NCBI GenBank assembly: GCA_021814005.1
Contig: JAKAJC010000001.1
Span: forward strand, 69,379 to 133,378
Source: Microcaldota archaeon
Lineage (GTDB): Archaea; Micrarchaeota; Micrarchaeia; Anstonellales; Anstonellaceae
Direction of reading: 5' to 3'
Length of the DNA stretch: 64,000 nucleotides
In this document: positions 1 through 64,000 of the stretch, in pieces
Position numbering within the stretch: position 1 is the first letter of the stretch
Layout: the number at the start of each line of letters is the position of its first letter
Notes under the pieces: model-generated
Database searches by the model: none
Told to the model about the DNA's origin: nothing
Seen by the model: the letters and a program-made list of their open reading frames with translations, nothing else
Made by a program: the position numbers and the translations under genes

Positions 1-906
1 GCGGCGGCAAATGAAACAATCCAGCAGTTCAAGGCCAGCATAGACAGCGCGCAGATGAAAGTTGGGGATGCCCAGACACGCCTGGCGAAGATGGACGAAT
101 TTGTTTATTCGCTTGAGCAGAACCGCCAGCAGGCAATCTCCACAATAGCGGCAGTGGATTCCTCGCTCTCAGACACAATCACAAAAACATATGAGTTCGA
201 GTCGATTATCAACGACAGCCGCGTGCAGATTCGCGAAATTACTGCCAAAAAGCCCTCGTTCGTGATTTCCCCGATGCTTGTTTCAAGAAAAGAGGTTTTC
301 GGCACCCGGCCCTATTTCGAATTCATGCTCCCGAGCTTATTGCCGGTCATTCTCATGTTCGTGGCCCTCTTTCTTTCATCAGCATCTGTTGTGCGCGAAA
401 AGAACGGCGGCACGCTGACGCGCGTGATTTATTCACAGGTAAATCTTGTGTGGTATGCTGCAATGAAAGTGGCAAGCCTCACCATAGTGCTTTTGCCCGA
501 GGCCATTCTTCTGGCCATTGCGGCATCGGTGCTCTACGGCGCATTCCCGCTCTATGACCCCGGCGCATGGATTGTGGTGATGCAGTCCCTTGCCCTGCTC
601 CTCTTCGCATTTGTTGCGGCAGGAGTGCTGATTGCAGTATATTCCGAATCCGAGTCAACGGCATTTCTGGCATCGCTTGTGGTGGGCCTGCCGCTTCTGT
701 TCTTGAGCGGGCTTCTCTTCCCGCTTGACTTTATGCCTCCGCTTGTGTCGTCCGTTGCCGTAGTGTCGCCGCTCACACAGTCCATTATCGGCATGCAGGA
801 AGCCATGATATATGACACGCCGCAGGAGGCCCCCGCGCTCGCGCTGGCTGCTTACGGAGTGCTGTTTACGCTTGCCGCCGGTTTTGCCCTGAGAAAAAGG
901 GCCTGA
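1..906 (+). CDS. ABC-2 type transporter permease, C-terminal part (gene starts before the window)
   Basis: ORF open from the window start; extracytoplasmic coiled-coil region followed by several TM helices; same layout as the permease at 45897-47570. Confidence 0.75.
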   Translation, partial: AAANETIQQFKASIDSAQMKVGDAQTRLAKMDEFVYSLEQNRQQAISTIAAVDSSLSDTITKTYEFESIINDSRVQIREITAKKPSFVISPMLVSRKEVFGTRPYFEFMLPSLLPVILMFVALFLSSASVVREKNGGTLTRVIYSQVNLVWYAAMKVASLTIVLLPEAILLAIAASVLYGAFPLYDPGAWIVVMQSLALLLFAFVAAGVLIAVYSESESTAFLASLVVGLPLLFLSGLLFPLDFMPPLVSSVAVVSPLTQSIIGMQEAMIYDTPQEAPALALAAYGVLFTLAAGFALRKRA

Positions 907-975
907 GTCCACCTCGGAGTTCCATCTCCCATTTTAAATCTAATCCCCGATTGCACGACTTACAGGGCGACTGTT

Positions 976-2037
976 ATGGAAAGTCTCGTGAAATCCGTCC
1001 TGGGCGAGCAAGAGCCGGCTCAAGAGTCCTTCGGCTCGGACCAGATTAGGATAGTAGTAGTCGGTGTCGGAGGCGGTGGTAACAACACCATCAATCGCCT
1101 CATACGCTCAGGGGTCAAGGGATGCGACCTGGTAGCCGTCAACACGGACCGCCAGCACCTGAACATGATCCATGAGAAGGCCAAGAAAGTGCTCATAGGC
1201 AAGAGCATTACCAAGGGCCTCGGTGCAGGCGGATATCCCGACACGGGAGCGAAATCAGCTGAAGTAGACCGGGCGCTGCTCGAGAAGGAACTCGAAGGCG
1301 CACACCTTGTGTTCATCTGCGCAGGAATGGGCGGTGGCACTGGTACTGGTGCTGCCCCGGTGATTTCGGAAATCGCCAAGGAACAGGGAGCCATCACAAT
1401 CGCGATGGTGACATATCCTTTCAACCTTGAGCGCGCGCGCCGCACAAAGGCTGACGAAGGCATCAACAAGCTTCGCAAAGTGGTTGACTCGGTCATCGTA
1501 CTCGACAACAACCGCCTCGTCAAGCTGGTGCCGAACCTGCCCATGAACGAAGCGTTCGCAGTGGCTGATGAAATTCTCTCCAAGGCCGTAGGAGGCCTGG
1601 TGTGGACCATCACGCAGCCCTCTCTGATCAACATTGACTTCGCAGATGTGCGGGCCATTGTATCGGGAGGCGGCGTGGGATTCATCGCTGTCGGCGAAGG
1701 CAAGGGAACGGACAAGGTTCGCTCGGCTGCCGAAGGCGTGTTGAAGAACCGCCTGCTCGACGTGGACTTCGATGGCGCCAATGGTGCCCTCATCCACATC
1801 TCGGGAGGAGCTGACCTCACGCTGGGAGACGCCATCAAGGCCGGTGAAATCATCACCGAGAAGATGGACCCCCAGGCGAACGTCAAATGGGGCGCACGCC
1901 TCATTCCGGGATACGACGGCAAGCTGGAAATCGTGGCAATTGTCACGGGCGTCAAGGGCGCGAACATATTCGGCGCGTCCGCTGAAGAGCCTGTTGCAAA
2001 ACCCGCGAGCTACAGCGACATTGAAATCATCGGGTAG
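976..2037 (+). CDS. ftsZ: Cell division protein FtsZ (paralog 1)
   Basis: Tubulin/FtsZ GTPase signature GGGTGTGAAP; T7 loop NIDFADV; NTDRQHL. Confidence 0.96.
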   Translation: MESLVKSVLGEQEPAQESFGSDQIRIVVVGVGGGGNNTINRLIRSGVKGCDLVAVNTDRQHLNMIHEKAKKVLIGKSITKGLGAGGYPDTGAKSAEVDRALLEKELEGAHLVFICAGMGGGTGTGAAPVISEIAKEQGAITIAMVTYPFNLERARRTKADEGINKLRKVVDSVIVLDNNRLVKLVPNLPMNEAFAVADEILSKAVGGLVWTITQPSLINIDFADVRAIVSGGGVGFIAVGEGKGTDKVRSAAEGVLKNRLLDVDFDGANGALIHISGGADLTLGDAIKAGEIITEKMDPQANVKWGARLIPGYDGKLEIVAIVTGVKGANIFGASAEEPVAKPASYSDIEIIG

Positions 2038-2040
2038 AAA

Positions 2041-2132
2041 TACCCGACTTTTTTGTTTTTTAATTAAATTTTTTTATTTTTAATTAATTTTTCTTTTTGA
2101 TTAATTTTTTCTTTTTCTTTCCGGTTCTTTCT
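2041..2132 (+). terminator. T-rich archaeal termination region downstream of ftsZ paralog 1
   Basis: Successive oligo-T runs immediately after the stop codon. Confidence 0.4.
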
Positions 2133-2242
2133 TCTTGGCGAAAGCTTGTTCCACTAAACCACGCCGTAGAATGTTCCATTCGTTCCGCCCAACATATATA
2201 CACCGTTCCAGGCCAAGCCGTCCACTCAACCAGGAGGCGGTG

Positions 2243-3439
2243 ATGGATATGGCAATGGAGAAAGTGATGGTGCACCTCAACGAAGGCGCGCGAAAAATAA
2301 GGAGAAATGCCGGGCGTTTCTTTGTGAGGAATGCCTTTCGGGGCAGGCTCATGGATTGGATGAACGCGGGCGGGTATGCTTCCGGCATGGACAAGGGCGG
2401 CAGGCCGCAGAAGCTGCAAATCCCGTCAGGGTTTGAAAACCTGTCAAGCAACGGCGGTTGCGGCGTTGCGCTCGCAATCAAAAACAGCGCGGACGGGGCT
2501 TTGTCTGGCCATGAAATTATCGGCGGCGAGACTTTTGGCGGCATCGGGGGCAGCCCTGCATGGCGCGAGGTCAGGCTTCATGACCTGCAGGTGGACCGGT
2601 TCGATGAGCTTCGGTATTTCCTGTCAATAAAATATTCCTCAAGGCTTGCCAACGAGGGAATTATCGCAAGGCGGAGGGACCGCTCCGTGATAATCGCGGC
2701 GTCAAAGGCGTCCACAAGCGACTATTATGAGGATGTTGCCGCATTCCGCAGGATTGCGCTAAGCGCAGCAAATGGCGAGCTTACTGGGCGGGAAGGGGCG
2801 CTTTCGCGGCTGATGTACTATGCATATGTCGCGCTTGTGTTCAACCTGTCTGAAGTGTCGTTTGAGTTCTATGACTATGCAATGAAGGAGGCAATGACAC
2901 GCAGGGAGTATGAAAACTCCCTTGAGTGCTGCATTGCACTCTCGGTTATGCAAAAAAAACCGCCGGAATGGGGGCATGCCTCAAAGAGGATGCATGAACT
3001 TGCGCTGTTTCTTGAGCGCGAAGGGGCCCTCGAATACGCGCGAATCGCGATTTTCCACGGCGCGCGGATGGCATACAAGAGCGGCAGGTTCAAGGATGCA
3101 ATCTCGTATTCTGCGGACTACGATGCAATCGTCGCAAAGATGCACCGGAAATACCGGCACATTTGGGGCGACTCAAGCGTCATGACATACATGCGCGGCA
3201 ATGTCCTTGTGTTTGACGAGATTGAGCCCCCAAAGCCATTGGGCGCGCAGCAGCTTGAATACTCAAGAAACGCCGCAAACACCTACGACATGATAATGCA
3301 CGCAAGACTTGGAAGCTCGCTTGAGCTTGCGGCGGAAATAGCTGATTCGAGGCATCTGGGGAAGCAGTCGTTCGCAAACTTTGTTCCCATGCATGAGGCG
3401 CACAGGCTCCTGGAGCATGGCGAGGGTGAGCGTTCCTGA
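2243..3439 (+). CDS. Hypothetical alpha-helical protein between two ftsZ genes
   Basis: ORF 2135-3439; start moved to 2243 because of the AGGAGGCGGTGATGG ribosome-binding context. Confidence 0.7.
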   Translation: MDMAMEKVMVHLNEGARKIRRNAGRFFVRNAFRGRLMDWMNAGGYASGMDKGGRPQKLQIPSGFENLSSNGGCGVALAIKNSADGALSGHEIIGGETFGGIGGSPAWREVRLHDLQVDRFDELRYFLSIKYSSRLANEGIIARRRDRSVIIAASKASTSDYYEDVAAFRRIALSAANGELTGREGALSRLMYYAYVALVFNLSEVSFEFYDYAMKEAMTRREYENSLECCIALSVMQKKPPEWGHASKRMHELALFLEREGALEYARIAIFHGARMAYKSGRFKDAISYSADYDAIVAKMHRKYRHIWGDSSVMTYMRGNVLVFDEIEPPKPLGAQQLEYSRNAANTYDMIMHARLGSSLELAAEIADSRHLGKQSFANFVPMHEAHRLLEHGEGERS

Positions 3440-3734
3440 TTTTATTTTTTCTTGATTTGTTTTTTTATTTCGTTTTTTCCTGATTTTAGTTTTTCCTGAT
3501 TTTGTTTTCCGTTTTGCGTGATTTGTTTTTTATTTCAAATCCGGTTTTGTTTTCAATTTCATGATTTTTCTCCCACTTTTTTCCACGACGTGAATTTCGG
3601 GCCGCAAAATTTCGAAAATAAAACCAAATGCCGCCCGTTTTTCAATGCATCAAATTTTCTGAGATTAGTTTACGTCAGTAAAAAAGCGCGATAACGATTA
3701 GTTTTTAAACTCTATTTATTTCTATACGACCAGT

Positions 3735-3765
3735 GAGCGGCAAAGGAGCGATAGCGACCCGCTCC
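3735..3765 (+). promoter_or_regulatory. Leader with two mutually exclusive stem options upstream of ftsZ paralog 2
   Basis: GAGCGG (3735-3740)/CCGCTC (3759-3764) versus GGAGCG (3745-3750)/CGCTCC (3760-3765). Confidence 0.3.
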
Positions 3766-3802
3766 GACGTCGCAAAAGGCTGGATATAAGGGGGATGGGC
3801 AC

Positions 3803-4909
3803 ATGTTGGACGGCATATTGGCTTCGGCCAAAGATAATGACGGTGTTCGCGTTCAGGCGAACGCAGCGACGGACGGCGACGGACTTATTTCGAACGACAA
3901 GATTCGAATAGCCGTAGTCGGAATCGGAGGCGGCGGCTGTAACACGGTTGATAGGATGATGAAAAACAACATCCAGTCAGCTCAAACCATTGCGATTAAC
4001 ACGGACTCATTGCATCTCAGGAACATGCAGGCGCACAAGAAAGTGCTTATCGGAGGCTCAATCACCAAGGGCCTTGGCGCAGGCGGTTTCCCCGAGGTTG
4101 CCGAGAAATGCGCGCAGGCATCCAAAGCGCAGCTGCGCGAAGTGATTGGCGAAAACGAACTGGTCTTCCTTTGCGCAGGCATGGGAGGCGGCACCGGAAC
4201 AGGAGCCGCGCCAGTTGTGGCCGAGATAGCGAAAGAGGCTGGCGCAGTCGTTGTGTCGATTGTGACCATTCCCTTCGCCCTTGAGCGCGCACGCCTCAAG
4301 AAGGCGGTGTGGGGCCTGCAGAGACTGGCAACACACTCCGACACCATGGCGGTCATCGACAACAACAGGCTCGTGAAATATGTGCCCAATCTCCCCATTT
4401 CCGACGCCTTCAACCTCGCGGACGCCATCACGGGTCGCGCTGTCCGCGGAATTGCGGACACAATCATGCTGCCGTCTCTCATGAACATCGACTACGCAGA
4501 CGTGCGCAGCGTCATGGAGAACGGAGGAGTCGCCCTGATTTCGATGGGCGAGGCGCATGGAAACGACCGCGTGCAGAACGTTGTCAAGAACACGCTCGAA
4601 CACCCCCTGCTCGACGTTTCTTATGAGGGCGCGAAGGGCGCGCTGGTGCACATCTGCGGCGGCACGTCACTCTCTCTGGGCGACGCGATTGCGGTGGGCG
4701 AGGGAATAACAGATTCCTTTGACTCCAACGCCAACGTCAAGATGGGCGCGCGCCTCGACCCCTCGTTGGGCGACACGGTTGCAGTCACATCCATTGTGAC
4801 CGGCCTGCGCTCGGGCCAATTGGAGGGAATAGTCGGCCAGATGGGCGGCGCACAGCCTGAAGCGCCGGCCAAAATGCCTTCCTTTATGGAAAGCATGGTC
4901 GAGATTTAG
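3803..4909 (+). CDS. ftsZ: Cell division protein FtsZ (paralog 2)
   Basis: FtsZ signature GGGTGTGAAP; T7 loop NIDYADV. Confidence 0.95.
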   Translation: MLDGILASAKDNDGVRVQANAATDGDGLISNDKIRIAVVGIGGGGCNTVDRMMKNNIQSAQTIAINTDSLHLRNMQAHKKVLIGGSITKGLGAGGFPEVAEKCAQASKAQLREVIGENELVFLCAGMGGGTGTGAAPVVAEIAKEAGAVVVSIVTIPFALERARLKKAVWGLQRLATHSDTMAVIDNNRLVKYVPNLPISDAFNLADAITGRAVRGIADTIMLPSLMNIDYADVRSVMENGGVALISMGEAHGNDRVQNVVKNTLEHPLLDVSYEGAKGALVHICGGTSLSLGDAIAVGEGITDSFDSNANVKMGARLDPSLGDTVAVTSIVTGLRSGQLEGIVGQMGGAQPEAPAKMPSFMESMVEI

Positions 4910-4978
4910 TTTCTTTTTATTTTTTCAATTCTTCTTTTTCTTTTTATTTATCGCCTTTAGCTTATCAAAAACAGGTTA

Positions 4979-5059
4979 TTTCTTTCTTTTTTCCGAGGTT
5001 TTCTAATTTTCTTTCTTTTTTCCGAGGTTTTTTCTTTCTTTCGTAAAAGAAAGAAAAAA
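4979..5059. repeat. Direct repeat TTTCTTTCTTTTTTCCGAGGTTTT (x2) followed by a 14-bp perfect hairpin, adjacent to the tRNA-Ala 3' end
   Basis: Stem TTTTTTCTTTCTTT (5028-5041)/AAAGAAAGAAAAAA (5046-5059). Confidence 0.7.
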
Positions 5060-5064
5060 GCTCT

Positions 5065-5136
5065 TGGACGCAGGGGGAATCGAACCCCCAGTCTCTGCCT
5101 TGCGAAGGCAGCGTCTTACCGTTCGACTATGCGCCC
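5065..5136 (-). tRNA. tRNA-Ala(CGC)
   Basis: Cloverleaf GGGCGCA...TGCGTCC-A; anticodon loop TTCGCAA; G3:U70 identity pair. Confidence 0.93.
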
Positions 5137-5196
5137 ATGAAAGAAGTAATAGAATTAACCGATAGGGATTTATAAAAACGCGCCCATAACCCGTCG

Positions 5197-5844
5197 ATGA
5201 AAGTTGTTGTTCTGTTTTCCGGCGGCAAAGATTCTGTTTATGCCACCCAGCTCTGCCTTAGTTGGGGCTGGGAAGTGGAATGGCTCACTCTCCACCCGCA
5301 GGAGGATTCAATGATGTTTCATCATCCGAACACGGAATGGTGCAAATTGCAGGCAAAGGCGGCCGGAATAAAACTGCACGAAATCAAGGTGAAACACGAG
5401 ACAGAATTGGCGGATTTGGAGAAAGCAATCAAGCGTATTCATGTTGACGGCATTGTTTCCGGCGCCGTTGCGTCCGAATACCAGAAGCAGCGCATTGAAG
5501 TGATTGGCGAGCATCTCAACCTGCCGACTTTTGCCCCGTTATGGCACAAAAGCCCGGACGTGCTGCGGGAGATGCTGGAAATGATGGAAGTGTATTTTGT
5601 GTCGGTTTCTGCCGGCGGGCTGAATGAAAAATGGCTTGGCAAGAGGTTTGAAGCGGCTGATGTCGGCCACCTGCTTGCCATGAGGCCCGCAATCCACCCG
5701 TTTCTCGAGGGCGGCGAGGGCGAGACATTTGTTGCAAATGCGCCGTTTTTCAAAAAAAGGATTGAAATTTTGAAATGGGAAAGGAAATGGAGCGGCCAGT
5801 CGGGCAAGGCCCTGATTAAGAAGGCTGAATTGACTGAAAAATAA
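5197..5844 (+). CDS. Diphthine--ammonia ligase-like ATP pyrophosphatase (Dph6 family)
   Basis: N-terminal VLFSGGKDS PP-loop; WCKLQAKAAGI; overall Dph6-like length and motifs. Confidence 0.8.
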   Translation: MKVVVLFSGGKDSVYATQLCLSWGWEVEWLTLHPQEDSMMFHHPNTEWCKLQAKAAGIKLHEIKVKHETELADLEKAIKRIHVDGIVSGAVASEYQKQRIEVIGEHLNLPTFAPLWHKSPDVLREMLEMMEVYFVSVSAGGLNEKWLGKRFEAADVGHLLAMRPAIHPFLEGGEGETFVANAPFFKKRIEILKWERKWSGQSGKALIKKAELTEK

Positions 5845-5903
5845 GAAAAGAAAGACAAGAAAGGCAATAAGAAAACAAGAAAAACAAAAAGAAAAACAAA
5901 TTT

Positions 5904-6551
5904 CTACTTCTTGGCCGGCTCGGCGCCCATTGCGTCGAGGCGCTGGATAATCGAGTTCAGCTCATCGCCAAACACCATCGAAATGCGGAACGAGCTGCGG
6001 ATGCGCGTTGTGATGGGGATGTCCTTGTTGATGTTGATTGTGATGCTTTTCGTGGAGTTGGTCATGTCAACCGGCACATTGGCGCGCAGCATGAGCGTGT
6101 CATTGACGCGGAATGTTGCCACCTGCCCGTTGGCCGACACGCCGTTAATCATGCCCGAAACCGGAATGTTCATGGAAATCGGGATGTAGAACGTGGTGGG
6201 CAATATGTCGGAGAGGGGGAAGCTTTTCTCCACGCTCACCACGGTCTGCAAATCAGGCGAGGTGGCGCTGAATTCCTTCTGCTGCAGCGAGCGCAAATCC
6301 TGCGCAATGCCCTTGAGCTGCGCGCGGTCGGCGGCAGTGATGCCTGCTCCGGACGAGTTGTTTACTGTGATGTAAAGTGACGCGGCGCCCAAAAGCAGGG
6401 CGATTATTGAGAGGACGAGCGGAAGATTGGAGCCGCCCGAGTCTGAATTGTCAAAAGACGCGGAAGACGAATTTGACTGGGATGAACCTGAGCCAGAGCC
6501 ATTCTGGCGCGCCATGAGGCCGGACGGAAGCCGGTTGTATGTGTCGGGTGC
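5904..6551 (-). CDS. Hypothetical single-TM membrane-anchored protein
   Basis: Ser/Gly-rich N-terminus, one TM helix, soluble C-terminal domain; likely start MAPDTY. Confidence 0.6.
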   Translation of the reverse strand, partial: APDTYNRLPSGLMARQNGSGSGSSQSNSSSASFDNSDSGGSNLPLVLSIIALLLGAASLYITVNNSSGAGITAADRAQLKGIAQDLRSLQQKEFSATSPDLQTVVSVEKSFPLSDILPTTFYIPISMNIPVSGMINGVSANGQVATFRVNDTLMLRANVPVDMTNSTKSITININKDIPITTRIRSSFRISMVFGDELNSIIQRLDAMGAEPAKK

Positions 6552-6615
6552 CATGACTGGACATGGATGGCTCAAGATTAAAAATCAAACCTTCTACACA
6601 AAAGGCACTAAGATA

Positions 6616-6912
6616 ATGTTGGTGATATGCATGCCCAAAGTCACATTCAAAAACGACAATCTCACGGTGGAATGCGCGGCCGGCAGCAAGCTGGTTGATG
6701 TTTGCGAGAAAAACGGCGCATCTGTCAATTTCTCGTGCAAAGAGGGCGTCTGCCTTACCTGCCTTGTCAATGTGGTGAGCGGAGGAAACAACCTCGGCCC
6801 CATGACAGAGAACGAGAAGAGCACGCTTGAGGCGTTCGGCGCAAAGCCCAACCAGCGCTTGGCATGCCAGGTCGTTGTCAACGGCGACTGCACCATTGAG
6901 AGCGTGGGGTAA
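6616..6912 (+). CDS. 2Fe-2S plant-type ferredoxin
   Basis: Motif CKEGVCLTC ... C in MPKVTFKNDN...SVG; start 6616 or 6631. Confidence 0.85.
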   Translation: MLVICMPKVTFKNDNLTVECAAGSKLVDVCEKNGASVNFSCKEGVCLTCLVNVVSGGNNLGPMTENEKSTLEAFGAKPNQRLACQVVVNGDCTIESVG

Positions 6913-6925
6913 GCGCGGGTGTAGA

Positions 6926-8263
6926 ATGGTTTCTTCAGACGCCAGCGGGTTGTTTTTTTTCGGAGTCGGCACACTTGTAGGCGTGGGTCTGTATTACTAC
7001 GGCCTCGGCCTCTACCACACCAACAAGCTTATCCAGTACACGCCCACCTCCAAGGCCGCCTCGGTTGCCCCCGGAATATGCGAAGTGCAGGGCACGGCCA
7101 AACCATACGGGGAACTCAAGATTTCCCCCTACAACCGCAAAGCTTGCGTTTTCTATGAAACAACGATTTACAGATGGTCCGGCTCTGGCAAGAACCGGAG
7201 CCGCAACGTGGTCAAAGTCACGCGCAGTCAGGACCCGTTCTTTATCCACGATGATACTGGAGACGTTTTGATTCGGGCTCCGGTTTCTGGCACTATTGGA
7301 GCGTTTAAAGGACTGAACTATCTCAAACGCGATATCAATGCCAGCGCGGTGCCGAGCAACGCGAGCGTATGGGGTGCAATCAGCAACGTGTTCGCGCTGG
7401 TGAAGGGGCAAAAGCCAAAACCGGCTGCCGAACCCGCCCCGGACAGCGACAAAGGGCGGATGCGCGCGCTTCTACAGGCCGAATATCCGTCTCTTGTTGA
7501 TTACGGAGACAGGATTGACGTTGAGGAAACATATATCGAGCCCGGCGACCCGATTTATGTGCTGGGCACTGCAAAGGCCGGACGGGAGGGAGACCCGGAT
7601 TCCGTATTCGTAGGGTATGACCAGACTGATCATATTTTCTGCATCTCGGACGGCAGCGAGAAAGAGGCGTTGAAAAAAACCGGCTCCGGAGCTTACTTGT
7701 ACAGCCTGCTGGGGCCGCTGGTGTTCGCAATCTGCGGGGTGATGTTTTTTGGCATGATGCTTGGCGGCGTGGACAATCCAACGAGCGGGCTGATTTTGAT
7801 AATTGGAATGCTGATGTATGCTGGATTCGTGCTGACTAATTTCTTCGAACTCTACAACGGCACCATCCGCCTGCGCCAGAATATTGAGAGAGCCAAGGCA
7901 AATGTTGACGCGCTTATGCAGATGCGCCACGAGCTTGTGCCAAATCTTGTGGAAGTGGTGTCGGCGGCAGCCAAATACGAGAAAAAGCTGCAGACAGAAG
8001 TGGCAAACCTGCGGGCAATGCAATTGGATGATGCCGGCAAGTCGGTGATTGCTCTTGCCGAGAGCTATCCGGCCCTGCAAGCAAACAAGAATTTCATTAC
8101 ATTGCAGATGCAACTGGCTGAAATACAGGAAAAACTGGCCGGCTCGCAGAGCTATGTTGTTGATGCCACAACACTCTACAACACGCGCGTGCAGTCATTC
8201 CCCTATTTCCTCTTCACGTCGTTTATCGGCTTGAGGCCGTTGCCAATGCCGGCATTGGTTTAG
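6926..8263 (+). CDS. Membrane protein with a GIDE-like N-terminal domain and a LemA-like C-terminal domain
   Basis: YNRKACVFYETTIYRW...GDVLIRAP (GIDE-like), then TM helices and NGTIRLRQNIERAKANVDALMQMRHELVPNLVE (LemA). Confidence 0.7.
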   Translation: MVSSDASGLFFFGVGTLVGVGLYYYGLGLYHTNKLIQYTPTSKAASVAPGICEVQGTAKPYGELKISPYNRKACVFYETTIYRWSGSGKNRSRNVVKVTRSQDPFFIHDDTGDVLIRAPVSGTIGAFKGLNYLKRDINASAVPSNASVWGAISNVFALVKGQKPKPAAEPAPDSDKGRMRALLQAEYPSLVDYGDRIDVEETYIEPGDPIYVLGTAKAGREGDPDSVFVGYDQTDHIFCISDGSEKEALKKTGSGAYLYSLLGPLVFAICGVMFFGMMLGGVDNPTSGLILIIGMLMYAGFVLTNFFELYNGTIRLRQNIERAKANVDALMQMRHELVPNLVEVVSAAAKYEKKLQTEVANLRAMQLDDAGKSVIALAESYPALQANKNFITLQMQLAEIQEKLAGSQSYVVDATTLYNTRVQSFPYFLFTSFIGLRPLPMPALV

Positions 8264-8283
8264 AATCAGACTCTTTGCGCGGC

Positions 8284-8706
8284 CTAAACCCGTTCCGCAC
8301 TTCTCAGCCATTCAGTGTTTCGCCCCAATTTTCGCTCAAATGCGTCTTCTGCCGCCAGCCACACTGTGCCGGAATAGGGCGGAGCTATTTTTGGCTGGAT
8401 TTTCTTGGCGCTGCAGGCAAAAGCCAATGCTGGAATCATGCGCCTTCTTTTCCGTGTGCCTGCATTGAATTTTCCGCGCAAACAAATGAGATGGATTTGG
8501 GCATCAATGGCAAGAGTGGAGCGGAGATAAGCTGCAAGAGCCGAGACCGGATCCTCGCCTTCGTTAATGATTATGGAGGGCAAATCAAGACGAGTTATGC
8601 CCCGCTCGTCTTTTTGTTCAAGAAACAGCGCGCGGGCTCCGTCTTGGAAAAATGCGCAGACAAGGGCCGAAAGCTTGGGAGGGGTGCGGATAGTGCGGCC
8701 GGCCAT
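8284..8706 (-). CDS. Hypothetical protein, possibly a degenerate Nudix-like domain
   Basis: Beta-strand start ALVCAFFQDGARALFLEQKD, then GEDPVSALAAYLRSTLAI where the Nudix box would sit. Confidence 0.45.
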   Translation of the reverse strand: MAGRTIRTPPKLSALVCAFFQDGARALFLEQKDERGITRLDLPSIIINEGEDPVSALAAYLRSTLAIDAQIHLICLRGKFNAGTRKRRRMIPALAFACSAKKIQPKIAPPYSGTVWLAAEDAFERKLGRNTEWLRSAERV

Positions 8707-8718
8707 GGAACACCAGTT

Positions 8719-10014
8719 CTAAGTGCCCTCTTTCCACTCTTCTGCATAGGCAAGCTGCTCTTTGGTGGGCTTGTCCAGCACCACGCCGCGGGTGGCCAGA
8801 ATGCGGGCGGCGACAGAATCGTCAACTTCGCGCGGCACATCCATTACCCCTGCAGCCATTTGCCTGCCCTTGCTCTTGGCAACCAGCTCGCAGCAAAGGG
8901 CTTGAATGGCAAAAGAACCGTCCATGATTTCCATTGGGTGGCCCTGCCCTGAGGGCCGCGCCAAATTCACAAGGCGGCCTTCGGAAAGAAGATAGAGGGT
9001 TTTGCCGCTCTTGAGGTGGTAGGCGGTGATGTTGTCTTTCACCTCTTCCACCTTTTTGCTCATGGCGCGCAGGCCCGGCTCGTCAATTTCCACATTAAAG
9101 TGCCCTGCGTTGCACAAAATCGCGCCGTCTTTCATCAATTCGAAGTGTTCTTTTCTTATCACATTCTTGTTTCCTGTTACTGTAAGGAAAATGTCGCCAA
9201 CTGCCGCAGCTTCCTTGTGATTCATCACGCGGTAGCCTTCGTAGAGGGCGCAGAGGGCTCGATTTTGCCCTGATTCGTGCGGGCCGAGGGTGCCCTCCAC
9301 CTCAACCACGCCAACCTGCGCGCCAAGCCCCTTGAAGCGCGAGGCAGCGCCGCGGCCGCACCAGCCATAACCATAAACCACAGCCATTTTGCCGGCCAGA
9401 ATAGTGTTGGTGGCCTTCATTATGGCCTCAATGGCGCTTTGGGCTGTGCCGAACTGGTTGTCCAAAAGATATTTGGAATGCGCATTGTTCACAGCATAGA
9501 CCGGCAGCTTGAGGGCGTTGTCTTTTTGCATGGCTTTGAGGCGCACAATGCCGGTTGTGGTCTCTTCGCACGCGCCGATGATTTCTTTCAATTGCTCAGG
9601 GCGCTTCTCATGCAGGCGCATCATCAGGTCACAGCCGTCATCAATTACGATGTTGGGGTGGCCGTCCAGCACCTGGTCAAGGCACCAGTAGTATTCCTCC
9701 GTAGTCTGGCCTGCCCATGCAAACACTTCCAGTTTGCCGGGTGATTCTTCGGCCAATGCGGCCACGGTGGCGTCATCGGTGGTGTTGGGATTGCAGGAGG
9801 AGCCATAGACTGTTGCGCCGCCGTCGCGCAAAGTGCGGAGCAGAATGCCTGTCTTCTTTTCCAAATGAAGAGCAATTCCGATTTTGAGGCCTTTGAATGG
9901 CTGTGTTTTTTTGAATTCCTTGCGAATGTCGCTCAAAACCGGCATGTGGGCTTCGGCCCATGCCAATTCCTGCCGGCCTTTTGCCGCCAACTCGGGGTGC
10001 TTGATTTTGCTCAT
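8719..10014 (-). CDS. ahcY: Adenosylhomocysteinase
   Basis: MSKIKHPELAAKGRQELAWAEAHMPVL; VVYGYGWCGRG NAD-binding motif; CNAGHFNVEID. Confidence 0.95.
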   Translation of the reverse strand: MSKIKHPELAAKGRQELAWAEAHMPVLSDIRKEFKKTQPFKGLKIGIALHLEKKTGILLRTLRDGGATVYGSSCNPNTTDDATVAALAEESPGKLEVFAWAGQTTEEYYWCLDQVLDGHPNIVIDDGCDLMMRLHEKRPEQLKEIIGACEETTTGIVRLKAMQKDNALKLPVYAVNNAHSKYLLDNQFGTAQSAIEAIMKATNTILAGKMAVVYGYGWCGRGAASRFKGLGAQVGVVEVEGTLGPHESGQNRALCALYEGYRVMNHKEAAAVGDIFLTVTGNKNVIRKEHFELMKDGAILCNAGHFNVEIDEPGLRAMSKKVEEVKDNITAYHLKSGKTLYLLSEGRLVNLARPSGQGHPMEIMDGSFAIQALCCELVAKSKGRQMAAGVMDVPREVDDSVAARILATRGVVLDKPTKEQLAYAEEWKEGT

Positions 10015-10076
10015 AAGAATCAACGTAGTGGGATTGGAAGTATAGGTATAAAATCCCGCGTGGGCCAAGCAAACCT

Positions 10077-11048
10077 ATGGCTGATTCGCGTTCTTTGGAG
10101 CTCTTTTCACTTGGCACACCGGTTATGGACGGCTTTGCGCAGGTTGGAGCCGAATTCCTGACTTCCCACAAGCTGGCTCTTGGTTCAAGCAATTTCATGG
10201 ACAGCGCGCGGCTGGCGCAACTGGAAAAAGATGTCGGCCCCCGCATCCGCTCCTGGGACCCGGGCGACAACGGCCGCAATGTGTGCGAATCATTTGCCCG
10301 TTTGCAGCAAAACAACAAACAAAAAAATGTCGGCGTTGCTTATGCGGGAAGCATCGGAACAGATGATGTTGGCTCGCGCTTTGTGGACAATCTGCGCATG
10401 CACGGCATTGTTCCCCTTATGCAGCACATTAACGGCGCTTCGGGCAGAATTCTTGCATTTGTCACGCCCGAAGGCCAGCGTACGTTTGCTGTTTCTCTTG
10501 GGGTGAGCGAGCAGTATAGGATGCCCGCCGAACTGCCCAAGGCAAAATATTTCTTTATCACCTCGATTACGGCGCTTACGCCTGGGCCCATTTCGCATGT
10601 GACATGGATGATGATTGACCAGATGAGGCGTGCCGGCTCCAAAATAGCAATTGCATTTGAATCCCCAGCCATGCTCGAGAAAAGCAGAAGCAGGGCTTTG
10701 GAATTGGCTGCGAAAGCTGATGTTTTGTTTCTAAATGAAGAGGAAATGAAGGCGGTTGGAACTGATGAAGCTGGAGTTGCCAAACTTGCGCCTCTTGTTT
10801 ATCTCAAAAAAGGGGCGGATGGCTCGATTGTATTTTCAGCAGGCTCCAAACTGGCTGAAATTGCGGCCCATCCGGCCAAAAAGCTTGTTGACACCACCGG
10901 CGCAGGCGACAATTTCGCCGCCGGCGTGCTTTGGGGCCTTGCGCACGGCAAAGATGAAGCAGCGGCCGGCAGGATAGGGGCGAAATTAGGGGCTGCCGCT
11001 GTTTCGAAATTCGGTGCAAGTTTGCCGCTTGATTTTAGGCTTGAATGA
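10077..11048 (+). CDS. PfkB family carbohydrate/nucleoside kinase
   Basis: DTTGAGDNFAAGVLWGL C-terminal PfkB signature. Confidence 0.9.
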   Translation: MADSRSLELFSLGTPVMDGFAQVGAEFLTSHKLALGSSNFMDSARLAQLEKDVGPRIRSWDPGDNGRNVCESFARLQQNNKQKNVGVAYAGSIGTDDVGSRFVDNLRMHGIVPLMQHINGASGRILAFVTPEGQRTFAVSLGVSEQYRMPAELPKAKYFFITSITALTPGPISHVTWMMIDQMRRAGSKIAIAFESPAMLEKSRSRALELAAKADVLFLNEEEMKAVGTDEAGVAKLAPLVYLKKGADGSIVFSAGSKLAEIAAHPAKKLVDTTGAGDNFAAGVLWGLAHGKDEAAAGRIGAKLGAAAVSKFGASLPLDFRLE

Positions 11049-11148
11049 AGCTATAGAAACGATTATGGGGGCAGAACAAGAAGATCTACGAGAATTGGTT
11101 GAAAAAGATGACGTTCGGACGGGTCAATGACCACTAAGGTGGGTATTT

Positions 11149-12177
11149 GTGGAAGATATAAAGCATAAAAAACAGAATTTAGAAGAGAGAATATGCTCTG
11201 AGCTGGGAGGCGCGAAAAGAATTATCAGGGTAAAAGGCCGAATGAGAAGATTCTACGACTACTATTCTTGTTGCCGATTTCTTCCAGATAGGAACAAGAA
11301 GGATGAACGACTTATATTGACTAAAAGAGATGAGAAGTTACTTTTTCTTAAGCTACTTCTCGATAGAGCGATTGTTTATGATGAGCAAATTGTTGGTCCG
11401 AATTATCCATTCCCTTTCGACACCGAGATGCATGTGAAAAGATTTGTAACTAGTATGGTGTGGCCTGAAGCAGAAGCAAAGAAACTCCTTGCTAACATTG
11501 ATTCGGATTGGAAAGTGTATTTCTCTTACTCAGGAGGGGGCTTTCCCCACGATTATCATATAAGCATCGAAACTGGAAACGAAAGGCAGTATGAGGATAA
11601 AACTGATAGAGAAATGAACGCTAAGATTATCTGGGTCCTTTCGAACAGCAACAGATGCAAATCACTCAAGAATTTTCTCTTAAGAGACATAAGTGGACTT
11701 TTCGTCATCGCTCATGGTGATGGTGGGGGTGTAGATTACGATTCTACGCGGTATTTAGACAACTACATTTTATCTACAAAAGACCAGATATTTTTAGGAA
11801 AATTAGAATATCCTCGACAGGAGATGCTAAAACCAGGGGTGTATAAAATAACTGGGAAGGTTGTTCCAACCCAAAGATTTCTTGGTGGAGCGATAATCAA
11901 GATATTGATAAAACATGCTAAATGCGTCAGAGTTCTCAAGACCACACACTTGACCAATACTTTGCGTCCAAATTTGAAAGCGGTTGAACAGTATGACAGC
12001 GGCATTAAGGACAGAATCACATTCATCGCAGATAAAGTAGAAGGAGTATGGACGCATTTCAGTTGGACAACAACGAACGTGGTCGTGTCATTAATAATCG
12101 TTCTTTTGGCTCTGAACGGGCTAGTCTCCTTGCTTCTGCAATTAATCTCTATGATTATGCAGCTGCCAAGAGCTTAG
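11149..12177 (+). CDS. Hypothetical protein with C-terminal TM segment(s)
   Basis: GTG-initiated ORF; AT-rich compared with neighbours; C-terminal hydrophobic stretch. Confidence 0.6.
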   Translation: MEDIKHKKQNLEERICSELGGAKRIIRVKGRMRRFYDYYSCCRFLPDRNKKDERLILTKRDEKLLFLKLLLDRAIVYDEQIVGPNYPFPFDTEMHVKRFVTSMVWPEAEAKKLLANIDSDWKVYFSYSGGGFPHDYHISIETGNERQYEDKTDREMNAKIIWVLSNSNRCKSLKNFLLRDISGLFVIAHGDGGGVDYDSTRYLDNYILSTKDQIFLGKLEYPRQEMLKPGVYKITGKVVPTQRFLGGAIIKILIKHAKCVRVLKTTHLTNTLRPNLKAVEQYDSGIKDRITFIADKVEGVWTHFSWTTTNVVVSLIIVLLALNGLVSLLLQLISMIMQLPRA

Positions 12178-12290
12178 ATATCACTCGGATTGGCGCACAT
12201 AATTCATTTGTCAGTCGCAGCGTTCGTTTGTTAAAAGTAGATAACAGCGATGATGCGCGATTAATAAACTTAGTTTTTCATAAATAGCTC

Positions 12291-12375
12291 GCCGAGGTCG
12301 CATAATCCGGTAGTGCGTCAGTCTTGAAAACTGATCCCTTCACTGGGATTATGGGTTCAAATCCCATCCTCGGCG
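12291..12375 (+). tRNA. tRNA-Ser(TGA)
   Basis: GCCGAGG...CCTCGGC-G; anticodon loop CTTGAAA; long variable arm TCCCTTCACTGGGAT. Confidence 0.92.
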
Positions 12376-12401
12376 TTTTACGATTGATCTATCGAGGTTC
12401 T

Positions 12402-13259
12402 TTATTTTCTTAGATTGGACACTCTCTCTGTCGCTTGGTTGAAATAAAGGAAGACAGTGAGCGGTATTCTTCCAATCGATGTGAGTTTTAACGAAAGGCT
12501 AGGAGGGATACAAAGGATTCCAAACCCGTTTACGGAATAGTCAATCTCTGTTCTTGTTCGGGAATAATTCCCTAAATTTTTTGTGGCTATCGAAACAATC
12601 TTCTCGATTTTTTCCACTGTTTTTTTGTTCAGTTTTTTTGTCTTCAAAGCTATAAGCCCATCAAAATCATTACTTTGGATAATCTCGTCAATCGTACAGA
12701 TTTCACTCTCATTAAGCGTTGAAGTAAGACGGTTGCTAATTGCCCCTAACTGCTCAACGAGAAAAGCAAGATATCTGATAGGGGCAACATATTCGAGGCT
12801 CCCGTCTGCGGCATAGTCAATTTCCCCCCTAAAACATTCTAGGTGTTTCTTTTCAAAAAAGCGACTGAACCACTTCGAATCAAGAATCAAACCTACTGCT
12901 TTGAGTTCAGACTCAGTTAACTCTTTTTTTGTTGAATGCTGAGTGCTAGCTCTATTCTTAAGCGATTCTTGCATGAACTCCATAAAGGGTTTGAAATTTG
13001 CTTTCCAATATTTTTTTCTTAAATCGTCTCCAGTATCTCTCATTTCCATACGGTCTTTCCTAACTTGTTCGATATAGTTACTTCCAACTAGTTGGTCAAT
13101 TGCACGATTTATGTTTGAAAGTTGAACTTTCCCTCCATAAATTTCTTTTGAAAGGTCTGAAACAGTTCTCGGTTTTTGTAGTAATAGGAAATATACTTTG
13201 GAGACAACGCTCCCGTCTTTGAGGATTCCGTAAGAGTCATATATCATATTCTCCCTCAC
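12402..13259 (-). CDS. Hypothetical protein with N-terminal winged-helix-like domain
   Basis: KVYFLLLQKPRTVSDLSKEIYGGKVQLSNINRAIDQLVGSNYIEQV resembles a wHTH; AT-rich gene. Confidence 0.6.
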   Translation of the reverse strand: MRENMIYDSYGILKDGSVVSKVYFLLLQKPRTVSDLSKEIYGGKVQLSNINRAIDQLVGSNYIEQVRKDRMEMRDTGDDLRKKYWKANFKPFMEFMQESLKNRASTQHSTKKELTESELKAVGLILDSKWFSRFFEKKHLECFRGEIDYAADGSLEYVAPIRYLAFLVEQLGAISNRLTSTLNESEICTIDEIIQSNDFDGLIALKTKKLNKKTVEKIEKIVSIATKNLGNYSRTRTEIDYSVNGFGILCIPPSLSLKLTSIGRIPLTVFLYFNQATERVSNLRK

Positions 13260-13267
13260 ACGTTACA

Positions 13268-13301
13268 TATGTGTTATTTGGTAGTATATGTATAACACAT
13301 A
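13268..13301. promoter_or_regulatory. Inverted repeat in the promoter of the wHTH gene (putative operator)
   Basis: TATGTGTTAT (13268-13277)...ATAACACATA (13292-13301), perfect 10-bp arms. Confidence 0.55.
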
Positions 13302-13336
13302 GTTATATACTTAAGCCTTGACCGGTTGAATAGTAC

Positions 13337-13409
13337 GTCCTCGCAGCGCGAACTGGAACGAGCCGGGTGAGCGAAACCCGAGGTACGGGTTCAAATCCCG
13401 TCGAGGACA
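13337..13409 (+). tRNA. Degenerate tRNA-like gene, closest to tRNA-Arg(GCG)
   Basis: Perfect acceptor GTCCTCG/CGAGGAC and T-arm ACGGG TTCAAAT CCCGT; anticodon arm CGGGT-GAGCGAA-ACCCG lacks U33, and position 8 is C. Confidence 0.5.
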
Positions 13410-13466
13410 CATGTTTACGCAAGTTTCCGCTCCGGACCCAACTAAACCATTTTTTTGAGCCTTGTT

Positions 13467-13823
13467 CTATCTGGTTCTAATCAGTTCGCACTGCGGCGTA
13501 AGTTCGACAAATCTGTCCGCCTTCCCGTCCGCATAGAGCGAGCACTGGTTTGCCGGCTCATCATCAATTGCTTCTCTCGGGCTGTGCGCGATGTCGCAAA
13601 CCCAGCGCGGCTCGTCGGGAATGGGGTTGAGAAGGCAGGGGCCCGCGTCAAGATTCTGGCCTAGAGCAAGGGCGGAGCGGCAGGCCTTGACGCAGGTGTC
13701 TGTTGGAGAAGAGACGCGCGTGAGGGAAAGGTTCGGGTTCGGCTCGGCGGGCCCCAACTGCAGGCAGCCCATGGACAGAAATAAGCAGACTGCCAGAACA
13801 GAGGCAAAACGCGCAAGAGCCAT
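13467..13823 (-). CDS. Small secreted or lipoprotein-like Cys-containing protein
   Basis: N-terminal hydrophobic signal with LSMGC lipobox-like motif; upstream AGGTGAAGCAATG. Confidence 0.6.
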   Translation of the reverse strand: MALARFASVLAVCLFLSMGCLQLGPAEPNPNLSLTRVSSPTDTCVKACRSALALGQNLDAGPCLLNPIPDEPRWVCDIAHSPREAIDDEPANQCSLYADGKADRFVELTPQCELIRTR

Positions 13824-13831
13824 TGCTTCAC

Positions 13832-14173
13832 CTATCTGCGCCCGTATAATTGGTGCATGCGCTGAATCGGGGTCAGAAAACGCGTTTTTGGCCGGCTGAA
13901 CTCGCCCAGCTCGGTTGCAGAATCAACAAGCGGCTGCTCTTCAATCGGGCGGGAAGCGGTGTCCGGTGGCAGCGGCTGGACTTCCTCCTGAATCGACTGG
14001 CGGTTCAAATCCTGCAGAAAATGGCGGATTGAAAAGTTGGCCACAACCGGTTCGGAAACAAACTCTTCGCCAAAATTTTCGGTTTCTTCGGGGGAATTCG
14101 AGACTAAAGAGTGGCGCATGGGCGCGGAGTCAACGATGTGAATGCCCTTTTGATAAAAGTTCAATATTTCCAC
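13832..14173 (-). CDS. Hypothetical protein
   Basis: ORF fills the gap between the lipoprotein gene and tRNA-Asp. Confidence 0.4.
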   Translation of the reverse strand: MEILNFYQKGIHIVDSAPMRHSLVSNSPEETENFGEEFVSEPVVANFSIRHFLQDLNRQSIQEEVQPLPPDTASRPIEEQPLVDSATELGEFSRPKTRFLTPIQRMHQLYGRR

Positions 14174-14233
14174 AGTTATAATAGGTGGGGAAAGTGTATA
14201 AGGATAACGGAAAAAGTAGGGAGAAAAAATATC

Positions 14234-14256
14234 GGGGGAGGGCGCTTCCCTCCCCC
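14234..14256. repeat. 9-bp homopurine/homopyrimidine hairpin downstream of tRNA-Asp
   Basis: GGGGGAGGG-CGCTT-CCCTCCCCC. Confidence 0.6.
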
Positions 14257-14269
14257 ATTGCAGCCAGTT

Positions 14270-14342
14270 CGCCTTGGCTGGGATTCGAACCCAGGTTACC
14301 GCCGTGACAGGGCAGAGTGCTAGACCACTACACTACCAAGGC
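14270..14342 (-). tRNA. tRNA-Asp(GTC)
   Basis: GCCTTGG...CCAAGGC-G; anticodon loop CTGTCAC. Confidence 0.93.
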
Positions 14343-14390
14343 ATTTGATACACTGACTGCTTATGTGACATAGATACAAGCCGTAATTTT

Positions 14391-15122
14391 TTAAACACGC
14401 CGCCGGACGCGGGAGGATGAAAAAGCACGGGATTTGGCAGTCTTTTGCCCTGACGCGCGAAATGCGGTTTTGAGCAAATCAAATGATGTCGAGACAAATC
14501 CGGTTTTTGTGCTGCCCGAATCGCGCGGCAGGAAGCGTATGTCAACCTCTTTTATGCGCGCTCTGGCCGCCTGCGCCTGCTTTATGAGCTGCACGTCAAG
14601 GCCCCAGTGCTTTTCTGTGAGATGGAGATGCGGAAGAAGAGAGGCGCGGAAAGCCTTCATGCCGCTCTGCGGGTCAGACACGCCCAGATGAAGCATGCGG
14701 TCTGAAACAACTCCTGAGAAAACCTTGGAAAATACGCGGCGGGCGGAATCGTCGGCCCACACAAGACGGCGGCGGCTGACAGCCAAATCGGCCCCGTGCT
14801 CAACAGCACTTGTTAATTTCGGCAAATCTTCTGGCAAATACTGCAAATCTCCGTCCATGTAGGCAATGAATCTGCCTTTGGCGCGCGCGATGGCGAGGCG
14901 GATGGCGAGCCCCTTGCCTCTTGGAGCCTCGAGAAAGTAAAGGCGGGGATGAACGCGGGAACATTCCAGAAACACGTCGCGGGTGTGGTCTGTGCTGCCG
15001 CCGTCGGCCACAATCACCTCGGAGCGCGAGGCCAGAGGAAGCTCGTAGATGCGGTTCAGCAAACGCTCAAGCGAGCCGGCCTCGTTGAACACGGGAATGA
15101 TGATGGTCCAGTCGGTTTTCAT
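14391..15122 (-). CDS. Family 2 glycosyltransferase (dolichyl-phosphate mannosyltransferase-like)
   Basis: WTIIIPVFNEAGSL...VADGGSTDHT...YMDGDLQYLPEDLP. Confidence 0.88.
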   Translation of the reverse strand: MKTDWTIIIPVFNEAGSLERLLNRIYELPLASRSEVIVADGGSTDHTRDVFLECSRVHPRLYFLEAPRGKGLAIRLAIARAKGRFIAYMDGDLQYLPEDLPKLTSAVEHGADLAVSRRRLVWADDSARRVFSKVFSGVVSDRMLHLGVSDPQSGMKAFRASLLPHLHLTEKHWGLDVQLIKQAQAARARIKEVDIRFLPRDSGSTKTGFVSTSFDLLKTAFRASGQKTAKSRAFSSSRVRRRV

Positions 15123-15153
15123 GCGCGGCCCCGTATGATTTGAGAAGAAAAAA

Positions 15154-15285
15154 TCCCGCGAGTGTGATTTGAACACACAACATCCTGATATCTGCCAGAC
15201 AAATCTCTGCCAGACTTGGATTGCAACACAATCGTTGCGGCGCACTTCTACAGCCAGGCGCTCTACCAAGTTGAGCTATCGCGGG
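15154..15285 (-). tRNA. tRNA-Tyr(GTA) with an intron of about 58 nt after position 37
   Basis: CCCGCGA...TCGCGGG-A with archaeal C1:G72; D-arm and T-arm intact; anticodon loop CTGTAG interrupted by an insertion. Confidence 0.88.
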
Positions 15286-15371
15286 TGCTAAGATAGGGGT
15301 CGGAAGGCTATTTAATATTGCGTCGGGGGCGTCAAAAAGAAAAAATCGGCTGAAAAGGCACAACAGACGGA

Positions 15372-16625
15372 TTAGAACGGCAGAAGCGACGGCTTTTTCT
15401 TGGCGTCAGGCGAATGCACAAGCGCAAGGCGGCCGGAGCGCGAGAGGCGGTAGAACACGAACTTCTTGCCCGGAGTTGAAATGCGCTCCACAAGGCCGGA
15501 GGCGCACAAATCGTCAAGCTGTTCAACAACAGTGGATTTGCTTTTCTTCAGCCTGATTGCGATGTCGGTCGGAATGCGCTCGGTGTCTGCCAACTGTTCC
15601 ATCAGCGCAATGCGCGTTGTGGAGAGATAGACGGGCGGCACCGGCTCGGCTTCAGGAGCGGGCGCGCTCGGCGTCTGGAATGGGCCGAGCACAGAGGGCT
15701 GGCGGTAGTAGAACGCCATGACGCCCATGAAGAATGCGCCAAGCGCGGCCACTATGGCCGGAGCCATCCACCACGGCCAGCTTGCGCCCGATGGTTGGGA
15801 AGACTGGGCGGACTGGAATGACGGCGGAGTTGAAGTAAGCTCGCCGCCGGTTTTTGCATTTGCATAAGTTGAGGTTGAGGGGGAGGATGAGTCGGAAGCC
15901 GGAGACTTGGGAGGAGGCGAGGTGGGGGGAACCGCGTCAGGTGAAATTGTTGGAACGATTTCGCCTGAAGGCAAAGCCGGAGGGGTTGAAGTTATGGTGA
16001 CAATTGGCGCCGGAAGCTGGCCAACCGGCTCGTTGGACGGAGGCAACTGGCCTGATGCCGGAGGGGGCGAAGTCACGATAAGGATGTTTGGAGTCGCGCC
16101 AATCTGCGAGCCGTTGCCGACTACGGTCGTGCTGTAAGCGTCGCCGGCAGCAAACGGCAAGGCAGTCGGGGATTGAAGAGGCGTTGTGAAGCCGGCATCT
16201 GCGTATTCAACAGAGCAGTTTCTTGCCGTGCCGAAAATTTCAATCCATTCGGCAGAAGGAGAAATGCCGATTGCGGTTTTTCCAACTTTCAAATCAATGC
16301 TCTTGCCGTCGGATGCGCGCGTGAGAGTGAGATTTTGGTTCGGGCAGATGGAAACCGAGCCGCGGGGGCCCATGCTCTGGTTGTTTTCATCAAATATTGT
16401 CAGAAACGCGGGATGTTCGTTTTGACAAGCGGCCGAAGCTACGCCGATGCCCTCCAGATGCACTGTCCAGTTGTCAATCTTTACCTGCTCCTGCCATGGC
16501 AGAACGCTCCAGCCCGGGAAAGAGCAGAAACCGTCCTCGGCCTGATAAATCGCAGGCTGCGCGGAGTACACGTTGAGCGTGAAAAGGCTCAGCAATACAA
16601 TGGCCAGCATGCAGCGCGAATACAT
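15372..16625 (-). CDS. Signal-peptide membrane protein: exported N-terminus, Pro/Ser/Thr linker, TM helix, cytoplasmic wHTH
   Basis: MYSRCMLAIVLLSLFTLNVYSA; PPPASGQLPPS linker; WPWWMAPAIVAALGAFFMGVMAFYY; ALMEQLADTERIPTDIAIRLKKSKSTVVEQLDDLCASGLVERI. Confidence 0.75.
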   Translation of the reverse strand: MYSRCMLAIVLLSLFTLNVYSAQPAIYQAEDGFCSFPGWSVLPWQEQVKIDNWTVHLEGIGVASAACQNEHPAFLTIFDENNQSMGPRGSVSICPNQNLTLTRASDGKSIDLKVGKTAIGISPSAEWIEIFGTARNCSVEYADAGFTTPLQSPTALPFAAGDAYSTTVVGNGSQIGATPNILIVTSPPPASGQLPPSNEPVGQLPAPIVTITSTPPALPSGEIVPTISPDAVPPTSPPPKSPASDSSSPSTSTYANAKTGGELTSTPPSFQSAQSSQPSGASWPWWMAPAIVAALGAFFMGVMAFYYRQPSVLGPFQTPSAPAPEAEPVPPVYLSTTRIALMEQLADTERIPTDIAIRLKKSKSTVVEQLDDLCASGLVERISTPGKKFVFYRLSRSGRLALVHSPDAKKKPSLLPF

Positions 16626-16719
16626 GGAAATATTGTGAAAAAGAGGGGTTAAATATTGTTCGGTTTTGGTTGGGAAAGAAAGAATAACAAAAAATATCGT
16701 TCGGTTGAACGGCGAAGAA

Positions 16720-17820
16720 TCACTTGGGCTGGTTTTTGCCGGCAATGAAGTCTTCCACCATCTGCCTTGCCACCGGGTCAGCGTACTGCACGGGCGGGTG
16801 CTTCATGAAATAGGCTGACGGGCCTTCCAAATAGCCGCTTGCCCCGCGGTCAAGGGCAATCTGAACGCAGCGCAGCGCGTCCACGGACACGCCGCCCGAG
16901 TTGGCCTTGTCGTCAACTTCCAATCGCAGCTCCACGTTGAACGGAATGTCGGCCCACATGCGCCCTTCTATGCGCATGAATCCCAGCTTCTTGTTGCCAA
17001 GGAAAGGAACGTAGTCTGACGGGCCGATGTGAATGCGGTCTGCATCGAGGGGCTTTCGCAGGTTGCTTTGCACCGACTCGGTCTTGGAAATCTTTTTGGA
17101 TGAAAGGCGGCCGTGCTCCTTCATATTGAGAAAATCTGTGTTGCCGCCCACGTTGAGCTGGTAGGTGCCGTCTATGAGCGCGCCGCGGTCGTCCACAAGT
17201 TTCGCAAGAGTGCGGTGCACGATTGTGGAGCCCACCTGCGCCTTGATGTCGTCGCCCGCAATTGGCAGGCCGGCCTGCTTGAAGCGCTGAGCCCACAGAG
17301 GGTTGGATGCGATGAAGACTGGAAGGCAGTTCACCATGCCGCAGCCGGTGTCGAGCGCCATCTTTGCCCAGTATTCGCACGCCTTTTGGCTGCCGACCGG
17401 CAAATAGCAGAGAAGAATGCGGGTTTGTGTTTCCTCGATGTGGCGGCGGATGTCGCGCGTGAGAACGTCCATGGACTTGTTTTTGACAGGTTTCACCAGA
17501 CCGTGCACGAACGTGCCGATGCCGTCGAGGATGGGCGATTCCTGCACCACCACATTGCTTTTTGGCATGTTCTTGACCCAATTCACGGCGTTGGGCGAGG
17601 CAAAGGTTGCCTTGTGAAGATGGGAGCCCACCTTGTTTTCTGCAACATCAAAAGCTGAGACAAATTCGATGTCGGAGAGCTTGTAGCCGCCCAAAACCGG
17701 GTGCATGAGGCCGGCGGCGCGGTCCACATTGTGGTGGCGGTAGTATTCAAGCCCCTGATAGAGGCCGCTAAAGCAGTTGCCTACGCCGATAACGCCGACT
17801 TTTATCTTGGAACGTGCCAC
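16720..17820 (-). CDS. myo-Inositol-1-phosphate synthase
   Basis: KVGVIGVGNCFSGLYQGL...YLPVGSQKA...LNVGGNTDFLNM...EVDDKANSGG; GTG start placed after GAGGTG SD. Confidence 0.92.
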   Translation of the reverse strand: MARSKIKVGVIGVGNCFSGLYQGLEYYRHHNVDRAAGLMHPVLGGYKLSDIEFVSAFDVAENKVGSHLHKATFASPNAVNWVKNMPKSNVVVQESPILDGIGTFVHGLVKPVKNKSMDVLTRDIRRHIEETQTRILLCYLPVGSQKACEYWAKMALDTGCGMVNCLPVFIASNPLWAQRFKQAGLPIAGDDIKAQVGSTIVHRTLAKLVDDRGALIDGTYQLNVGGNTDFLNMKEHGRLSSKKISKTESVQSNLRKPLDADRIHIGPSDYVPFLGNKKLGFMRIEGRMWADIPFNVELRLEVDDKANSGGVSVDALRCVQIALDRGASGYLEGPSAYFMKHPPVQYADPVARQMVEDFIAGKNQPK

Positions 17821-17823
17821 AAA

Positions 17824-17863
17824 TACACCTCGAAACATTCGGAACAATGTTTATACAGGTGTA
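17824..17863. promoter_or_regulatory. Nested palindrome in the inositol-phosphate synthase promoter or leader
   Basis: TACACCT-cg-AAACATT-cggaac-AATGTTT-atac-AGGTGTA, two nested 7-bp perfect arms. Confidence 0.55.
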
Positions 17864-17895
17864 TAGTATATACAAGATTAAAATAGTATCGAAAA

Positions 17896-19581
17896 TTAGA
17901 TTTTTTTGCTCATGTAGGGCCCGTCTCTAACATATCCGAGTTTGGCGTAATAGGGGCGCACGCCCACGCCGGAAATGATGACCAGCTTGTCACGGCCGGC
18001 ATCGGCGGCGATTTCCTCGGCGCGGGTAAGAAGCGCCTTGCCCAATCCGTGGTGCTGGACAAGAAGATTGGAAGCGGACGGCTCGGCTTTTGTTGCCTCG
18101 ATTTCAACTTCCTGTCCATAGACGTGCAATTCACGGATGAGAGCAGTGGTTGAGGTAATCTCGGGGCGATGCTTTGAGTGAGGAGGGGGCAGGCGCAGGC
18201 GGATAAAGCCGGCCAGCAAATCCTGCTCAACGTCCTCGAATGAAATGAAATGCTCCACTCCGCCAGAAGCGGCGTATTCGCGCGACACAAGTTCGAGCGA
18301 AAGAGCGGCAGGTTTTTGTTTTTGCGCGCGGCTGCCGGTTTTTGTTTTTTTATTTGCCTCTTTTCTTTGCGATGAAAATACTTCGCGGCAGCGGATGCAG
18401 CTACATTTTGTCCCAGCCTCGTCCATCGCCTTTGTCACCAAGTCGTGCAGATGGCCGGATTTCACCCCAGCCGCAATTTTGTCGACCGGAATGTCGCGCT
18501 GCATGCGCATAACGCGCACCCAGGGCGGGAAATAGCTGGCTGCCTCGGCGATTCGGGACACTGCTTCATCAGTTTCGAGCGGAACAAAGCGGCCGGCTTT
18601 CCATTCGTCATGCAGCACCGTGCCGGGCATTACAAGGCATGGATAAAGCTTGAGCATGTCGGGGCAGAAGCGCGAATCTGTGAAAAGGCGGCGCATCATT
18701 GAAACGTCCTGCGCATGGGAAGCGTAGAGGCCGGGCATGAAATGATATCCCACCTTGAATGCCGCGTCCTTGAGGCGCGCAGTGGTGAGGGCAGTGCATG
18801 CCGTGTCGTGCCCGCGCTGCACTTTTTTCAAAATGGCATCATCAAGACTTTGCACTCCGAGTTCCACGCGCGTTGCGCCCCATTCCAGCATGCGCTCCAC
18901 GTGCGCGTCTGTGCACCAGTCGGGGCGCGTCTCCACTGTGAGGCCGATGACTCGGTGAAGAGAAGATTCGTTTGTTTTGTGGGCAGAGGCGAGGGAGGCT
19001 GATGGTTCGACCGACTCATTAAACGCATCATAGCATTCGTGCACAAACTTGTTCTGGTAATCAACAGGCACCGAAAGAAATGTGCCGCCCATGAGGATAA
19101 GCTCGCATTTCTGCGTCGGCTGGCCGAGCGCCTCATATTGCGAGAGGCGCACCGAAATTTGTTTGGCTGCGTCATAGCCGTTCTGAATGGCGCGCCGCGT
19201 GGCGGGCTCGAAACCGGTGTAGGCCTTTGGAGCAAACATTATTGTGCGCGAGATTCCGTCCGGCCCGATTTCGTCTTTTGTGGCCGTGGGGCAGTAGGTG
19301 CAGCGGCCCACACAAGGGAAAGGCATCGGCATTACGGCAACAGGCGTCACTCCGGACGCCGTGCGGGTGAGGCGGGTGCGAAGAAGGCGGACAATCTGCG
19401 GCGTGCGGCTGGCGGCTGGCAGTGCGGACAGGATTGCGGCATTTTTCGGCACTCCGGCAATCTTGAATTTCGGGGCAAGTTTGTTTTTGAGGGCCTCGAT
19501 GTTTGCATCGGGCTTGCGCTCAAGCTCGCCGGCAAGGGCAAGGGCAAAAGCCTTCAATTGGGCAGAAGGAGCGTCGTTCAT
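17896..19581 (-). CDS. elp3: Elp3-family radical SAM / GNAT tRNA uridine-34 modification enzyme
   Basis: CVGRCTYCPT radical SAM motif; C-terminal GNAT HHGLGKALLTRAEEIA. Confidence 0.93.
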   Translation of the reverse strand: MNDAPSAQLKAFALALAGELERKPDANIEALKNKLAPKFKIAGVPKNAAILSALPAASRTPQIVRLLRTRLTRTASGVTPVAVMPMPFPCVGRCTYCPTATKDEIGPDGISRTIMFAPKAYTGFEPATRRAIQNGYDAAKQISVRLSQYEALGQPTQKCELILMGGTFLSVPVDYQNKFVHECYDAFNESVEPSASLASAHKTNESSLHRVIGLTVETRPDWCTDAHVERMLEWGATRVELGVQSLDDAILKKVQRGHDTACTALTTARLKDAAFKVGYHFMPGLYASHAQDVSMMRRLFTDSRFCPDMLKLYPCLVMPGTVLHDEWKAGRFVPLETDEAVSRIAEAASYFPPWVRVMRMQRDIPVDKIAAGVKSGHLHDLVTKAMDEAGTKCSCIRCREVFSSQRKEANKKTKTGSRAQKQKPAALSLELVSREYAASGGVEHFISFEDVEQDLLAGFIRLRLPPPHSKHRPEITSTTALIRELHVYGQEVEIEATKAEPSASNLLVQHHGLGKALLTRAEEIAADAGRDKLVIISGVGVRPYYAKLGYVRDGPYMSKKI

Positions 19582-19636
19582 TGCTTACACTATGGAGAAC
19601 TAGGCTAAAAAATAGATTTATGGGAAAAAGAGCGGC

Positions 19637-20470
19637 TCAGGGAAAGAAGAGCCCCAGTATGCCGGCCAGAGAATACACGGGCAGCATGATTGGGGGGTAG
19701 AGCAGAACGCCGTGGCTGGTTGCCTTGAAGTCTGCAACAAGATTTGTGCGGACCTGCAGGCTGACCGGCTGCTCATAGCGGATTTGTGGAGAAGACTGCG
19801 ACTCTACAAAGAGCACAAGAGGGTAGTAGGCCTCATCGGCGCCCACCACCTCGTAATTGAATGTCTTGGTGGCGCCGGGGGCAAGATACTCGCTCACAAC
19901 ATATGACCAGCCCTTTACGCCCTGCGCGCCTATGCGGAAGGTGTCAGGTGCGGTGCCCAGATTGGTAAGAGTGACTGTGAAGCGGGCCGGCTGGCCTGCT
20001 CCGACTTCCTGCATGATTGGCGTGATTGACGCCGCCAGCACATCCCTGCGCACGTGTACCACAACATTGAATGAGATGGCGCCGCCGATGTGATCCGCGC
20101 CGTTTTCATCCTCGGCAACAACGCTGAAGCTGTAATCTCCCTCAACAGCCAGCGGGTCGACCGTCACCTCGACGTTGAGCGGGTCGCCGTAAAGGCCGCT
20201 GGGCCGCGTTTTCCAGCCCTCGGGCAGTTTGGTTGCATAAGCGCCGTCCCAGCGCCCGAGATATTTGCCGCTCGCCACGTTGCCCTCGCGCACTGTTGGT
20301 GAAATCTTGATTGCGAACGACTGGCCCGGCCCCACCATACCGTAGTCGATTACGCCGTCATTGCTGACAGTGGTTGCGGGCATGACAAGATTAAGCGGGG
20401 CAACCGCCCAGATTGGGGCTGCCGCGAGCACGAAAAGAGCCAGAAGGGCGAACAGGGATGAATGCTGCAT
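19637..20470 (-). CDS. Secreted or membrane protein with NEW3/CARDB-like domain
   Basis: Signal peptide; QPARFTVTLTNLGTAPDTFRI; C-terminal TM. Confidence 0.7.
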   Translation of the reverse strand: MQHSSLFALLALFVLAAAPIWAVAPLNLVMPATTVSNDGVIDYGMVGPGQSFAIKISPTVREGNVASGKYLGRWDGAYATKLPEGWKTRPSGLYGDPLNVEVTVDPLAVEGDYSFSVVAEDENGADHIGGAISFNVVVHVRRDVLAASITPIMQEVGAGQPARFTVTLTNLGTAPDTFRIGAQGVKGWSYVVSEYLAPGATKTFNYEVVGADEAYYPLVLFVESQSSPQIRYEQPVSLQVRTNLVADFKATSHGVLLYPPIMLPVYSLAGILGLFFP

Positions 20471-20520
20471 GACAGCCAACCTCCTCCAAACCATAAAAAC
20501 ATTCGCATCGCTGGCTTTTC

Positions 20521-21135
20521 ATGCGCCTGTTTGTGGCCATCCATCCCCCGCCCGCCGTGCTGGCAGATTTGCGAAAACTGCAGCATGAGCTTATGGCCGG
20601 CCAGGAGCCAATCAGCCACAAAGAGGGCAATCGGTTGAGCGACGAGGGGGTGATTCGGCCCCAGCGCCTGCCGTGGAAAGAGACGCGTGCCGAGCAGATG
20701 CATCTTACTTTGGAATTTCTGGGAAATGACATCACAATACACAAGGCAGAGGAAATCAGGCAGAAACTGCATGAAGTGGAGCCTCTGGCCGCGCCGTTCG
20801 AACTTGTCTGCATCGGGGCTGGCGCATTTCCAAATGCAGCAAGGGCGCAGGTGGCATATGCATCGGTGGAAGCGCAAGAACTCGAACAATTGGTCGGCGG
20901 GGTGGAGCGGGCGCTTTTGCCTTTGGGAATTCGACGTGACAAGCCTTTTCGGCCCCATATAACAATTGCGCGAAGCAAATGGGGGCAGAATGCGAGCGAA
21001 TGGGTGGCGGAGTACGGGAAGCGCGTATGGTCAAATGCCGAATGGGCTGTGCCCTCATTCTCGTTGATGGAAAGCGCGGCAGAACTCGGGGGGCATGAGC
21101 ATCGGGTTGTTGAAAAATATTTTTTGCGCGCCTAA
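20521..21135 (+). CDS. thpR: RNA 2',3'-cyclic phosphodiesterase (ThpR/LigT family)
   Basis: MRLFVAIHPPP; two HxT motifs: MHLTLEFLG and PHITIAR. Confidence 0.9.
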   Translation: MRLFVAIHPPPAVLADLRKLQHELMAGQEPISHKEGNRLSDEGVIRPQRLPWKETRAEQMHLTLEFLGNDITIHKAEEIRQKLHEVEPLAAPFELVCIGAGAFPNAARAQVAYASVEAQELEQLVGGVERALLPLGIRRDKPFRPHITIARSKWGQNASEWVAEYGKRVWSNAEWAVPSFSLMESAAELGGHEHRVVEKYFLRA

Positions 21136-21165
21136 ATTTTTTGCGCGCCTAAAGATATGTTTTAA

Positions 21166-22590
21166 ATGCGCGCCCTCCTTGAGCAGTTTATGCAGGCCGA
21201 CGCCAATCCGAGCCGAGCGGGCAGCCATTTGGACGCAAACCTCGAGCGGCTGCTCGACCCGATAAGGCACGAGCTTAGGCCCGGCGCGCAGGAGAGGGCG
21301 AAACTTGAGCAGGTGGAAAACGAAATCAAATCGCGCCTGCGAAAAACAGTGCCTGCTGACGTTGAAATCGGACTTGTCGGCTCCACGGCCAAGGGAACCG
21401 CCCTGCGCGGAAACCATGAATTGGACATATTCATACTGATGCCAAAGAGCTGGCCGCTTGAAGAAATGCAGGCAAAGGGGCTGGCGTGGGCCAAGAAGGC
21501 CATGCGGGGCGTCAAGACTGAATTGAATTATGCCCAGCACCCCTATCTCAAGGCATATATTGACGGCGTCAAGGCTGATTTGGTTCCCTCCTACAAACTT
21601 GCCAATTTCGAGCATCTTGGCAGCGCTGTCGACCGCTCGCAGCTTCACACCATCTGGGTGAACGCGCGGCTGAATGACGAGGGGCGCGATGACGTGCGGC
21701 TGCTGAAAGCCTTTTTCAAAGCGCAGGGAGTTTACGGGGCGCAGACGCGGGTGGAGGGCTTTTCCGGCTATTTGTGCGAACTGCTTATCATCAATTACGG
21801 GGGATTTGCATCTTGTCTGCGCGCAATGCAGGCATGGAAGATGCCCCATGCGCTTGACCCGGCCCATCATCATCCGGAAGGGGCGATTCTCAAGCATTTC
21901 CCGAACACGCCACTTGTTGTGGTCGACCCGGTAGATTCAAACCGCAACGTGGCGGCCGTGGTGTCGCGCACCTCGATGGCGAGGGCCATTCTGGCCGCGC
22001 GCTCGTTTATGGAAAACCCGCACCGCTCTTTCTTTTTCAAGGAAAAGGAAGTGCATTCACCGGCAAAACTCCGCCAAATTATACGCGAGCGCGGCACGCA
22101 TACGCTGGTGCTGTTCATGCCCGCCCCGCCTCTTGTGGAGGACGTGCTCTGGCCGCAGCTTAGAAAAAGCGCGCAAAGCATGGTAGGCCTTCTGGAGAGG
22201 GCGGAATTCCGCGTGTTCGGCCATTACTTCTGGAGCGACAATGAAAGGGCGGTGATTCTTTTCGAATTCATGGACAAGGAACTGCCGGCGGTGCGCCGGG
22301 CGGCAGGGCCGCAGGTGTGGCTGGAGAAAGATGTGAACGCGTTTTTGGCCCGCCACAAAAAAGCCCACAATTTGCATGTCGAGCACGAGCGAGTGGTGGC
22401 GGTGGCCCGCCGCGAGTGCCGCACGCCGAAAGAGTTGCTGGAAAATGCGATGAAAAAGCCGCAAAAGACAGGAATTCCGGCGCCATTTGTCCGCGCAATG
22501 AAAAAACGAAAATGGGGCGTTGCGACAGACCTGCTGGCGGACGAGGGCCTGCGCGAAGTGGCTTCCGACTACTTCAGCCGGCGGCTGTAA
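21166..22590 (+). CDS. cca: Archaeal class I CCA-adding tRNA nucleotidyltransferase
   Basis: LVGSTAKGTALRGNHELDIFI nucleotidyltransferase motif; GFSGYLCELLIINYGGF. Confidence 0.93.
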   Translation: MRALLEQFMQADANPSRAGSHLDANLERLLDPIRHELRPGAQERAKLEQVENEIKSRLRKTVPADVEIGLVGSTAKGTALRGNHELDIFILMPKSWPLEEMQAKGLAWAKKAMRGVKTELNYAQHPYLKAYIDGVKADLVPSYKLANFEHLGSAVDRSQLHTIWVNARLNDEGRDDVRLLKAFFKAQGVYGAQTRVEGFSGYLCELLIINYGGFASCLRAMQAWKMPHALDPAHHHPEGAILKHFPNTPLVVVDPVDSNRNVAAVVSRTSMARAILAARSFMENPHRSFFFKEKEVHSPAKLRQIIRERGTHTLVLFMPAPPLVEDVLWPQLRKSAQSMVGLLERAEFRVFGHYFWSDNERAVILFEFMDKELPAVRRAAGPQVWLEKDVNAFLARHKKAHNLHVEHERVVAVARRECRTPKELLENAMKKPQKTGIPAPFVRAMKKRKWGVATDLLADEGLREVASDYFSRRL

Positions 22591-22642
22591 TCGAAATCCT
22601 TTTATTCATTGTCAAAAATCATGTTTGCCGAGGCGATTATAC

Positions 22643-23530
22643 ATGAGTAAGATAGGCTTATGGGCGGCGGGCACCTTGCTTGCCATAATAGTTTTGACGG
22701 CCATGCCAAGTGCAGTGGTTCAGCCGGGCACGAAATGCTCTGATGGAACGGTATGGGGCCAGTGCTCGACCGTGACACCTGGCATGGTGTGCTGGGCGGA
22801 CAGCGGCTCTCCGAACGGAGTCAGCCTGCTGAATGTATATGATTTCCCGCAGTCTGCTGACGTGCGCTCGAAGTGCGCCTGCAGCAAGTTCGCGGGATAC
22901 ACCAAAGTGGACAATGCGTGCGTGAAGACAATCTGCACAGACCCAGGAAACAGCCAGACGCTGCAGAGCAACGCATGCGCATCCACGCCGCCGAAACAGT
23001 GCGTTAACGGAGCGCTGGTTGACAATTCAGCCCTGTGCGGCTGCCCGCTGGGCCAGAAGCCGAGCGCTGACGGAAAGAAGTGTGATTTGCGCGTTGGCTG
23101 CCGCTGGAACACGATAAAGTGCCCAAGCAACCAGGATTGCAAATACGACCAGGCCAATGCCAATGAAGACGGCACGTGCGTCTCCAAGCCCGGCTGCGCG
23201 TACAACCCGACGCTCTGCGACTCGACACAGGACTGCAGCACGGCCACCAATGCCTCGGGCATCTGCGTGACAAAGAAGGGATGCACTTATGACAACCCCA
23301 AGTGCGCCAGCGATGAGAGCTGCATCGGCAACGGCCTCGGCGGAATCTGCCAGAAGAAGTCTGCAGGCATTCCGCTGGCAAACCTCACCCCTACAGCCAA
23401 TGCCACCGCAAGCTCCAACCCGCTGGCCGGAATAAGCTGCTGCTGCCTCCCAAGCGCGGGCGCCGCTGCGATGGTAGGACTTGTCGGCTACAAGAGCTTG
23501 AAGGGCCGCAGAAAAGAGGAAGAAGAATAA
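22643..23530 (+). CDS. Secreted Cys-rich repeat protein with C-terminal CCC-TM anchor
   Basis: Signal peptide; tandem units GCRWNTIKCPSNQDC / GCAYNPTLCDSTQDC / GCTYDNPKCASDESC; ISCCCLPSAGAAAMVGLVGYKSLKGRRKEEEE. Confidence 0.75.
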   Translation: MSKIGLWAAGTLLAIIVLTAMPSAVVQPGTKCSDGTVWGQCSTVTPGMVCWADSGSPNGVSLLNVYDFPQSADVRSKCACSKFAGYTKVDNACVKTICTDPGNSQTLQSNACASTPPKQCVNGALVDNSALCGCPLGQKPSADGKKCDLRVGCRWNTIKCPSNQDCKYDQANANEDGTCVSKPGCAYNPTLCDSTQDCSTATNASGICVTKKGCTYDNPKCASDESCIGNGLGGICQKKSAGIPLANLTPTANATASSNPLAGISCCCLPSAGAAAMVGLVGYKSLKGRRKEEEE

Positions 23531-23599
23531 GCGGCTAGATTATTTTCTTTTTATTTTAATTTTCTTTTTTAATTTGTTTTTCTTTGTTATTTTTAGATT

Positions 23600-24250
23600 T
23601 TATTTTCTTGTCAGCTCTGCCATGACAGCGAATTCGCAGATGTCGTAGAATTCCACCGCCAGATTCAGCTGGCGGGCGATTGCCGACACTTCCTCCGGGC
23701 GGATTGACACAGACTTCAGCCCGTCAGAACTGACAATGGTTTCGTCCACGATTTTAACGTTGTGCCAGCCCTCCTGCGAATACATCTTCTGCCTTGTCTG
23801 GAGATTTCTCTCCCCGGGCGGGTAGAAGTCGAAGAACACACGGGTGGCGGCGTTTGACAAAGAGGCGATTGCCTCTTTTTTGTTTTCAAAATTCCCGATG
23901 GTGCCCATGTTTAGCACCGCGGTGTCGGCCATGTGGCTGGGCAGCGTGCAGATATCGGACATGAGGAATTGCACGTTTTTGATGCCCTTTTTGTTTGCAA
24001 GGCTGCGGGCCATCAAAATCAGCGGCTCCAGAATATCCACGCCGATGACGCGGGTGTTGTATTTGGCCAGCTCAAAAGAATCGTGGCCGATTCCGCAGCC
24101 GGCAACCAGCACGACCTCGTTCTGGATGTGTTTTTTGAAAAAGCGGTTTTCCTTTTCAAAAAAGTTGTCCCTTATTCTGGCGACCTTGGGGTCGTGGGCG
24201 TGATTGAGATGCTTGATAATGAGGGAGACGTCGACATATTTTATGCTCAT
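23600..24250 (-). CDS. SAM-dependent methyltransferase
   Basis: VVLVAGCGIGHDSFELA motif I; VIGVDILEP. Confidence 0.82.
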   Translation of the reverse strand: MSIKYVDVSLIIKHLNHAHDPKVARIRDNFFEKENRFFKKHIQNEVVLVAGCGIGHDSFELAKYNTRVIGVDILEPLILMARSLANKKGIKNVQFLMSDICTLPSHMADTAVLNMGTIGNFENKKEAIASLSNAATRVFFDFYPPGERNLQTRQKMYSQEGWHNVKIVDETIVSSDGLKSVSIRPEEVSAIARQLNLAVEFYDICEFAVMAELTRK

Positions 24251-24312
24251 GACAAAATATGGAAAAGAGTGTTTAATAATATGTGTGGCCGGCGACGGAT
24301 TTATGGGCAAAC

Positions 24313-26961
24313 TTAGGCAATTATTTTTCCTCTTGCCAGTGCGGCCGTGCCGCCCCCTTTCGCGCCTTTTGATTTGAGCAATTCAAGCGCATTTTCCGTT
24401 GAGCCGGCAGGCACCGAAACTACGAAGAATTTGTCGGTGTTGGAAAGAACGGCTACCAGGCCTGCTGCCGACAGTTCTGCCGCCGCAGTGTCCATTGTTT
24501 TTGGAGACCAGGCGAGATTGGAAAGCTCGACAATTGCGTTTTTGTGTTTTTTGTCTTTTTTCGCTTTTGCGATTTCTTCGGCGACCACCGCGCCTGCCAC
24601 CTGCTCGCTCATTTTCTCCAATTGCTTGCCTCTTTCCTTCCATTCGTCAAAGAAGCGTGAAACAGATGACGGCAGTTGGCCTTCAGGCACGCCCAGATTG
24701 GCGGCCATCTGCTTGATGAGCGCCTCGCGTTCCTGCATATAGCGCACGGCCGCAAGATAGCACTTGAATGTCACTCTTTCCACGCCGTCCTGCACAGCCT
24801 CGCGCTTTACAACCTTGAAGAGGCCGATGTCGCCTGTGCGGTCAACGTGGGTGCCGCCGCAGGCCTGATGGTCGAGGTCGGAGATGGAAATGATGCGCAA
24901 AGCAAGGCCCGGCACTGCGCCGCCCTGATAGATGCGGAATCCGAATTTCTGCTCGGCTTCGGTGCGCGAATAGACTTTTTTGTGAACTGCAAGATTTGAG
25001 AAAATGATTTGGTTGGCGCGGCGCTCGATTGCCTCGAGCTCCTCGTCGGTTATGCGCTTGTAGTGCGTCAGGTCAAGATGCGCCTTGAATTCGTCCTTGT
25101 GGGAGCCGCACTGCCAGATGTGCGGGCCCAGCACGTCGCGGGCGGCCGCATTGAGCACGTGCGCGCCGCTGTGGTGAGCCATGATTTGGCGGCGGCGGTC
25201 TGCATGAATTTCTCCGCGCACCATCATGCCCACGCGAAATTTGTCAGGCTCTGCAACGCGGTGCAAAATAACGCCCGCCTCTTTTTTCACTTCTGCAACC
25301 GGCTGGCCTGCAAGTGTGCCTGAATCTGACACTTGGCCGCCGGATTCTGCGTAAAATGCTGTGCGGTCCAGCACCACCCAGCCCTCGCGCACTGCCAGCA
25401 CTTTTGCGTCAAAGGCGAAAAGGTTGTCATAGAAGAGCGCTTCTGTTTTGGGAAGGCCGTGCACGTCAATCGATGCTTTTGGCGGGGCCTCCTCGTCCTC
25501 GTGCCGCACTTTTGAGTAGAAGTCGGCCGGCACGCTGAGGGCAAACTTGTGCTCGCGGGCAGTCTGCTCCACCATTTCGGGCGGAATGCCGTCCGAGACA
25601 TAGAGCGTAATCAGCTCTTCGGTTGTGATTTGCCGCTTTGTTGCCGCGGCTTTGCTTACAAGAGTGGCCACTTTGCCTTTCGCCTTCACCTGCGTTGCAC
25701 GGTATTTCACCAATTCCTCGGCCACAACATCGGAGGCGGTTTGCACGCCTTCGGACAAATGCGGGAAAAGGGGCTTGAGATGGTGCGCATGGCCTTCGAG
25801 AATGGAGGCCCAGTCAAGGTCCCAACCATATTCGTCTGAAAATCCGAACGCTCTGCGCAAAACAAGGCGCAGGTTGTAGCCGCCGCCAGAATTGGAGGGC
25901 AATTGGCCGTCTGTGATTGTGAAAAGGTTTGTGGAAAGATGGTCGGCGCATGCATAGAGGGCGAATTGTTTTTGAAGAGTTGAGAAGAACTCTTTTTTGT
26001 CCACGCCAAGCTTTTTGGCAATGGCTTCCTCTTCGGCCTGCACTGTGCGCCCCTCTTCGGCATCAAGGGCGCCGGAAAGTTTTGCATATTGCTCAAACAA
26101 TTTCTCGTCAACGCGAACGCCGGTTTTTGCTTTCATTTTTGTGATAACATCTCCGAACACAAGTTCGTATGATGTGGGCGTGCCGTGCCCAATCCAGCAC
26201 AAACGGGCGAGGCCCGCGCCCATGTCGATTACTTTTGTGTTAAGCTCGCGCGAGCCGCCGCCGGGCAGCACTTCGTATTGCATAAACACGCAGTTGCCCA
26301 ATTCTATTCCGCGGCAGAAATATTCCATTGAAGGGCCGAAGTTGCCGCCGCCCACCCACACGTCCTCGCGGAATGTGAATTCCTCCTCAGGCAGGCCCAA
26401 GGCGCGCAAATAGGCGATGTCGTGTAGGATGGCTTCGTTTTTCCAATAGAATGTGCCGGTCTTGGGAGTGTTGAATCCCAATTGGCCCACCATAACGAAA
26501 TTGGTGTAATGCCTTCCCGTCACTCCAACATTTGTCAAATCTCCAAAGCGGATGCAGGGCTGGGGAATGATTACCGGGTTTGCGGGCGGCTCCTGCTCTC
26601 CAGACACAACATAGGGCTGAAAGTCGTTGATTGAGGCGATTGTGAAGTATAAATCATCGCGCCAGCGGGCCACGGTTGGGTAGGGCTTGAGAGAAGTGTG
26701 GCCCGAGTGGGTGAAATAGTGCTCGATTTCCTTCCATGTGTCGGCATAGGTGAGCTTTTTTGAGCTGCCCGGATTTCCGATAAACTGGTAGCCGATGCAG
26801 GACGAATCCCCGCACCTGTCTCTTTGTGATTGTGCCCAGAAATGGGTGTTGCAGGAGGCGCATTTCTGCCTCGAATATCCGCGCTCGCGCAGGACGGGCA
26901 AATCATAGTGTTTCTGCCAGTCGGCCGCGAATTGGGCGCGAAGCTGCTGCTTGTCGACCAT
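24313..26961 (-). CDS. alaS: Alanyl-tRNA synthetase (archaeal type)
   Basis: GDSSCIGYQFIGNP N-terminal archaeal AlaRS; editing motif HHSGAHVLNAAARDVLG; CGGTHVDRTGDIG. Confidence 0.95.
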   Translation of the reverse strand: MVDKQQLRAQFAADWQKHYDLPVLRERGYSRQKCASCNTHFWAQSQRDRCGDSSCIGYQFIGNPGSSKKLTYADTWKEIEHYFTHSGHTSLKPYPTVARWRDDLYFTIASINDFQPYVVSGEQEPPANPVIIPQPCIRFGDLTNVGVTGRHYTNFVMVGQLGFNTPKTGTFYWKNEAILHDIAYLRALGLPEEEFTFREDVWVGGGNFGPSMEYFCRGIELGNCVFMQYEVLPGGGSRELNTKVIDMGAGLARLCWIGHGTPTSYELVFGDVITKMKAKTGVRVDEKLFEQYAKLSGALDAEEGRTVQAEEEAIAKKLGVDKKEFFSTLQKQFALYACADHLSTNLFTITDGQLPSNSGGGYNLRLVLRRAFGFSDEYGWDLDWASILEGHAHHLKPLFPHLSEGVQTASDVVAEELVKYRATQVKAKGKVATLVSKAAATKRQITTEELITLYVSDGIPPEMVEQTAREHKFALSVPADFYSKVRHEDEEAPPKASIDVHGLPKTEALFYDNLFAFDAKVLAVREGWVVLDRTAFYAESGGQVSDSGTLAGQPVAEVKKEAGVILHRVAEPDKFRVGMMVRGEIHADRRRQIMAHHSGAHVLNAAARDVLGPHIWQCGSHKDEFKAHLDLTHYKRITDEELEAIERRANQIIFSNLAVHKKVYSRTEAEQKFGFRIYQGGAVPGLALRIISISDLDHQACGGTHVDRTGDIGLFKVVKREAVQDGVERVTFKCYLAAVRYMQEREALIKQMAANLGVPEGQLPSSVSRFFDEWKERGKQLEKMSEQVAGAVVAEEIAKAKKDKKHKNAIVELSNLAWSPKTMDTAAAELSAAGLVAVLSNTDKFFVVSVPAGSTENALELLKSKGAKGGGTAALARGKIIA

Positions 26962-27041
26962 GGCTGAGCATGGAGAAGGGAAGTTTAAAAGCCTAAAGCG
27001 GGAAACTGGAAGTGACAAACCCGCATAAAACATCATGAATT

Positions 27042-27097
27042 GGATCCGTGGTGGATGGCTTTTTGCCTCACAGGCAAAAACCCCGGAAAACCGCGGA
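27042..27097 (+). pseudogene. tRNA-Val 5'-end relic followed by a hairpin
   Basis: GGATCCGTGGTGG-ATGG repeats the 5' end of the tRNA-Val gene 81 bp downstream; hairpin TTTTTGCC-TCACA-GGCAAAAA at 27060-27080. Confidence 0.55.
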
Positions 27098-27122
27098 ACA
27101 GTCGTGCGTGCGAATGAAATAT

Positions 27123-27195
27123 GGATCCGTGGTGGAATGGTTAACACGCCGCTCTCACACAGCGGAGACTCGCGGTTCGATCCCGCGCGGATCCA
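27123..27195 (+). tRNA. tRNA-Val(CAC)
   Basis: GGATCCG...CGGATCC-A; anticodon arm CCGCT-CTCACAC-AGCGG. Confidence 0.93.
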
Positions 27196-27199
27196 TTGG

Positions 27200-27274
27200 G
27201 CTCCCATAGTCTAGCCCGGTCAAGGACAGTGGATTCTCAATCCATTAACACGGGTTCAAATCCCGTTGGGAGCA
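27200..27274 (+). tRNA. tRNA-Glu(CTC)
   Basis: GCTCCCA...TGGGAGC-A; anticodon loop TTCTCAA. Confidence 0.92.
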
Positions 27275-27366
27275 CATCAGAATTTTTAGGCGGTTACCGT
27301 TTGGAAATGAGCTTCTTTTAAGTAAGCGAAGTGCAACAGATGCATAGAGCATCGAAAGGTGAGACT

Positions 27367-27966
27367 ATGGACTTCATGCAGATTGTGAAAGCGCGCTATG
27401 CGACCAAGAAATTCGACGGCAAAAAGGTGCCGCAGGAGAAAATAGCCGAGCTGGAGGAAATGATTCGCTTCTCGGCCTCTTCTTTCGGCCTGCAGACCTA
27501 CCGCATCAAGGTAATCACAGATGCGGCCACAAAAGAAAAACTTCTGCCAGCCACATGGAACCAGCCGCAGATAACGAGCTGCTCGCACCTCTTTGTTTTC
27601 TGCGCAGACACCGATTTGGAAGGCAGGGCAAAACTTTTGTATGATGCAATGAGCTCGGCCGGAGTGCCGGCCCAAAACGTGGAAGGATTCACCAAAATGC
27701 TGGACGGCTTTATCACCAACCTGCCTGTCGAGCAGCGCCTGATTTGGGCCCAGAAGCAGGCATATCTCGCCATGGGCAATGCGCTCAACGGCGCCAAAGC
27801 GCTGGGATTGGACTCCTGCCCCATGGAAGGGTTTGACGCGGTCGCTTATGCAAAAATACTCGGCCTGCCCGCGCATCTTGTGCCGACGGTGCTGGTGCCG
27901 GTCGGATATGCGGATGACACGCCGAGGGCCAAGGTGCGGCTGAACAAGAGCGATTTGTTCTTCTAA
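27367..27966 (+). CDS. Nitroreductase family protein
   Basis: VKARYATKKFDGKKVP...SFGLQTYRIKVI; AKVRLNKSDLF C-terminus. Confidence 0.88.
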   Translation: MDFMQIVKARYATKKFDGKKVPQEKIAELEEMIRFSASSFGLQTYRIKVITDAATKEKLLPATWNQPQITSCSHLFVFCADTDLEGRAKLLYDAMSSAGVPAQNVEGFTKMLDGFITNLPVEQRLIWAQKQAYLAMGNALNGAKALGLDSCPMEGFDAVAYAKILGLPAHLVPTVLVPVGYADDTPRAKVRLNKSDLFF

Positions 27967-28023
27967 GAATCAGTTCTGTTTTTTTTTGTTTCGCAGACAT
28001 AAGCGGCAGCCTTGCGCAGGTAT

Positions 28024-28047
28024 ATAAACATACAAGCATATGTTTAT
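28024..28047. promoter_or_regulatory. Putative ArsR/SmtB-type operator
   Basis: ATAAACATA-CAAGCA-TATGTTTAT, perfect 9-bp inverted repeat overlapping the TATA region. Confidence 0.65.
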
Positions 28048-28059
28048 TCGTTGATATTT

Positions 28060-28368
28060 ATGCCCAAGACGAAGAAGACACCCCCGCTGGGGCCCATGTC
28101 GGACGTGTTCAAGCAGCTTTCCGACCAGTCGCGCCTGGCCGTGCTGCACGCTCTGTGGGACGAGCCGCTGTTTGTGGGCCAAATCTGCGAAAGGACCGGA
28201 TTGAGCCAGCCGAACGTTTCCCATCATCTGGCGCAGCTGAAAGGGCTGGGGCTTGTCAAGGCCGAGAAGCAGGGTCAGAACGTGCTCTATTCGATTGCCG
28301 ACTCGCACGTTTTCTCGATAATAACAGAATGCGAGGAGCATGTCGAGCAAGGAGTAAGGCTGGATTAG
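28060..28368 (+). CDS. ArsR/SmtB-family metal-responsive regulator
   Basis: SQPNVSHHLAQLKGLGLVKAEKQGQNVLYSI; C-terminal DSHVFSIITECEEHVE resembles the alpha5 D-x-H-x10-H metal site. Confidence 0.88.
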   Translation: MPKTKKTPPLGPMSDVFKQLSDQSRLAVLHALWDEPLFVGQICERTGLSQPNVSHHLAQLKGLGLVKAEKQGQNVLYSIADSHVFSIITECEEHVEQGVRLD

Positions 28369-28407
28369 AAAAAAGAAGGATGAAATGCGAATTTGTTGGT
28401 GTTTAGC

Positions 28408-29085
28408 ATGCACATTATGGAAGGATATTTGCCCGCATTCTGGTGCGTAGTCTGGTATCTGGCTTCGCTGCCGTTCGTGGCTTACGGCGCATGGCAGGTT
28501 TCCAAAATATTCCGCGAGCATCCGGAGCAGAAAATCATCATGGCAGTTTCGGGCGCGTTCATATTCGTGCTCTCCTCGCTCAAGCTGCCCTCTGTGTTCG
28601 GCTCCTCAAGCCACCCCACAGGCACCGGCCTCTCGGCCATGCTGTTCGGATTTTCAGTCACGTCGGTGCTGGCCACCATAGTGCTTGTATTTCAGGCATT
28701 GCTTCTGGTGCACGGCGGAATCACCACGCTTGGGGCAGACGTGTTCTCGATGGGCATAGTCGGCCCGTTTGTCGGTTATTATATATTCAAATTGCTGCGC
28801 AAATTCGGCATTGCGTTGCCGCTGACCGCGTTTGTGGCGGCAGTGCTGGCAGACTGGGCCACTTATCTGACCACTTCGCTGCAGTTGGCGCTGGCAGTGC
28901 CGGGAGGCAATGTTGAGACGCTGTTCATCTACTTCGGCGGCATTTTCGCGCTTACGCAGATACCGATTGCGATAGGCGAGGGCATCTTGATTTGGATGTT
29001 TTTCGACTTTTTGCTCAAAAGCAGGCCAAAGCTGCTCAAGCAGCTTTTGGGAGAAAAACAAAATAGCACAGAGGCGAGTGCATGA
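28408..29085 (+). CDS. cbiM: Cobalt ECF transporter substrate-specific subunit CbiM
   Basis: MHIMEGYLPAFWCVVWYLASLPFV N-terminus. Confidence 0.93.
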   Translation: MHIMEGYLPAFWCVVWYLASLPFVAYGAWQVSKIFREHPEQKIIMAVSGAFIFVLSSLKLPSVFGSSSHPTGTGLSAMLFGFSVTSVLATIVLVFQALLLVHGGITTLGADVFSMGIVGPFVGYYIFKLLRKFGIALPLTAFVAAVLADWATYLTTSLQLALAVPGGNVETLFIYFGGIFALTQIPIAIGEGILIWMFFDFLLKSRPKLLKQLLGEKQNSTEASA

Positions 29086-29390
29086 AAGACAGATACAAAT
29101 ACGCACTGGCTATTCTGCTCATGGTGGCAATATTCGCCATTCCGTTTATCGTCAACCCGACCGCCAAATTCGGCGGAAGCGATGATGCGGGCGCAAAGGC
29201 CGTGCTTCAAACAAATCCGAATTACCAGCCATGGGTTCAGCCGCTGTGGAAGCCGCCGCCCGAAACAGAATCCATGCTGTTTGCCCTGCAGGCGGCCCTC
29301 GGGGCGCTTATCATAGGTTATTTCATCGGGCATGAAAGGGCGAGACAGGAATTCTTGAAGAAAATGCCAAAAGACGGGCGCGGGGACTGA
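29082..29390 (+). CDS. cbiN: Cobalt transport protein CbiN
   Basis: Small two-TM protein overlapping the cbiM stop; FGGSDDAGAKAV. Confidence 0.88.
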   Translation: MKDRYKYALAILLMVAIFAIPFIVNPTAKFGGSDDAGAKAVLQTNPNYQPWVQPLWKPPPETESMLFALQAALGALIIGYFIGHERARQEFLKKMPKDGRGD

Positions 29391-29395
29391 AGTAC

Positions 29396-30175
29396 ATGTT
29401 TGCAATAGATGAAATGGCATACAAGAGCCCCCTGCGCGCCTGGCCGCCGGTGGGCAAGCTCCTTCTCGCGCTGGCCCTTCTGCTCGGCTCCCTGCTCTCC
29501 CCGACTCCGGTTGTGCCCCTCATTGTGCTGTTAATCGGCCTTGTGCTGCTTTATCGCTCCTGCCATCTGCGGCTTCCCAACATCATGGCGCTGGCCTGCA
29601 TGGAGACCATGCTTACTCTTGTGATAACAGTTGCAATCATTGCAGTTCTCCTGCCCGGCGAAATGATTTGGCGGGCGAATATAGCAAATATTTCTATTCA
29701 TGTGTCACGCGAGGGTGCGAATCTCGCATTTTTGCTGCTGATGCGCACAATGGCCGGATTTGTGGTGCTTCTCTTCTTTGCCACTTCCACGCCCATTCCC
29801 CATCTCTTTCTGGCCATGAGGCAGGTCGGCCTGCCCGCATTTCTGGCAGAGCTGGTGGTGCTTGTCTACCGCTATTCATTCATGCTTTTGGAGCAGATGC
29901 AGCAGATGGCCACTGCGGCCGACTGCCGCCTTGGATTTAGAGGAGCGCGGCAAAGCATGCGCACCATGGGGCATCTGGCGGCAAACCTTTTCGGCCGCTC
30001 GATGGATTTTGCCGAGCGGGCGCAGTCCGCGCTTATGTGCAGAAATTTCAGGGGCCAATTCATGCCTTTCAGGCAGCCGGCCAGATTGACATGGCTGTGG
30101 ATTGCGGGGCCGGTCGTTGTATTGGCTCTTCTGGTGCTTGCCGGGCACCAGTTTCAACATTTGCTGGTGATTTAG
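29396..30175 (+). CDS. cbiQ: ECF transporter T component CbiQ
   Basis: CbiQ-type membrane protein; AADCRLGFRGARQSMRTMG coupling region. Confidence 0.88.
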   Translation: MFAIDEMAYKSPLRAWPPVGKLLLALALLLGSLLSPTPVVPLIVLLIGLVLLYRSCHLRLPNIMALACMETMLTLVITVAIIAVLLPGEMIWRANIANISIHVSREGANLAFLLLMRTMAGFVVLLFFATSTPIPHLFLAMRQVGLPAFLAELVVLVYRYSFMLLEQMQQMATAADCRLGFRGARQSMRTMGHLAANLFGRSMDFAERAQSALMCRNFRGQFMPFRQPARLTWLWIAGPVVVLALLVLAGHQFQHLLVI

Positions 30176-31348
30176 ATGGAAGAAAAAACAAATCCTGTTG
30201 TCTCGAAAACCAATCCGATTCTCTCAACCCGCGGCCTGTGGTTTTCCTATGGCGAGGGCAAAGCTGCTCTCTCCAATGTCACGCTCGACATACCTAAGGG
30301 GAAGAAAATAGTTTTTCTGGGCCCCAACGGCTCTGGAAAGAGCACATTGTTTTTGCATTTCAACGGAGTGCACAGGCCGGACAAGGGCGAAGTGCTTTTT
30401 GACGGACAGGCTGTAAAATATGACGCCAAGAGTCTGGCGCGCCTGCGCTCGGACGTGTCGCTTGTGTTCCAGAATCCGGACGACCAGATATTTTCCGCCA
30501 CTGTTGAGGAGGACGTGGCATTCGGCCCGCTCAACTCTGGAGTGGAGAGGGCGGAAATAGAAAAAAGGGTGGATGAGGCCCTGCACATGGTGGGCTTGGA
30601 GGAATTGGCAGAGCGGCCAACGCAGCAGCTTTCGTTTGGACAGCGCAAGCGCGTGGCATTGGCCGGCGCGCTGGCCATGAAGCCCAAAGTGCTTGTAATG
30701 GACGAGCCCACCGCAGGGCTTGACCCGCAGATGGTGCACGAGCTTCTGGAAATGGCTGATGAGCTCAACCATGCGGGAGCGACGGTGGTGATTTCCACCC
30801 ACGATGTTGAAACCGCATATGAATGGGCTGACGAAGTGCGGGCAATTCATGAAGGCAAGATTGTGTTCAGCGGCGCGCCCGAAGAATTTTTCGAGCGCGA
30901 GGACATGCTGCTGCACGAAATGGGGCTCACGCCGCCTTTGGTGCTCTCGCTCAATCATTCGCTGCACGGATTGGCCGGCACGCCGCTCAAGCCCTATCCG
31001 CGCACTCTGGCCGAAGCAACGCACAAGGCATTTCCCAAAGAGGGGCGCAAGACAGGCAGGCTCATTGTGAGATGCGTTGACATTACAAAAGAGATGATTG
31101 CGCCGGCGGCGCACGAGCGCTCGGGAATTTATGGCGCAGCCGCGCGGCGCATGGCGCAGGACGGCAAACTGAACGTGCATTACCGGTTCCACGCGCTGGA
31201 AAGCGGGCTGATGGAGGCTGCGTCTGGGCGGGATTTTGTTTTGTACACAGATTCTTCGCTCTGCAATCTGGCGGAAGAGAAGGCGAAAAGGCTGGAAAGA
31301 AATTCTGGTGTAAAGGTGCCGATTGAGCATACGCACGGGCAGAATTAA
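30176..31348 (+). CDS. cbiO: ECF transporter ATPase CbiO with C-terminal extension
   Basis: GPNGSGKST Walker A; LSFGQRKRVALAGALAMKPKVLVMDEPTAGLDP; extra ~110 aa C-terminal region. Confidence 0.93.
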   Translation: MEEKTNPVVSKTNPILSTRGLWFSYGEGKAALSNVTLDIPKGKKIVFLGPNGSGKSTLFLHFNGVHRPDKGEVLFDGQAVKYDAKSLARLRSDVSLVFQNPDDQIFSATVEEDVAFGPLNSGVERAEIEKRVDEALHMVGLEELAERPTQQLSFGQRKRVALAGALAMKPKVLVMDEPTAGLDPQMVHELLEMADELNHAGATVVISTHDVETAYEWADEVRAIHEGKIVFSGAPEEFFEREDMLLHEMGLTPPLVLSLNHSLHGLAGTPLKPYPRTLAEATHKAFPKEGRKTGRLIVRCVDITKEMIAPAAHERSGIYGAAARRMAQDGKLNVHYRFHALESGLMEAASGRDFVLYTDSSLCNLAEEKAKRLERNSGVKVPIEHTHGQN

Positions 31349-31378
31349 ACCGGATTTATAAACTTGAAGATGCCATAA

Positions 31379-32050
31379 ATGCCCACAGACAGAGTGTGGG
31401 TTATGCGTTTGCTTGGATTTGCAGCCAAAAAAGCTTGTTCAGACACCCCGAAATCCGAGATTCCCCAGCCAAAGAAGCTTGGGTTCTATGAACGTGACAA
31501 TATCAGACTCCTTGACTGTGACATGCGCTCATTTTATCGGCTGGCCAAAAAATTCGAAAAGATTCCAGAGCCAAAACGAAACCCTGAAGACACCAAATGG
31601 ATTGTGGAGAGAGCTCAACAATTGCACTCCGACTACAAAAATGACCAGCGGGACGGCGCGCATGAAGAGATTATCGGCAACCGCTCGGATTTGGCCGAAC
31701 TTTATGACGAGAAGCGGGAGAAGATGGCCAAGAGCGTCGGGCACCACATGATTTTTTATGAAAGCGTTGCGGCAGTCGTCACTGCGGCAACAAAAGGAAA
31801 GGCCTGGGCATGGGCATTCGGAACCGCCACGGCCGCCAGCGTTGTAGAATTTATCATCCGCAACAGCTTCATTGTGGACAGAAAGCAGGATATGGCTGAA
31901 AACGGCTGGAGAAAAGTTGTGGAATATGCCGCAAAAAATCCTGCGGCGGAAGCTGCACAAACGCCGGCTGCTGAACAAAAAGTCATTTCGCCCAAGCATG
32001 AGAAAGAAAAAAGAACAATCAAGTTCGGCAAAACCGAATACGCGGATTAA
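31379..32050 (+). CDS. Hypothetical protein with one or two TM segments
   Basis: ORF with start after a TATA-like sequence. Confidence 0.6.
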   Translation: MPTDRVWVMRLLGFAAKKACSDTPKSEIPQPKKLGFYERDNIRLLDCDMRSFYRLAKKFEKIPEPKRNPEDTKWIVERAQQLHSDYKNDQRDGAHEEIIGNRSDLAELYDEKREKMAKSVGHHMIFYESVAAVVTAATKGKAWAWAFGTATAASVVEFIIRNSFIVDRKQDMAENGWRKVVEYAAKNPAAEAAQTPAAEQKVISPKHEKEKRTIKFGKTEYAD

Positions 32051-32075
32051 ATTAAGGCGCCAGTCTTTTTCCGGC

Positions 32076-33368
32076 TTAAGGCGTTAGTCTCGTTCTGTCG
32101 CGCGGGAACATTGCCGCCTCGCGGATGTTGTGCAAGTTGCAAATCTTCATCACAAGGCGCTCGATTCCAATCGACCAGCCCGCGTGCGGCGGCGCGCCCA
32201 CGCGGAAGGCGTTGATGTAGAATTCGAAGGCTGCCGGGTCAAGACCGCGCGATTGCAGCTGCTTAATCAGAAGTTCGGGAATGTGGATACGCTGCGCACC
32301 CGAGGACAGTTCAAGACCGCGGTACATCAGGTCATATGCCTTGCAGATTTTGGGGTCTTTTTCGTCAGGCATGGAATAGAAGGCGCGGATTGCGGTCGGC
32401 CATTTGGTGATGAAATAGGCCTCTTCGCCCAAGAGAGAGTAGAGCTTGGCCTCTTTTTCGCGGTCGAAATCATCGCCCCATTCCATCGGCACGCCGGCCG
32501 CATTGAGCTTTTCCACCAGTTCGGTGTAGGTGTGGCGGGGGATTTTTTTCGGCACAACAAGCGGGGCCTTGAGAAGCGCGAGCTCATCCTTGCAATGCTC
32601 CGACACGCTGTGCAAAATGTCCAAAAACGTTTTCTCAAGCGCATCCATGGCGTCATTGTCGTCGCAGAAGCCCATCTCTGCATCCATCTGGAGCACTTCA
32701 TTTAGATGGGAGAGAGTGTTGTGCTTTTCCGCGCGGAACACCGGCGTGGTCATGAACACCTTGTCCATGCCGCCCACCACTGCCAGCTGCTTGTACAGCT
32801 GCGGAGACTGGGCCAGCGTTGCCTCGCGCTCGAAATACTGGACTTTGAAAACGTCTGCGCCGCCCTCTGTTGCCGCGGCCACAAGGCAGGGAGGGTGGAT
32901 TTCGGTGAAATGCTGGCTGAGGAGCGATTCACGGAAAGCGCGCGCTGCCTGAGATTTTATGCTGAATATTGCGGACGCGTTCGGGCTGCGCAAATCAACA
33001 TAGCGGTTGTCGAGGCGCACGTCAAGCTCTGCCGGAACCTGCCCGGTGAGGTCGATGGGGATTTTGATTGAGGGGGTGGAGAGGACGTCGATGCGCGAGG
33101 GCGCGAGTTCGACTCCGCCGGTCGCGATTTTGGATGCAACAACCTTGCCTTCCACCACAAGAACGGTTTCGCGCGGATGCACCATTTTCTCGAAGAGCGC
33201 GTCGTCCACGCCGCCTTTTTTGGCAAACACCTGAATAATGCCGGTCTTGTCGCGCAGAAGAAGGAATCTTACCTTGCCCAAATCGCGCACCTCGTGCACC
33301 CAGCCCGCCAAAGTGACGGTCTGGCCTGCAAGGGATTTGGCGGCTGAAATATAGTGAGTGCGGAGCAT
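32076..33368 (-). CDS. aspS: Aspartyl-tRNA synthetase (archaeal type)
   Basis: VTLAGWVHEVRDLGKVRFLLLRDKTG; class II motifs; C-terminal MFPRDRTRLTP. Confidence 0.94.
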   Translation of the reverse strand: MLRTHYISAAKSLAGQTVTLAGWVHEVRDLGKVRFLLLRDKTGIIQVFAKKGGVDDALFEKMVHPRETVLVVEGKVVASKIATGGVELAPSRIDVLSTPSIKIPIDLTGQVPAELDVRLDNRYVDLRSPNASAIFSIKSQAARAFRESLLSQHFTEIHPPCLVAAATEGGADVFKVQYFEREATLAQSPQLYKQLAVVGGMDKVFMTTPVFRAEKHNTLSHLNEVLQMDAEMGFCDDNDAMDALEKTFLDILHSVSEHCKDELALLKAPLVVPKKIPRHTYTELVEKLNAAGVPMEWGDDFDREKEAKLYSLLGEEAYFITKWPTAIRAFYSMPDEKDPKICKAYDLMYRGLELSSGAQRIHIPELLIKQLQSRGLDPAAFEFYINAFRVGAPPHAGWSIGIERLVMKICNLHNIREAAMFPRDRTRLTP

Positions 33369-33417
33369 AATATCACGATAAGGGAGTATTTGGCGCGATG
33401 GTTTATAGTGCTAATTA

Positions 33418-33915
33418 TCACTCGAACACGAAGACAACCGGCTTGCCCATCCACTTTGCAACCAGCGGCTCTAGTTTTCGAACGTCGATGCGCAGCAGCT
33501 TTTCATCCGATTTTGCCAGCCTGATTGAGAGGCGCGTGCTGCCGGCATGAAAAGATTCGTTTATTCCCAAGATTTTGGCAGGTGTGATGAGGTCTTCGAG
33601 AGATTTTCGGGCGTCGCCGCGCTCGGAAACAACGCGCACGCGCTTGCCCAGCGCGGCCGAGAGGGCCGACACCACCTTGCCGCCGCGGCCGATTAGAAGG
33701 CCGGCCTCGCCGGGGGTGAAAACCAGCACCGCGTCGCCCAAATCGATTGCGTGCGAGAATTGCGCCGCCGTGATGTTGTGCAATTCGTTGATTTTGTGCA
33801 AAATGCGCGACACTTCGATGTCCAAGTCGGACATTTCGCCCGAACCGCGCTTTGCGTCGCAGGATGGGCACAATGATTCGCTCCAGGCGCATTTTTGGCA
33901 CAGCGGCGTCTGCAT
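33418..33915 (-). CDS. KH-domain (NusA-like) protein with N-terminal zinc ribbon
   Basis: CQKCAWSESLCPSC; GLLIGRGGKVVSALSAALGKRVRVV KH motif. Confidence 0.72.
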   Translation of the reverse strand: MQTPLCQKCAWSESLCPSCDAKRGSGEMSDLDIEVSRILHKINELHNITAAQFSHAIDLGDAVLVFTPGEAGLLIGRGGKVVSALSAALGKRVRVVSERGDARKSLEDLITPAKILGINESFHAGSTRLSIRLAKSDEKLLRIDVRKLEPLVAKWMGKPVVFVFE

Positions 33916-33974
33916 GGCACAAGAAGGAATGGAAAAATCAAAAAGGGAGGGGGTTGAAAGAAGGAAAAATTGCT

Positions 33975-34421
33975 TTATTTGAGCAGCACAATCTCAATGC
34001 ACGACACTTTGGATTTTGTGCCGTCCTCGTTTTCCACCTCCTGCGTTGAGATGGAAACTGGGCCGAGCTTTGTCTCGGTCAAGAATTTGTGGCGCACGAT
34101 TTCGGCGACATCGACCGCTTTTGAGATAATCTGGCCTCTTGCCTTGATTCTCACCTGCGGCGCGCCGCCCTGAAACTGTGTGACAACGGCAAGCACATAG
34201 CCCATGGTGGGCTTCTTGCCGATGAAAATTGTGTTTTCTTCGCGCAATGCGGGGCGGGTGCGGGGGGCATGATGCTCGGAATGGGGCGCGGCGGCGGAGG
34301 CTGAAGAGGGCGCTGAATGCGGCGGGGTTCCCTCGTGCTGGCGCGGGGCTGGCTGGCTCGCGGCCGGGGCGGGCTGCACGCCGCTGTCTGGAGAGTTGGC
34401 GGGGTTGTCGTCAGAAAACAT
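33975..34421 (-). CDS. alba: Alba-family nucleic acid-binding protein with long disordered N-terminal tail
   Basis: NTIFIGKKPTMGYVLAVVTQF...IKARGQIISKAVDVAEIVRHKF; start set by GAGGTG SD. Confidence 0.88.
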   Translation of the reverse strand: MFSDDNPANSPDSGVQPAPAASQPAPRQHEGTPPHSAPSSASAAAPHSEHHAPRTRPALREENTIFIGKKPTMGYVLAVVTQFQGGAPQVRIKARGQIISKAVDVAEIVRHKFLTETKLGPVSISTQEVENEDGTKSKVSCIEIVLLK

Positions 34422-34442
34422 TGTTGGCACCTCGGTGTTTTT

Positions 34443-35429
34443 TTAGCGTCCGGCCGCGTCCTCTTTTTGGCGGGAGCGCCGGTATTCCTCGATTACTTTC
34501 TCTATTTCGGATGGCTCGTTTATATCTTTTAAATCCTCGTCACGGGACGGGGAAGAAGATGATTTTGAAACTGACGCGGACGGCTTGGCTGATGCGGAGC
34601 GGGAGGAGGAAGGAGAGCGGGATGGATTTGTTTTTACCCACTCTTTCTGCTTGCGCTCATTCACGCGCTTGAGTGATGCGCGCAAGCGCATTATTTCTGC
34701 CGCCATTTTTCTTACGGTGCTGTCGCGGCGCTGGCGCTCTGCCACGCCGTTTTCCAAAAGCCTGATGCGGTGCGAGAGCCGCTCGCGCTCGGCCTCGAGA
34801 AGCGAGATGGCCTTGCGCAGCTCGACAAGAGTGCGCTCCAGAGTTTGGAGGCGCAAAGAAGATTGAGGCTGAGAAGATTGGGAAGGGTGGGAAGATTTTT
34901 GCTGGCCTGAGGCGTTTTCTGCGACCGGCTGCTCTTCAATTTGTATTTTCGGCCTTCTGATGCGCTCCAATGCAACGTCATGGCGGAAGCCCTGCAAAAG
35001 CAGATGGCGCAGAATTTCTATTTCTCCGCCGCTCAGGCCGGTTTTGGCAGGCAGGCGCAGAAGATTCTGGTAGTTGCGCCATGCCTGCACGGCCGCAGAC
35101 AAGGCGTCGCGCTCATGCACGTTTTCAACTGGAAATGAAAAATGGCTGAAAACCTCGCGCACCACTTTTTTCTTGTCATCCTCGCGCCACGGCTGGGCGG
35201 GCACAAAAAGCGCGGCATTGAAGGCCGAGGCGAGTTTGAGCACAAGTTCTGGCGCGGGGCGCACGTCGGTGGCGATAAGGGACGGCGTGCCCCATGTTTC
35301 AAGAGTTGCAAGGGCAGCCTCAAAGCCGCCCTGCTGGATGTGCGCAACCCGGAGCGGGCGGCCCTCCAAATCAAGGGCTGCCAAACCGATGGTGTGGCCC
35401 GGATCCACACCAATGATAAGATAGGTCAT
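34443..35429 (-). CDS. DUF460-like RNase H-fold protein with coiled coil
   Basis: MTYLIIGVDPGHTIGLAALDL; HERDALSAAVQAW; C-terminal coiled coil. Confidence 0.75.
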   Translation of the reverse strand: MTYLIIGVDPGHTIGLAALDLEGRPLRVAHIQQGGFEAALATLETWGTPSLIATDVRPAPELVLKLASAFNAALFVPAQPWREDDKKKVVREVFSHFSFPVENVHERDALSAAVQAWRNYQNLLRLPAKTGLSGGEIEILRHLLLQGFRHDVALERIRRPKIQIEEQPVAENASGQQKSSHPSQSSQPQSSLRLQTLERTLVELRKAISLLEAERERLSHRIRLLENGVAERQRRDSTVRKMAAEIMRLRASLKRVNERKQKEWVKTNPSRSPSSSRSASAKPSASVSKSSSSPSRDEDLKDINEPSEIEKVIEEYRRSRQKEDAAGR

Positions 35430-35447
35430 CGGGCTGTTATCTGCGGC

Positions 35448-36704
35448 TTAATTCTTAATTTTGCTTGATTTGAGTTTCTGCTCCAATTCAACAAGAGTGC
35501 GGCGCTCCACGTTCTCTTTCACCATGACGTTTGCGCCAATCCAGCAGTGGTCGCCAATCATCTTGCCCGGCATGACCGATGAGAGCACGCCCATCTTCAC
35601 CTCATCTCCGATGATTGCACCGAGCTTCTTGCGCTTTGTGTCGATGATGATGTCCTCGACTTTTGCTTTCACGCTGCCTGCGTCAAAGCGGTAGTTCGCG
35701 ATTTGGGTTGCAGAGCCGAAGTTGCAGCCCGCCCCCACTATGGAATCGCCGATGTAGGAAAGATGCTTGGCATTGACATGGTCGAAAATGATGGAATTTT
35801 TCACAGTGGTGGAATCGCCGATTGAGCAGTTCGCGCCGATTGACGACGTGCCGCGGATGTAGGCGTGCGGGCCGATGATTGTGTTGGCGCCGACATAGAG
35901 CGGGCCCTCCACATATGAATCAAGGATTTTTGCGCCTGATTCCAAAATGACTTTTCCCTTTATTGTGGAATTCTCGATTTGACTCTTGTCTTTTTTCTCA
36001 GGCATTTTTTCCAGCAAAAACCTGTTTGCGTCAAAGAGCTGCCACGGCAGGCCCATGTCAAGCCAGTATTCCGAGGTTATGACGGCTTTTACCTTCTCGC
36101 TCTTGAGTATGTCGGTCATTTCAAATTCGCCGCGCGTGGATTTTTTCACAGCTGCAAGAGCCTTGAAAATTTCCGGCTCCATCACATAGAGCGAGCAGTT
36201 GGCCAGAGCGCGCGCTGGCGCGTTTTTGGGCTTTTCCTCAAAGCCGGCCAGATAACCGTTCTGCACTTTTGCAATTCCGTACTGCTCTGATTTGTCGACT
36301 TCGGTCAGGAGAGCGGTTATTCTGCCCTCGTGCCCGCGCGCCAATTCTTCCAGAGCGGCCGGCGTGGTAATCACGTCGCCTGCGGCTGCGAAAAAGGTGG
36401 AATTGATTTTGCCGGCCGCTTGTGCGAACGCGGCCGCGGTGCCGTATTTCGAGCCCTGCGTTACGAACTCGAGGTCAAGGCCGAGTTCGGATTTGTGGGC
36501 CTCGAAATATTCGCGCACAACTTCCTCCATGTATTTGACCACGACAACCGCTTTTCTCACGCCAACCGATTTCAGGTTGGCCAGCACGTGGTGCAGAATA
36601 GGCTTGCCCGCGAGAGGAATCATGCATTTGGGGCGGGTGTAGGTGAGCGGGCGGAGGCGCTTGCCCTCGCCTGCCGCGAGCACGACTGCTTGTGTGATGG
36701 CCAT
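35448..36704 (-). CDS. Bifunctional sugar-1-phosphate nucleotidylyltransferase / acetyltransferase (GlmU-like)
   Basis: VVLAAGEGKRLRPLTYTRPKCMIPLAGKPI; C-terminal left-handed beta-helix hexapeptides. Confidence 0.92.
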   Translation of the reverse strand: MAITQAVVLAAGEGKRLRPLTYTRPKCMIPLAGKPILHHVLANLKSVGVRKAVVVVKYMEEVVREYFEAHKSELGLDLEFVTQGSKYGTAAAFAQAAGKINSTFFAAAGDVITTPAALEELARGHEGRITALLTEVDKSEQYGIAKVQNGYLAGFEEKPKNAPARALANCSLYVMEPEIFKALAAVKKSTRGEFEMTDILKSEKVKAVITSEYWLDMGLPWQLFDANRFLLEKMPEKKDKSQIENSTIKGKVILESGAKILDSYVEGPLYVGANTIIGPHAYIRGTSSIGANCSIGDSTTVKNSIIFDHVNAKHLSYIGDSIVGAGCNFGSATQIANYRFDAGSVKAKVEDIIIDTKRKKLGAIIGDEVKMGVLSSVMPGKMIGDHCWIGANVMVKENVERRTLVELEQKLKSSKIKN

Positions 36705-36734
36705 AGTATCGTCTGTATATGGGTTTTTAGGCTT

Positions 36735-37016
36735 TTAATGCCGCCGCCGGCCGCCGCTTTTGCCGCCGGCCTTCGGGCGCGAGAGTATGACTACGGCGTT
36801 AAACATTGCCATGATGGCAGCAAGGCCGTTGAGCCAGGTGAAGATTGCGTCGTTGATGAGATAGGCGTGGTACGCCAGAAACAGCGAGCCGAAGAGGTAG
36901 AGGCAGACGAACTTGAGGTTGAGATTTTTCCCCTTCTCGCGCCAGTTTTGGAGCGTTTCGGGAATCCACGCGATGATGAGCAGAGCCAGACCGGCAATGC
37001 CGATGTATTCGAGCAA
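36735..37016 (-). CDS. SemiSWEET/PQ-loop small membrane protein
   Basis: IGIAGLALLIIAWIPETLQNWREKGKNLNLKFVCLYLFGSLFLAYHAYLINDAIFTWLNG; TTG start proposed after GAGGTG SD. Confidence 0.65.
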   Translation of the reverse strand: MLEYIGIAGLALLIIAWIPETLQNWREKGKNLNLKFVCLYLFGSLFLAYHAYLINDAIFTWLNGLAAIMAMFNAVVILSRPKAGGKSGGRRRH

Positions 37017-37099
37017 GACAACACCTCGAGAGGTGCACGCACGGATAGTTTTTAAATTCTCAGCCGACAAGAAAACAAAGATACAAAGCTTCAATCAAT

Positions 37100-37138
37100 G
37101 CCTCGGTGAGCCCTTTTCTTTGCTGCGGCAAAGAAAAG
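37100..37138 (+). repeat. tRNA-Asn 5'-end-like fragment plus 11-bp hairpin, upstream of tRNA-Asn
   Basis: GCCTCGGT copy at 37100; CTTTTCTTTGC-TGCG-GCAAAGAAAAG (37113-37138), followed by CCCTCGGGGAAAAG. Confidence 0.6.
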
Positions 37139-37167
37139 CCCTCGGGGAAAAGAAAGAGACAACAAAT

Positions 37168-37240
37168 GCCTCGGTAGCTCAGTCGGTAGAGCGATGGACT
37201 GTTAATCCATAGGTCAGCGGTTCGAGCCCGCTCCGAGGCG
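37168..37240 (+). tRNA. tRNA-Asn(GTT)
   Basis: GCCTCGG...CCGAGGC-G; anticodon loop CTGTTAA. Confidence 0.93.
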
Positions 37241-37350
37241 ATAAACTTTTTTTGTCAGCGGTTCGACCCTCAAGCGAAGCTTGGGGGCATTCGGCACGAG
37301 GGCCGCAGCCCGAGCGCCGATGGCCCGCTCCGAGGCGATAAACTTTTTTT
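37213..37350 (+). repeat. 41-bp direct duplication of the tRNA-Asn 3' end plus downstream T-run; second copy interrupted by a 56-bp insert
   Basis: Copy 1 37213-37253; copy 2 37254-37266 + 37323-37350, identical; insert 37267-37322 falls in the T-loop. Confidence 0.85.
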
Positions 37351-37395
37351 GACGAAGGGGTTCGGATTTTAAATGAACCCCCCTTCATATACGAT

Positions 37396-37725
37396 ATGCG
37401 CGAATTACATTATGCCTGGTTTTTCGAAACCCTTGCAAACCCCCTGAGGATGCAAATCCTTCTTTATCTTCTTGAAAAACCACGCTCTGTGAACGAAATC
37501 GTTGCAAAAACAGGGGAGGAGCAGAGCAACGTTTCCCATGCGCTCTCGATTCTGCGCCTGTGCAACCTCGTGCTGCTCAAAGTCGAGGGCAGGCGGCATC
37601 TGTACCAGACAAACGAGACTCTTTTCAGGCCGCTCGTAAAGCTTGTGGACGAGCACGTGTGCTCCAACTGCGAAGGCATGTGCGCGCAGGAAAAGCGCAA
37701 GAAAAAGCTCAAGCACAAACAGTAG
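37396..37725 (+). CDS. ArsR-like HTH regulator with C-terminal Cys cluster
   Basis: ANPLRMQILLYLLEKPRSVNEIVAKTGEEQSNVSHALSILRLCNLV; CSNCEGMC. Confidence 0.85.
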   Translation: MRELHYAWFFETLANPLRMQILLYLLEKPRSVNEIVAKTGEEQSNVSHALSILRLCNLVLLKVEGRRHLYQTNETLFRPLVKLVDEHVCSNCEGMCAQEKRKKKLKHKQ

Positions 37726-37764
37726 GGCGAATATGAAAACGCGGGAAAAATTATTTTTACTTCT

Positions 37765-38145
37765 TTATTTTGAGCGGGATTTGACGCGGGCCATCAGCAT
37801 CGCCAGATGAGCCTGGCGCGTGATGCGGGCAGTTCTCTCCTCTATTTCGGAAATGTCATCCCACATCATCTCCAGCGCGGCGCGCACCGCAAACGACACC
37901 GCCTGCTGTGGGGATGAGGGTATGGATTCGTTGAGGCGCAGGTCAAGGGACTGAACATGCGCCGTCTGGCGCGTGGAGGCCACCATTGTCATTTCAGACA
38001 TCGGCTCGGCCTTGAGCGGCTCCTCGGCCAGCGGCTGCGGGGCGCGCAGGCGCGCGAGGCGCGCTGCCTCCTTTTTCTCCTCTTCTTGGGAGAAAGATGA
38101 AACTGCGCGGGACGATGGCGTTGACGCTTCGATGGCCGAACTCAT
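37765..38145 (-). CDS. Hypothetical protein
   Basis: ORF preceded by GGAGGGTAGGTCATG. Confidence 0.5.
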   Translation of the reverse strand: MSSAIEASTPSSRAVSSFSQEEEKKEAARLARLRAPQPLAEEPLKAEPMSEMTMVASTRQTAHVQSLDLRLNESIPSSPQQAVSFAVRAALEMMWDDISEIEERTARITRQAHLAMLMARVKSRSK

Positions 38146-38148
38146 GAC

Positions 38149-38223
38149 CTACCCTCCGTACTTTTTTCCAAGGGTGTCGTCCCCGCCAAGGAACGAACCC
38201 CGCTGGTCGCTGGTTTTGCCCAC
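38149..38223 (-). CDS. Candidate 24-aa leader microprotein
   Basis: GTG-initiated M(V)GKTSDQRGSFLGGDDTLGKKYGG*, TTTTTTAAA TATA-like box just upstream, stop 3 bp before the next ATG. Confidence 0.25.
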   Translation of the reverse strand: MGKTSDQRGSFLGGDDTLGKKYGG

Positions 38224-38312
38224 GAGGAGAAGGTTTAAAAAAGGCCCTCTGGCTCCGGCGTGGAAAAATGAAAAATGAGGGAAAATAAAAAACAAAAAAC
38301 TAAAGCATTTTT

Positions 38313-39488
38313 TTAGGACAGCTTTGCCTGGCACAACGCCTTGTAGCCGTCTTCGGTGATATTGTCACAGATTGTGATGTCGTGATGCTGCACCGCGAGG
38401 GCCGTGAAGCACCGTGACTGCCACACCTCGGTCTCGATTATTGCCGCGCAGGTGGCTGTGCCGCTCAGCGGCACGGTGCCGGTCAGCACGTTGTTGTAGC
38501 AGCTGATGCGGTCATTGTGAGACAGGGGGTTGCAGGCGGCCGGGTCGCCGTTGGCCTTGGCAGTGTAGACAATGCACTTGTTGCGGTTGAGCGAGTTGAT
38601 TACCTTGTCGCAAATCGACACGTTGTCGAGCGCGGTAGAGTAGTTTATGTAGCACTGGTCGCGCGCGGTCTCGGGCGATGTCTGCTGGCAGATTGCCGGG
38701 TCTTTTGAACTGATGGCAAAGTGCGTGTAGCAGTCGTTGCGGTACGGGCTGCCGAGCTGTCCGTTCGAGCACCAGCCCTGCGAGTTGAGGGCGATGGCGG
38801 CCAGCTCGTAGCACAAGTCGGCGCGTGAGGAGAGGTTGTCAGCAGTGCATGCTGCCGGGTCGCGCCGCACGATGGCGTGACAGGCCAGCAGCTGGGCCCT
38901 ATCGCCGCTGATGAGGTCGCAGGCGTTCTCGTCGGAGTGGTTGATGGCAAAGTCCATGAGGCATCCGTCCGAGCCGCAGTAGGCGAAATCATTGTGCTGC
39001 GCGGCCAGGCATCGCCCCTTTGCGTCGTTGCCAACTTCGAGGTCGCACGGCTGCGCGATGTCGATGAGGCACTGTTTCGAGCTTGCATTGTCTGTAAGCT
39101 TCGAGCAGTAGGCGCTGGAGTTGATTTGGCGGGCCACAGCCCCGTAGCAGGCCTGCTGTTTGGAGGCATTGAGCATCTTGTCGCACAGGCTGATGTTGGA
39201 TGGCACGAACAGCATGAGGCAGTCGTCGCGCGCGTCAATCGAGAATATGTGGCTGCACAGCGAGATGTTTTTCTGCGCCGAGGCGAGCGCCTTGAAGCAC
39301 GCGTCGTTGGCCTCGAGGCTGGAAGTGCCGGCGCATGGCGCAGGCGGCGGAGCGGCAACTGAGGTGTTGTTTGCTGGCGCCGGCGGCGTGATAATAGGGC
39401 CGGACGGCTCTGCCGGGCCGGACTGGCCGAGGCAGCCGAAGATGAATAGACTCGCTACGAGCAGGCTGAAGAGCAACCAAGACCGCAT
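38313..39488 (-). CDS. Lipoprotein with about nine tandem Cys-pair repeats
   Basis: Signal MRSWLLFSLLVASLFIFGCLGQ lipobox; recurring C-x(n)-C units of about 35 aa. Confidence 0.75.
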   Translation of the reverse strand: MRSWLLFSLLVASLFIFGCLGQSGPAEPSGPIITPPAPANNTSVAAPPPAPCAGTSSLEANDACFKALASAQKNISLCSHIFSIDARDDCLMLFVPSNISLCDKMLNASKQQACYGAVARQINSSAYCSKLTDNASSKQCLIDIAQPCDLEVGNDAKGRCLAAQHNDFAYCGSDGCLMDFAINHSDENACDLISGDRAQLLACHAIVRRDPAACTADNLSSRADLCYELAAIALNSQGWCSNGQLGSPYRNDCYTHFAISSKDPAICQQTSPETARDQCYINYSTALDNVSICDKVINSLNRNKCIVYTAKANGDPAACNPLSHNDRISCYNNVLTGTVPLSGTATCAAIIETEVWQSRCFTALAVQHHDITICDNITEDGYKALCQAKLS

Positions 39489-39549
39489 GATATCGCCGTT
39501 GAGGGCAGGCGGCGGGAGTTTATAAGTGTTGCCTCGGCTCACCAAAAGC

Positions 39550-40044
39550 ATGGCTGTCAAACTTCTGACAATGGGAGGGACGATTGACGGGCTCGAATAT
39601 GCGTCGGAGAATGATGAGCCGAAAAACAGGAAGTCGCTGATTCCGGGCCTGCTGAAAACAGCAGGGATAACATCGGATTACAGCATCGAGGAGGTCTGCT
39701 TCAAAGACAGCAGGTTTATCGACGGCGATGATCTGGAATTACTGCTGGACAAGTGCAAAAAATGCCACGAGCAGAAAATTGTGATTACACACGGCACGAT
39801 GACCATGACTGAGACGGCTAAATTTTTGGGTGAACGAAAACTCCCCAAAACGATTGTGCTGACCGGCTCGATGATTCTGGGGGATAAAAAAAATTCTGAT
39901 GCGCCAGTCAATTTGAGTGCCGCATTCAAGGCGGTTCAAATGCTCCCCCCGAACGTCTACATCGCCATGAACGGAAAAATATTCTTATGGAACAACGTTC
40001 GGAAAAACACGCGGGCCGGACGATTTGAAACGCTTAAAGAATAA
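39550..40044 (+). CDS. Single-domain type I asparaginase-like protein (N-terminal domain only)
   Basis: LTMGGTIDG and THGTMTMTETAKFL motifs; ends at about 165 aa without a C-terminal domain. Confidence 0.75.
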   Translation: MAVKLLTMGGTIDGLEYASENDEPKNRKSLIPGLLKTAGITSDYSIEEVCFKDSRFIDGDDLELLLDKCKKCHEQKIVITHGTMTMTETAKFLGERKLPKTIVLTGSMILGDKKNSDAPVNLSAAFKAVQMLPPNVYIAMNGKIFLWNNVRKNTRAGRFETLKE

Positions 40045-40064
40045 CTTCTTTTTCTTTTCCCAGG

Positions 40065-40090
40065 TTTTCTTTTCCTGCAGGAAAAGAAAA
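40065..40090. repeat. 26-nt perfect palindrome beside the tRNA-Leu 3' end
   Basis: TTTTCTTTTCCTG|CAGGAAAAGAAAA. Confidence 0.8.
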
Positions 40091-40094
40091 GCTG

Positions 40095-40179
40095 TGCGGG
40101 GGATGGGATTTGAACCCATGAATCCCTAAGGAACGGGGTCCTAAGCCCCGCGCATTTGACCAGGCTTTGCTACCCCCGC
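40095..40179 (-). tRNA. tRNA-Leu(TAG)
   Basis: GCGGGGG...CCCCCGC-A; anticodon loop CTTAGGA; long variable arm. Confidence 0.93.
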
Positions 40180-40231
40180 AAAGAAGATTGGAACGGGGAA
40201 CTATTATAATCCGTGTCCGCGTCGGCTCGTC

Positions 40232-41278
40232 GTGTCACCCGGACCGGTTCTTCTGAAGCCCAAGGAGCGCGAGAACGAGGAGGAGCGCGAGCTTGAAAAG
40301 CAGAGGGAGCGGCTCTACAAGCGCCAGAATCCGAATGCAACGCCTGCGGCGGCGCGGGAAAAAGTGAGGGAGGCGGCCGCGCAACCGCCGGCCAAAACTT
40401 CTGTCAAGTCAGTGGAGGAAGTGCCGGTTGTCGCCCCGCCCAAAATGAGCACGCCTTCAGCCGGGCCGGCGCATGCATTTGTCGAGCAGAATGTGCGCCA
40501 AGAGGTGAAAAAAGTCGAGAAGTTTGCCTTTACAACGCGCAACGAGGAAACCGGCCAGCAGCAGGTGAGCGTCGGGCAGAGCGAGCTGATTTACGACGAG
40601 CACAAGAAAAGCGGGCATGACAGCTTCGAGCGGCAGGGCGGGGCGGAAATTGAGAAAGAGGGGGAAAGGGGGCAAATCGAGCAGAGGCGGGAGCAGATGC
40701 AGCGCTCCGGCCAGATTGTTGAGGCGCAGCCGATGGCGCGCGAGCAGCCGTTCGAGAGCCTTATGAAAGAAAAGGAAAAACAGGAAGCCGAATTGGTGCG
40801 CAGCAAGGAGATGCTCAAGCTTGACAAAGTCCTGCCTGCCGAAGTGGTCGGCGCGCAGGAAAAGAAGTTGGAGGAAGAGCGCAAAGTGCCCGCACAGCCT
40901 CTGAAAATCGAGGAGGCTGTGAAAGCCGCGCTTGACGAGGCGCTTGAGCATAACCGGCCCGCGCTGGTTGTCAGCGCGGTTCTGCAAAAAGAACAGAAGG
41001 AGCAGTTCGAGCTATCACTTCTTAGCGTGGACGAGAAAAGGCTGGAGGCGCTGCTGCGCGAAATCAACCTGCGGCTTCGGGACGGCCAGATTGAGCGCAT
41101 GCGCCTTGCAGGCATGATGGTGAACGAGCAGGACGCGGCCAAAAAGAGGCAGCTCAAGCTCAAGATGAAAAAACTGCAGTTGAGCCTGGCGTTCTACACT
41201 AGGGTAAAAGGCATGCTCGGCCGCCTGCTTGGCGGATTCTTTGGAAAACTGGCAGGCTTAAGCAGGCTTTTCAAGTAG
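40232..41278 (+). CDS. Hypothetical coiled-coil protein
   Basis: Long charged Glu/Lys/Gln-rich sequence. Confidence 0.65.
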   Translation: MSPGPVLLKPKERENEEERELEKQRERLYKRQNPNATPAAAREKVREAAAQPPAKTSVKSVEEVPVVAPPKMSTPSAGPAHAFVEQNVRQEVKKVEKFAFTTRNEETGQQQVSVGQSELIYDEHKKSGHDSFERQGGAEIEKEGERGQIEQRREQMQRSGQIVEAQPMAREQPFESLMKEKEKQEAELVRSKEMLKLDKVLPAEVVGAQEKKLEEERKVPAQPLKIEEAVKAALDEALEHNRPALVVSAVLQKEQKEQFELSLLSVDEKRLEALLREINLRLRDGQIERMRLAGMMVNEQDAAKKRQLKLKMKKLQLSLAFYTRVKGMLGRLLGGFFGKLAGLSRLFK

Positions 41279-41363
41279 GGAAAGAATTGGAAAATAAAGA
41301 AGATTGAAGAACTAAAGAAGAAGATAATTTGAAAAAATAAAAACAAATTAACGCCTAAGAAAT

Positions 41364-41507
41364 TTACTTCTTGGTGCGTTTCTTGGGGCGCAGGTGCTTG
41401 TAACCGCACTTGCGGCAGTGCTCCACGCCCGCCTTGTTGCGGGTCTTGCACTTGCGGCAGATGACGATTTTGGCAAGGATTGCGTCGGCTTCAGCGAATT
41501 TACCCAT
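41364..41507 (-). CDS. rpl40e: Ribosomal protein eL40
   Basis: MGKFAEADAILAKIVICRKCKTRNKAGVEHCRKCGYKHLRPKKRTKK; AGAGGT SD upstream; below the ORF track size cutoff. Confidence 0.95.
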   Translation of the reverse strand: MGKFAEADAILAKIVICRKCKTRNKAGVEHCRKCGYKHLRPKKRTKK

Positions 41508-41586
41508 GAAAATACCTCTAAGGATGATGAGTGATTGGATGGAGTTATGAATATATAAAAAGGTGTGCCCAAAGTTTTGATGCCAC

Positions 41587-41658
41587 GCCCTCGTAGCTCA
41601 GTGGTAGAGCGCCTGTCTTGTAAACAGGAGGTCCTGAGTTCAAATCTCAGCGAGGGCT
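41587..41658 (+). tRNA. tRNA-Thr(TGT)
   Basis: GCCCTCG...CGAGGGC-T; anticodon loop CTTGTAA. Confidence 0.93.
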
Positions 41659-43472
41659 TCTAGCTCGTTCTTTGCTTTCAGGGCGTCACGCAGCACGCGG
41701 CCGAAGAGGCCGGCCTGCCACTCGGGCACCCAGTCGGCCTTTGGCTTGCCGCGGATGCTCTCTTTGATATAGCGGTCAAAGCCAGCATGGTTGCCGACGA
41801 AAAGAATGTAGGGGTCGGTCTCGTCGGGCAGGTATATCAGAAGCCGGTGGTTTTTGTCGGCGGTGACGGCCAGGCGCGCCAAATCCTTGTCGAGCGCGGA
41901 CTCCCAGTGTATGGGATTGCTGGCCTCGAACGCAGTGTCAAGCGCGTGCGCGCTCAGGCGGCCGTTGTTCTGGATATAGAGGTCTGCAAGCGTTTCAATT
42001 TTGCTTTTGAATTCGTCGTACGCCACGTGCTTGTTCTCGGGTTTGCAGAACTTGAAGCGGTCCTTGCGCCAGAGAGCATCAACCAGCAGGGGTTTTGTCC
42101 GCTCGATGACGGCTTTGAGGCGGGCGGTTTCGTTGGCCAGCAACGCGGCGCGCTCGGCTTCGGCCTTGGCCTTCTCGCCCTCCATTTCCTTGGCGCGGCG
42201 CAGGGCGCGCTGCTGGCGGCGGGAGGCGTTTTCTTGTTTCTCCCTAAACGAGTCGCCCATGCGCTCGAGGGCGGCCTGCGCGTCTAAGAGGTCGGTTTTG
42301 AGCGATGAAATGCTTTTCTCAAGCTGCGCTTTGCGGGCGTGCAGCGAGTCAAGTTCATTCTTGCGGCATGATGCGGCGGAATCGGCATCGGGCGGAGCCG
42401 CCTCCAGAGCCGCCAGCGACTGTTTAAGCTGCAGCAGACGCGTCATTTGCTCGTTGAATTTGATGACCGCTTCAGAAATTATTTTGAGCTGCTTTGCAAA
42501 CTCGAGCTGCGATTTCGCGAAGATGACAGACTGCTCCACCCAGGGGCCGTCCTTCTCGAGCTTGTTGCGGTCATTTATCACTTTCATGACGCGGTAATTC
42601 GAGACAATGTCTGTGGCCGGCCCGAAGCCTGCAGACGCCCGCTTGATTATTGAAGTATATTCACTGTGCGAATCCAGCACCTGCCTGCTGGTTTTCTCAA
42701 AGTCAATGATGCAGTCGTTGACGAGTTTAAGCTGTGACTCGGTTTTGACCATGTATTTGGAAGCCTCTGCAGACCACTGGTCCAAAGAGATGTCAGGAAT
42801 TGCGGGGTTGAGGGGGCTTCCGTTCGGCTGGGCCGGAAGCGATTCCACAAAAGAGCTGAGGTCGACTCCCGCCAGGCTCAGGTTCTGGATAAATTCCACG
42901 ATTCCGCCGTGATGCTGCGCAGCCCAGTCCATAAGGCCGATAGAATCATGGAGAATGCCGGATTTGAAGGCCTTTTTTCTGACCGATAAGTTCCGCATAT
43001 ACACGTTGGTCGGCACCAGCATGCTGATGGCGCCGTCGGCCTCATGCAAACTGGCTGCGGCCTCGCCGGCCCTTTGGCAGGCGTTCTGCTCCCTGGCAAC
43101 AAGAAGAATCAGCGATTTGACGGTCTCGTCAATCTGCGCGCAGAGCTGCGCCCTCTCATTGCCGTGGTTCTGGTAAACTGAGCGCGCCTGAATTATCTCC
43201 TTGTTAAATGAGTGGATTTTGCGGTTGCACTCCGCGAGCGAATCCTCCTGCTCGGCAATCCGTGTTTTGAGATATTCGGCTGCGGCGGCAAGCATAACCT
43301 GCTGCTGGTGCATGCCCGGCTCCACCATGCCGCTGCGCGCGAAGAAGGAGAGCTGCTCTGCCGGAAGCAGAATGCTTTTGTCCTGCCGCGTGGTGCGGAA
43401 AGGATTGTAGTTTTTGTCCTTGTGCGAGCCGTGCCCGGGAATGCGGACTGTGATGACTTTGTCAGGTGCCAT
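41640..43472 (-). CDS. Hypothetical coiled-coil protein
   Basis: 610-aa ORF with long heptad-rich regions. Confidence 0.7.
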   Translation of the reverse strand: MAPDKVITVRIPGHGSHKDKNYNPFRTTRQDKSILLPAEQLSFFARSGMVEPGMHQQQVMLAAAAEYLKTRIAEQEDSLAECNRKIHSFNKEIIQARSVYQNHGNERAQLCAQIDETVKSLILLVAREQNACQRAGEAAASLHEADGAISMLVPTNVYMRNLSVRKKAFKSGILHDSIGLMDWAAQHHGGIVEFIQNLSLAGVDLSSFVESLPAQPNGSPLNPAIPDISLDQWSAEASKYMVKTESQLKLVNDCIIDFEKTSRQVLDSHSEYTSIIKRASAGFGPATDIVSNYRVMKVINDRNKLEKDGPWVEQSVIFAKSQLEFAKQLKIISEAVIKFNEQMTRLLQLKQSLAALEAAPPDADSAASCRKNELDSLHARKAQLEKSISSLKTDLLDAQAALERMGDSFREKQENASRRQQRALRRAKEMEGEKAKAEAERAALLANETARLKAVIERTKPLLVDALWRKDRFKFCKPENKHVAYDEFKSKIETLADLYIQNNGRLSAHALDTAFEASNPIHWESALDKDLARLAVTADKNHRLLIYLPDETDPYILFVGNHAGFDRYIKESIRGKPKADWVPEWQAGLFGRVLRDALKAKNELEALAEI

Positions 43473-43481
43473 GATATCAGC

Positions 43482-44459
43482 TCATTGCATCGGCTTTTCG
43501 AGCGCGGGTGATTTTCTGGTAAGTTCGTTCAGCGAATCGAGGCTTTTGCTGAAAGACTCAAGCTCCGAAATTCTGAGATTGAATTCGGCCTTAGACAGGG
43601 TGAAAGAATTTTTGCTGCCGCCGAGAAGATAGTTGGAGATTGCATTCTCGCGTATGACAAAGATTTGACGGAAGGCCGCTTTGGACTCTTCTATTTTCTC
43701 GTTAGTCTGGTACGAGTTCGGCCCCTCCTTGAAAAGCAGGCCATACAGATTATCCAGATTGCTGTCAAACCACTCCAAGAGCCGGGTTTTCATCTGCCTG
43801 GTTTTGACGCTGAGGGCATAGGCCGAATCATCCAGAGCCAATGCATGTTGGGTTGAAGTAAATCTCATTTCAAACAAAGTCCGCCCGTCTGCCCACCTGC
43901 CGAGTTCTGAAGCCTGAAACAGCTTGATAAGTCCGGCAACCGTGTCTGGCTCGCTGAAATAACGCATATACAAATCAAAATTTTCCTTGCTGATGTGGCC
44001 AGCATTCCATTTGCCGCCCACCAGATACTGCATGAGAATTTTCTCGGCAAGGGGGAAAGTCAACTTTGTCTGTTTGCCGGTGGCGGAGATTGTGAGGGTA
44101 TAGAAAACTACAGGTTCGCCCCGCGCAGACATTGTGGAGTCACTCTTCCGTTTGAGCGTGGTCAGATATTCCCTCACTGTTGCATCCAGACGCAGTGAAT
44201 GCTCGTTGGCCATAGAGAGAAATTGGGTTCGCATAGGGAGCCGGGTTTCGAGCGCTAAAGCCGAATACGGCTCGCGGGCAATCTGCTCCATCTTGTCTTT
44301 GTGGCTTGTCCAATAGCTTATGCCGGTAATCGAGCCGGCGGCCAGCGAGGCGGCGATAAGACCGGTGACGATTGCACGGCGGAAATGGCGCTTTTTGGCC
44401 ATGCGGTGGGAAGCCGACGGGGCCTGCGGCAGCACTTCTTTTAGGGACACCAATTTCAT
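43482..44459 (-). CDS. Hypothetical membrane-anchored protein
   Basis: N-terminal TM VTGLIAASLAAGSITGISYW; lies 9 bp upstream of the coiled-coil gene on the same strand. Confidence 0.65.
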   Translation of the reverse strand: MKLVSLKEVLPQAPSASHRMAKKRHFRRAIVTGLIAASLAAGSITGISYWTSHKDKMEQIAREPYSALALETRLPMRTQFLSMANEHSLRLDATVREYLTTLKRKSDSTMSARGEPVVFYTLTISATGKQTKLTFPLAEKILMQYLVGGKWNAGHISKENFDLYMRYFSEPDTVAGLIKLFQASELGRWADGRTLFEMRFTSTQHALALDDSAYALSVKTRQMKTRLLEWFDSNLDNLYGLLFKEGPNSYQTNEKIEESKAAFRQIFVIRENAISNYLLGGSKNSFTLSKAEFNLRISELESFSKSLDSLNELTRKSPALEKPMQ

Positions 44460-44583
44460 GCATTATATATTGAAATACATATTTATATAGCTTTTGAAAC
44501 AGCGAAGAGACGGAGATTTGAGGTAAAAATCAAAAATTGGAAAACAAAAGAAAACAAAAAAAGAGAAATTGAAAAACAAAAAA

Positions 44584-45849
44584 TCATTTCTTTTTCTTCA
44601 TCGCGCCCGCGGCCTTGCGCAGCACGACAAGCACGACCACCAGAACCACGAGGTAGAGGTAAGGCATGTAGGGCTCAACGCTCTCCTGGAAGCTGGCAAG
44701 GCGCACCGGCATGGCAAAGTCTGCCGAGTCGGAGAATGTCTTGCCCTGCGGGTCCTCGAAGTCCATCAGAAGGCCGACAAGCTGCGAGCCGGAAGTGGCG
44801 TCCTTGTCCACCGTGATGACATAGGTCAGATTGACTGACTGGCCCGGCTTGAGAGAGTCGATGTAGCGCACCGTGCCGTCTGTGGAGAATGGGAAGAGCG
44901 GGCGGATGCGCACTTTGAGCTTGCGCGCCTCCTGCGTGCCGGTGTTGGTGAGGAGGATGTCGGCGTTCTGCGGAGCGCCTGCGCGCAATGTGGAGCCGAC
45001 GGGGTAGGCGGCCACGAATTCGGCCTTCGGCTTGATTGGCACCTCGAAGTGGAAGAGGGCGGTTCCGTTCTGGCGGTCCTCGCCGGCGTAGTCAAGGCGC
45101 ACGTCAAGAGGATAGGCGCCGGGCGCAAGGTTTTTTGGGGCCGAGATGTGGAAAGTGGCCGATGCGCTGCCGCGGGCCACAATGGAGCCGACGGCCTGCT
45201 CCTCGCCAGCCCATTTCACCTCGATGCCGCGGGCGGTGGCGGTCGCGAGCGAGCTCTGCACCATGCTGGCTCCCGTATTTTGGAATGTGACTGTTACCGA
45301 CGCATCGTCGCCGGGGTAGATGTCCACGGGGCTTGAGGAGGCAACCGAGGCGGTGAATGCCGGAGCGCCGCCCACGCGCACGTTGAGCGTGTTGGCTTCG
45401 CTGAACTTGGTGAAGAGTTTCTCATAGGTGGTGGAAACCGAGACAGGGTAGGTGCCGGTGGTGGCGAGGTTGTCGACCGGCAGGAGGAAGGTGAATGTGC
45501 CGGCAGAGTCGGCGTCCGTGTAGCACAGGCTTTCAACATATTGCGTGTCGGAGCCGCTGATGGAGAGAGGATAGGACACGGCCAGCTGAACGGCAACGCG
45601 CGAGGCGCAGTTGTCTGGCTCGAGGCTCTTGATGCGCAGAGTCAGAACGAGCGTGTGGCCCGGCTGCACCGGCGACTCGGAGAGCGAGTAGTTCAGGAGT
45701 TCGAGTTTCGGATTGACCGAAGCGAATGAAATGGAGGAGAGTAGCAGCAAGAAGGCAAATAGCGCCGGCATCACTGAACCGAAACGCCCCGCGGCCGGGT
45801 TTGTCCTGTGTTTTTGCATTGTTTTTGTTTGCATGGTTGTGGTTTTCAT
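44584..45849 (-). CDS. S-layer-like (COG1361-type) secreted membrane protein
   Basis: Signal peptide; repeated Ig-like/CARDB-like segments; C-terminal TM plus KKKK. Confidence 0.75.
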   Translation of the reverse strand: MKTTTMQTKTMQKHRTNPAAGRFGSVMPALFAFLLLLSSISFASVNPKLELLNYSLSESPVQPGHTLVLTLRIKSLEPDNCASRVAVQLAVSYPLSISGSDTQYVESLCYTDADSAGTFTFLLPVDNLATTGTYPVSVSTTYEKLFTKFSEANTLNVRVGGAPAFTASVASSSPVDIYPGDDASVTVTFQNTGASMVQSSLATATARGIEVKWAGEEQAVGSIVARGSASATFHISAPKNLAPGAYPLDVRLDYAGEDRQNGTALFHFEVPIKPKAEFVAAYPVGSTLRAGAPQNADILLTNTGTQEARKLKVRIRPLFPFSTDGTVRYIDSLKPGQSVNLTYVITVDKDATSGSQLVGLLMDFEDPQGKTFSDSADFAMPVRLASFQESVEPYMPYLYLVVLVVVLVVLRKAAGAMKKKK

Positions 45850-45896
45850 CGATATCACCTATAAGTGTTTCTCATATTTTGCATTCATTTCTCATC

Positions 45897-47570
45897 TCAT
45901 ACGAGTTCGCGCTTGAAGAGCAGCAGACTGAGCGTGATTGTGAAAATGCCAAAGACTGTGAGGGCGAGGATGTCGGGCAGCAGCTGGCCCAAGGAAAAGC
46001 CCTTCACCATCACTCCGCGCATAGCGTCGGCCGCATAGGTCACGGGAAGGAATTGGGCCATGGATTGCAGCACCGGCGGCATGGTCTGGACTGGGAAGAA
46101 CGCCCCCGAGAGAAACATCATCGGCATGGACACCATCATGCCCAGAGCCATGTACTGTTCCTGAGTTTTGGTCATGACCGAGAGCACCATTCCCACGCCG
46201 GTCGCGCCGAGCGCGAAGAGGGCAATGATGAATATGATGTCAGGAATGCTGCCCGAGATGCTGACTCCGAAGAGCAGAATGGCCACGAAGATGATGAATG
46301 TGGAGCGTATTGTTTCGAGCAGCAGGTAGAATATCTGCGTGCCGACGATGATGGTGACGTTGGAGGTGGGCGTGAGGAACACGCGGGTGAGCGAGCCGTC
46401 CTTGCGCTCGCCGGCAATGGCCCGTCCCAGCCCCATCACCGCGCCCTGGAAGATGATGAGCGCCAGAATGGCAGGCAGGAGAAAGTCAATGCCGCGCCTG
46501 TCATATCCGTAGGGCTGCAGGATGTGGATGGAAACTCCGTTGGCGGCCAGAGGAACTCCGGCCGAGATGAGCTCGAGCTGGTTGCCTGCCGCATCCTGGA
46601 ACGAGATGGCTGAGGTGGCGGCTGCTGCCTGCGCGTTTGTCTGGGCGGCCAGGCTTTTCACGCTTGCAGAAAGCCGCTGCGCATCGGCAGCGATGCGTGC
46701 CTGCGAGCCCTGCACAGCCTGATAGAGGGAGATTTGCTGCAGCGTCGCGGCCTGCGAATCGCCTGTCGCCAGCTGCGCCAGCGCCGCCTGGCCCAATGAG
46801 CCGGGGCCGTAGCCTGACAGCACCTGATTCTGGTCGATTAGAAAGCCCAGAGAATTTTGCAGAGTGGTGATGCTTTTTGACAGACGGGCATCTGATTTGG
46901 AATAGATTGTTGACGCGTCAAGCGCGAGGGCGGAAGCTGCCGCAAGCGACGGGCTGGCATCGAACGAGGAGACGATTGCCATCATCTGCCGCGAACGGGC
47001 GAGCTGGAGTGAGACTGATTTTGATTGAATCGAAAGAGCCGCCAGCCGCTCCCTTGTGACTGAAGCGGACAGCGTCTGGGAAAAGCTTAGGGCGGCAGAT
47101 TTGCCGGCCTGCGCCACAGATGAGTCTGACTCATCCACCATCAGAGATATTTCCGCCGGCTGGCCCCGCGCCGCCGAATCGCCAAAGCCCGGAGGTATGA
47201 TGAATATCACTTTGACCTCGCCCGAATCCAGCAGTTTTTTGGCCTCGTCCTGCGTGCCGACCTGATAACTGATGGAGAAGAAGTCGACGCCCGAGAGCTG
47301 CTCCACCACAGAGTGCGAGAAGACGGACTGGTCATAGTCCACCACCGCGGTCGGCAGGTGCTTGGGCAGGTTGCCGGTTGCATAGCCGAAAATGACAATC
47401 ATGATGATAGGCATGAAGACGAGCGGGAAGAGCCGCACCTTGTCCCCTTTGAGCACCATCCAGTTCTTTTTGACAATGGCCCATGTCTTGGAAACGTCGA
47501 TGACGCGCTCCACGCCTCCGTTGTGGGCGGCGGCAGTGAGATGAATCTTTTCGTGCTTTTCTTTTGCCAT
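45897..47570 (-). CDS. ABC-2 type transporter permease
   Basis: Large extracellular coiled-coil region and C-terminal TM helices; downstream of the ATPase gene. Confidence 0.85.
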   Translation of the reverse strand: MAKEKHEKIHLTAAAHNGGVERVIDVSKTWAIVKKNWMVLKGDKVRLFPLVFMPIIMIVIFGYATGNLPKHLPTAVVDYDQSVFSHSVVEQLSGVDFFSISYQVGTQDEAKKLLDSGEVKVIFIIPPGFGDSAARGQPAEISLMVDESDSSVAQAGKSAALSFSQTLSASVTRERLAALSIQSKSVSLQLARSRQMMAIVSSFDASPSLAAASALALDASTIYSKSDARLSKSITTLQNSLGFLIDQNQVLSGYGPGSLGQAALAQLATGDSQAATLQQISLYQAVQGSQARIAADAQRLSASVKSLAAQTNAQAAAATSAISFQDAAGNQLELISAGVPLAANGVSIHILQPYGYDRRGIDFLLPAILALIIFQGAVMGLGRAIAGERKDGSLTRVFLTPTSNVTIIVGTQIFYLLLETIRSTFIIFVAILLFGVSISGSIPDIIFIIALFALGATGVGMVLSVMTKTQEQYMALGMMVSMPMMFLSGAFFPVQTMPPVLQSMAQFLPVTYAADAMRGVMVKGFSLGQLLPDILALTVFGIFTITLSLLLFKRELV

Positions 47571-47607
47571 GAATATCAGTCTCTCAGTTCCATCAGTCTC
47601 TCAGCCA

Positions 47608-48564
47608 TTAGTCTCGCAGCTCCTTCTTTGTGAGGTCTATGAAAACGTCCTCGAGCGTCGGCTCCTGGAATTTGATTTCCTTCAAATCAACGCCCTCGCG
47701 CGTGAGCAGGTCTGATATTTTGTGCACCAGGCCCGACCGCAAAGAAGGCACAGACAGTTCCACAATTGGGCCGTCGTTGCGCATCGATGTCGCGCCCGAG
47801 AGCGCTTTCAATTTCGACACAAGAGTTGCCGATGCGTGGCGGTCGAGTTCGAGGCGGATGGTGTGCCGCGCGCCCTGCAGAGACTTGAGCTCCTCGGAGG
47901 TGCCCAGCGCGATGAGCTTGCCGTGGTCCATGATTGCGATGCGCTCGCACAGCTTGTCGGCCTCTTCCATGTCGTGGGTGGTGTAGATGATTGTCATGCC
48001 GGAGTGGTGCAGTTCTTCTGTCAATTCGCGCAGGGCTATGCGGCTCTGGGGGTCAAGCCCGGTTGTCGGCTCGTCCATGAAAAGAATTTGCGGCGAGTGG
48101 AGAAGGCCGGCGGCCACCGACATGCGCTGCTTCATGCCGCCAGAGAATGTGCCAGTCGGCACGTTGCGCTTGTCATAAAGAGTGACGATTTTGAGCAACT
48201 CCTCGCTGCGTTTTCGCACCGTGCTGTTGTCCATTGAATAGAGCTCGCCGATGTACCAGAGGTTTTCCAATGGCGTGAGCTCTTCGAAAAGCGAGAAAGA
48301 CTGCGGCACCACGCCGATGCGGCTGCGCACAAGTGAATCCTCGTTCACTAGGTCATAGCCGGCCACTATGGCATTGCCGTCGGTCGGTTTTAGGAGCGTG
48401 GTGAGCATGTTGATTGTGGTGGTTTTGCCCGCGCCATTGGGGCCCAAAAAGCCGAACAGCTCGCCCTTCTTTACCTGCAAGGAGAGAGTATTTACTGCCG
48501 TGAAAGAGCCGAAGCGGCGGGTGAGCCCTTTGAGCTCTATAGCATATCCGTTTGCGCGTTCCAT
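47608..48564 (-). CDS. ABC transporter ATP-binding protein
   Basis: GPNGAGKTT; SGGMKQRMSVA; LFMDEPTTGLDP. Confidence 0.95.
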   Translation of the reverse strand: MERANGYAIELKGLTRRFGSFTAVNTLSLQVKKGELFGFLGPNGAGKTTTINMLTTLLKPTDGNAIVAGYDLVNEDSLVRSRIGVVPQSFSLFEELTPLENLWYIGELYSMDNSTVRKRSEELLKIVTLYDKRNVPTGTFSGGMKQRMSVAAGLLHSPQILFMDEPTTGLDPQSRIALRELTEELHHSGMTIIYTTHDMEEADKLCERIAIMDHGKLIALGTSEELKSLQGARHTIRLELDRHASATLVSKLKALSGATSMRNDGPIVELSVPSLRSGLVHKISDLLTREGVDLKEIKFQEPTLEDVFIDLTKKELRD

Positions 48565-48592
48565 TTGGTCCCTCATTCGATGATTTTTCGGT

Positions 48593-48970
48593 TCATGATT
48601 CGCCGATTTTTGAGCGCCCGTGTCTGTCTTGGGCTGAACCTTTGAGCATGTCTATTACGAATTCACGAATAAGCCCCCTGAACAGACGTCTGCGCTCCTC
48701 CAGCATCTGCCGGCCCTTGGCCGTGATAACATATACCTTGCGCACCCGTCTGCCGGTTTTTTTCTCCTTTTGAGATATAAGCCCCTGCTTTAGCATGTCG
48801 GCCAGAAACGGATAGAGGCGCCCCGGCCCCAGTCCGTGCATGCCCCCCTCGCGCAGGGCCTTGAGAATGCCGTATCCGTGGATTTCCCGCTTCTGGATAA
48901 ACCAGAGCAGGAAGAGGGTGGCCCTCGGAGTCATGCAGGATGGAATGGAGCCCAGCGTCATCGAAACCAC
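48593..48970 (-). CDS. PadR family transcriptional regulator
   Basis: IQKREIHGYGILKAL...GRLYPFLADMLKQGLI...YVITAKGRQML. Confidence 0.85.
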   Translation of the reverse strand: MVSMTLGSIPSCMTPRATLFLLWFIQKREIHGYGILKALREGGMHGLGPGRLYPFLADMLKQGLISQKEKKTGRRVRKVYVITAKGRQMLEERRRLFRGLIREFVIDMLKGSAQDRHGRSKIGES

Positions 48971-48972
48971 GC

Positions 48973-49034
48973 ATGCCGTTTCTTGTGCATATCCTATGCC
49001 GTTTCGCGTACATATCCTATTTGGAATATATCCT
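48973..49034. repeat. 23-bp tandem repeat (two copies plus a partial third) in the padR promoter
   Basis: ATGCCGTTTCTTGTGCATATCCT / ATGCCGTTTCGCGTACATATCCT / ATTTGGAATATATCCT. Confidence 0.75.
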
Positions 49035-49143
49035 TAAATAGCTATTGCCGCCCGCGCCGCGCGCGGGTTCGGCGGCACCAAATAAAGCTATAAACCCCCA
49101 AAGCGCAAGCCAGACCAACTCACGCTTGATATGAGGTTGTACC

Positions 49144-49599
49144 ATGGATGGATTTGTTGATGAAGTCGCGTTCGCCGCCAGGCACAAGGACTGGATGGTT
49201 GTCAAGAAACTGTTGATTGAGGCAAATACTCTGCCCGAGGAGATTGCACTCACTCTTGCCTCCATTGACAAGACAATGGTGCGCAAATCGTACGAATACA
49301 CCGGCATCAAGACAGATATTGTCGAGGCATATGTTGCCAAGGTGGCCAAGAAGGGGCGCACATTTGCCAATTTGTCTGCCGTTTTCGGCTCACTCAAACC
49401 CGGCGAGGTGAAGGCCGCGCTTTTGGAGGCCTGCCCCACGCCGGCGCACTATCCGATTGCTGAAAGCTATTTTGTGAAAAAACTTCTTGAGGAAATCGGC
49501 TTTGACCCCTGCCTTGAGCCTGAAACTCTTGGCAAGGTGTTCCCGCACATAAAAGTTGCAAAACCCCGCGGGAATTTCGGCGGCAAGAAAAAGAAATAA
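49144..49599 (+). CDS. Archaeal conserved protein, possibly DUF2666-like
   Basis: Length and sequence style; GAGGT SD upstream; assignment from memory. Confidence 0.5.
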   Translation: MDGFVDEVAFAARHKDWMVVKKLLIEANTLPEEIALTLASIDKTMVRKSYEYTGIKTDIVEAYVAKVAKKGRTFANLSAVFGSLKPGEVKAALLEACPTPAHYPIAESYFVKKLLEEIGFDPCLEPETLGKVFPHIKVAKPRGNFGGKKKK

Positions 49600-49650
49600 G
49601 CCCGCCCGAAAAAGAAGTAGTCTTTTATTTTGTACCATTTTTACCTCATT

Positions 49651-50325
49651 ATGGCAAATCCTGTTTCCAATAAAACATCGCGCCAGTCAGCTAACCTCGT
49701 GCGCCTGTGGCTGAAGCAAAAGCCGTTCATGCACTGGCTGGTGCGCGAAGGGCTTGTGAATTACACCGCACTTGCCAAACGGCTGGACGAGGAGGGATTT
49801 GCTTCGGGCAAGAGGCCGGTTGCCGCGCTGAGGGCCGCCCTTTTGCGCTCCCGCCATCTTGATTTGGGCGAGTTCAATCCGTTCGGACACAACAGGGTGC
49901 TGAAAGATTCCACCTTCGAAATACGCTCGGGCATTACGGTAGTGCAGTCGGCCAAGGCGCTCAACATCCCCATCATTTCCGTTTCATCGTCGAAAAACGG
50001 CGTGATAAGCCTTGTCGACCCCGACGAGGAGGCGCACATTCCAAAGAGCGCGAAAGTGATTGGCGAGGATTTGGTTCTCATAACCATCTACTCGGACGAG
50101 CGCATGGAAACAGAATCAGGCGTGCTGGCAACGCTGATGCTGCATCTGGCTTTGCAAAATGTCAACGTCGTGGAAATGACATCTTCCGGGCCTGACACGT
50201 TATTGGTCATTTCGCCGAAAGATTTGGCTGTGGCGCTTGGAGTGCTGCAAGGTTTGATGGGCGGCGGCAAGAGAAGCAAGGGAGAGCAGGCGCTCTTTTC
50301 ATACGACAAACCGGTGAAGACGTAG
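49651..50325 (+). CDS. ACT-domain-like regulatory protein
   Basis: LVLITIYSDERMETESGVLATLMLHLALQNVNVVEMTSSGPDTLLVIS resembles an ACT domain. Confidence 0.65.
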   Translation: MANPVSNKTSRQSANLVRLWLKQKPFMHWLVREGLVNYTALAKRLDEEGFASGKRPVAALRAALLRSRHLDLGEFNPFGHNRVLKDSTFEIRSGITVVQSAKALNIPIISVSSSKNGVISLVDPDEEAHIPKSAKVIGEDLVLITIYSDERMETESGVLATLMLHLALQNVNVVEMTSSGPDTLLVISPKDLAVALGVLQGLMGGGKRSKGEQALFSYDKPVKT

Positions 50326-50420
50326 GGAAAAGGAAAGGCATTAGGGGGAATCAGGAAAGAACCTCAAAACTGAAGGGGGACTTTGGTCGTTCTGGTGTTC
50401 CCCCTGCGGTTGCGGAAACC

Positions 50421-50482
50421 TTTATAAAATCAAAAGGGCATAGCCAAACCAACAACGGCTTACCGAGTATGCTGGCTAATGC
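50421..50482 (+). promoter_or_regulatory. TATA box and structured leader of the EF-1alpha gene
   Basis: TTTATAAAAT at 50421-50430; leader stem GCAT-AGCCA (50438-50446)/TGGCT-a-ATGC (50473-50482). Confidence 0.5.
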
Positions 50483-50513
50483 AGACGAAGGGAGTCTGAA
50501 TCGAGGTGTCTAA

Positions 50514-51785
50514 ATGGCAAACAAAGAACACATGAACCTAATCTTCATCGGTCACGTCGACCACGGCAAGTCGACGACAGTGGGCCGCGTGCTTTACGAG
50601 ACCGGCGCCATGACAGACCAGCAGTTGCGCAAACTCAAAGAGGAGGCCGAGAAAGTCGGCAAAGCGACATTCGAGTTCGCCTTCTCCATGGACACCCTCA
50701 AAGAAGAGCGCGAGAGAGGAGTGACCATTGAGCTCTCGCACAAGGAGTTCGAGACAGCCAAGTTCTACTTTACAATCATCGACGCCCCGGGACACAAGGA
50801 CTTCGTCAAGAACATGATTACGGGCGCCTCGCAGGCCGACGCCGGCGTGCTTGTGTGCTCTGCCAAAGAAGGAATTCAGCCCCAGACAAAGGAGCACGCC
50901 TTTTTGGCCAAAGTGCTGGGCATCAACCAGCTCATCGTCGGCATCAACAAGATGGACGCCGTCAACTGGGACCACGTCAAATACGACGAAACAAAGATGG
51001 CCCTCACAACGCTGTTGAAAAACATCGGCTACAAGACCGACACACTCCCGTTCATTCCCTACTCGGGATTCATGGGAGACAACATCAAGACAAAGAGCGC
51101 CAACATGCCCTGGTATTCCGGCCCGACGCTCCTTGAGTGCTTCGACAAGCTGGTTGCTCCGCCCAAACCTACGGACAAGCCGCTGCGCCTCCCCATTCAG
51201 GACGCCTTCACAATCACGGGCCACGGCACAGTGCCGGTCGGCCGTGTTGAGACAGGCATCCTCAAGCCCAACATGAACGTTATCTTCATGCCCTCGGGCG
51301 CCAAGGGTGAGTGCAAGCGCATTGAAATGCACCACCAGGAGCTGGCCCAGGCAGTCCCCGGCGACAACGTCGGATTCAACGTGAAAAACGTTGACAAGAA
51401 GGACATCAAGCGCGGCGAGGTGGTCGGCCCGGTCGATAACCCGCCCACAGTGGCCGCAGACTTCACGGCGCAAATCGTGGTGCTCGAGCACCCGACCGCC
51501 ATCGGCAAGGGATACACGCCCGTCTTCCACATCCACACGGCGCAGGTTGCCTGCACCATCGTGGAAATCCTCGAGAAGAAGGACCCCAAGACAGGCGCGA
51601 CAATGCAGAAGAACCCCGACTTCATCAAGACCGGCGACGTGGCCATCATCAAGGTCAAGCCGCTCAAGGCCGTGGTGGTCGAGAAGTTCTCGGCATTCCC
51701 GCCCCTGGGCCGCTTCGCCATCCGCGACATGGGCCAGACAGTGGCCGCAGGCGTGGTGCTTGAAGTGACGCCCAAGACGGCGTAA
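50514..51785 (+). CDS. tuf: Translation elongation factor 1-alpha
   Basis: [37 protein letters not shown]. Confidence 0.97.
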
Positions 51786-51830
51786 GGTTTTTTTATTTTT
51801 TAATTTCATTTATTTTGGATTGGTGAACAA

Positions 51831-52136
51831 ATGAGCAAAGCACGAATCAAACTTATCGGCAAAAACCCAAAAGAGCTGGACGACGTCTGCCATCAGATTG
51901 AGGAGATAGCCAAGACCACGGGAGTGGATTTGGCCGGCCCCATCTACATGCCTACAAGACGCCTCAAGATTTCGACCAGGCGCACGCCCTGCGGCGACGG
52001 CTCTGACACATACGAGCACTGGGAAATGCGCATCCACAAGCGCATGATTGACGTGGCCGGAGATGAGAGAACTCTTCGCCAGATTATGCGCGTCAAGGTG
52101 CCCGACACGGTGCACGTGAAGATTTCGATTGAGTAA
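51831..52136 (+). CDS. rpsJ: Ribosomal protein uS10
   Basis: KARIKLIGKNPKELDDVCHQI...GPIYMPTRRLKISTRRTPCGDGSDTYEHWEMRIHKR. Confidence 0.96.
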   Translation: MSKARIKLIGKNPKELDDVCHQIEEIAKTTGVDLAGPIYMPTRRLKISTRRTPCGDGSDTYEHWEMRIHKRMIDVAGDERTLRQIMRVKVPDTVHVKISIE

Positions 52137-52195
52137 GGCCGGATTTTTTGGCCCATAATCCATTTTTTATATTCCCCAGTGCAAACTAGAATCGA

Positions 52196-52255
52196 ATGAT
52201 GAGTCTACGACTACTGATGGCCTCAAAACCAGATGAAGACGTGACTTGACTCTGA
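52196..52255 (+). ncRNA. Candidate C/D box sRNA
   Basis: Box C ATGATGA (52196-52202), D' CTGA (52214-52217), C'-like AGATGA (52231-52236), D CTGA (52252-52255); TATA-like TTTTTATATT about 25 bp upstream. Confidence 0.55.
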
Positions 52256-52326
52256 CCCAACATTTATGCCAATAATGAGGAAGTAAGAGACATAGTATTT
52301 TAAACATCAAATGTCTCAAATACCTC

Positions 52327-53559
52327 GTGAAACCGGCATCTCCGCACGCTGTCGTCGAGGCGGACATTGAAAAGCAGATCGCGGGACATCTCTCCCACGC
52401 CCAGCTTACGCCGGGCCAGAGGGCGGCCCTCAAGTCCTTCCGCCTTGAATTTTGCGTCAACCGCAACCAGAAGTTGGCCACCCAGGAATCCTATTTGCGC
52501 TACATCTGCTTTCTAGGCCGCCACGTGAAAAAGGAATTCCAGGACATGACGAAGGACGACATAATCGACTATATTTCCAGCCTGCAGGGCAAGAGCGAGA
52601 GCCTAAAGGACTGGGCCAAGCTCGCGATTAAGATGTTCTTCCGCTGGCAGCGCACGGGGGCCATAACCCGCGGCAACCCCTACCCCGACATCGTGTCGTG
52701 GATCCGCGTGACGCAGCCCAAGACCAAGAAAGTGCGCGTCGAGGACTGCATTTCCGCCGACGAATACCGGCTCATGCTCAACGCCTGCAAGAACCAGCGC
52801 GATAGGGCGCTTGTCGCCCTTCTCTACGACAGCGGCGCAAGGATTAGCGAGATATGCAACATCCAGCTCAAGGACGTGCACATGGAGGGCGAGATGCCCT
52901 TCGTGACGTTCGCCCAGAGCAAGACCACCGAGGGCACGGGCCGGCCCTGCTACCTCATCAGCTCGATTGCCGAGATTGCGGCCTGGTACAAGATGCACCC
53001 CGACAAGGACAACTCCAACGCCTTCCTCTTCTGCAACATCAAGCTGCGCACCAAGCTGCCATTCATCACGCCCAAGATGGCGAACCAGACCCTCCAGCGC
53101 ATCGGCATCAACGCCGGCATAAGAAAACACATCCACCCCCACCTTTTCCGCCATTCCTCGGCCACGAACGACCGGCGCAGCGGCATGAACGACCAGTTTA
53201 TGCAAATCAAGTATGGATGGACCGAGAATTCCCGCATGGCGCAGCGCTACGCCCACATCACCGCCGAGGACGTGGCGCGCTTCCAGATGAAGCAGCGCGG
53301 GCAGGCTGTCAAGAAGGACGAAACACCGGAATTCAAGGAATGCCCCCGCTGCCACGCCCAGATTCCCTTTGCCGCCAAGGAGTGCGAAAACTGCCTCATG
53401 CCCCTCGATGCGAAGCTTCGGATGGAAAAGGCACTTGAACCGACGAAGATAAACCAGCTTATGGAGCAGATGGCGATGATGCAGGCAGAGCTTGTGAAAT
53501 TGCAGAAGGCAGCCGCCCGAGGGACGATTGCGAAGGCGAAAAGCAGGGCGGGAGTATGA
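52327..53559 (+). CDS. Tyrosine recombinase/integrase with C-terminal zinc ribbon
   Basis: LYDSGARISEICNIQLKDV; HPHLFRHSSATN; MAQRYAHI; CPRCHAQIPFAAKECENC. Confidence 0.9.
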   Translation: MKPASPHAVVEADIEKQIAGHLSHAQLTPGQRAALKSFRLEFCVNRNQKLATQESYLRYICFLGRHVKKEFQDMTKDDIIDYISSLQGKSESLKDWAKLAIKMFFRWQRTGAITRGNPYPDIVSWIRVTQPKTKKVRVEDCISADEYRLMLNACKNQRDRALVALLYDSGARISEICNIQLKDVHMEGEMPFVTFAQSKTTEGTGRPCYLISSIAEIAAWYKMHPDKDNSNAFLFCNIKLRTKLPFITPKMANQTLQRIGINAGIRKHIHPHLFRHSSATNDRRSGMNDQFMQIKYGWTENSRMAQRYAHITAEDVARFQMKQRGQAVKKDETPEFKECPRCHAQIPFAAKECENCLMPLDAKLRMEKALEPTKINQLMEQMAMMQAELVKLQKAAARGTIAKAKSRAGV

Positions 53560-53598
53560 TGCCGATACAAACAAAAACATCGTATGCTTGGGTGTAAT

Positions 53599-54921
53599 AT
53601 GGACGAGAGCGAAATCAAGGGGCTTGTCGAAACCGGCGAGGGCTACACGCTTGACTTCAAGGAGTCCCTTCCCAACGACTTAGGACGGCACCTCTGCGCC
53701 TTCACCAACGCCTCCGGCGGCAAAATCATCATCGGTGTGCGCGACAACGGCACGCCTTCCGGTTATTCTCCGAACAATGCCGACGAGGCGCGCATCAACT
53801 CCTATGCCCGCAACCTCGACCCTCCCACTCGCGTCCGCGTGGAGCGAGTCGGCCCGTTCGCCGTCATCCACATTCCCGAGGGACCCGACAAGCCCTATTC
53901 CAGCGGCGGGAATTTCTACCTGCGCATCGGTTCTATGTCCCAGCAGCTTCGGCGCGACGAGATACGCGAGTTCTTCCAAAAGGAGAGGCTGCTGCGCTTC
54001 GATGAGAAGCCCAACACCTCGTTTGATTTCCGCTCCGATTTCGACCAGTCCCTCTTCAAGCAATACCTCTCCAGAGCCGGTATCACACCCCTGCCTGACC
54101 AGAAGGACACCTTGCGCAACCTCGATCTCCTAGACGGGCCATATCTGCGCAATGCCGGAGTGCTGCTCTTCACCCCAAGCGTTACCCGTTTCTTCACCAG
54201 CGCCACCCTCCTGTGCGTCCTCTACCAAGGCAACGATAAGGTCACCATCCTGGACCGCAAGGAGTTCCGCGGCGACCTCCTCTCCAACCACGAGAACGCG
54301 CTCACCTATATCCGCTCGAAACTCAACACCAACCTCATTATCAAGGCCGAGCGCACCAACAAGCTTGAACTGCCCGAAGAGGCCCTGCGAGAGGCATTGG
54401 TGAACGCCCTTGCCCACCGCGACTATTTCTCCCCCGGCCATGTGCAGGTGGATATCTATCTCGACCGAGTGGACATCTCCAACCCCGGCGGCCTGGTCTC
54501 GGGCTTGCCGCGCAAGGAGCTGGGTAAGCGCAGTATGCCCCGCAACCCGCTTCTCATGGACCTTTTGCAGCGCATCGACAAGGTGGAGCGGGCCGGCTCG
54601 GGCATCAAGCGCATCCGCGACGCCATGAAGAAGATCGGGCTCAAGCCCCGCTTTGACATCAACGAGGGCTTCTTCTCGGTGGTGTTCCCAAGAAGTACCC
54701 AGACCGCACCCGAAAGTTCCCAGAAAGGTTCCCAGAAGAGTTCCCAGAAGATCCTCGACCTGATCCAAAACAACCCAGGCATAACCATCGAAGAGCTGGC
54801 TTCTAAGATTGGCATCAGCGACCGGGCGGTGAAAAAGCAACTCTCGATTCTGAAGGCACGCGGGAGCCTGAAACGCATCGGGCCGGACAGGGGCGGGCAT
54901 TGGGAGATAGTGCAGGAGTGA
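53599..54921 (+). CDS. AlbA_2/Schlafen-domain ATP-binding regulator with C-terminal wHTH
   Basis: EGYTLDFKESLPNDLGRHLCAFTNASGGKIIIGVRDNG; REALVNALAHRDY; GSGIKRIRDAM; C-terminal HTH. Confidence 0.88.
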   Translation: MDESEIKGLVETGEGYTLDFKESLPNDLGRHLCAFTNASGGKIIIGVRDNGTPSGYSPNNADEARINSYARNLDPPTRVRVERVGPFAVIHIPEGPDKPYSSGGNFYLRIGSMSQQLRRDEIREFFQKERLLRFDEKPNTSFDFRSDFDQSLFKQYLSRAGITPLPDQKDTLRNLDLLDGPYLRNAGVLLFTPSVTRFFTSATLLCVLYQGNDKVTILDRKEFRGDLLSNHENALTYIRSKLNTNLIIKAERTNKLELPEEALREALVNALAHRDYFSPGHVQVDIYLDRVDISNPGGLVSGLPRKELGKRSMPRNPLLMDLLQRIDKVERAGSGIKRIRDAMKKIGLKPRFDINEGFFSVVFPRSTQTAPESSQKGSQKSSQKILDLIQNNPGITIEELASKIGISDRAVKKQLSILKARGSLKRIGPDRGGHWEIVQE

Positions 54922-55130
54922 ACAAACAGATGTGCCTAAAAGTATCCAGAAAAGTATCTGAAAAAGTATCTGAAAGCACCGACGAGAAAGAGCCGAAAAG
55001 TATGACGAAAGTACAAGAAAAGTATAAGGAAATTCTAGATGCCATTCTCGCAGAATCGACTATCGCCCAGCACGAGCAGGCAGAGGAACTCCATCAAACC
55101 CCACGGCCCATGGTCGGGCAGGGCGTTTAA
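54900..55130 (+). CDS. Short ORF overlapping the AlbA_2 gene end; possible remnant of a second AlbA_2 linker
   Basis: VSRKVSEKVSES repeat typical of AlbA_2 regulator linkers. Confidence 0.3.
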   Translation: MGDSAGVNKQMCLKVSRKVSEKVSESTDEKEPKSMTKVQEKYKEILDAILAESTIAQHEQAEELHQTPRPMVGQGV

Positions 55131-55181
55131 CCGGAAATCTAGTGAGGGTAAAGTTATAAGGTAAAAAATCGAAGTAACTTC

Positions 55182-57647
55182 ATGCCTAAAACAGGAAATA
55201 TCAGGCTTTTCGCACCTTCTGAAAAAAAGAGATGGCAAAAATACCTGATAAACATCCAAAAAATATGCAAGGGGCCAGATTGGGAGAAAAAATACTGCAA
55301 GGAATTGAAAAAACACCTCACGGGTTTGTCTCAAACTCAGTTGCAATCATTCAAACAAAAACTCGGTTATCCTAATACAGCTCAATTTGACGATATCCTT
55401 AGGGACAAGAAAAAAGCCATAACTGCTTATTGCTATTGGGTATTCTCTAGAAATTATCGTTCCAGCATAAGCAGATTCCTCAATCTGACGGGGCAAACCG
55501 GGAAAGCTCTTCAAAAAACAGCATTCTTGGGGATTCTAGGATTATCTGACGCCGAACTGGAAGGAATCGTTCTCTTCCAGATATGGAGGAAAACGGCAAT
55601 CTTCGAACGGGACTATTCGTTGCGTGAAGTTACGAATGAACAGATTACGCAAGTGGATAAGAAAGTAAAGTGGCTAGCAGGAACTTTATCGAAGGGAGCG
55701 CATAGGCCTTCCGAAACCGATGATAAAGTTTATCACTTCAAGCAAAAGGGAGTCTATCGGGATTATCGGATCTACTGGTTTCTCAGACAAAAAAGCGATG
55801 AAGAAGAGCCGTCGTGGCCAAACAATCAACGGCAAAAACGGTTTTCGAGCAAAATATTAGCCATCAACCAAACAGGGAAGAAAATACATCTCGTTGTGCA
55901 TAATTCTAAAGAGAGGAAAATTTTTCTTAGATTCCTTCAACGCACGATTAAGCTTGAATTGATGTCAACCCAGAGCGAAACGCCTGTGAATAAAGCACAA
56001 CTACAGAAGCTTTTCGTTCCAGATGAAGCTGACGACACTCTGCCCGTAATCAGCGTGTCCTACAAATATACTAATTTACCTGGAAATCCAAAGCTTATCA
56101 TCCAAGATCGCGCTGGAAAAAACCCTGTAAAGGGCGCGGTCAAAAGACTTACTGAAAACAAAGACATAACCCCAGAAGAAATATCCAACATATCTGCATT
56201 TACTCTTCTTTTCTCAGGTCAGCCAGTCAAAGTCAGAGTTTTCGAGGGTAGATTTGGATACTACAAAATGCAAATCCCTGACAGAAGTCTGGCCTATCAG
56301 GATCGCGAAGGATTAATCTCACAATTTAAACAAAAAACAAACATTCCGATCAACCAATACTTTGAATTTGAAGGTAAACCCATCGAAGTCAAGGAAGCGA
56401 TAAATTCGCTTCTAAACACCCAACTCGTTTCAATAAGCGATGATCCGCCCATATACCGGAAGGTCCTTGAAGTCTTATACCAGATGGGCCTCCTCCATGC
56501 GCCCGAAGAGGAAAACAAGCGATACTGCGTATACAATGGATGCGTGAAGCAATATGCCAATACTTGGCAGAAAGGCACGTGTTCGGAATGCGGGGGGCAA
56601 TTGCACCTATTCGGAGAATACTTCGCAGTGAAGACAGATAAGGCAAAGATTCGAGAACTTATTTCAGACTCACTTATTTTAGAAGGATATTCGGTTGTGC
56701 ACGGAACACGGAAATTCAATAAGAGGAAAACAGACGTTATCGAAGTATATACGCCAAAAGGCAGCGTTGTTGTAGTGCCAGTCAATTCACAAAAAATCGA
56801 CTCAAACCTACTAGAATACTTGAAATTCAACGACGCAGCCGTAGTATTCGCACCATATCCTTACACGAGCGAAACTGACCAAATTCGAGGATATGGGCAT
56901 GGCGTTGTTACTGTGTCTGACCTTATCTACAATAAATTAACCAATTCTAATCAAAAGTTGTTTACGGCTGAAATTGATTCTTGCTTAAATGCAACGCAAA
57001 CCCGTATCGAAAACAACTATCGAAACGCATTGGCCCGGCTTGAACGCACAGGGGATTACGACTTCCATAAATTCGAGGAAGACACATTCTCGCTAGTCCA
57101 CTTCCTTCTGCCGACTTCTCAACGCCTAGGGGATCAGTTCATCGGCAAGCGTGTCCCGGATGGAATAGCGGCAATACCTCTTTCTTCATCCGAGAGATTC
57201 TGCGTCTCATGGGATAGCAAATACTCCACAGCGCAATACGCATTCAGCGAAAAACCTGCGAAATCCGCATACTACATAAAACGGCTGCAACCACTACCAG
57301 TAGTAAAGAATCTAGGTGGACTTGGATCCTTTATCTACATATCCAACAATCTGCCAGAAAAAAGATTCAAGAAATTCGCTAAACGAGTGAAGAGACGGGC
57401 TAGATGGCCAGGTAGAATCATCCTGTTATCTTCTGCACAATTAATGGAATTATGCAAGCACAAAGCATCCGTACAGCAAGTGCTTGCCGCATCTCCCGAG
57501 ATGAATGAAAGTTACTACAAAAAGATAGCTGGATTATTCTCTAAACGCTACCGAAAAATATACGCTATCTCCCCGGCCGAGATTCAGGCAATCACATCTA
57601 GCCAATATACGACACCTGCACTGAGTATAAGCCGCGCAGAAGTCTGA
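55182..57647 (+). CDS. Large protein of unknown family with zinc ribbon and C-terminal PD-(D/E)XK-like motif
   Basis: CVYNGC...CSECGG; GKRVPDGIAAIPLSSSERFCVSWDSKYS (PDG...DSK arrangement as in FokI-like nucleases). Confidence 0.6.
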   Translation: MPKTGNIRLFAPSEKKRWQKYLINIQKICKGPDWEKKYCKELKKHLTGLSQTQLQSFKQKLGYPNTAQFDDILRDKKKAITAYCYWVFSRNYRSSISRFLNLTGQTGKALQKTAFLGILGLSDAELEGIVLFQIWRKTAIFERDYSLREVTNEQITQVDKKVKWLAGTLSKGAHRPSETDDKVYHFKQKGVYRDYRIYWFLRQKSDEEEPSWPNNQRQKRFSSKILAINQTGKKIHLVVHNSKERKIFLRFLQRTIKLELMSTQSETPVNKAQLQKLFVPDEADDTLPVISVSYKYTNLPGNPKLIIQDRAGKNPVKGAVKRLTENKDITPEEISNISAFTLLFSGQPVKVRVFEGRFGYYKMQIPDRSLAYQDREGLISQFKQKTNIPINQYFEFEGKPIEVKEAINSLLNTQLVSISDDPPIYRKVLEVLYQMGLLHAPEEENKRYCVYNGCVKQYANTWQKGTCSECGGQLHLFGEYFAVKTDKAKIRELISDSLILEGYSVVHGTRKFNKRKTDVIEVYTPKGSVVVVPVNSQKIDSNLLEYLKFNDAAVVFAPYPYTSETDQIRGYGHGVVTVSDLIYNKLTNSNQKLFTAEIDSCLNATQTRIENNYRNALARLERTGDYDFHKFEEDTFSLVHFLLPTSQRLGDQFIGKRVPDGIAAIPLSSSERFCVSWDSKYSTAQYAFSEKPAKSAYYIKRLQPLPVVKNLGGLGSFIYISNNLPEKRFKKFAKRVKRRARWPGRIILLSSAQLMELCKHKASVQQVLAASPEMNESYYKKIAGLFSKRYRKIYAISPAEIQAITSSQYTTPALSISRAEV

Positions 57648-57677
57648 TTTATTAACCTCTTATTCCTCGTATATTCA

Positions 57678-60431
57678 ATGGAACCAGAGCAGAAAGCCCG
57701 CCGTAAAATTGATAAGATGCTTGAAGCGGCAGGCTGGGTCATCCAAGATTACAAGGATATGGATTTGGGCGCCAGTCTCGGCGTCGTTGTCCGTGAGTAT
57801 CCGCTGAAAGAAGGCCGTGCGGATTATCTCCTCTTTGTGGATCGAAACGTGGTCGGTGTCCTCGAAGCTAAACCTGAAGGCACCACGCTAAGCGTTGTGG
57901 AAGAGCAATCCGAAGGCTATCTCAATAATACACCCGAGAACTTGCCAAACGTCCATTGGCCTCCTCCTTTCGCCTATGAGTCAACAGGGGTAGAAACCCG
58001 CTTTAGGGACAACCGCGATCCAAAACCTCGCTCCCGAAACCTTTTTGCGTTCCACAAGCCTGAAACGCTCTTGGAATGGGTGGAGCAAACTGAAACCCTC
58101 CGCTCTCGCTTGAAGAAATTCCCTCCTCTTCCAAAAGGCAACCTCCGCCAATGCCAGTTCGAGGCCATCAACAAGCTGGAGGAATCTTTAGGGAAGGACA
58201 GGCCAAAAGCCCTAATCCAAATGGCCACGGGAAGCGGCAAGACTTATACTGCCGTAAGTTCCATTTATCGCCTAATCAAATTCGGCAAGGCCAAGCGCGT
58301 TCTCTTCCTCGTGGACCGCAACAATCTGGCCCGCCAAACCCTGCGGGAATTCCAGCAATACGTTCCTCCCGACTCAAACAAGCACTTTACGGACATCTAT
58401 AATGTCCAACACCTCAAATCCAACAAAATCGACCCCGTGGCTAAAGTTTGCATCACTACCATCCAGCGTCTTTATGCCATCCTAAGCGGAAAAGAGATTG
58501 ACGAAGAGATAGAAGAGCATTCGATGTTCGAAAGCGGCGCTTCCGCCAGGACGACCCCCATAACGGTGGATTACAACCCAGCCGTTCCCATCGAAACCTT
58601 TGACTTCATCATCAGCGACGAATGCCACCGCTCCATCTACAATCTCTGGCGGCAGGTTCTGGAATACTACGATTCCTACCTCATCGGCCTTACTGCCACC
58701 CCGTCCTTGCAGACATTGGGCTTCTTCAACAACAATCTGGTGATGGAATACAACCATGAGAAAGCCGTGGCCGATCAAGTCAATGTGCAGCTTGCCGGAG
58801 TCTATCGAATCGAAACCAAGATTTCCAAGCATGGGGATAAGGTAAAGGCTGGGTTCTATGTGGATGTGCGTGACAAATTCACCCGCGAGCGACGCATGGA
58901 GCTTCTGGACAAGGATTTCTCCTATGAGGCCGCCAAGCTCGATCGCTCCGTAGTTTCCCCAAGCCAGCTTCGGACAGTTATCCGAGAATTCAAGAACAAG
59001 CTGAAAACCGAGATATTCCCCGGCCGCGAGCACGTTCCCAAGACACTCGTTTTCACCAAGAACGATGCCCATGCCGAAGACGTGGTGAATATCATCCGCG
59101 AGGAATTCGGAGAGGGCAACGACTTCTGTAAGAAGATTACCTACCGCTCCAACGAGAAGCCCGAGGACATACTTCAAGAGTTCCGAAACTCCTACAACCC
59201 CCGTATCGCCGTCACGGTGGACATGGTGGCCACAGGCACCGACATTAAGCCCCTCGAATGCCTTCTCTTCCTTCGAGATGTCAATTCCAGGCTCTATTTT
59301 GAGCAAATGAAGGGACGTGGCACGCGCACCATCTCCAAAGACGATATGGCTTCGGTAACTCCCGACGCGGGCGACAAGACCTCATTCATTATCGTGGATG
59401 CAGTCGGCGTATGTGAGAAGGATAAAACTGACACCAAGCCACTGGACCGCAAGCCAACCGTTGCCTTCGAGAAATTGGTTTTGGATGTCGCCAAGGGCAT
59501 CCGAGACGAGGACACCATAAGCTCCATAGCCGGCCGTTTGGTCAAGCTGGACCGCAAGATGGAAGGGCCGGAGAAGCAGGAGTTCGTTCGGTTAAGTGGC
59601 GGCAAAGGCGTTTCTGAAGTGGCCGCCCAGCTCCTCGCCGCCAATAGCATCGACAATCAGATGGTAGCCGCCAAAGCCATGTTCAAAACAGATAAGCCGG
59701 ACGAGGCGCAGCTCGCCAAAGCTCGAAAGGAGCTGATAACCAAAGCCTGCCTGCCGCTCGACAAACCTGCACTTCGCAATTACCTCATCGATGTTAAGCG
59801 TGAGAAATACCAGATTATCGACACAGTAAGCCAGGACGTGGTGCTCCGCGCCTCCTTTGATGCTTCGGCTAAGGACAAGGCGCAGGCTATTGTGGGCAAA
59901 TTCAAGGAATTCATCGAAAAGAACAAGAACGAAGTCTCGGCCCTTCAAATCATCTATGGCCGCCCCTATGCTCAGCGGCATTTGACTTACAAACAGATCA
60001 AGGAGCTTGCCGAAGCCATCGCTCGGCCCCCATATTACCTTAATTCAGAAGTCGTCTGGAATGCCTACAAGCAACTCGACAAAAGCCGCGTCCATGATGC
60101 GGGCCCCAAGAGGCTTCTTACAGACATTATCTCGCTCGTTCGTTACACTGTAGGGGAGAGCAATTCGCTCGTGCCCTATACTCAACTGGTGGATTCCCGC
60201 TTCAAAGAGTGGCTTGCAGAGCAGAAAAAAGCAGGCCAGACATACAATGCCGCCCAGATGGAATGGCTTGAGATGATAAAGGCGCACATCGCCGCCTCAG
60301 CCAGCATCGAGATAGACGATTTCGAATATGCCCCATTCGTTGGAAAAGGCGGGGCAGTAAAAGCCAGCAAAGTATTCGGCTCACGCCTCGATTCCATCCT
60401 GAGCGAGCTTAACGAGGCGTTGCCGATATGA
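57678..60431 (+). CDS. hsdR: Type I restriction enzyme R subunit
   Basis: ADYLLFVDRNVVGVLEAK nuclease motif; MATGSGKTYTA; ISDECHRS; helicase C-terminal motifs. Confidence 0.95.
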   Translation: MEPEQKARRKIDKMLEAAGWVIQDYKDMDLGASLGVVVREYPLKEGRADYLLFVDRNVVGVLEAKPEGTTLSVVEEQSEGYLNNTPENLPNVHWPPPFAYESTGVETRFRDNRDPKPRSRNLFAFHKPETLLEWVEQTETLRSRLKKFPPLPKGNLRQCQFEAINKLEESLGKDRPKALIQMATGSGKTYTAVSSIYRLIKFGKAKRVLFLVDRNNLARQTLREFQQYVPPDSNKHFTDIYNVQHLKSNKIDPVAKVCITTIQRLYAILSGKEIDEEIEEHSMFESGASARTTPITVDYNPAVPIETFDFIISDECHRSIYNLWRQVLEYYDSYLIGLTATPSLQTLGFFNNNLVMEYNHEKAVADQVNVQLAGVYRIETKISKHGDKVKAGFYVDVRDKFTRERRMELLDKDFSYEAAKLDRSVVSPSQLRTVIREFKNKLKTEIFPGREHVPKTLVFTKNDAHAEDVVNIIREEFGEGNDFCKKITYRSNEKPEDILQEFRNSYNPRIAVTVDMVATGTDIKPLECLLFLRDVNSRLYFEQMKGRGTRTISKDDMASVTPDAGDKTSFIIVDAVGVCEKDKTDTKPLDRKPTVAFEKLVLDVAKGIRDEDTISSIAGRLVKLDRKMEGPEKQEFVRLSGGKGVSEVAAQLLAANSIDNQMVAAKAMFKTDKPDEAQLAKARKELITKACLPLDKPALRNYLIDVKREKYQIIDTVSQDVVLRASFDASAKDKAQAIVGKFKEFIEKNKNEVSALQIIYGRPYAQRHLTYKQIKELAEAIARPPYYLNSEVVWNAYKQLDKSRVHDAGPKRLLTDIISLVRYTVGESNSLVPYTQLVDSRFKEWLAEQKKAGQTYNAAQMEWLEMIKAHIAASASIEIDDFEYAPFVGKGGAVKASKVFGSRLDSILSELNEALPI

Positions 60432-61135
60432 TCACTTTTCTTAATGGTCTAATTGGACGCTTTCACAAGTACTGGAAGATTCTTTCCAGCAATGCGCTTG
60501 AGTTCATTGCATATTTTGTCTTAGGATTAATTTTCCCATTAGTGGTGTTTTACTTCCTAAGAGATTGGACTCTACCCACTGTCCTCTTTTCGGTCTTCAC
60601 TGGCTTTGGCCTTGGCCGGTTCTTCCAAGAGAAAGAGAAATTGGAGAGATGGCTAGAAGATTTGCGTGTTTTGAAATCCCAAATTGAAGTCTGGACAAAA
60701 GGCTTCAAGACATTGCGCTCTTTTCAAACGATGGAGAACTTTCAATGGGGTCCGCAACTTAGTTGGCTTGATGGGCAATTGAATGGGTATTGGCTAGGAG
60801 ACAAAAAGACATCTGTTTCAAAGACAAGTTTGGAGCCTCATTATTTCGAGAGAGTTGAAATCAGCCGCATAATGGGCGGAATTCAATATATCCCGATGAA
60901 AAACGCCAAATTCCTGCTCGGTTCTTTGAGGTCCATCAATCACAAGATAGACCACCTCAATTTAATCATCCAAATCCTGTATTTACGCAATGATTTAACG
61001 AACGACGAAATGAAGAAAATCGGCTCTGATCTCTGCGGCAGCCCGCTGGCAGTTTGCGAAACGCTGAAAGATGAACTTCCACTAGCGGAAAAGAAGCTTG
61101 CCGAGATTTTAGAAGGTTATGGATACATTGAATAG
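60428..61135 (+). CDS. Membrane-anchored protein of unknown function within the type I RM operon
   Basis: Start overlaps the hsdR stop (ATGA); two N-terminal TM segments, soluble C-terminal domain. Confidence 0.75.
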   Translation: MITFLNGLIGRFHKYWKILSSNALEFIAYFVLGLIFPLVVFYFLRDWTLPTVLFSVFTGFGLGRFFQEKEKLERWLEDLRVLKSQIEVWTKGFKTLRSFQTMENFQWGPQLSWLDGQLNGYWLGDKKTSVSKTSLEPHYFERVEISRIMGGIQYIPMKNAKFLLGSLRSINHKIDHLNLIIQILYLRNDLTNDEMKKIGSDLCGSPLAVCETLKDELPLAEKKLAEILEGYGYIE

Positions 61136-61147
61136 TGATGGGAGAAC

Positions 61148-62563
61148 ATGACTGATAACGAAAAATTGCCGAAAGGGTGGGTTCTTGCCCCTCTCGGAGA
61201 ACTTGCGGAGTATATCAATGGGCGCGCATTCAAACCTACCGAATGGGAGAGAGAAGGAAAACCGATTCTTCGCATTCAAAATCTAACAGGTTCAACCGAT
61301 GAAATCAATCGCTACTCTAAACCTATCGAAGATAAATATCTCATTAAAGACGGACAACTGCTTATCTCTTGGTCTGCAACCCTTGGGGCATTCATATATC
61401 GTGGGGAAGATGCTGTTCTCAACCAGCATATCTTCAAAGTAATTCCATATGTCGATAAGAAGTATTTGTATCATTTAACCAACGCGTATATTGGTTCTCT
61501 AAAATCAAAGGTTCACGGATCGGGGATGCAGCATATTACTAAAGGTTTATTTGATACCTCTCAAGTCCCCCTTGCGCCATCGAACGAACAACTCCGCATA
61601 GTCTCAAAAATTGAAGAACTTGTCTCAGAACTGGACGCAGGTGTTTCATCTCTCCATAAAGCTAAATGCCAAATTAAGATCTATCGCCAATCAGTGCTCA
61701 AATCTGCATTTGATGGAAAGCTTACTGCAAAATGGCGGGAGAAAAACAAAAACAAAATTGAATCAGTAGAAAAAATACTGGCGCGAATAAAGGAAGAACG
61801 GAAGTTACGACTTGGGAAGAGACACAAAGACGTGTTGCCGTTTGATGCTTCAGAGCTACCCAAATTACCGAAGGAGTGGGTTTGGTGTTCGATGAGTGAG
61901 GCATGCGGCGTAATTTCTAACGGAAACACTCCTGAACCATCAAAAATGACTAGGGATTCTGGGGATATTCCGTTCATAAAAGTATACAATCTTACAAAAG
62001 ATGGCCGATTGGATTTCACTGTTAAGCCTACATTTATTGACCGAGAAACGCATAGAAAAGAATTAGCGAAATCGATCACTTACCCTGGCGATATCCTCAT
62101 CAATATCGTCGGACCCCCCTTGGGGAAAGTATCGCTAGTCCCAGATACGTATCCAGAATGGAATACTAATCAGGCAGTTGTCTTGTATCGAGCATCAAAG
62201 AACTTAGAAACACGATTCTTGCTGTTCTATCTATTGTCTAATGATTTGATTCGTTTTCTCACTAAAAAATCAAAAGCCACTGCGGGGCAGTATAATGTTC
62301 AGTTAAGTACTTGTAGAAGCGCACCGCTTCCGTTTGTACCTATCCTCGAACAAAAAGAGATTGTAAGACAGATAGATATCAAGATGAGTGCAATTGAAAG
62401 GACGGAGCAACTTATTGACAAGAATCTCACTATGGCTGAGAATATGCGCCAAAGCATTCTCAAAACCGCATTTGAAGGCAAGCTCGCCCCCCAAGATCCA
62501 AAAGATGAACCAGCGGAAAAACTGCTCGAACGAATTCGAGCTGAAAAATCCAAGAAGAGGTAA
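61148..62563 (+). CDS. hsdS: Type I restriction enzyme specificity subunit
   Basis: Two TRD-like halves starting LPKGWVLAPLGELAEYINGRAF and LPKEWVWCSMSEACGVISNGNTP. Confidence 0.95.
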   Translation: MTDNEKLPKGWVLAPLGELAEYINGRAFKPTEWEREGKPILRIQNLTGSTDEINRYSKPIEDKYLIKDGQLLISWSATLGAFIYRGEDAVLNQHIFKVIPYVDKKYLYHLTNAYIGSLKSKVHGSGMQHITKGLFDTSQVPLAPSNEQLRIVSKIEELVSELDAGVSSLHKAKCQIKIYRQSVLKSAFDGKLTAKWREKNKNKIESVEKILARIKEERKLRLGKRHKDVLPFDASELPKLPKEWVWCSMSEACGVISNGNTPEPSKMTRDSGDIPFIKVYNLTKDGRLDFTVKPTFIDRETHRKELAKSITYPGDILINIVGPPLGKVSLVPDTYPEWNTNQAVVLYRASKNLETRFLLFYLLSNDLIRFLTKKSKATAGQYNVQLSTCRSAPLPFVPILEQKEIVRQIDIKMSAIERTEQLIDKNLTMAENMRQSILKTAFEGKLAPQDPKDEPAEKLLERIRAEKSKKR

Positions 62564-62567
62564 TTTT

Positions 62568-64000
62568 ATGCCTGAATCAAGCTCCATTGTTCAAAAAGTC
62601 TGGAATTACTGCACGGTTCTTCGGGACGATGGTGTTGGTTATGGGGATTATGTCGAGCAACTAACATATCTCATCTTCCTCAAAATGGCACACGAGCAGA
62701 CAAAACCTCCATACAATAAGCCGTCCACGATACCCAAGGGATACGATTGGCTCTCTTTAACCTCAAAAGATGGCGAAGCGTTGGAAGGCCATTATTTGGC
62801 TACCCTAACCGCTTTAGGAAAGGAAAAGGGGATGCTAGGTATCATTTTTGCCAAAGCTCAATCCAAAATCCAAGACCCAGCCAAACTCAAACGCTTAATC
62901 AGCCTGATTGATGATGAGGTCTGGCTCGGATTAGATGTTGATGTAAAGGGGGAAATCTACGAGGGATTGCTCCAAAAGAACGCGGAGGACACCAAGAGCG
63001 GCGCAGGCCAATATTTCACGCCAAGACCATTAATCAAAACTATGGTCGAAGTCATGCAGCCAAAGCCAAATATGAAAATCTGCGACCCGGCCAGCGGAAC
63101 TGGCGGATTCCTTACCTTGACTTACGATTACATAGTCAAGCACAACAATTTAGACAAAGACCAGAAGAAATTCCTCAAGAACGATGCGTTGAGAGGCTAC
63201 GATATTGTCCCTCAAGTCGCTAGGCTCTGCGCCATGAACCTTTTTCTCCACGGTATCGGCTCCGAGCAGTCGCCCATTCAGGTTAGGGATTCTTTGGCCT
63301 CTGACGATGGCGAACGGTTTGATATGGTCTTGACCAATCCGCCTTTTGGGAAGAAGAGCAGTATCACAATCGTAAATGAAGAAGGGAAATCGGACAAGGA
63401 TTCGGTATCATATGAACGCCCTGACTTCTGGACCACCACTTCCAACAAGCAACTGAACTTTGTCCAGCACATCAAGACCATCCTAAAAGTCGGGGGAAGT
63501 GCGGCAGTCGTAGTCCCGGACAACGTATTATTCGAAGGGGGCGCAGGAGAAACCATCCGCAAGAACCTGCTAAAGGACTTCGAGGTTCATACGCTGCTGA
63601 GGCTGCCAACTGGTCTATTCTATGCTCAGGGAGTCAAAGCCAACGTAATCTTCTTTGATAAGAAACAAGCCTCTGAGAGCGCGTGGACGAAAGACCTCTG
63701 GATCTACGATTTGAGGACAAACAAGCATTTCACGCTCAAGGAAAGCTCGATGGGCATGAAGGACTTGGAAGACTTCGTTAAGTGCTACAACCCACAGAAC
63801 CGGCACCAAAGGAAGGAAACCGAGCGTTTCAAGCGCTTCAAATACGAAGATTTGATTAAGCGGGATAAGACCAGCTTGGATATTTTCTGGCTCAAGGATG
63901 ACAGCCTGACGGATTCGGATAACCTGCCGGAGCCGAGCTTAATCGCCGAAGAGATAGTCGAGAACTTGGAAGAGGCATTGGAAAGCTTTAGAGAGATCGA
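62568..64000 (+). CDS. hsdM: Type I restriction enzyme methylase subunit (runs off window end)
   Basis: My translation MPESSSIVQKVWNYCTVLRDDGVGYGDYVEQLTYLIFLKM...SGAGQYFTPRPLI...DPASGTGGFL...VLTNPPFGKKSS; not in the ORF track because no stop is reached. Confidence 0.95.
   Translation, partial: MPESSSIVQKVWNYCTVLRDDGVGYGDYVEQLTYLIFLKMAHEQTKPPYNKPSTIPKGYDWLSLTSKDGEALEGHYLATLTALGKEKGMLGIIFAKAQSKIQDPAKLKRLISLIDDEVWLGLDVDVKGEIYEGLLQKNAEDTKSGAGQYFTPRPLIKTMVEVMQPKPNMKICDPASGTGGFLTLTYDYIVKHNNLDKDQKKFLKNDALRGYDIVPQVARLCAMNLFLHGIGSEQSPIQVRDSLASDDGERFDMVLTNPPFGKKSSITIVNEEGKSDKDSVSYERPDFWTTTSNKQLNFVQHIKTILKVGGSAAVVVPDNVLFEGGAGETIRKNLLKDFEVHTLLRLPTGLFYAQGVKANVIFFDKKQASESAWTKDLWIYDLRTNKHFTLKESSMGMKDLEDFVKCYNPQNRHQRKETERFKRFKYEDLIKRDKTSLDIFWLKDDSLTDSDNLPEPSLIAEEIVENLEEALESFREI

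Follow-up and report, generated by a model that had tools for sequence, protein, structure and literature searches.

A predicted FokI-type PD-(D/E)XK domain in an unnamed two-module protein family of archaeal defence islands

The 64,000-nucleotide stretch of archaeal DNA analyzed here, called the window hereafter, encodes just upstream of hsdR an 821-aa protein that is, with a probability we put at about 80%, a metal-dependent endonuclease of an unnamed two-module archaeal defence family. A likely sensing N-module would be joined in this family to a C-module made of a zinc ribbon, a middle domain and a FokI-type cleavage domain. As far as sequence comparison can tell, the existence of the family, its two separable modules, the conserved active site, the relation to FokI, the defence setting with changing partners and the mobility are all established.

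Genomic context of the candidate nuclease gene

The open reading frame was confirmed in the window with an ATG start, and it lies between an AlbA_2 gene and hsdR with a tyrosine integrase gene upstream, at the coordinates where the earlier note had placed it. The features of the region are the following.

51831-52136: rpsJ (S10)
52327-53559, + strand: tyrosine integrase at the island edge, directly 3' of rpsJ (library match)
53584-54921, + strand: AlbA_2 (Schlafen-type) / RecG-C-like / winged-helix regulator, upstream of the nuclease ORF (Pfam)
55182-57647, + strand: 821-aa ORF with N-module, zinc ribbon, middle domain and predicted FokI-type nuclease (full-length homology to archaeal proteins of 786-861 aa)
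55182-56411, + strand: N-module, approximately residues 1-410 (separate gene in Haloferax larsenii and at a second divergent locus)
56526-56591, + strand: zinc ribbon C449-x4-C454…C467-x2-C470 (four Cys invariant in 25 sequences; weak Pfam and PDB zinc-ribbon matches)
56604-56951, + strand: middle domain, approximately residues 475-590 (no detectable likeness to the nuclease domain in profile comparison)
56973-57506, + strand: predicted FokI-type PD-(D/E)XK nuclease domain, approximately residues 598-775 (family conservation and profile comparison)
57075-57077, + strand: predicted catalytic E632 (invariant in the family alignment)
57159-57161, + strand: predicted catalytic D660 (D or E across the family)
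57213-57221, + strand: predicted catalytic D678-S-K680 (D and K invariant)
57678-60431, + strand: hsdR (Pfam ResIII, HSDR_N and EcoEI_R_C)
60428-61135, + strand: 235-aa ORF with hydrophobic segments, between hsdR and hsdS (no family match)
61148-62563, + strand: hsdS (Pfam Methylase_S)
62568-64000, + strand: hsdM, extending about 25 bp past the window end

The nuclease ORF starts 261 bp after the end of the AlbA_2 gene and ends 30 bp before the start of hsdR. It is followed on the same strand by hsdR, the 235-aa ORF, hsdS and hsdM, with gaps after hsdR of -4, 12 and 4 bp, and because these genes share one strand and are separated by small gaps the nuclease ORF is apparently the first gene of an operon. 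The earlier proposal that it is AT-richer than the flanking genes holds for the AlbA_2 gene and hsdR (59.1% and 52.3% G+C, against 42.6% for the nuclease ORF) but not for hsdS and the 235-aa ORF, whose G+C is equal to its own (41.7% and 41.9%). We also observed that the hydrophobic ORF at 60428-61135, which lies inside the RM operon, matches no family.

The contig continues beyond hsdM with genes that we read, from their sequence rather than from library matches, as encoding a primase-like protein, a VirB4/HerA-like ATPase and conjugation-like, multi-pass membrane proteins (L091:8582-13735 on contig C2, approximately 5-10 kb past the hsdM end). The island thus has the appearance of an integrative element that entered the chromosome 3' of rpsJ and carries the nuclease gene and the RM operon as cargo. 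It may be composite, since the AlbA_2 gene has a high G+C like the integrase gene and unlike the RM operon. Two overlapping genes directly 3' of hsdM on the same strand (L091:3410-6275, encoding 212 aa and 746 aa) are possible further cargo. S10 was found in 7 of the 8 relatives searched, and no island gene was present in the downstream stretches read in five of them; likewise hsdR had no full-length match in 19 relatives from the family of the window organism.

Relatives in haloarchaea and other Halobacteriota

Searches of Pfam, NCBIfam, PADLOC and, by sequence, PDB returned only weak zinc-ribbon or chance matches, none of which names the family; a weak Pfam match to EcoEI_R_C (E 0.054) was below the cut-off and was discarded. 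No relative was found among 302 other genomes of the phylum of the window organism, where weak matches were discarded because they span only the zinc ribbon or other short stretches, and none was found in phages. Scans of viral and genome contigs for exact peptides also gave no relative, because the family is too divergent for this approach. A tblastn search of plasmids produced one weak match, to Haloferax larsenii pHl5678-1. There the N-terminal part corresponds to one ORF (390 aa) and the C-terminal part to the one next to it (444 aa), and direct comparison gave E values of 7e-10 and 5e-11, respectively. When a phylum that we take to be Halobacteriota, since it contains the Halobacteria, was searched with a profile of the C-terminal part, full-length relatives encoded by single genes were identified, with open frames of 823-855 aa. 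Relatives, either full-length or encoded by two genes, are present in both Halobacteria and methanogen-like Halobacteriota at 16-21% identity.

One full-length Halobacteriota relative led to nine haloarchaeal plasmid records, and a profile built from eleven members detected the gene in 16 of 250 sampled Halobacteria genomes (approximately 6%); in a second class, 2 of 127 genomes carried it. Cultured carriers include Haloferax, Halorubrum and Natrinema. The plasmid copies listed are all annotated "hypothetical protein"; neither Pfam nor NCBIfam gave a name to any of 17 members, and PADLOC 2.0.0 did not match the window protein, the L033 protein or Haloferax hA and hB. In a phylogenetic tree the family falls into several well-supported and deeply separated clades, with the window protein on a long branch whose placement is unsure. 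Transfer is recent and frequent, as identical proteins in three different host lineages indicate.

Conserved residues and modules

The four cysteines C449, C454, C467 and C470 and the VPDG (658-661)…WDSK (677-680) segments, in which the earlier note had seen a Cys4 cluster and a FokI-like PD-(D/E)XK motif, were found exactly at the positions given there. The bare PD…DxK motif alone is weak evidence and not significant, as PD-x(10-30)-[DE]xK was present in 1168 out of 5000 shuffles of the 821-aa protein (23%). It becomes significant only because it is conserved across the family. We aligned 25 sequences (23 of them different) from several divergent clades with 16-21% identity to the window protein, and the only invariant residues were C449, C454, C467, C470, F631, E632, G650, D678 and K680, while position 660 was D or E. 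These nine residues and D/E660 correspond to a predicted four-Cys zinc ribbon and a predicted complete E-D/E-DxK active site of a PD-(D/E)XK nuclease, and the superfamily pattern E…(P)D/E…(D/E)xK is present in the 25 sequences (E632, D/E660, D678 and K680). The C-terminal domain would be expected to adopt a restriction-endonuclease-like fold. AlphaFold modelling of the window nuclease domain alone, from the single sequence, gave a pLDDT of 41.

The protein is built from two separable modules, N (approximately residues 1-410) and C (zinc ribbon, middle domain and nuclease), which in Haloferax larsenii are encoded by two overlapping genes. A similar arrangement was found at locus L071, which carries a full-length gene together with a second, divergent copy split into overlapping genes (L071:2679-5443, G1004:C10) for an N-module of 416 aa (E 8e-7) and a C-module of 511 aa (E 3e-28); this copy has LEFPDG…WDAKYS, nearly as in the window protein. 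The N-module had no convincing match in Pfam, NCBIfam or PDB. The idea that the middle domain is a decayed second nuclease domain was rejected, since profile comparison showed no similarity.

Relation to the FokI cleavage domain

The profile of residues 598-775 was compared with a six-sequence profile of the FokI cleavage family, consisting of a query sequence that we take to be that of FokI and five homologues from plasmid records. The two profiles aligned over 123 columns with a score of 35.4 (P 8.5e-5, HH probability 60%), and the E, PDG and DxK positions were in register, as were the (V/I)S strand and the final strand-helix. In control comparisons with 200 column-shuffled FokI profiles the mean score was 12.6 and the maximum 19.6. 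The P value stayed between 3.7e-5 and 1e-3 when each clade was left out in turn. The match rests on the pooled profile: single clades alone were unconvincing (best P 0.004), and a two-sequence FokI comparison was not significant, significance being reached only with the 25-sequence profile.

Specificity was indicated by the comparison of the nuclease-domain profile with McrC, hsdR, type III Res, a PDDEXK_1 protein, hsdM, EF1A and integrase, all of which gave P >= 0.18, and neither the N-module nor the middle domain showed FokI similarity in profile comparison. Among the Pfam matches listed for the 17 members, and for the isolated domains, there was no curated family for the FokI cleavage domain, and a sequence search of PDB with the nuclease domain gave no significant match to a solved structure. 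With catalytic positions conserved at 16-21% identity and a specific profile match, the FokI-like PD-(D/E)XK domain suggested in the earlier note is upheld, and the C-terminal domain can be assigned by profile comparison as a predicted FokI-type PD-(D/E)XK domain.

Defence islands with changing partners

The gene lies beside a type I RM system in the window, and its neighbours differ from one relative to the next. They comprise a type III RM system (L030), Gabija (L032), a BREX with brxE and a reverse-transcriptase gene (L040), and C5-methyltransferase, UvrD and PDDEXK genes with an integrase (L002). In three loci (L034, L035 and L068) the gene is located between pglZ and pglX of BREX-5, beside an OLD-family gene (BREX-5 is annotated in L034; pglX is not listed in L035). 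DUF262 and DUF1156 genes are found in L037, L038 and L041, and DUF499 in L037 and L041. A recurrent same-strand McrB-McrC-X cassette, X being the nuclease gene, is present in haloarchaea (L037-L039 and L061-L066) with a gap of 58 bp before X where measured, and hosts from distant lineages share an identical X. In L031 and L036 the gene has no clear known defence system as a neighbour.

To quantify this context, 95 deduplicated neighbour proteins, predicted with a simple ORF caller, were compared by PADLOC (E<=1e-25) with 127 proteins from control regions elsewhere in the same genomes, often on the same plasmid-size contigs. The neighbours matched 158 PADLOC models and the controls 5; these figures are models rather than systems, as one protein may match several. 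This confirms that the homologues sit in defence islands. The earlier note had regarded the protein as a nuclease or defence effector travelling with type I RM. The nuclease and defence part of that view stands; the gene has no special tie to type I RM, since other genomes show type III RM, BREX, McrBC or Gabija instead. HsdR is not an obligate partner because partners change between genomes, and for the same reason the gene behaves as an independent module. No conserved cognate methyltransferase accompanies it; neighbours vary, and several loci have no adjacent methyltransferase.

Possible mode of action

In FokI the recognition part is N-terminal and delivers the cleavage domain. By analogy, the N-module (approximately residues 1-410) would be the likely recognition or sensing part, and either it or the zinc ribbon may recognise invading DNA or an infection signal, upon which the C-terminal domain, steered by one of the two, would cut DNA. 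The target could also be RNA or the host's own DNA.

Given that no methyltransferase regularly accompanies the gene, an enzyme that cut unmodified host DNA all the time would kill its host, which disfavours an ordinary constitutive restriction enzyme and favours dependence on modification or conditional activation. Our tentative first choice is a modification-dependent, type IV-like enzyme, and the clade linked to McrBC slightly tips the balance toward it. An enzyme switched on by infection ranks next and is a possible reading, whereas shielding by a neighbouring methyltransferase seems rather unlikely. We give an even chance to a broader proposal, in which the family is an undescribed innate defence system found mainly in archaea. 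A single self-sufficient enzyme, made of a novel recognition module and a zinc-ribbon/FokI-type nuclease module, would here restrict foreign DNA with no methyltransferase of its own; it would have passed between distant archaea as the cargo of many other defence systems and would form the recurrent McrB-McrC-X cassette of haloarchaea.

Alternative explanations

It is very improbable that the motif is coincidental and the C-terminal domain no nuclease. The frequency of the bare motif among shuffles (23%) and the lack of a library match would allow this, but E632, D678 and K680 make up a third of the nine positions that never vary, and the match to the FokI profile is specific and persists whichever clade is omitted. 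A location as the first gene of the hsdR-orf-hsdS-hsdM operon, on the same strand and 30 bp before hsdR, with a G+C like that of hsdS, is what one would expect if the protein were accessory to the type I RM enzyme next door, as an additional nuclease or specificity-related subunit of HsdRSM. We consider such a role quite improbable, as the relatives accompany other systems (type III RM, BREX, McrBC or Gabija).

Many copies are plasmid-borne or lie close to integrases, and the window copy is on an integrative element with VirB4-like genes downstream, so that the protein might serve the mobile element itself in plasmid or integrative-element competition, homing or recombination and be near defence genes only as a co-traveller. 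This is improbable given the few PADLOC models in controls of the same genomes (5, against 158 beside the gene) and the fixed McrBC-X order that recurs in several hosts; moreover, interference with competing elements would still count as defence. The abortive-infection effector, a promiscuous DNA/RNA nuclease that would stay dormant until its N-module detects infection or the breakdown of a neighbouring system and would then degrade host nucleic acid, is a sub-case of the nuclease with a defence role that we prefer, and differs in target and trigger. It agrees with the lack of a conserved methyltransferase partner and with the position of the gene inside or beside other systems (within BREX-5, beside Gabija), but no sensor domain was recognised in the N-module and the facts fit direct restriction equally. 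We find this sub-case somewhat unlikely.

Significance and comparison with known systems

The preferred reading, a metal-dependent endonuclease with a defence role, suggests a mobile, stand-alone antiviral nuclease that current defence-gene catalogues have missed. The earlier note was right in substance; the claim rests on conservation across the family rather than on the motif. Archaeal immune systems are poorly covered by catalogues, and a family found in approximately 6% of sampled Halobacteria is yet annotated "hypothetical protein". According to one survey, nearly one third of archaeal genomes have nothing beyond CRISPR and RM (PMC12988326). We found no literature on the family or its locus tags, and a term search of the main texts of recent surveys on archaeal immunity (PMC12988326), BREX (PMC12839542), YprA helicases (PMC12458937), McrBC (PMC11090510) and archaeal dark matter (PMC4158269) gave no mention of it; an entry without a name in the survey supplements is possible. 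For a FokI-type nuclease that travels between archaeal defence islands with no methyltransferase of its own, the question arises how self is discriminated from non-self. The N-module could be a novel domain for recognising DNA or a signal, naturally paired with a FokI-type cutter. The family is directly testable because cultured haloarchaea carry the gene.

The family shares a predicted C-terminal PD-(D/E)XK cleavage domain with FokI and its lactobacillal homologues. The recognition part is N-terminal in FokI and would likewise be so in the archaeal proteins, which differ by an extra zinc ribbon and by an N-module of 410 aa that is not that of FokI; no FokI recognition-domain model was among the Pfam matches listed (E 0.5) for the 17 members. 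Annotated FokI-like plasmid genes are flanked by a Dam-type methyltransferase, whereas the archaeal genes are without a cognate one. The family therefore shows neither of the two marks of type IIS RM, a FokI-type recognition domain (among the matches listed for 17 members) and a conserved cognate methyltransferase.

With single-gene candidate defence nucleases of the PDC/HEC type it shares a single ORF, a predicted PD-(D/E)XK domain and a location in defence islands, but the PD-(D/E)XK candidates in the survey of archaeal immunity are described as ATPase fusions and the archaeal family, which has no recognisable ATPase domain, is set apart by this description (PMC12988326). The Halorubrum and Natrinema genes are placed between pglZ and pglX of BREX type 5, beside an OLD-family gene; the gene is however not a core component, as it is missing from BREX elsewhere and present without BREX. 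From McrBC and type IV systems the family differs by having no recognisable GTPase and a nuclease domain unlike McrC (P 0.46), and it resembles them in that no methyltransferase is obligate and in that the gene of one haloarchaeal clade comes third, behind those for McrB and McrC. The components are thus of known kinds, a FokI-type nuclease, a zinc ribbon and a solitary defence gene; their combination and the N-module are new.

Follow-up and report, generated by a model that had tools for sequence, protein, structure and literature searches.

What does a gene for a small membrane protein do inside a type I restriction-modification (RM) operon? The question is raised by a locus of a micrarchaeote in which such a gene, here called X, stands among the hsd genes. 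We analysed a 64,000-nucleotide stretch of contig JAKAJC010000001.1 that carries this locus (hereafter the window) and compared it with other genomes of the phylum, with plasmid and phage collections and with accessory genes described in bacterial type I operons. DPANN archaea have very small cells and probably depend on hosts.

Gene X in the hsd operon

X sits inside a complete operon of hsdR, hsdS and hsdM, all encoded on the same strand (Table 1), with the 3′ end of hsdM lying about 25 nt past the end of the window. The stop codon of hsdR is TGA and overlaps the ATG of X by 4 nt (ATGA), while 12 nt separate the stop of X from the start of hsdS, which is preceded by a GGGAGA stretch. The preliminary description had given the coordinates of X and the overlap with hsdR exactly, and its placement of X between hsdR and hsdS agrees with the identities of the Hsd subunits confirmed here by HMM matches. 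X itself carries none of the Hsd subunit domains in the HMM search and thus is not R, M or S. That X is a real gene follows from a stop-free homologue of similar length, 41% identical, in another genome.

Table 1. Coordinates of the hsd operon, its neighbours and the features of X in the window
Feature	Position	Strand	Remarks
Schlafen/AlbA_2 + HATPase_c_4 + winged-helix protein	53584..54921	+	near the RM operon
821-aa ORF, unassigned family	55182..57647	+	ends 30 nt before hsdR; GC 42.6%
hsdR, type I restriction/translocation subunit	57678..60431	+	HMM matches EcoEI_R_C, ResIII, HSDR_N
Gene X	60428..61135	+	235-aa membrane protein outside known families; 4-nt overlap (ATGA) with hsdR
TM helix 1 of X, residues about 24-44	60497..60559	+	strongly hydrophobic; 38% identity to the homologue
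TM helix 2 and juxtamembrane region of X, residues 47-68, WTLPTVLFSVFTGFGLGRFFQE	60566..60631	+	best-conserved stretch, 17/22 identical
WLDGQL motif of X, residues 113-118	60764..60781	+	identical in X and the homologue
NHKIDHLN motif of X, residues 171-178	60938..60961	+	identical in X and the homologue; within a long helix
hsdS, specificity subunit	61148..62563	+	HMM match Methylase_S
hsdM, adenine methyltransferase subunit	62568..64000	+	HMM matches N6_Mtase, HsdM_N

The 821-aa ORF upstream possibly belongs to the same operon as hsdR. Its C-terminal third shows, by eye, a PD...D-x-K pattern (VPDGIAA...WDSKYS) that looks PD-(D/E)XK-like and has no Pfam or PDB match. Proteins resembling the Schlafen/AlbA_2-HATPase_c_4 gene product are encoded within type I operons or next to them at loci L059, L062 and L065. 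Outside the window, two co-directional genes follow close behind hsdM (L079, 13411-16276). The first codes for 212 aa with, by eye, the look of a proteasome-type Ntn hydrolase, and the second, which overlaps it, for 746 aa; neither has a Pfam match.

Predicted architecture and conservation of X

The initial outline of X as N-terminal TM helices followed by a soluble domain stands, with some refinement: the first helix is clear, the second is weak, and the domain is made of alpha helices only and has no fold that could be recognised. In TM1 the best 19-residue window starts at residue 26 and has a mean hydropathy of 2.53, with a shuffle p of about 0.01; the corresponding value for the homologue is 2.61. 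TM2 (residues 48-66) reaches 1.24 in X and 1.20 in the homologue, and it is a helix in both AlphaFold models. Positive charge precedes TM1 and follows TM2. Because such charge flanks both ends of the hairpin, the N- and C-termini are predicted to be inside and the all-helical domain to be cytosolic, that is, in the compartment of the Hsd enzyme.

The AlphaFold2 models, each built from a two-sequence alignment, have a mean pLDDT of 71.5 for X and 64.2 for the homologue. Their helix order agrees. The TM hairpin is followed by a long helix running out of TM2 and by the WLDGQL helix; past a linker modelled with low confidence come the NHKIDHLN helix, a short one and a last one at the C-terminus.

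Conservation, compared between these two sequences, peaks in the membrane. Identity is 77% in the TM2 and juxtamembrane stretch, compared with 38% over the whole protein (hypergeometric p about 1e-4; permutation p for the best window 0.008). This argues against a passive anchor and suggests that the membrane part does something specific. It bears directly on the reading of X as a tether, whose helical domain would bind the Hsd complex and keep it at the membrane, the site of entry of foreign DNA. A hairpin in the membrane, a helical domain predicted in the cytosol and a start/stop overlap with hsdR or hsdS are what such a role would call for, and a paper that by its title reports a family-dependent localisation of type I enzymes is cited in PMC2481252. 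However, the membrane part of X is conserved more than the soluble part, which is the opposite of what a passive anchor would show, and the would-be partners diverge greatly between the two systems (HsdR 31% identical, HsdM 45%, HsdS about 24-29% in patches, against 41% for X). Moreover, a close relative of the RM system in the window manages without X. We therefore consider a tether unlikely, although it comes second among the readings.

No credible family for X was found in Pfam, PADLOC, NCBIfam or PHROGs, and the homologue had no credible match in Pfam or PADLOC. Foldseek searches against PDB and BFVD gave no fold match at E<=0.001; in such searches, helical bundles give weak matches to anything. 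A tblastn comparison of X and its homologue with plasmid and phage collections returned no match. Scans with degenerate patterns, which use few short peptides and are insensitive, recovered only the known homologue from genome contigs and nothing from viral contigs.

Distribution of X and its association with type I RM

Among 301 genomes of the phylum, X is present in the window genome and in one other, which belongs to the same class: Ca. Micrarchaeota CG1_02_55_22, contig MNVH01000031.1 (G136:C58), where the single credible homologue has 227 aa and 41% identity. The other two matches in this set were false, and a profile search of 395 relatives yielded nothing further but false matches. Weak matches in G104 and G153 were rejected as VIT1-like TM proteins, one in G023 as a coiled coil, and one in G192 since its frame contains stops.

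The homologue closes an operon of the order hsdR-hsdM-hsdS-X, with ATGA at the hsdS/X junction. The association of X with type I RM thus recurs in an independent locus (L016 of G136) of another gene order and subtype (n = 2), and X adjoins hsdS in both operons. An hsdS match is found in only 20 of 296 Micrarchaeota genomes, so it is improbable by chance that both X genes would lie within hsd operons. As the preliminary description had proposed, then, X is linked to type I RM: the one homologue that could be detected likewise belongs to an hsd operon and shares the ATGA coupling, and the scattered, RM-unlinked homologues that would have spoken against the link are not seen among the phylum genomes searched. 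The linkage is supported by this one independent case. What did not hold is the expectation of a consistent hsdR-X-hsdS-hsdM layout. Not only does the second operon differ, but the closest RM relative found, in G048 (HsdR 50%, HsdM 62%), has the order hsdR-hsdS-hsdM without X, which means that X is no constant subunit of this subtype. It is an optional accessory tied to type I RM, across more than one subtype and position, and probably a swappable add-on to type I restriction defence.

Because X begins within an hsd stop and recurs with hsd genes irrespective of its position, its synthesis probably keeps pace with that of the Hsd enzyme; the overlap itself is directly visible, the coupling is our reading of it. 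We also infer that X works with this enzyme or is watched by it. A rival reading is modulation of the RM enzyme, for instance of HsdR/HsdS assembly or turnover (restriction alleviation at the membrane). The overlap, with hsdR in the window and with hsdS in the second operon, would keep X in a fixed ratio to the Hsd subunits, and hsdS borders X in both cases. Yet X matches no protease, adaptor or chaperone family, and a similar gene is absent from most type I systems, which makes a modulator improbable and the last of the readings we weighed.

The GC content of X is 41.9% in the window and 41.8% in the second genome, against 52-56% for the hsdR genes and 53% for the whole window. This is consistent with separate acquisition, as would be expected if X were a self-contained defence or selfish gene riding in the RM operon in the manner of tgvAB. 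The changing slot of X, its absence from the closest relative and the frequency of unrelated cargo in such operons point the same way. But the adjoining hsdS is equally low in GC in the window (41.7%; 47.5% in the second genome), so GC alone cannot separate X from the RM genes, and the low-GC block of X and hsdS is consistent with horizontal exchange of that segment. A passenger would also be expected outside hsd operons, where none was found in the phylum sample, and each copy of X overlaps an hsd stop codon. We hold an autonomous passenger to be unlikely too, ranking it behind the tether.

Cargo is indeed common. In plasmid relatives of the HsdR from the window, unrelated genes occupy the same intervals: DUF262 in Gemmobacter, HipA-like and HIRAN genes in Rhodococcus, GIY-YIG in Streptomyces, PDDEXK in Haliovirga, and GIY-YIG with AAA in Sphingobium. 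In the Pusillibacter plasmid operon the R-S and S-M intervals contain two genes each, and the products of three of these four have, judged by eye, a hydrophobic segment at the N-terminus. Micrarchaeota operons also carry cargo, some of it membrane-bound, in the hsdM-hsdS interval (L059), before hsdS (L062) or after it (L076); hhalign probabilities for kinship of the other membrane cargo to X stay below 1%. Membrane genes recur among RM cargo, in numbers too small to call an enrichment, and membrane-anchored cargo may be a wider theme.

Small N-terminally hydrophobic proteins unrelated to X are encoded in L059 (8999-10590), L062 (8073-8711), L076 (7163-8320) and L022 (11827-15061), embedded in type I RM operons or adjoining them.

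A possible guarded effector and its known counterparts

The leading candidate, unproven and tentatively held, is that X is a membrane-acting effector restrained by the Hsd complex; it ranks before the tether, the autonomous passenger and the RM modulator. As a small membrane protein with a TM hairpin, an all-helical cytosolic domain and both termini inside, X would use this domain to sense the Hsd complex or be restrained by it, probably via HsdS/HsdM. If an invader inhibited or overran the complex, following the logic of PrrC, the conserved TM2 region would oligomerise in the membrane or permeabilise it, and this action would stop the infected cell.

We favour this reading because the ATGA overlap occurs in two operons that differ in subtype and in gene order, because the sole homologue among the genomes covered belongs to an hsd operon, X touching hsdS in both cases although few genomes of the phylum have hsdS, and because the conservation of TM2 and the juxtamembrane region is unexpected of a passive anchor. 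The predicted cytosolic place of the helical domain, the helix order shared by both models and the precedent of PrrC add to it. That X would permeabilise the membrane or be toxic on release is suggested solely by the conservation of TM2. Against the reading count the number of sequences, two, which leaves all four readings weak, the weak hydrophobicity of TM2, the lack of any recognisable toxin, nuclease, ATPase or pore family and of a fold match at E<=0.001, and the capacity of other type I-embedded genes, namely tgvAB, for autonomous action (PMC11411939). The further step, that X founds a family of abortive effectors in DPANN archaea which type I RM enzymes guard and which, as the membrane equivalent of PrrC, would fire upon inhibition of the Hsd complex, seems to us doubtful at present.

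If X does act with the Hsd enzyme, type I restriction in a DPANN lineage would gain a layer at the membrane, and X would point to a class of RM accessories missing from current defence catalogues. If it is only cargo, archaeal type I operons, like bacterial ones, would be docking sites for unrelated genes.

Among known systems, SLATT proteins and other 2TM defence effectors share with X an N-terminal two-TM hairpin followed by helices, but no SLATT Pfam model matches X at E<=1, and viral 2TM proteins give fold matches at chance level (E>1). The HEPN ribonuclease motif Rx4-6H is absent from X and occurs once, in the homologue only.

The tgvAB genes of Vibrio cholerae VPI-2 form a GmrSD-type system and, like X, lie between hsdR and hsdS within a type I operon (PMC11411939). 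Both encode DUF262 proteins, one of which also has a His-Me nuclease domain. X has neither domain; the DUF262 and DUF1524 domains of GmrSD/TgvAB are absent from it according to Pfam.

PrrC and RloC are likewise products of accessory genes within type I operons. The type I enzyme holds PrrC, and inhibition of the enzyme releases it (PMC3874165; PMC12707154). PrrC is, however, an anticodon nuclease from a type IC operon, while X, predicted to be membrane-bound, lacks a nuclease domain and an ABC-type ATPase with its Walker A.

In the R-S-M hsd loci of Campylobacter jejuni, rlo and mlo genes fill the hsdR-hsdS and hsdS-hsdM intervals (PMC5183652, PMC4619093), and X is likewise an extra gene in the hsdR-hsdS interval of an R-S-M operon. 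It differs in being a membrane protein of an archaeon, and the family models searched, among them the Pfam model of DUF262 (RloF), showed no sequence relation between it and any named family. It is worth stressing that, with rlo/mlo, prrC and tgvAB as precedents (PMC5183652, PMC4619093, PMC3874165, PMC11411939), an extra gene between hsdR and hsdS is not the exception for which it had first been taken. The protein family of X is new in the sense of being undescribed in the resources searched, and the type of arrangement is already known.
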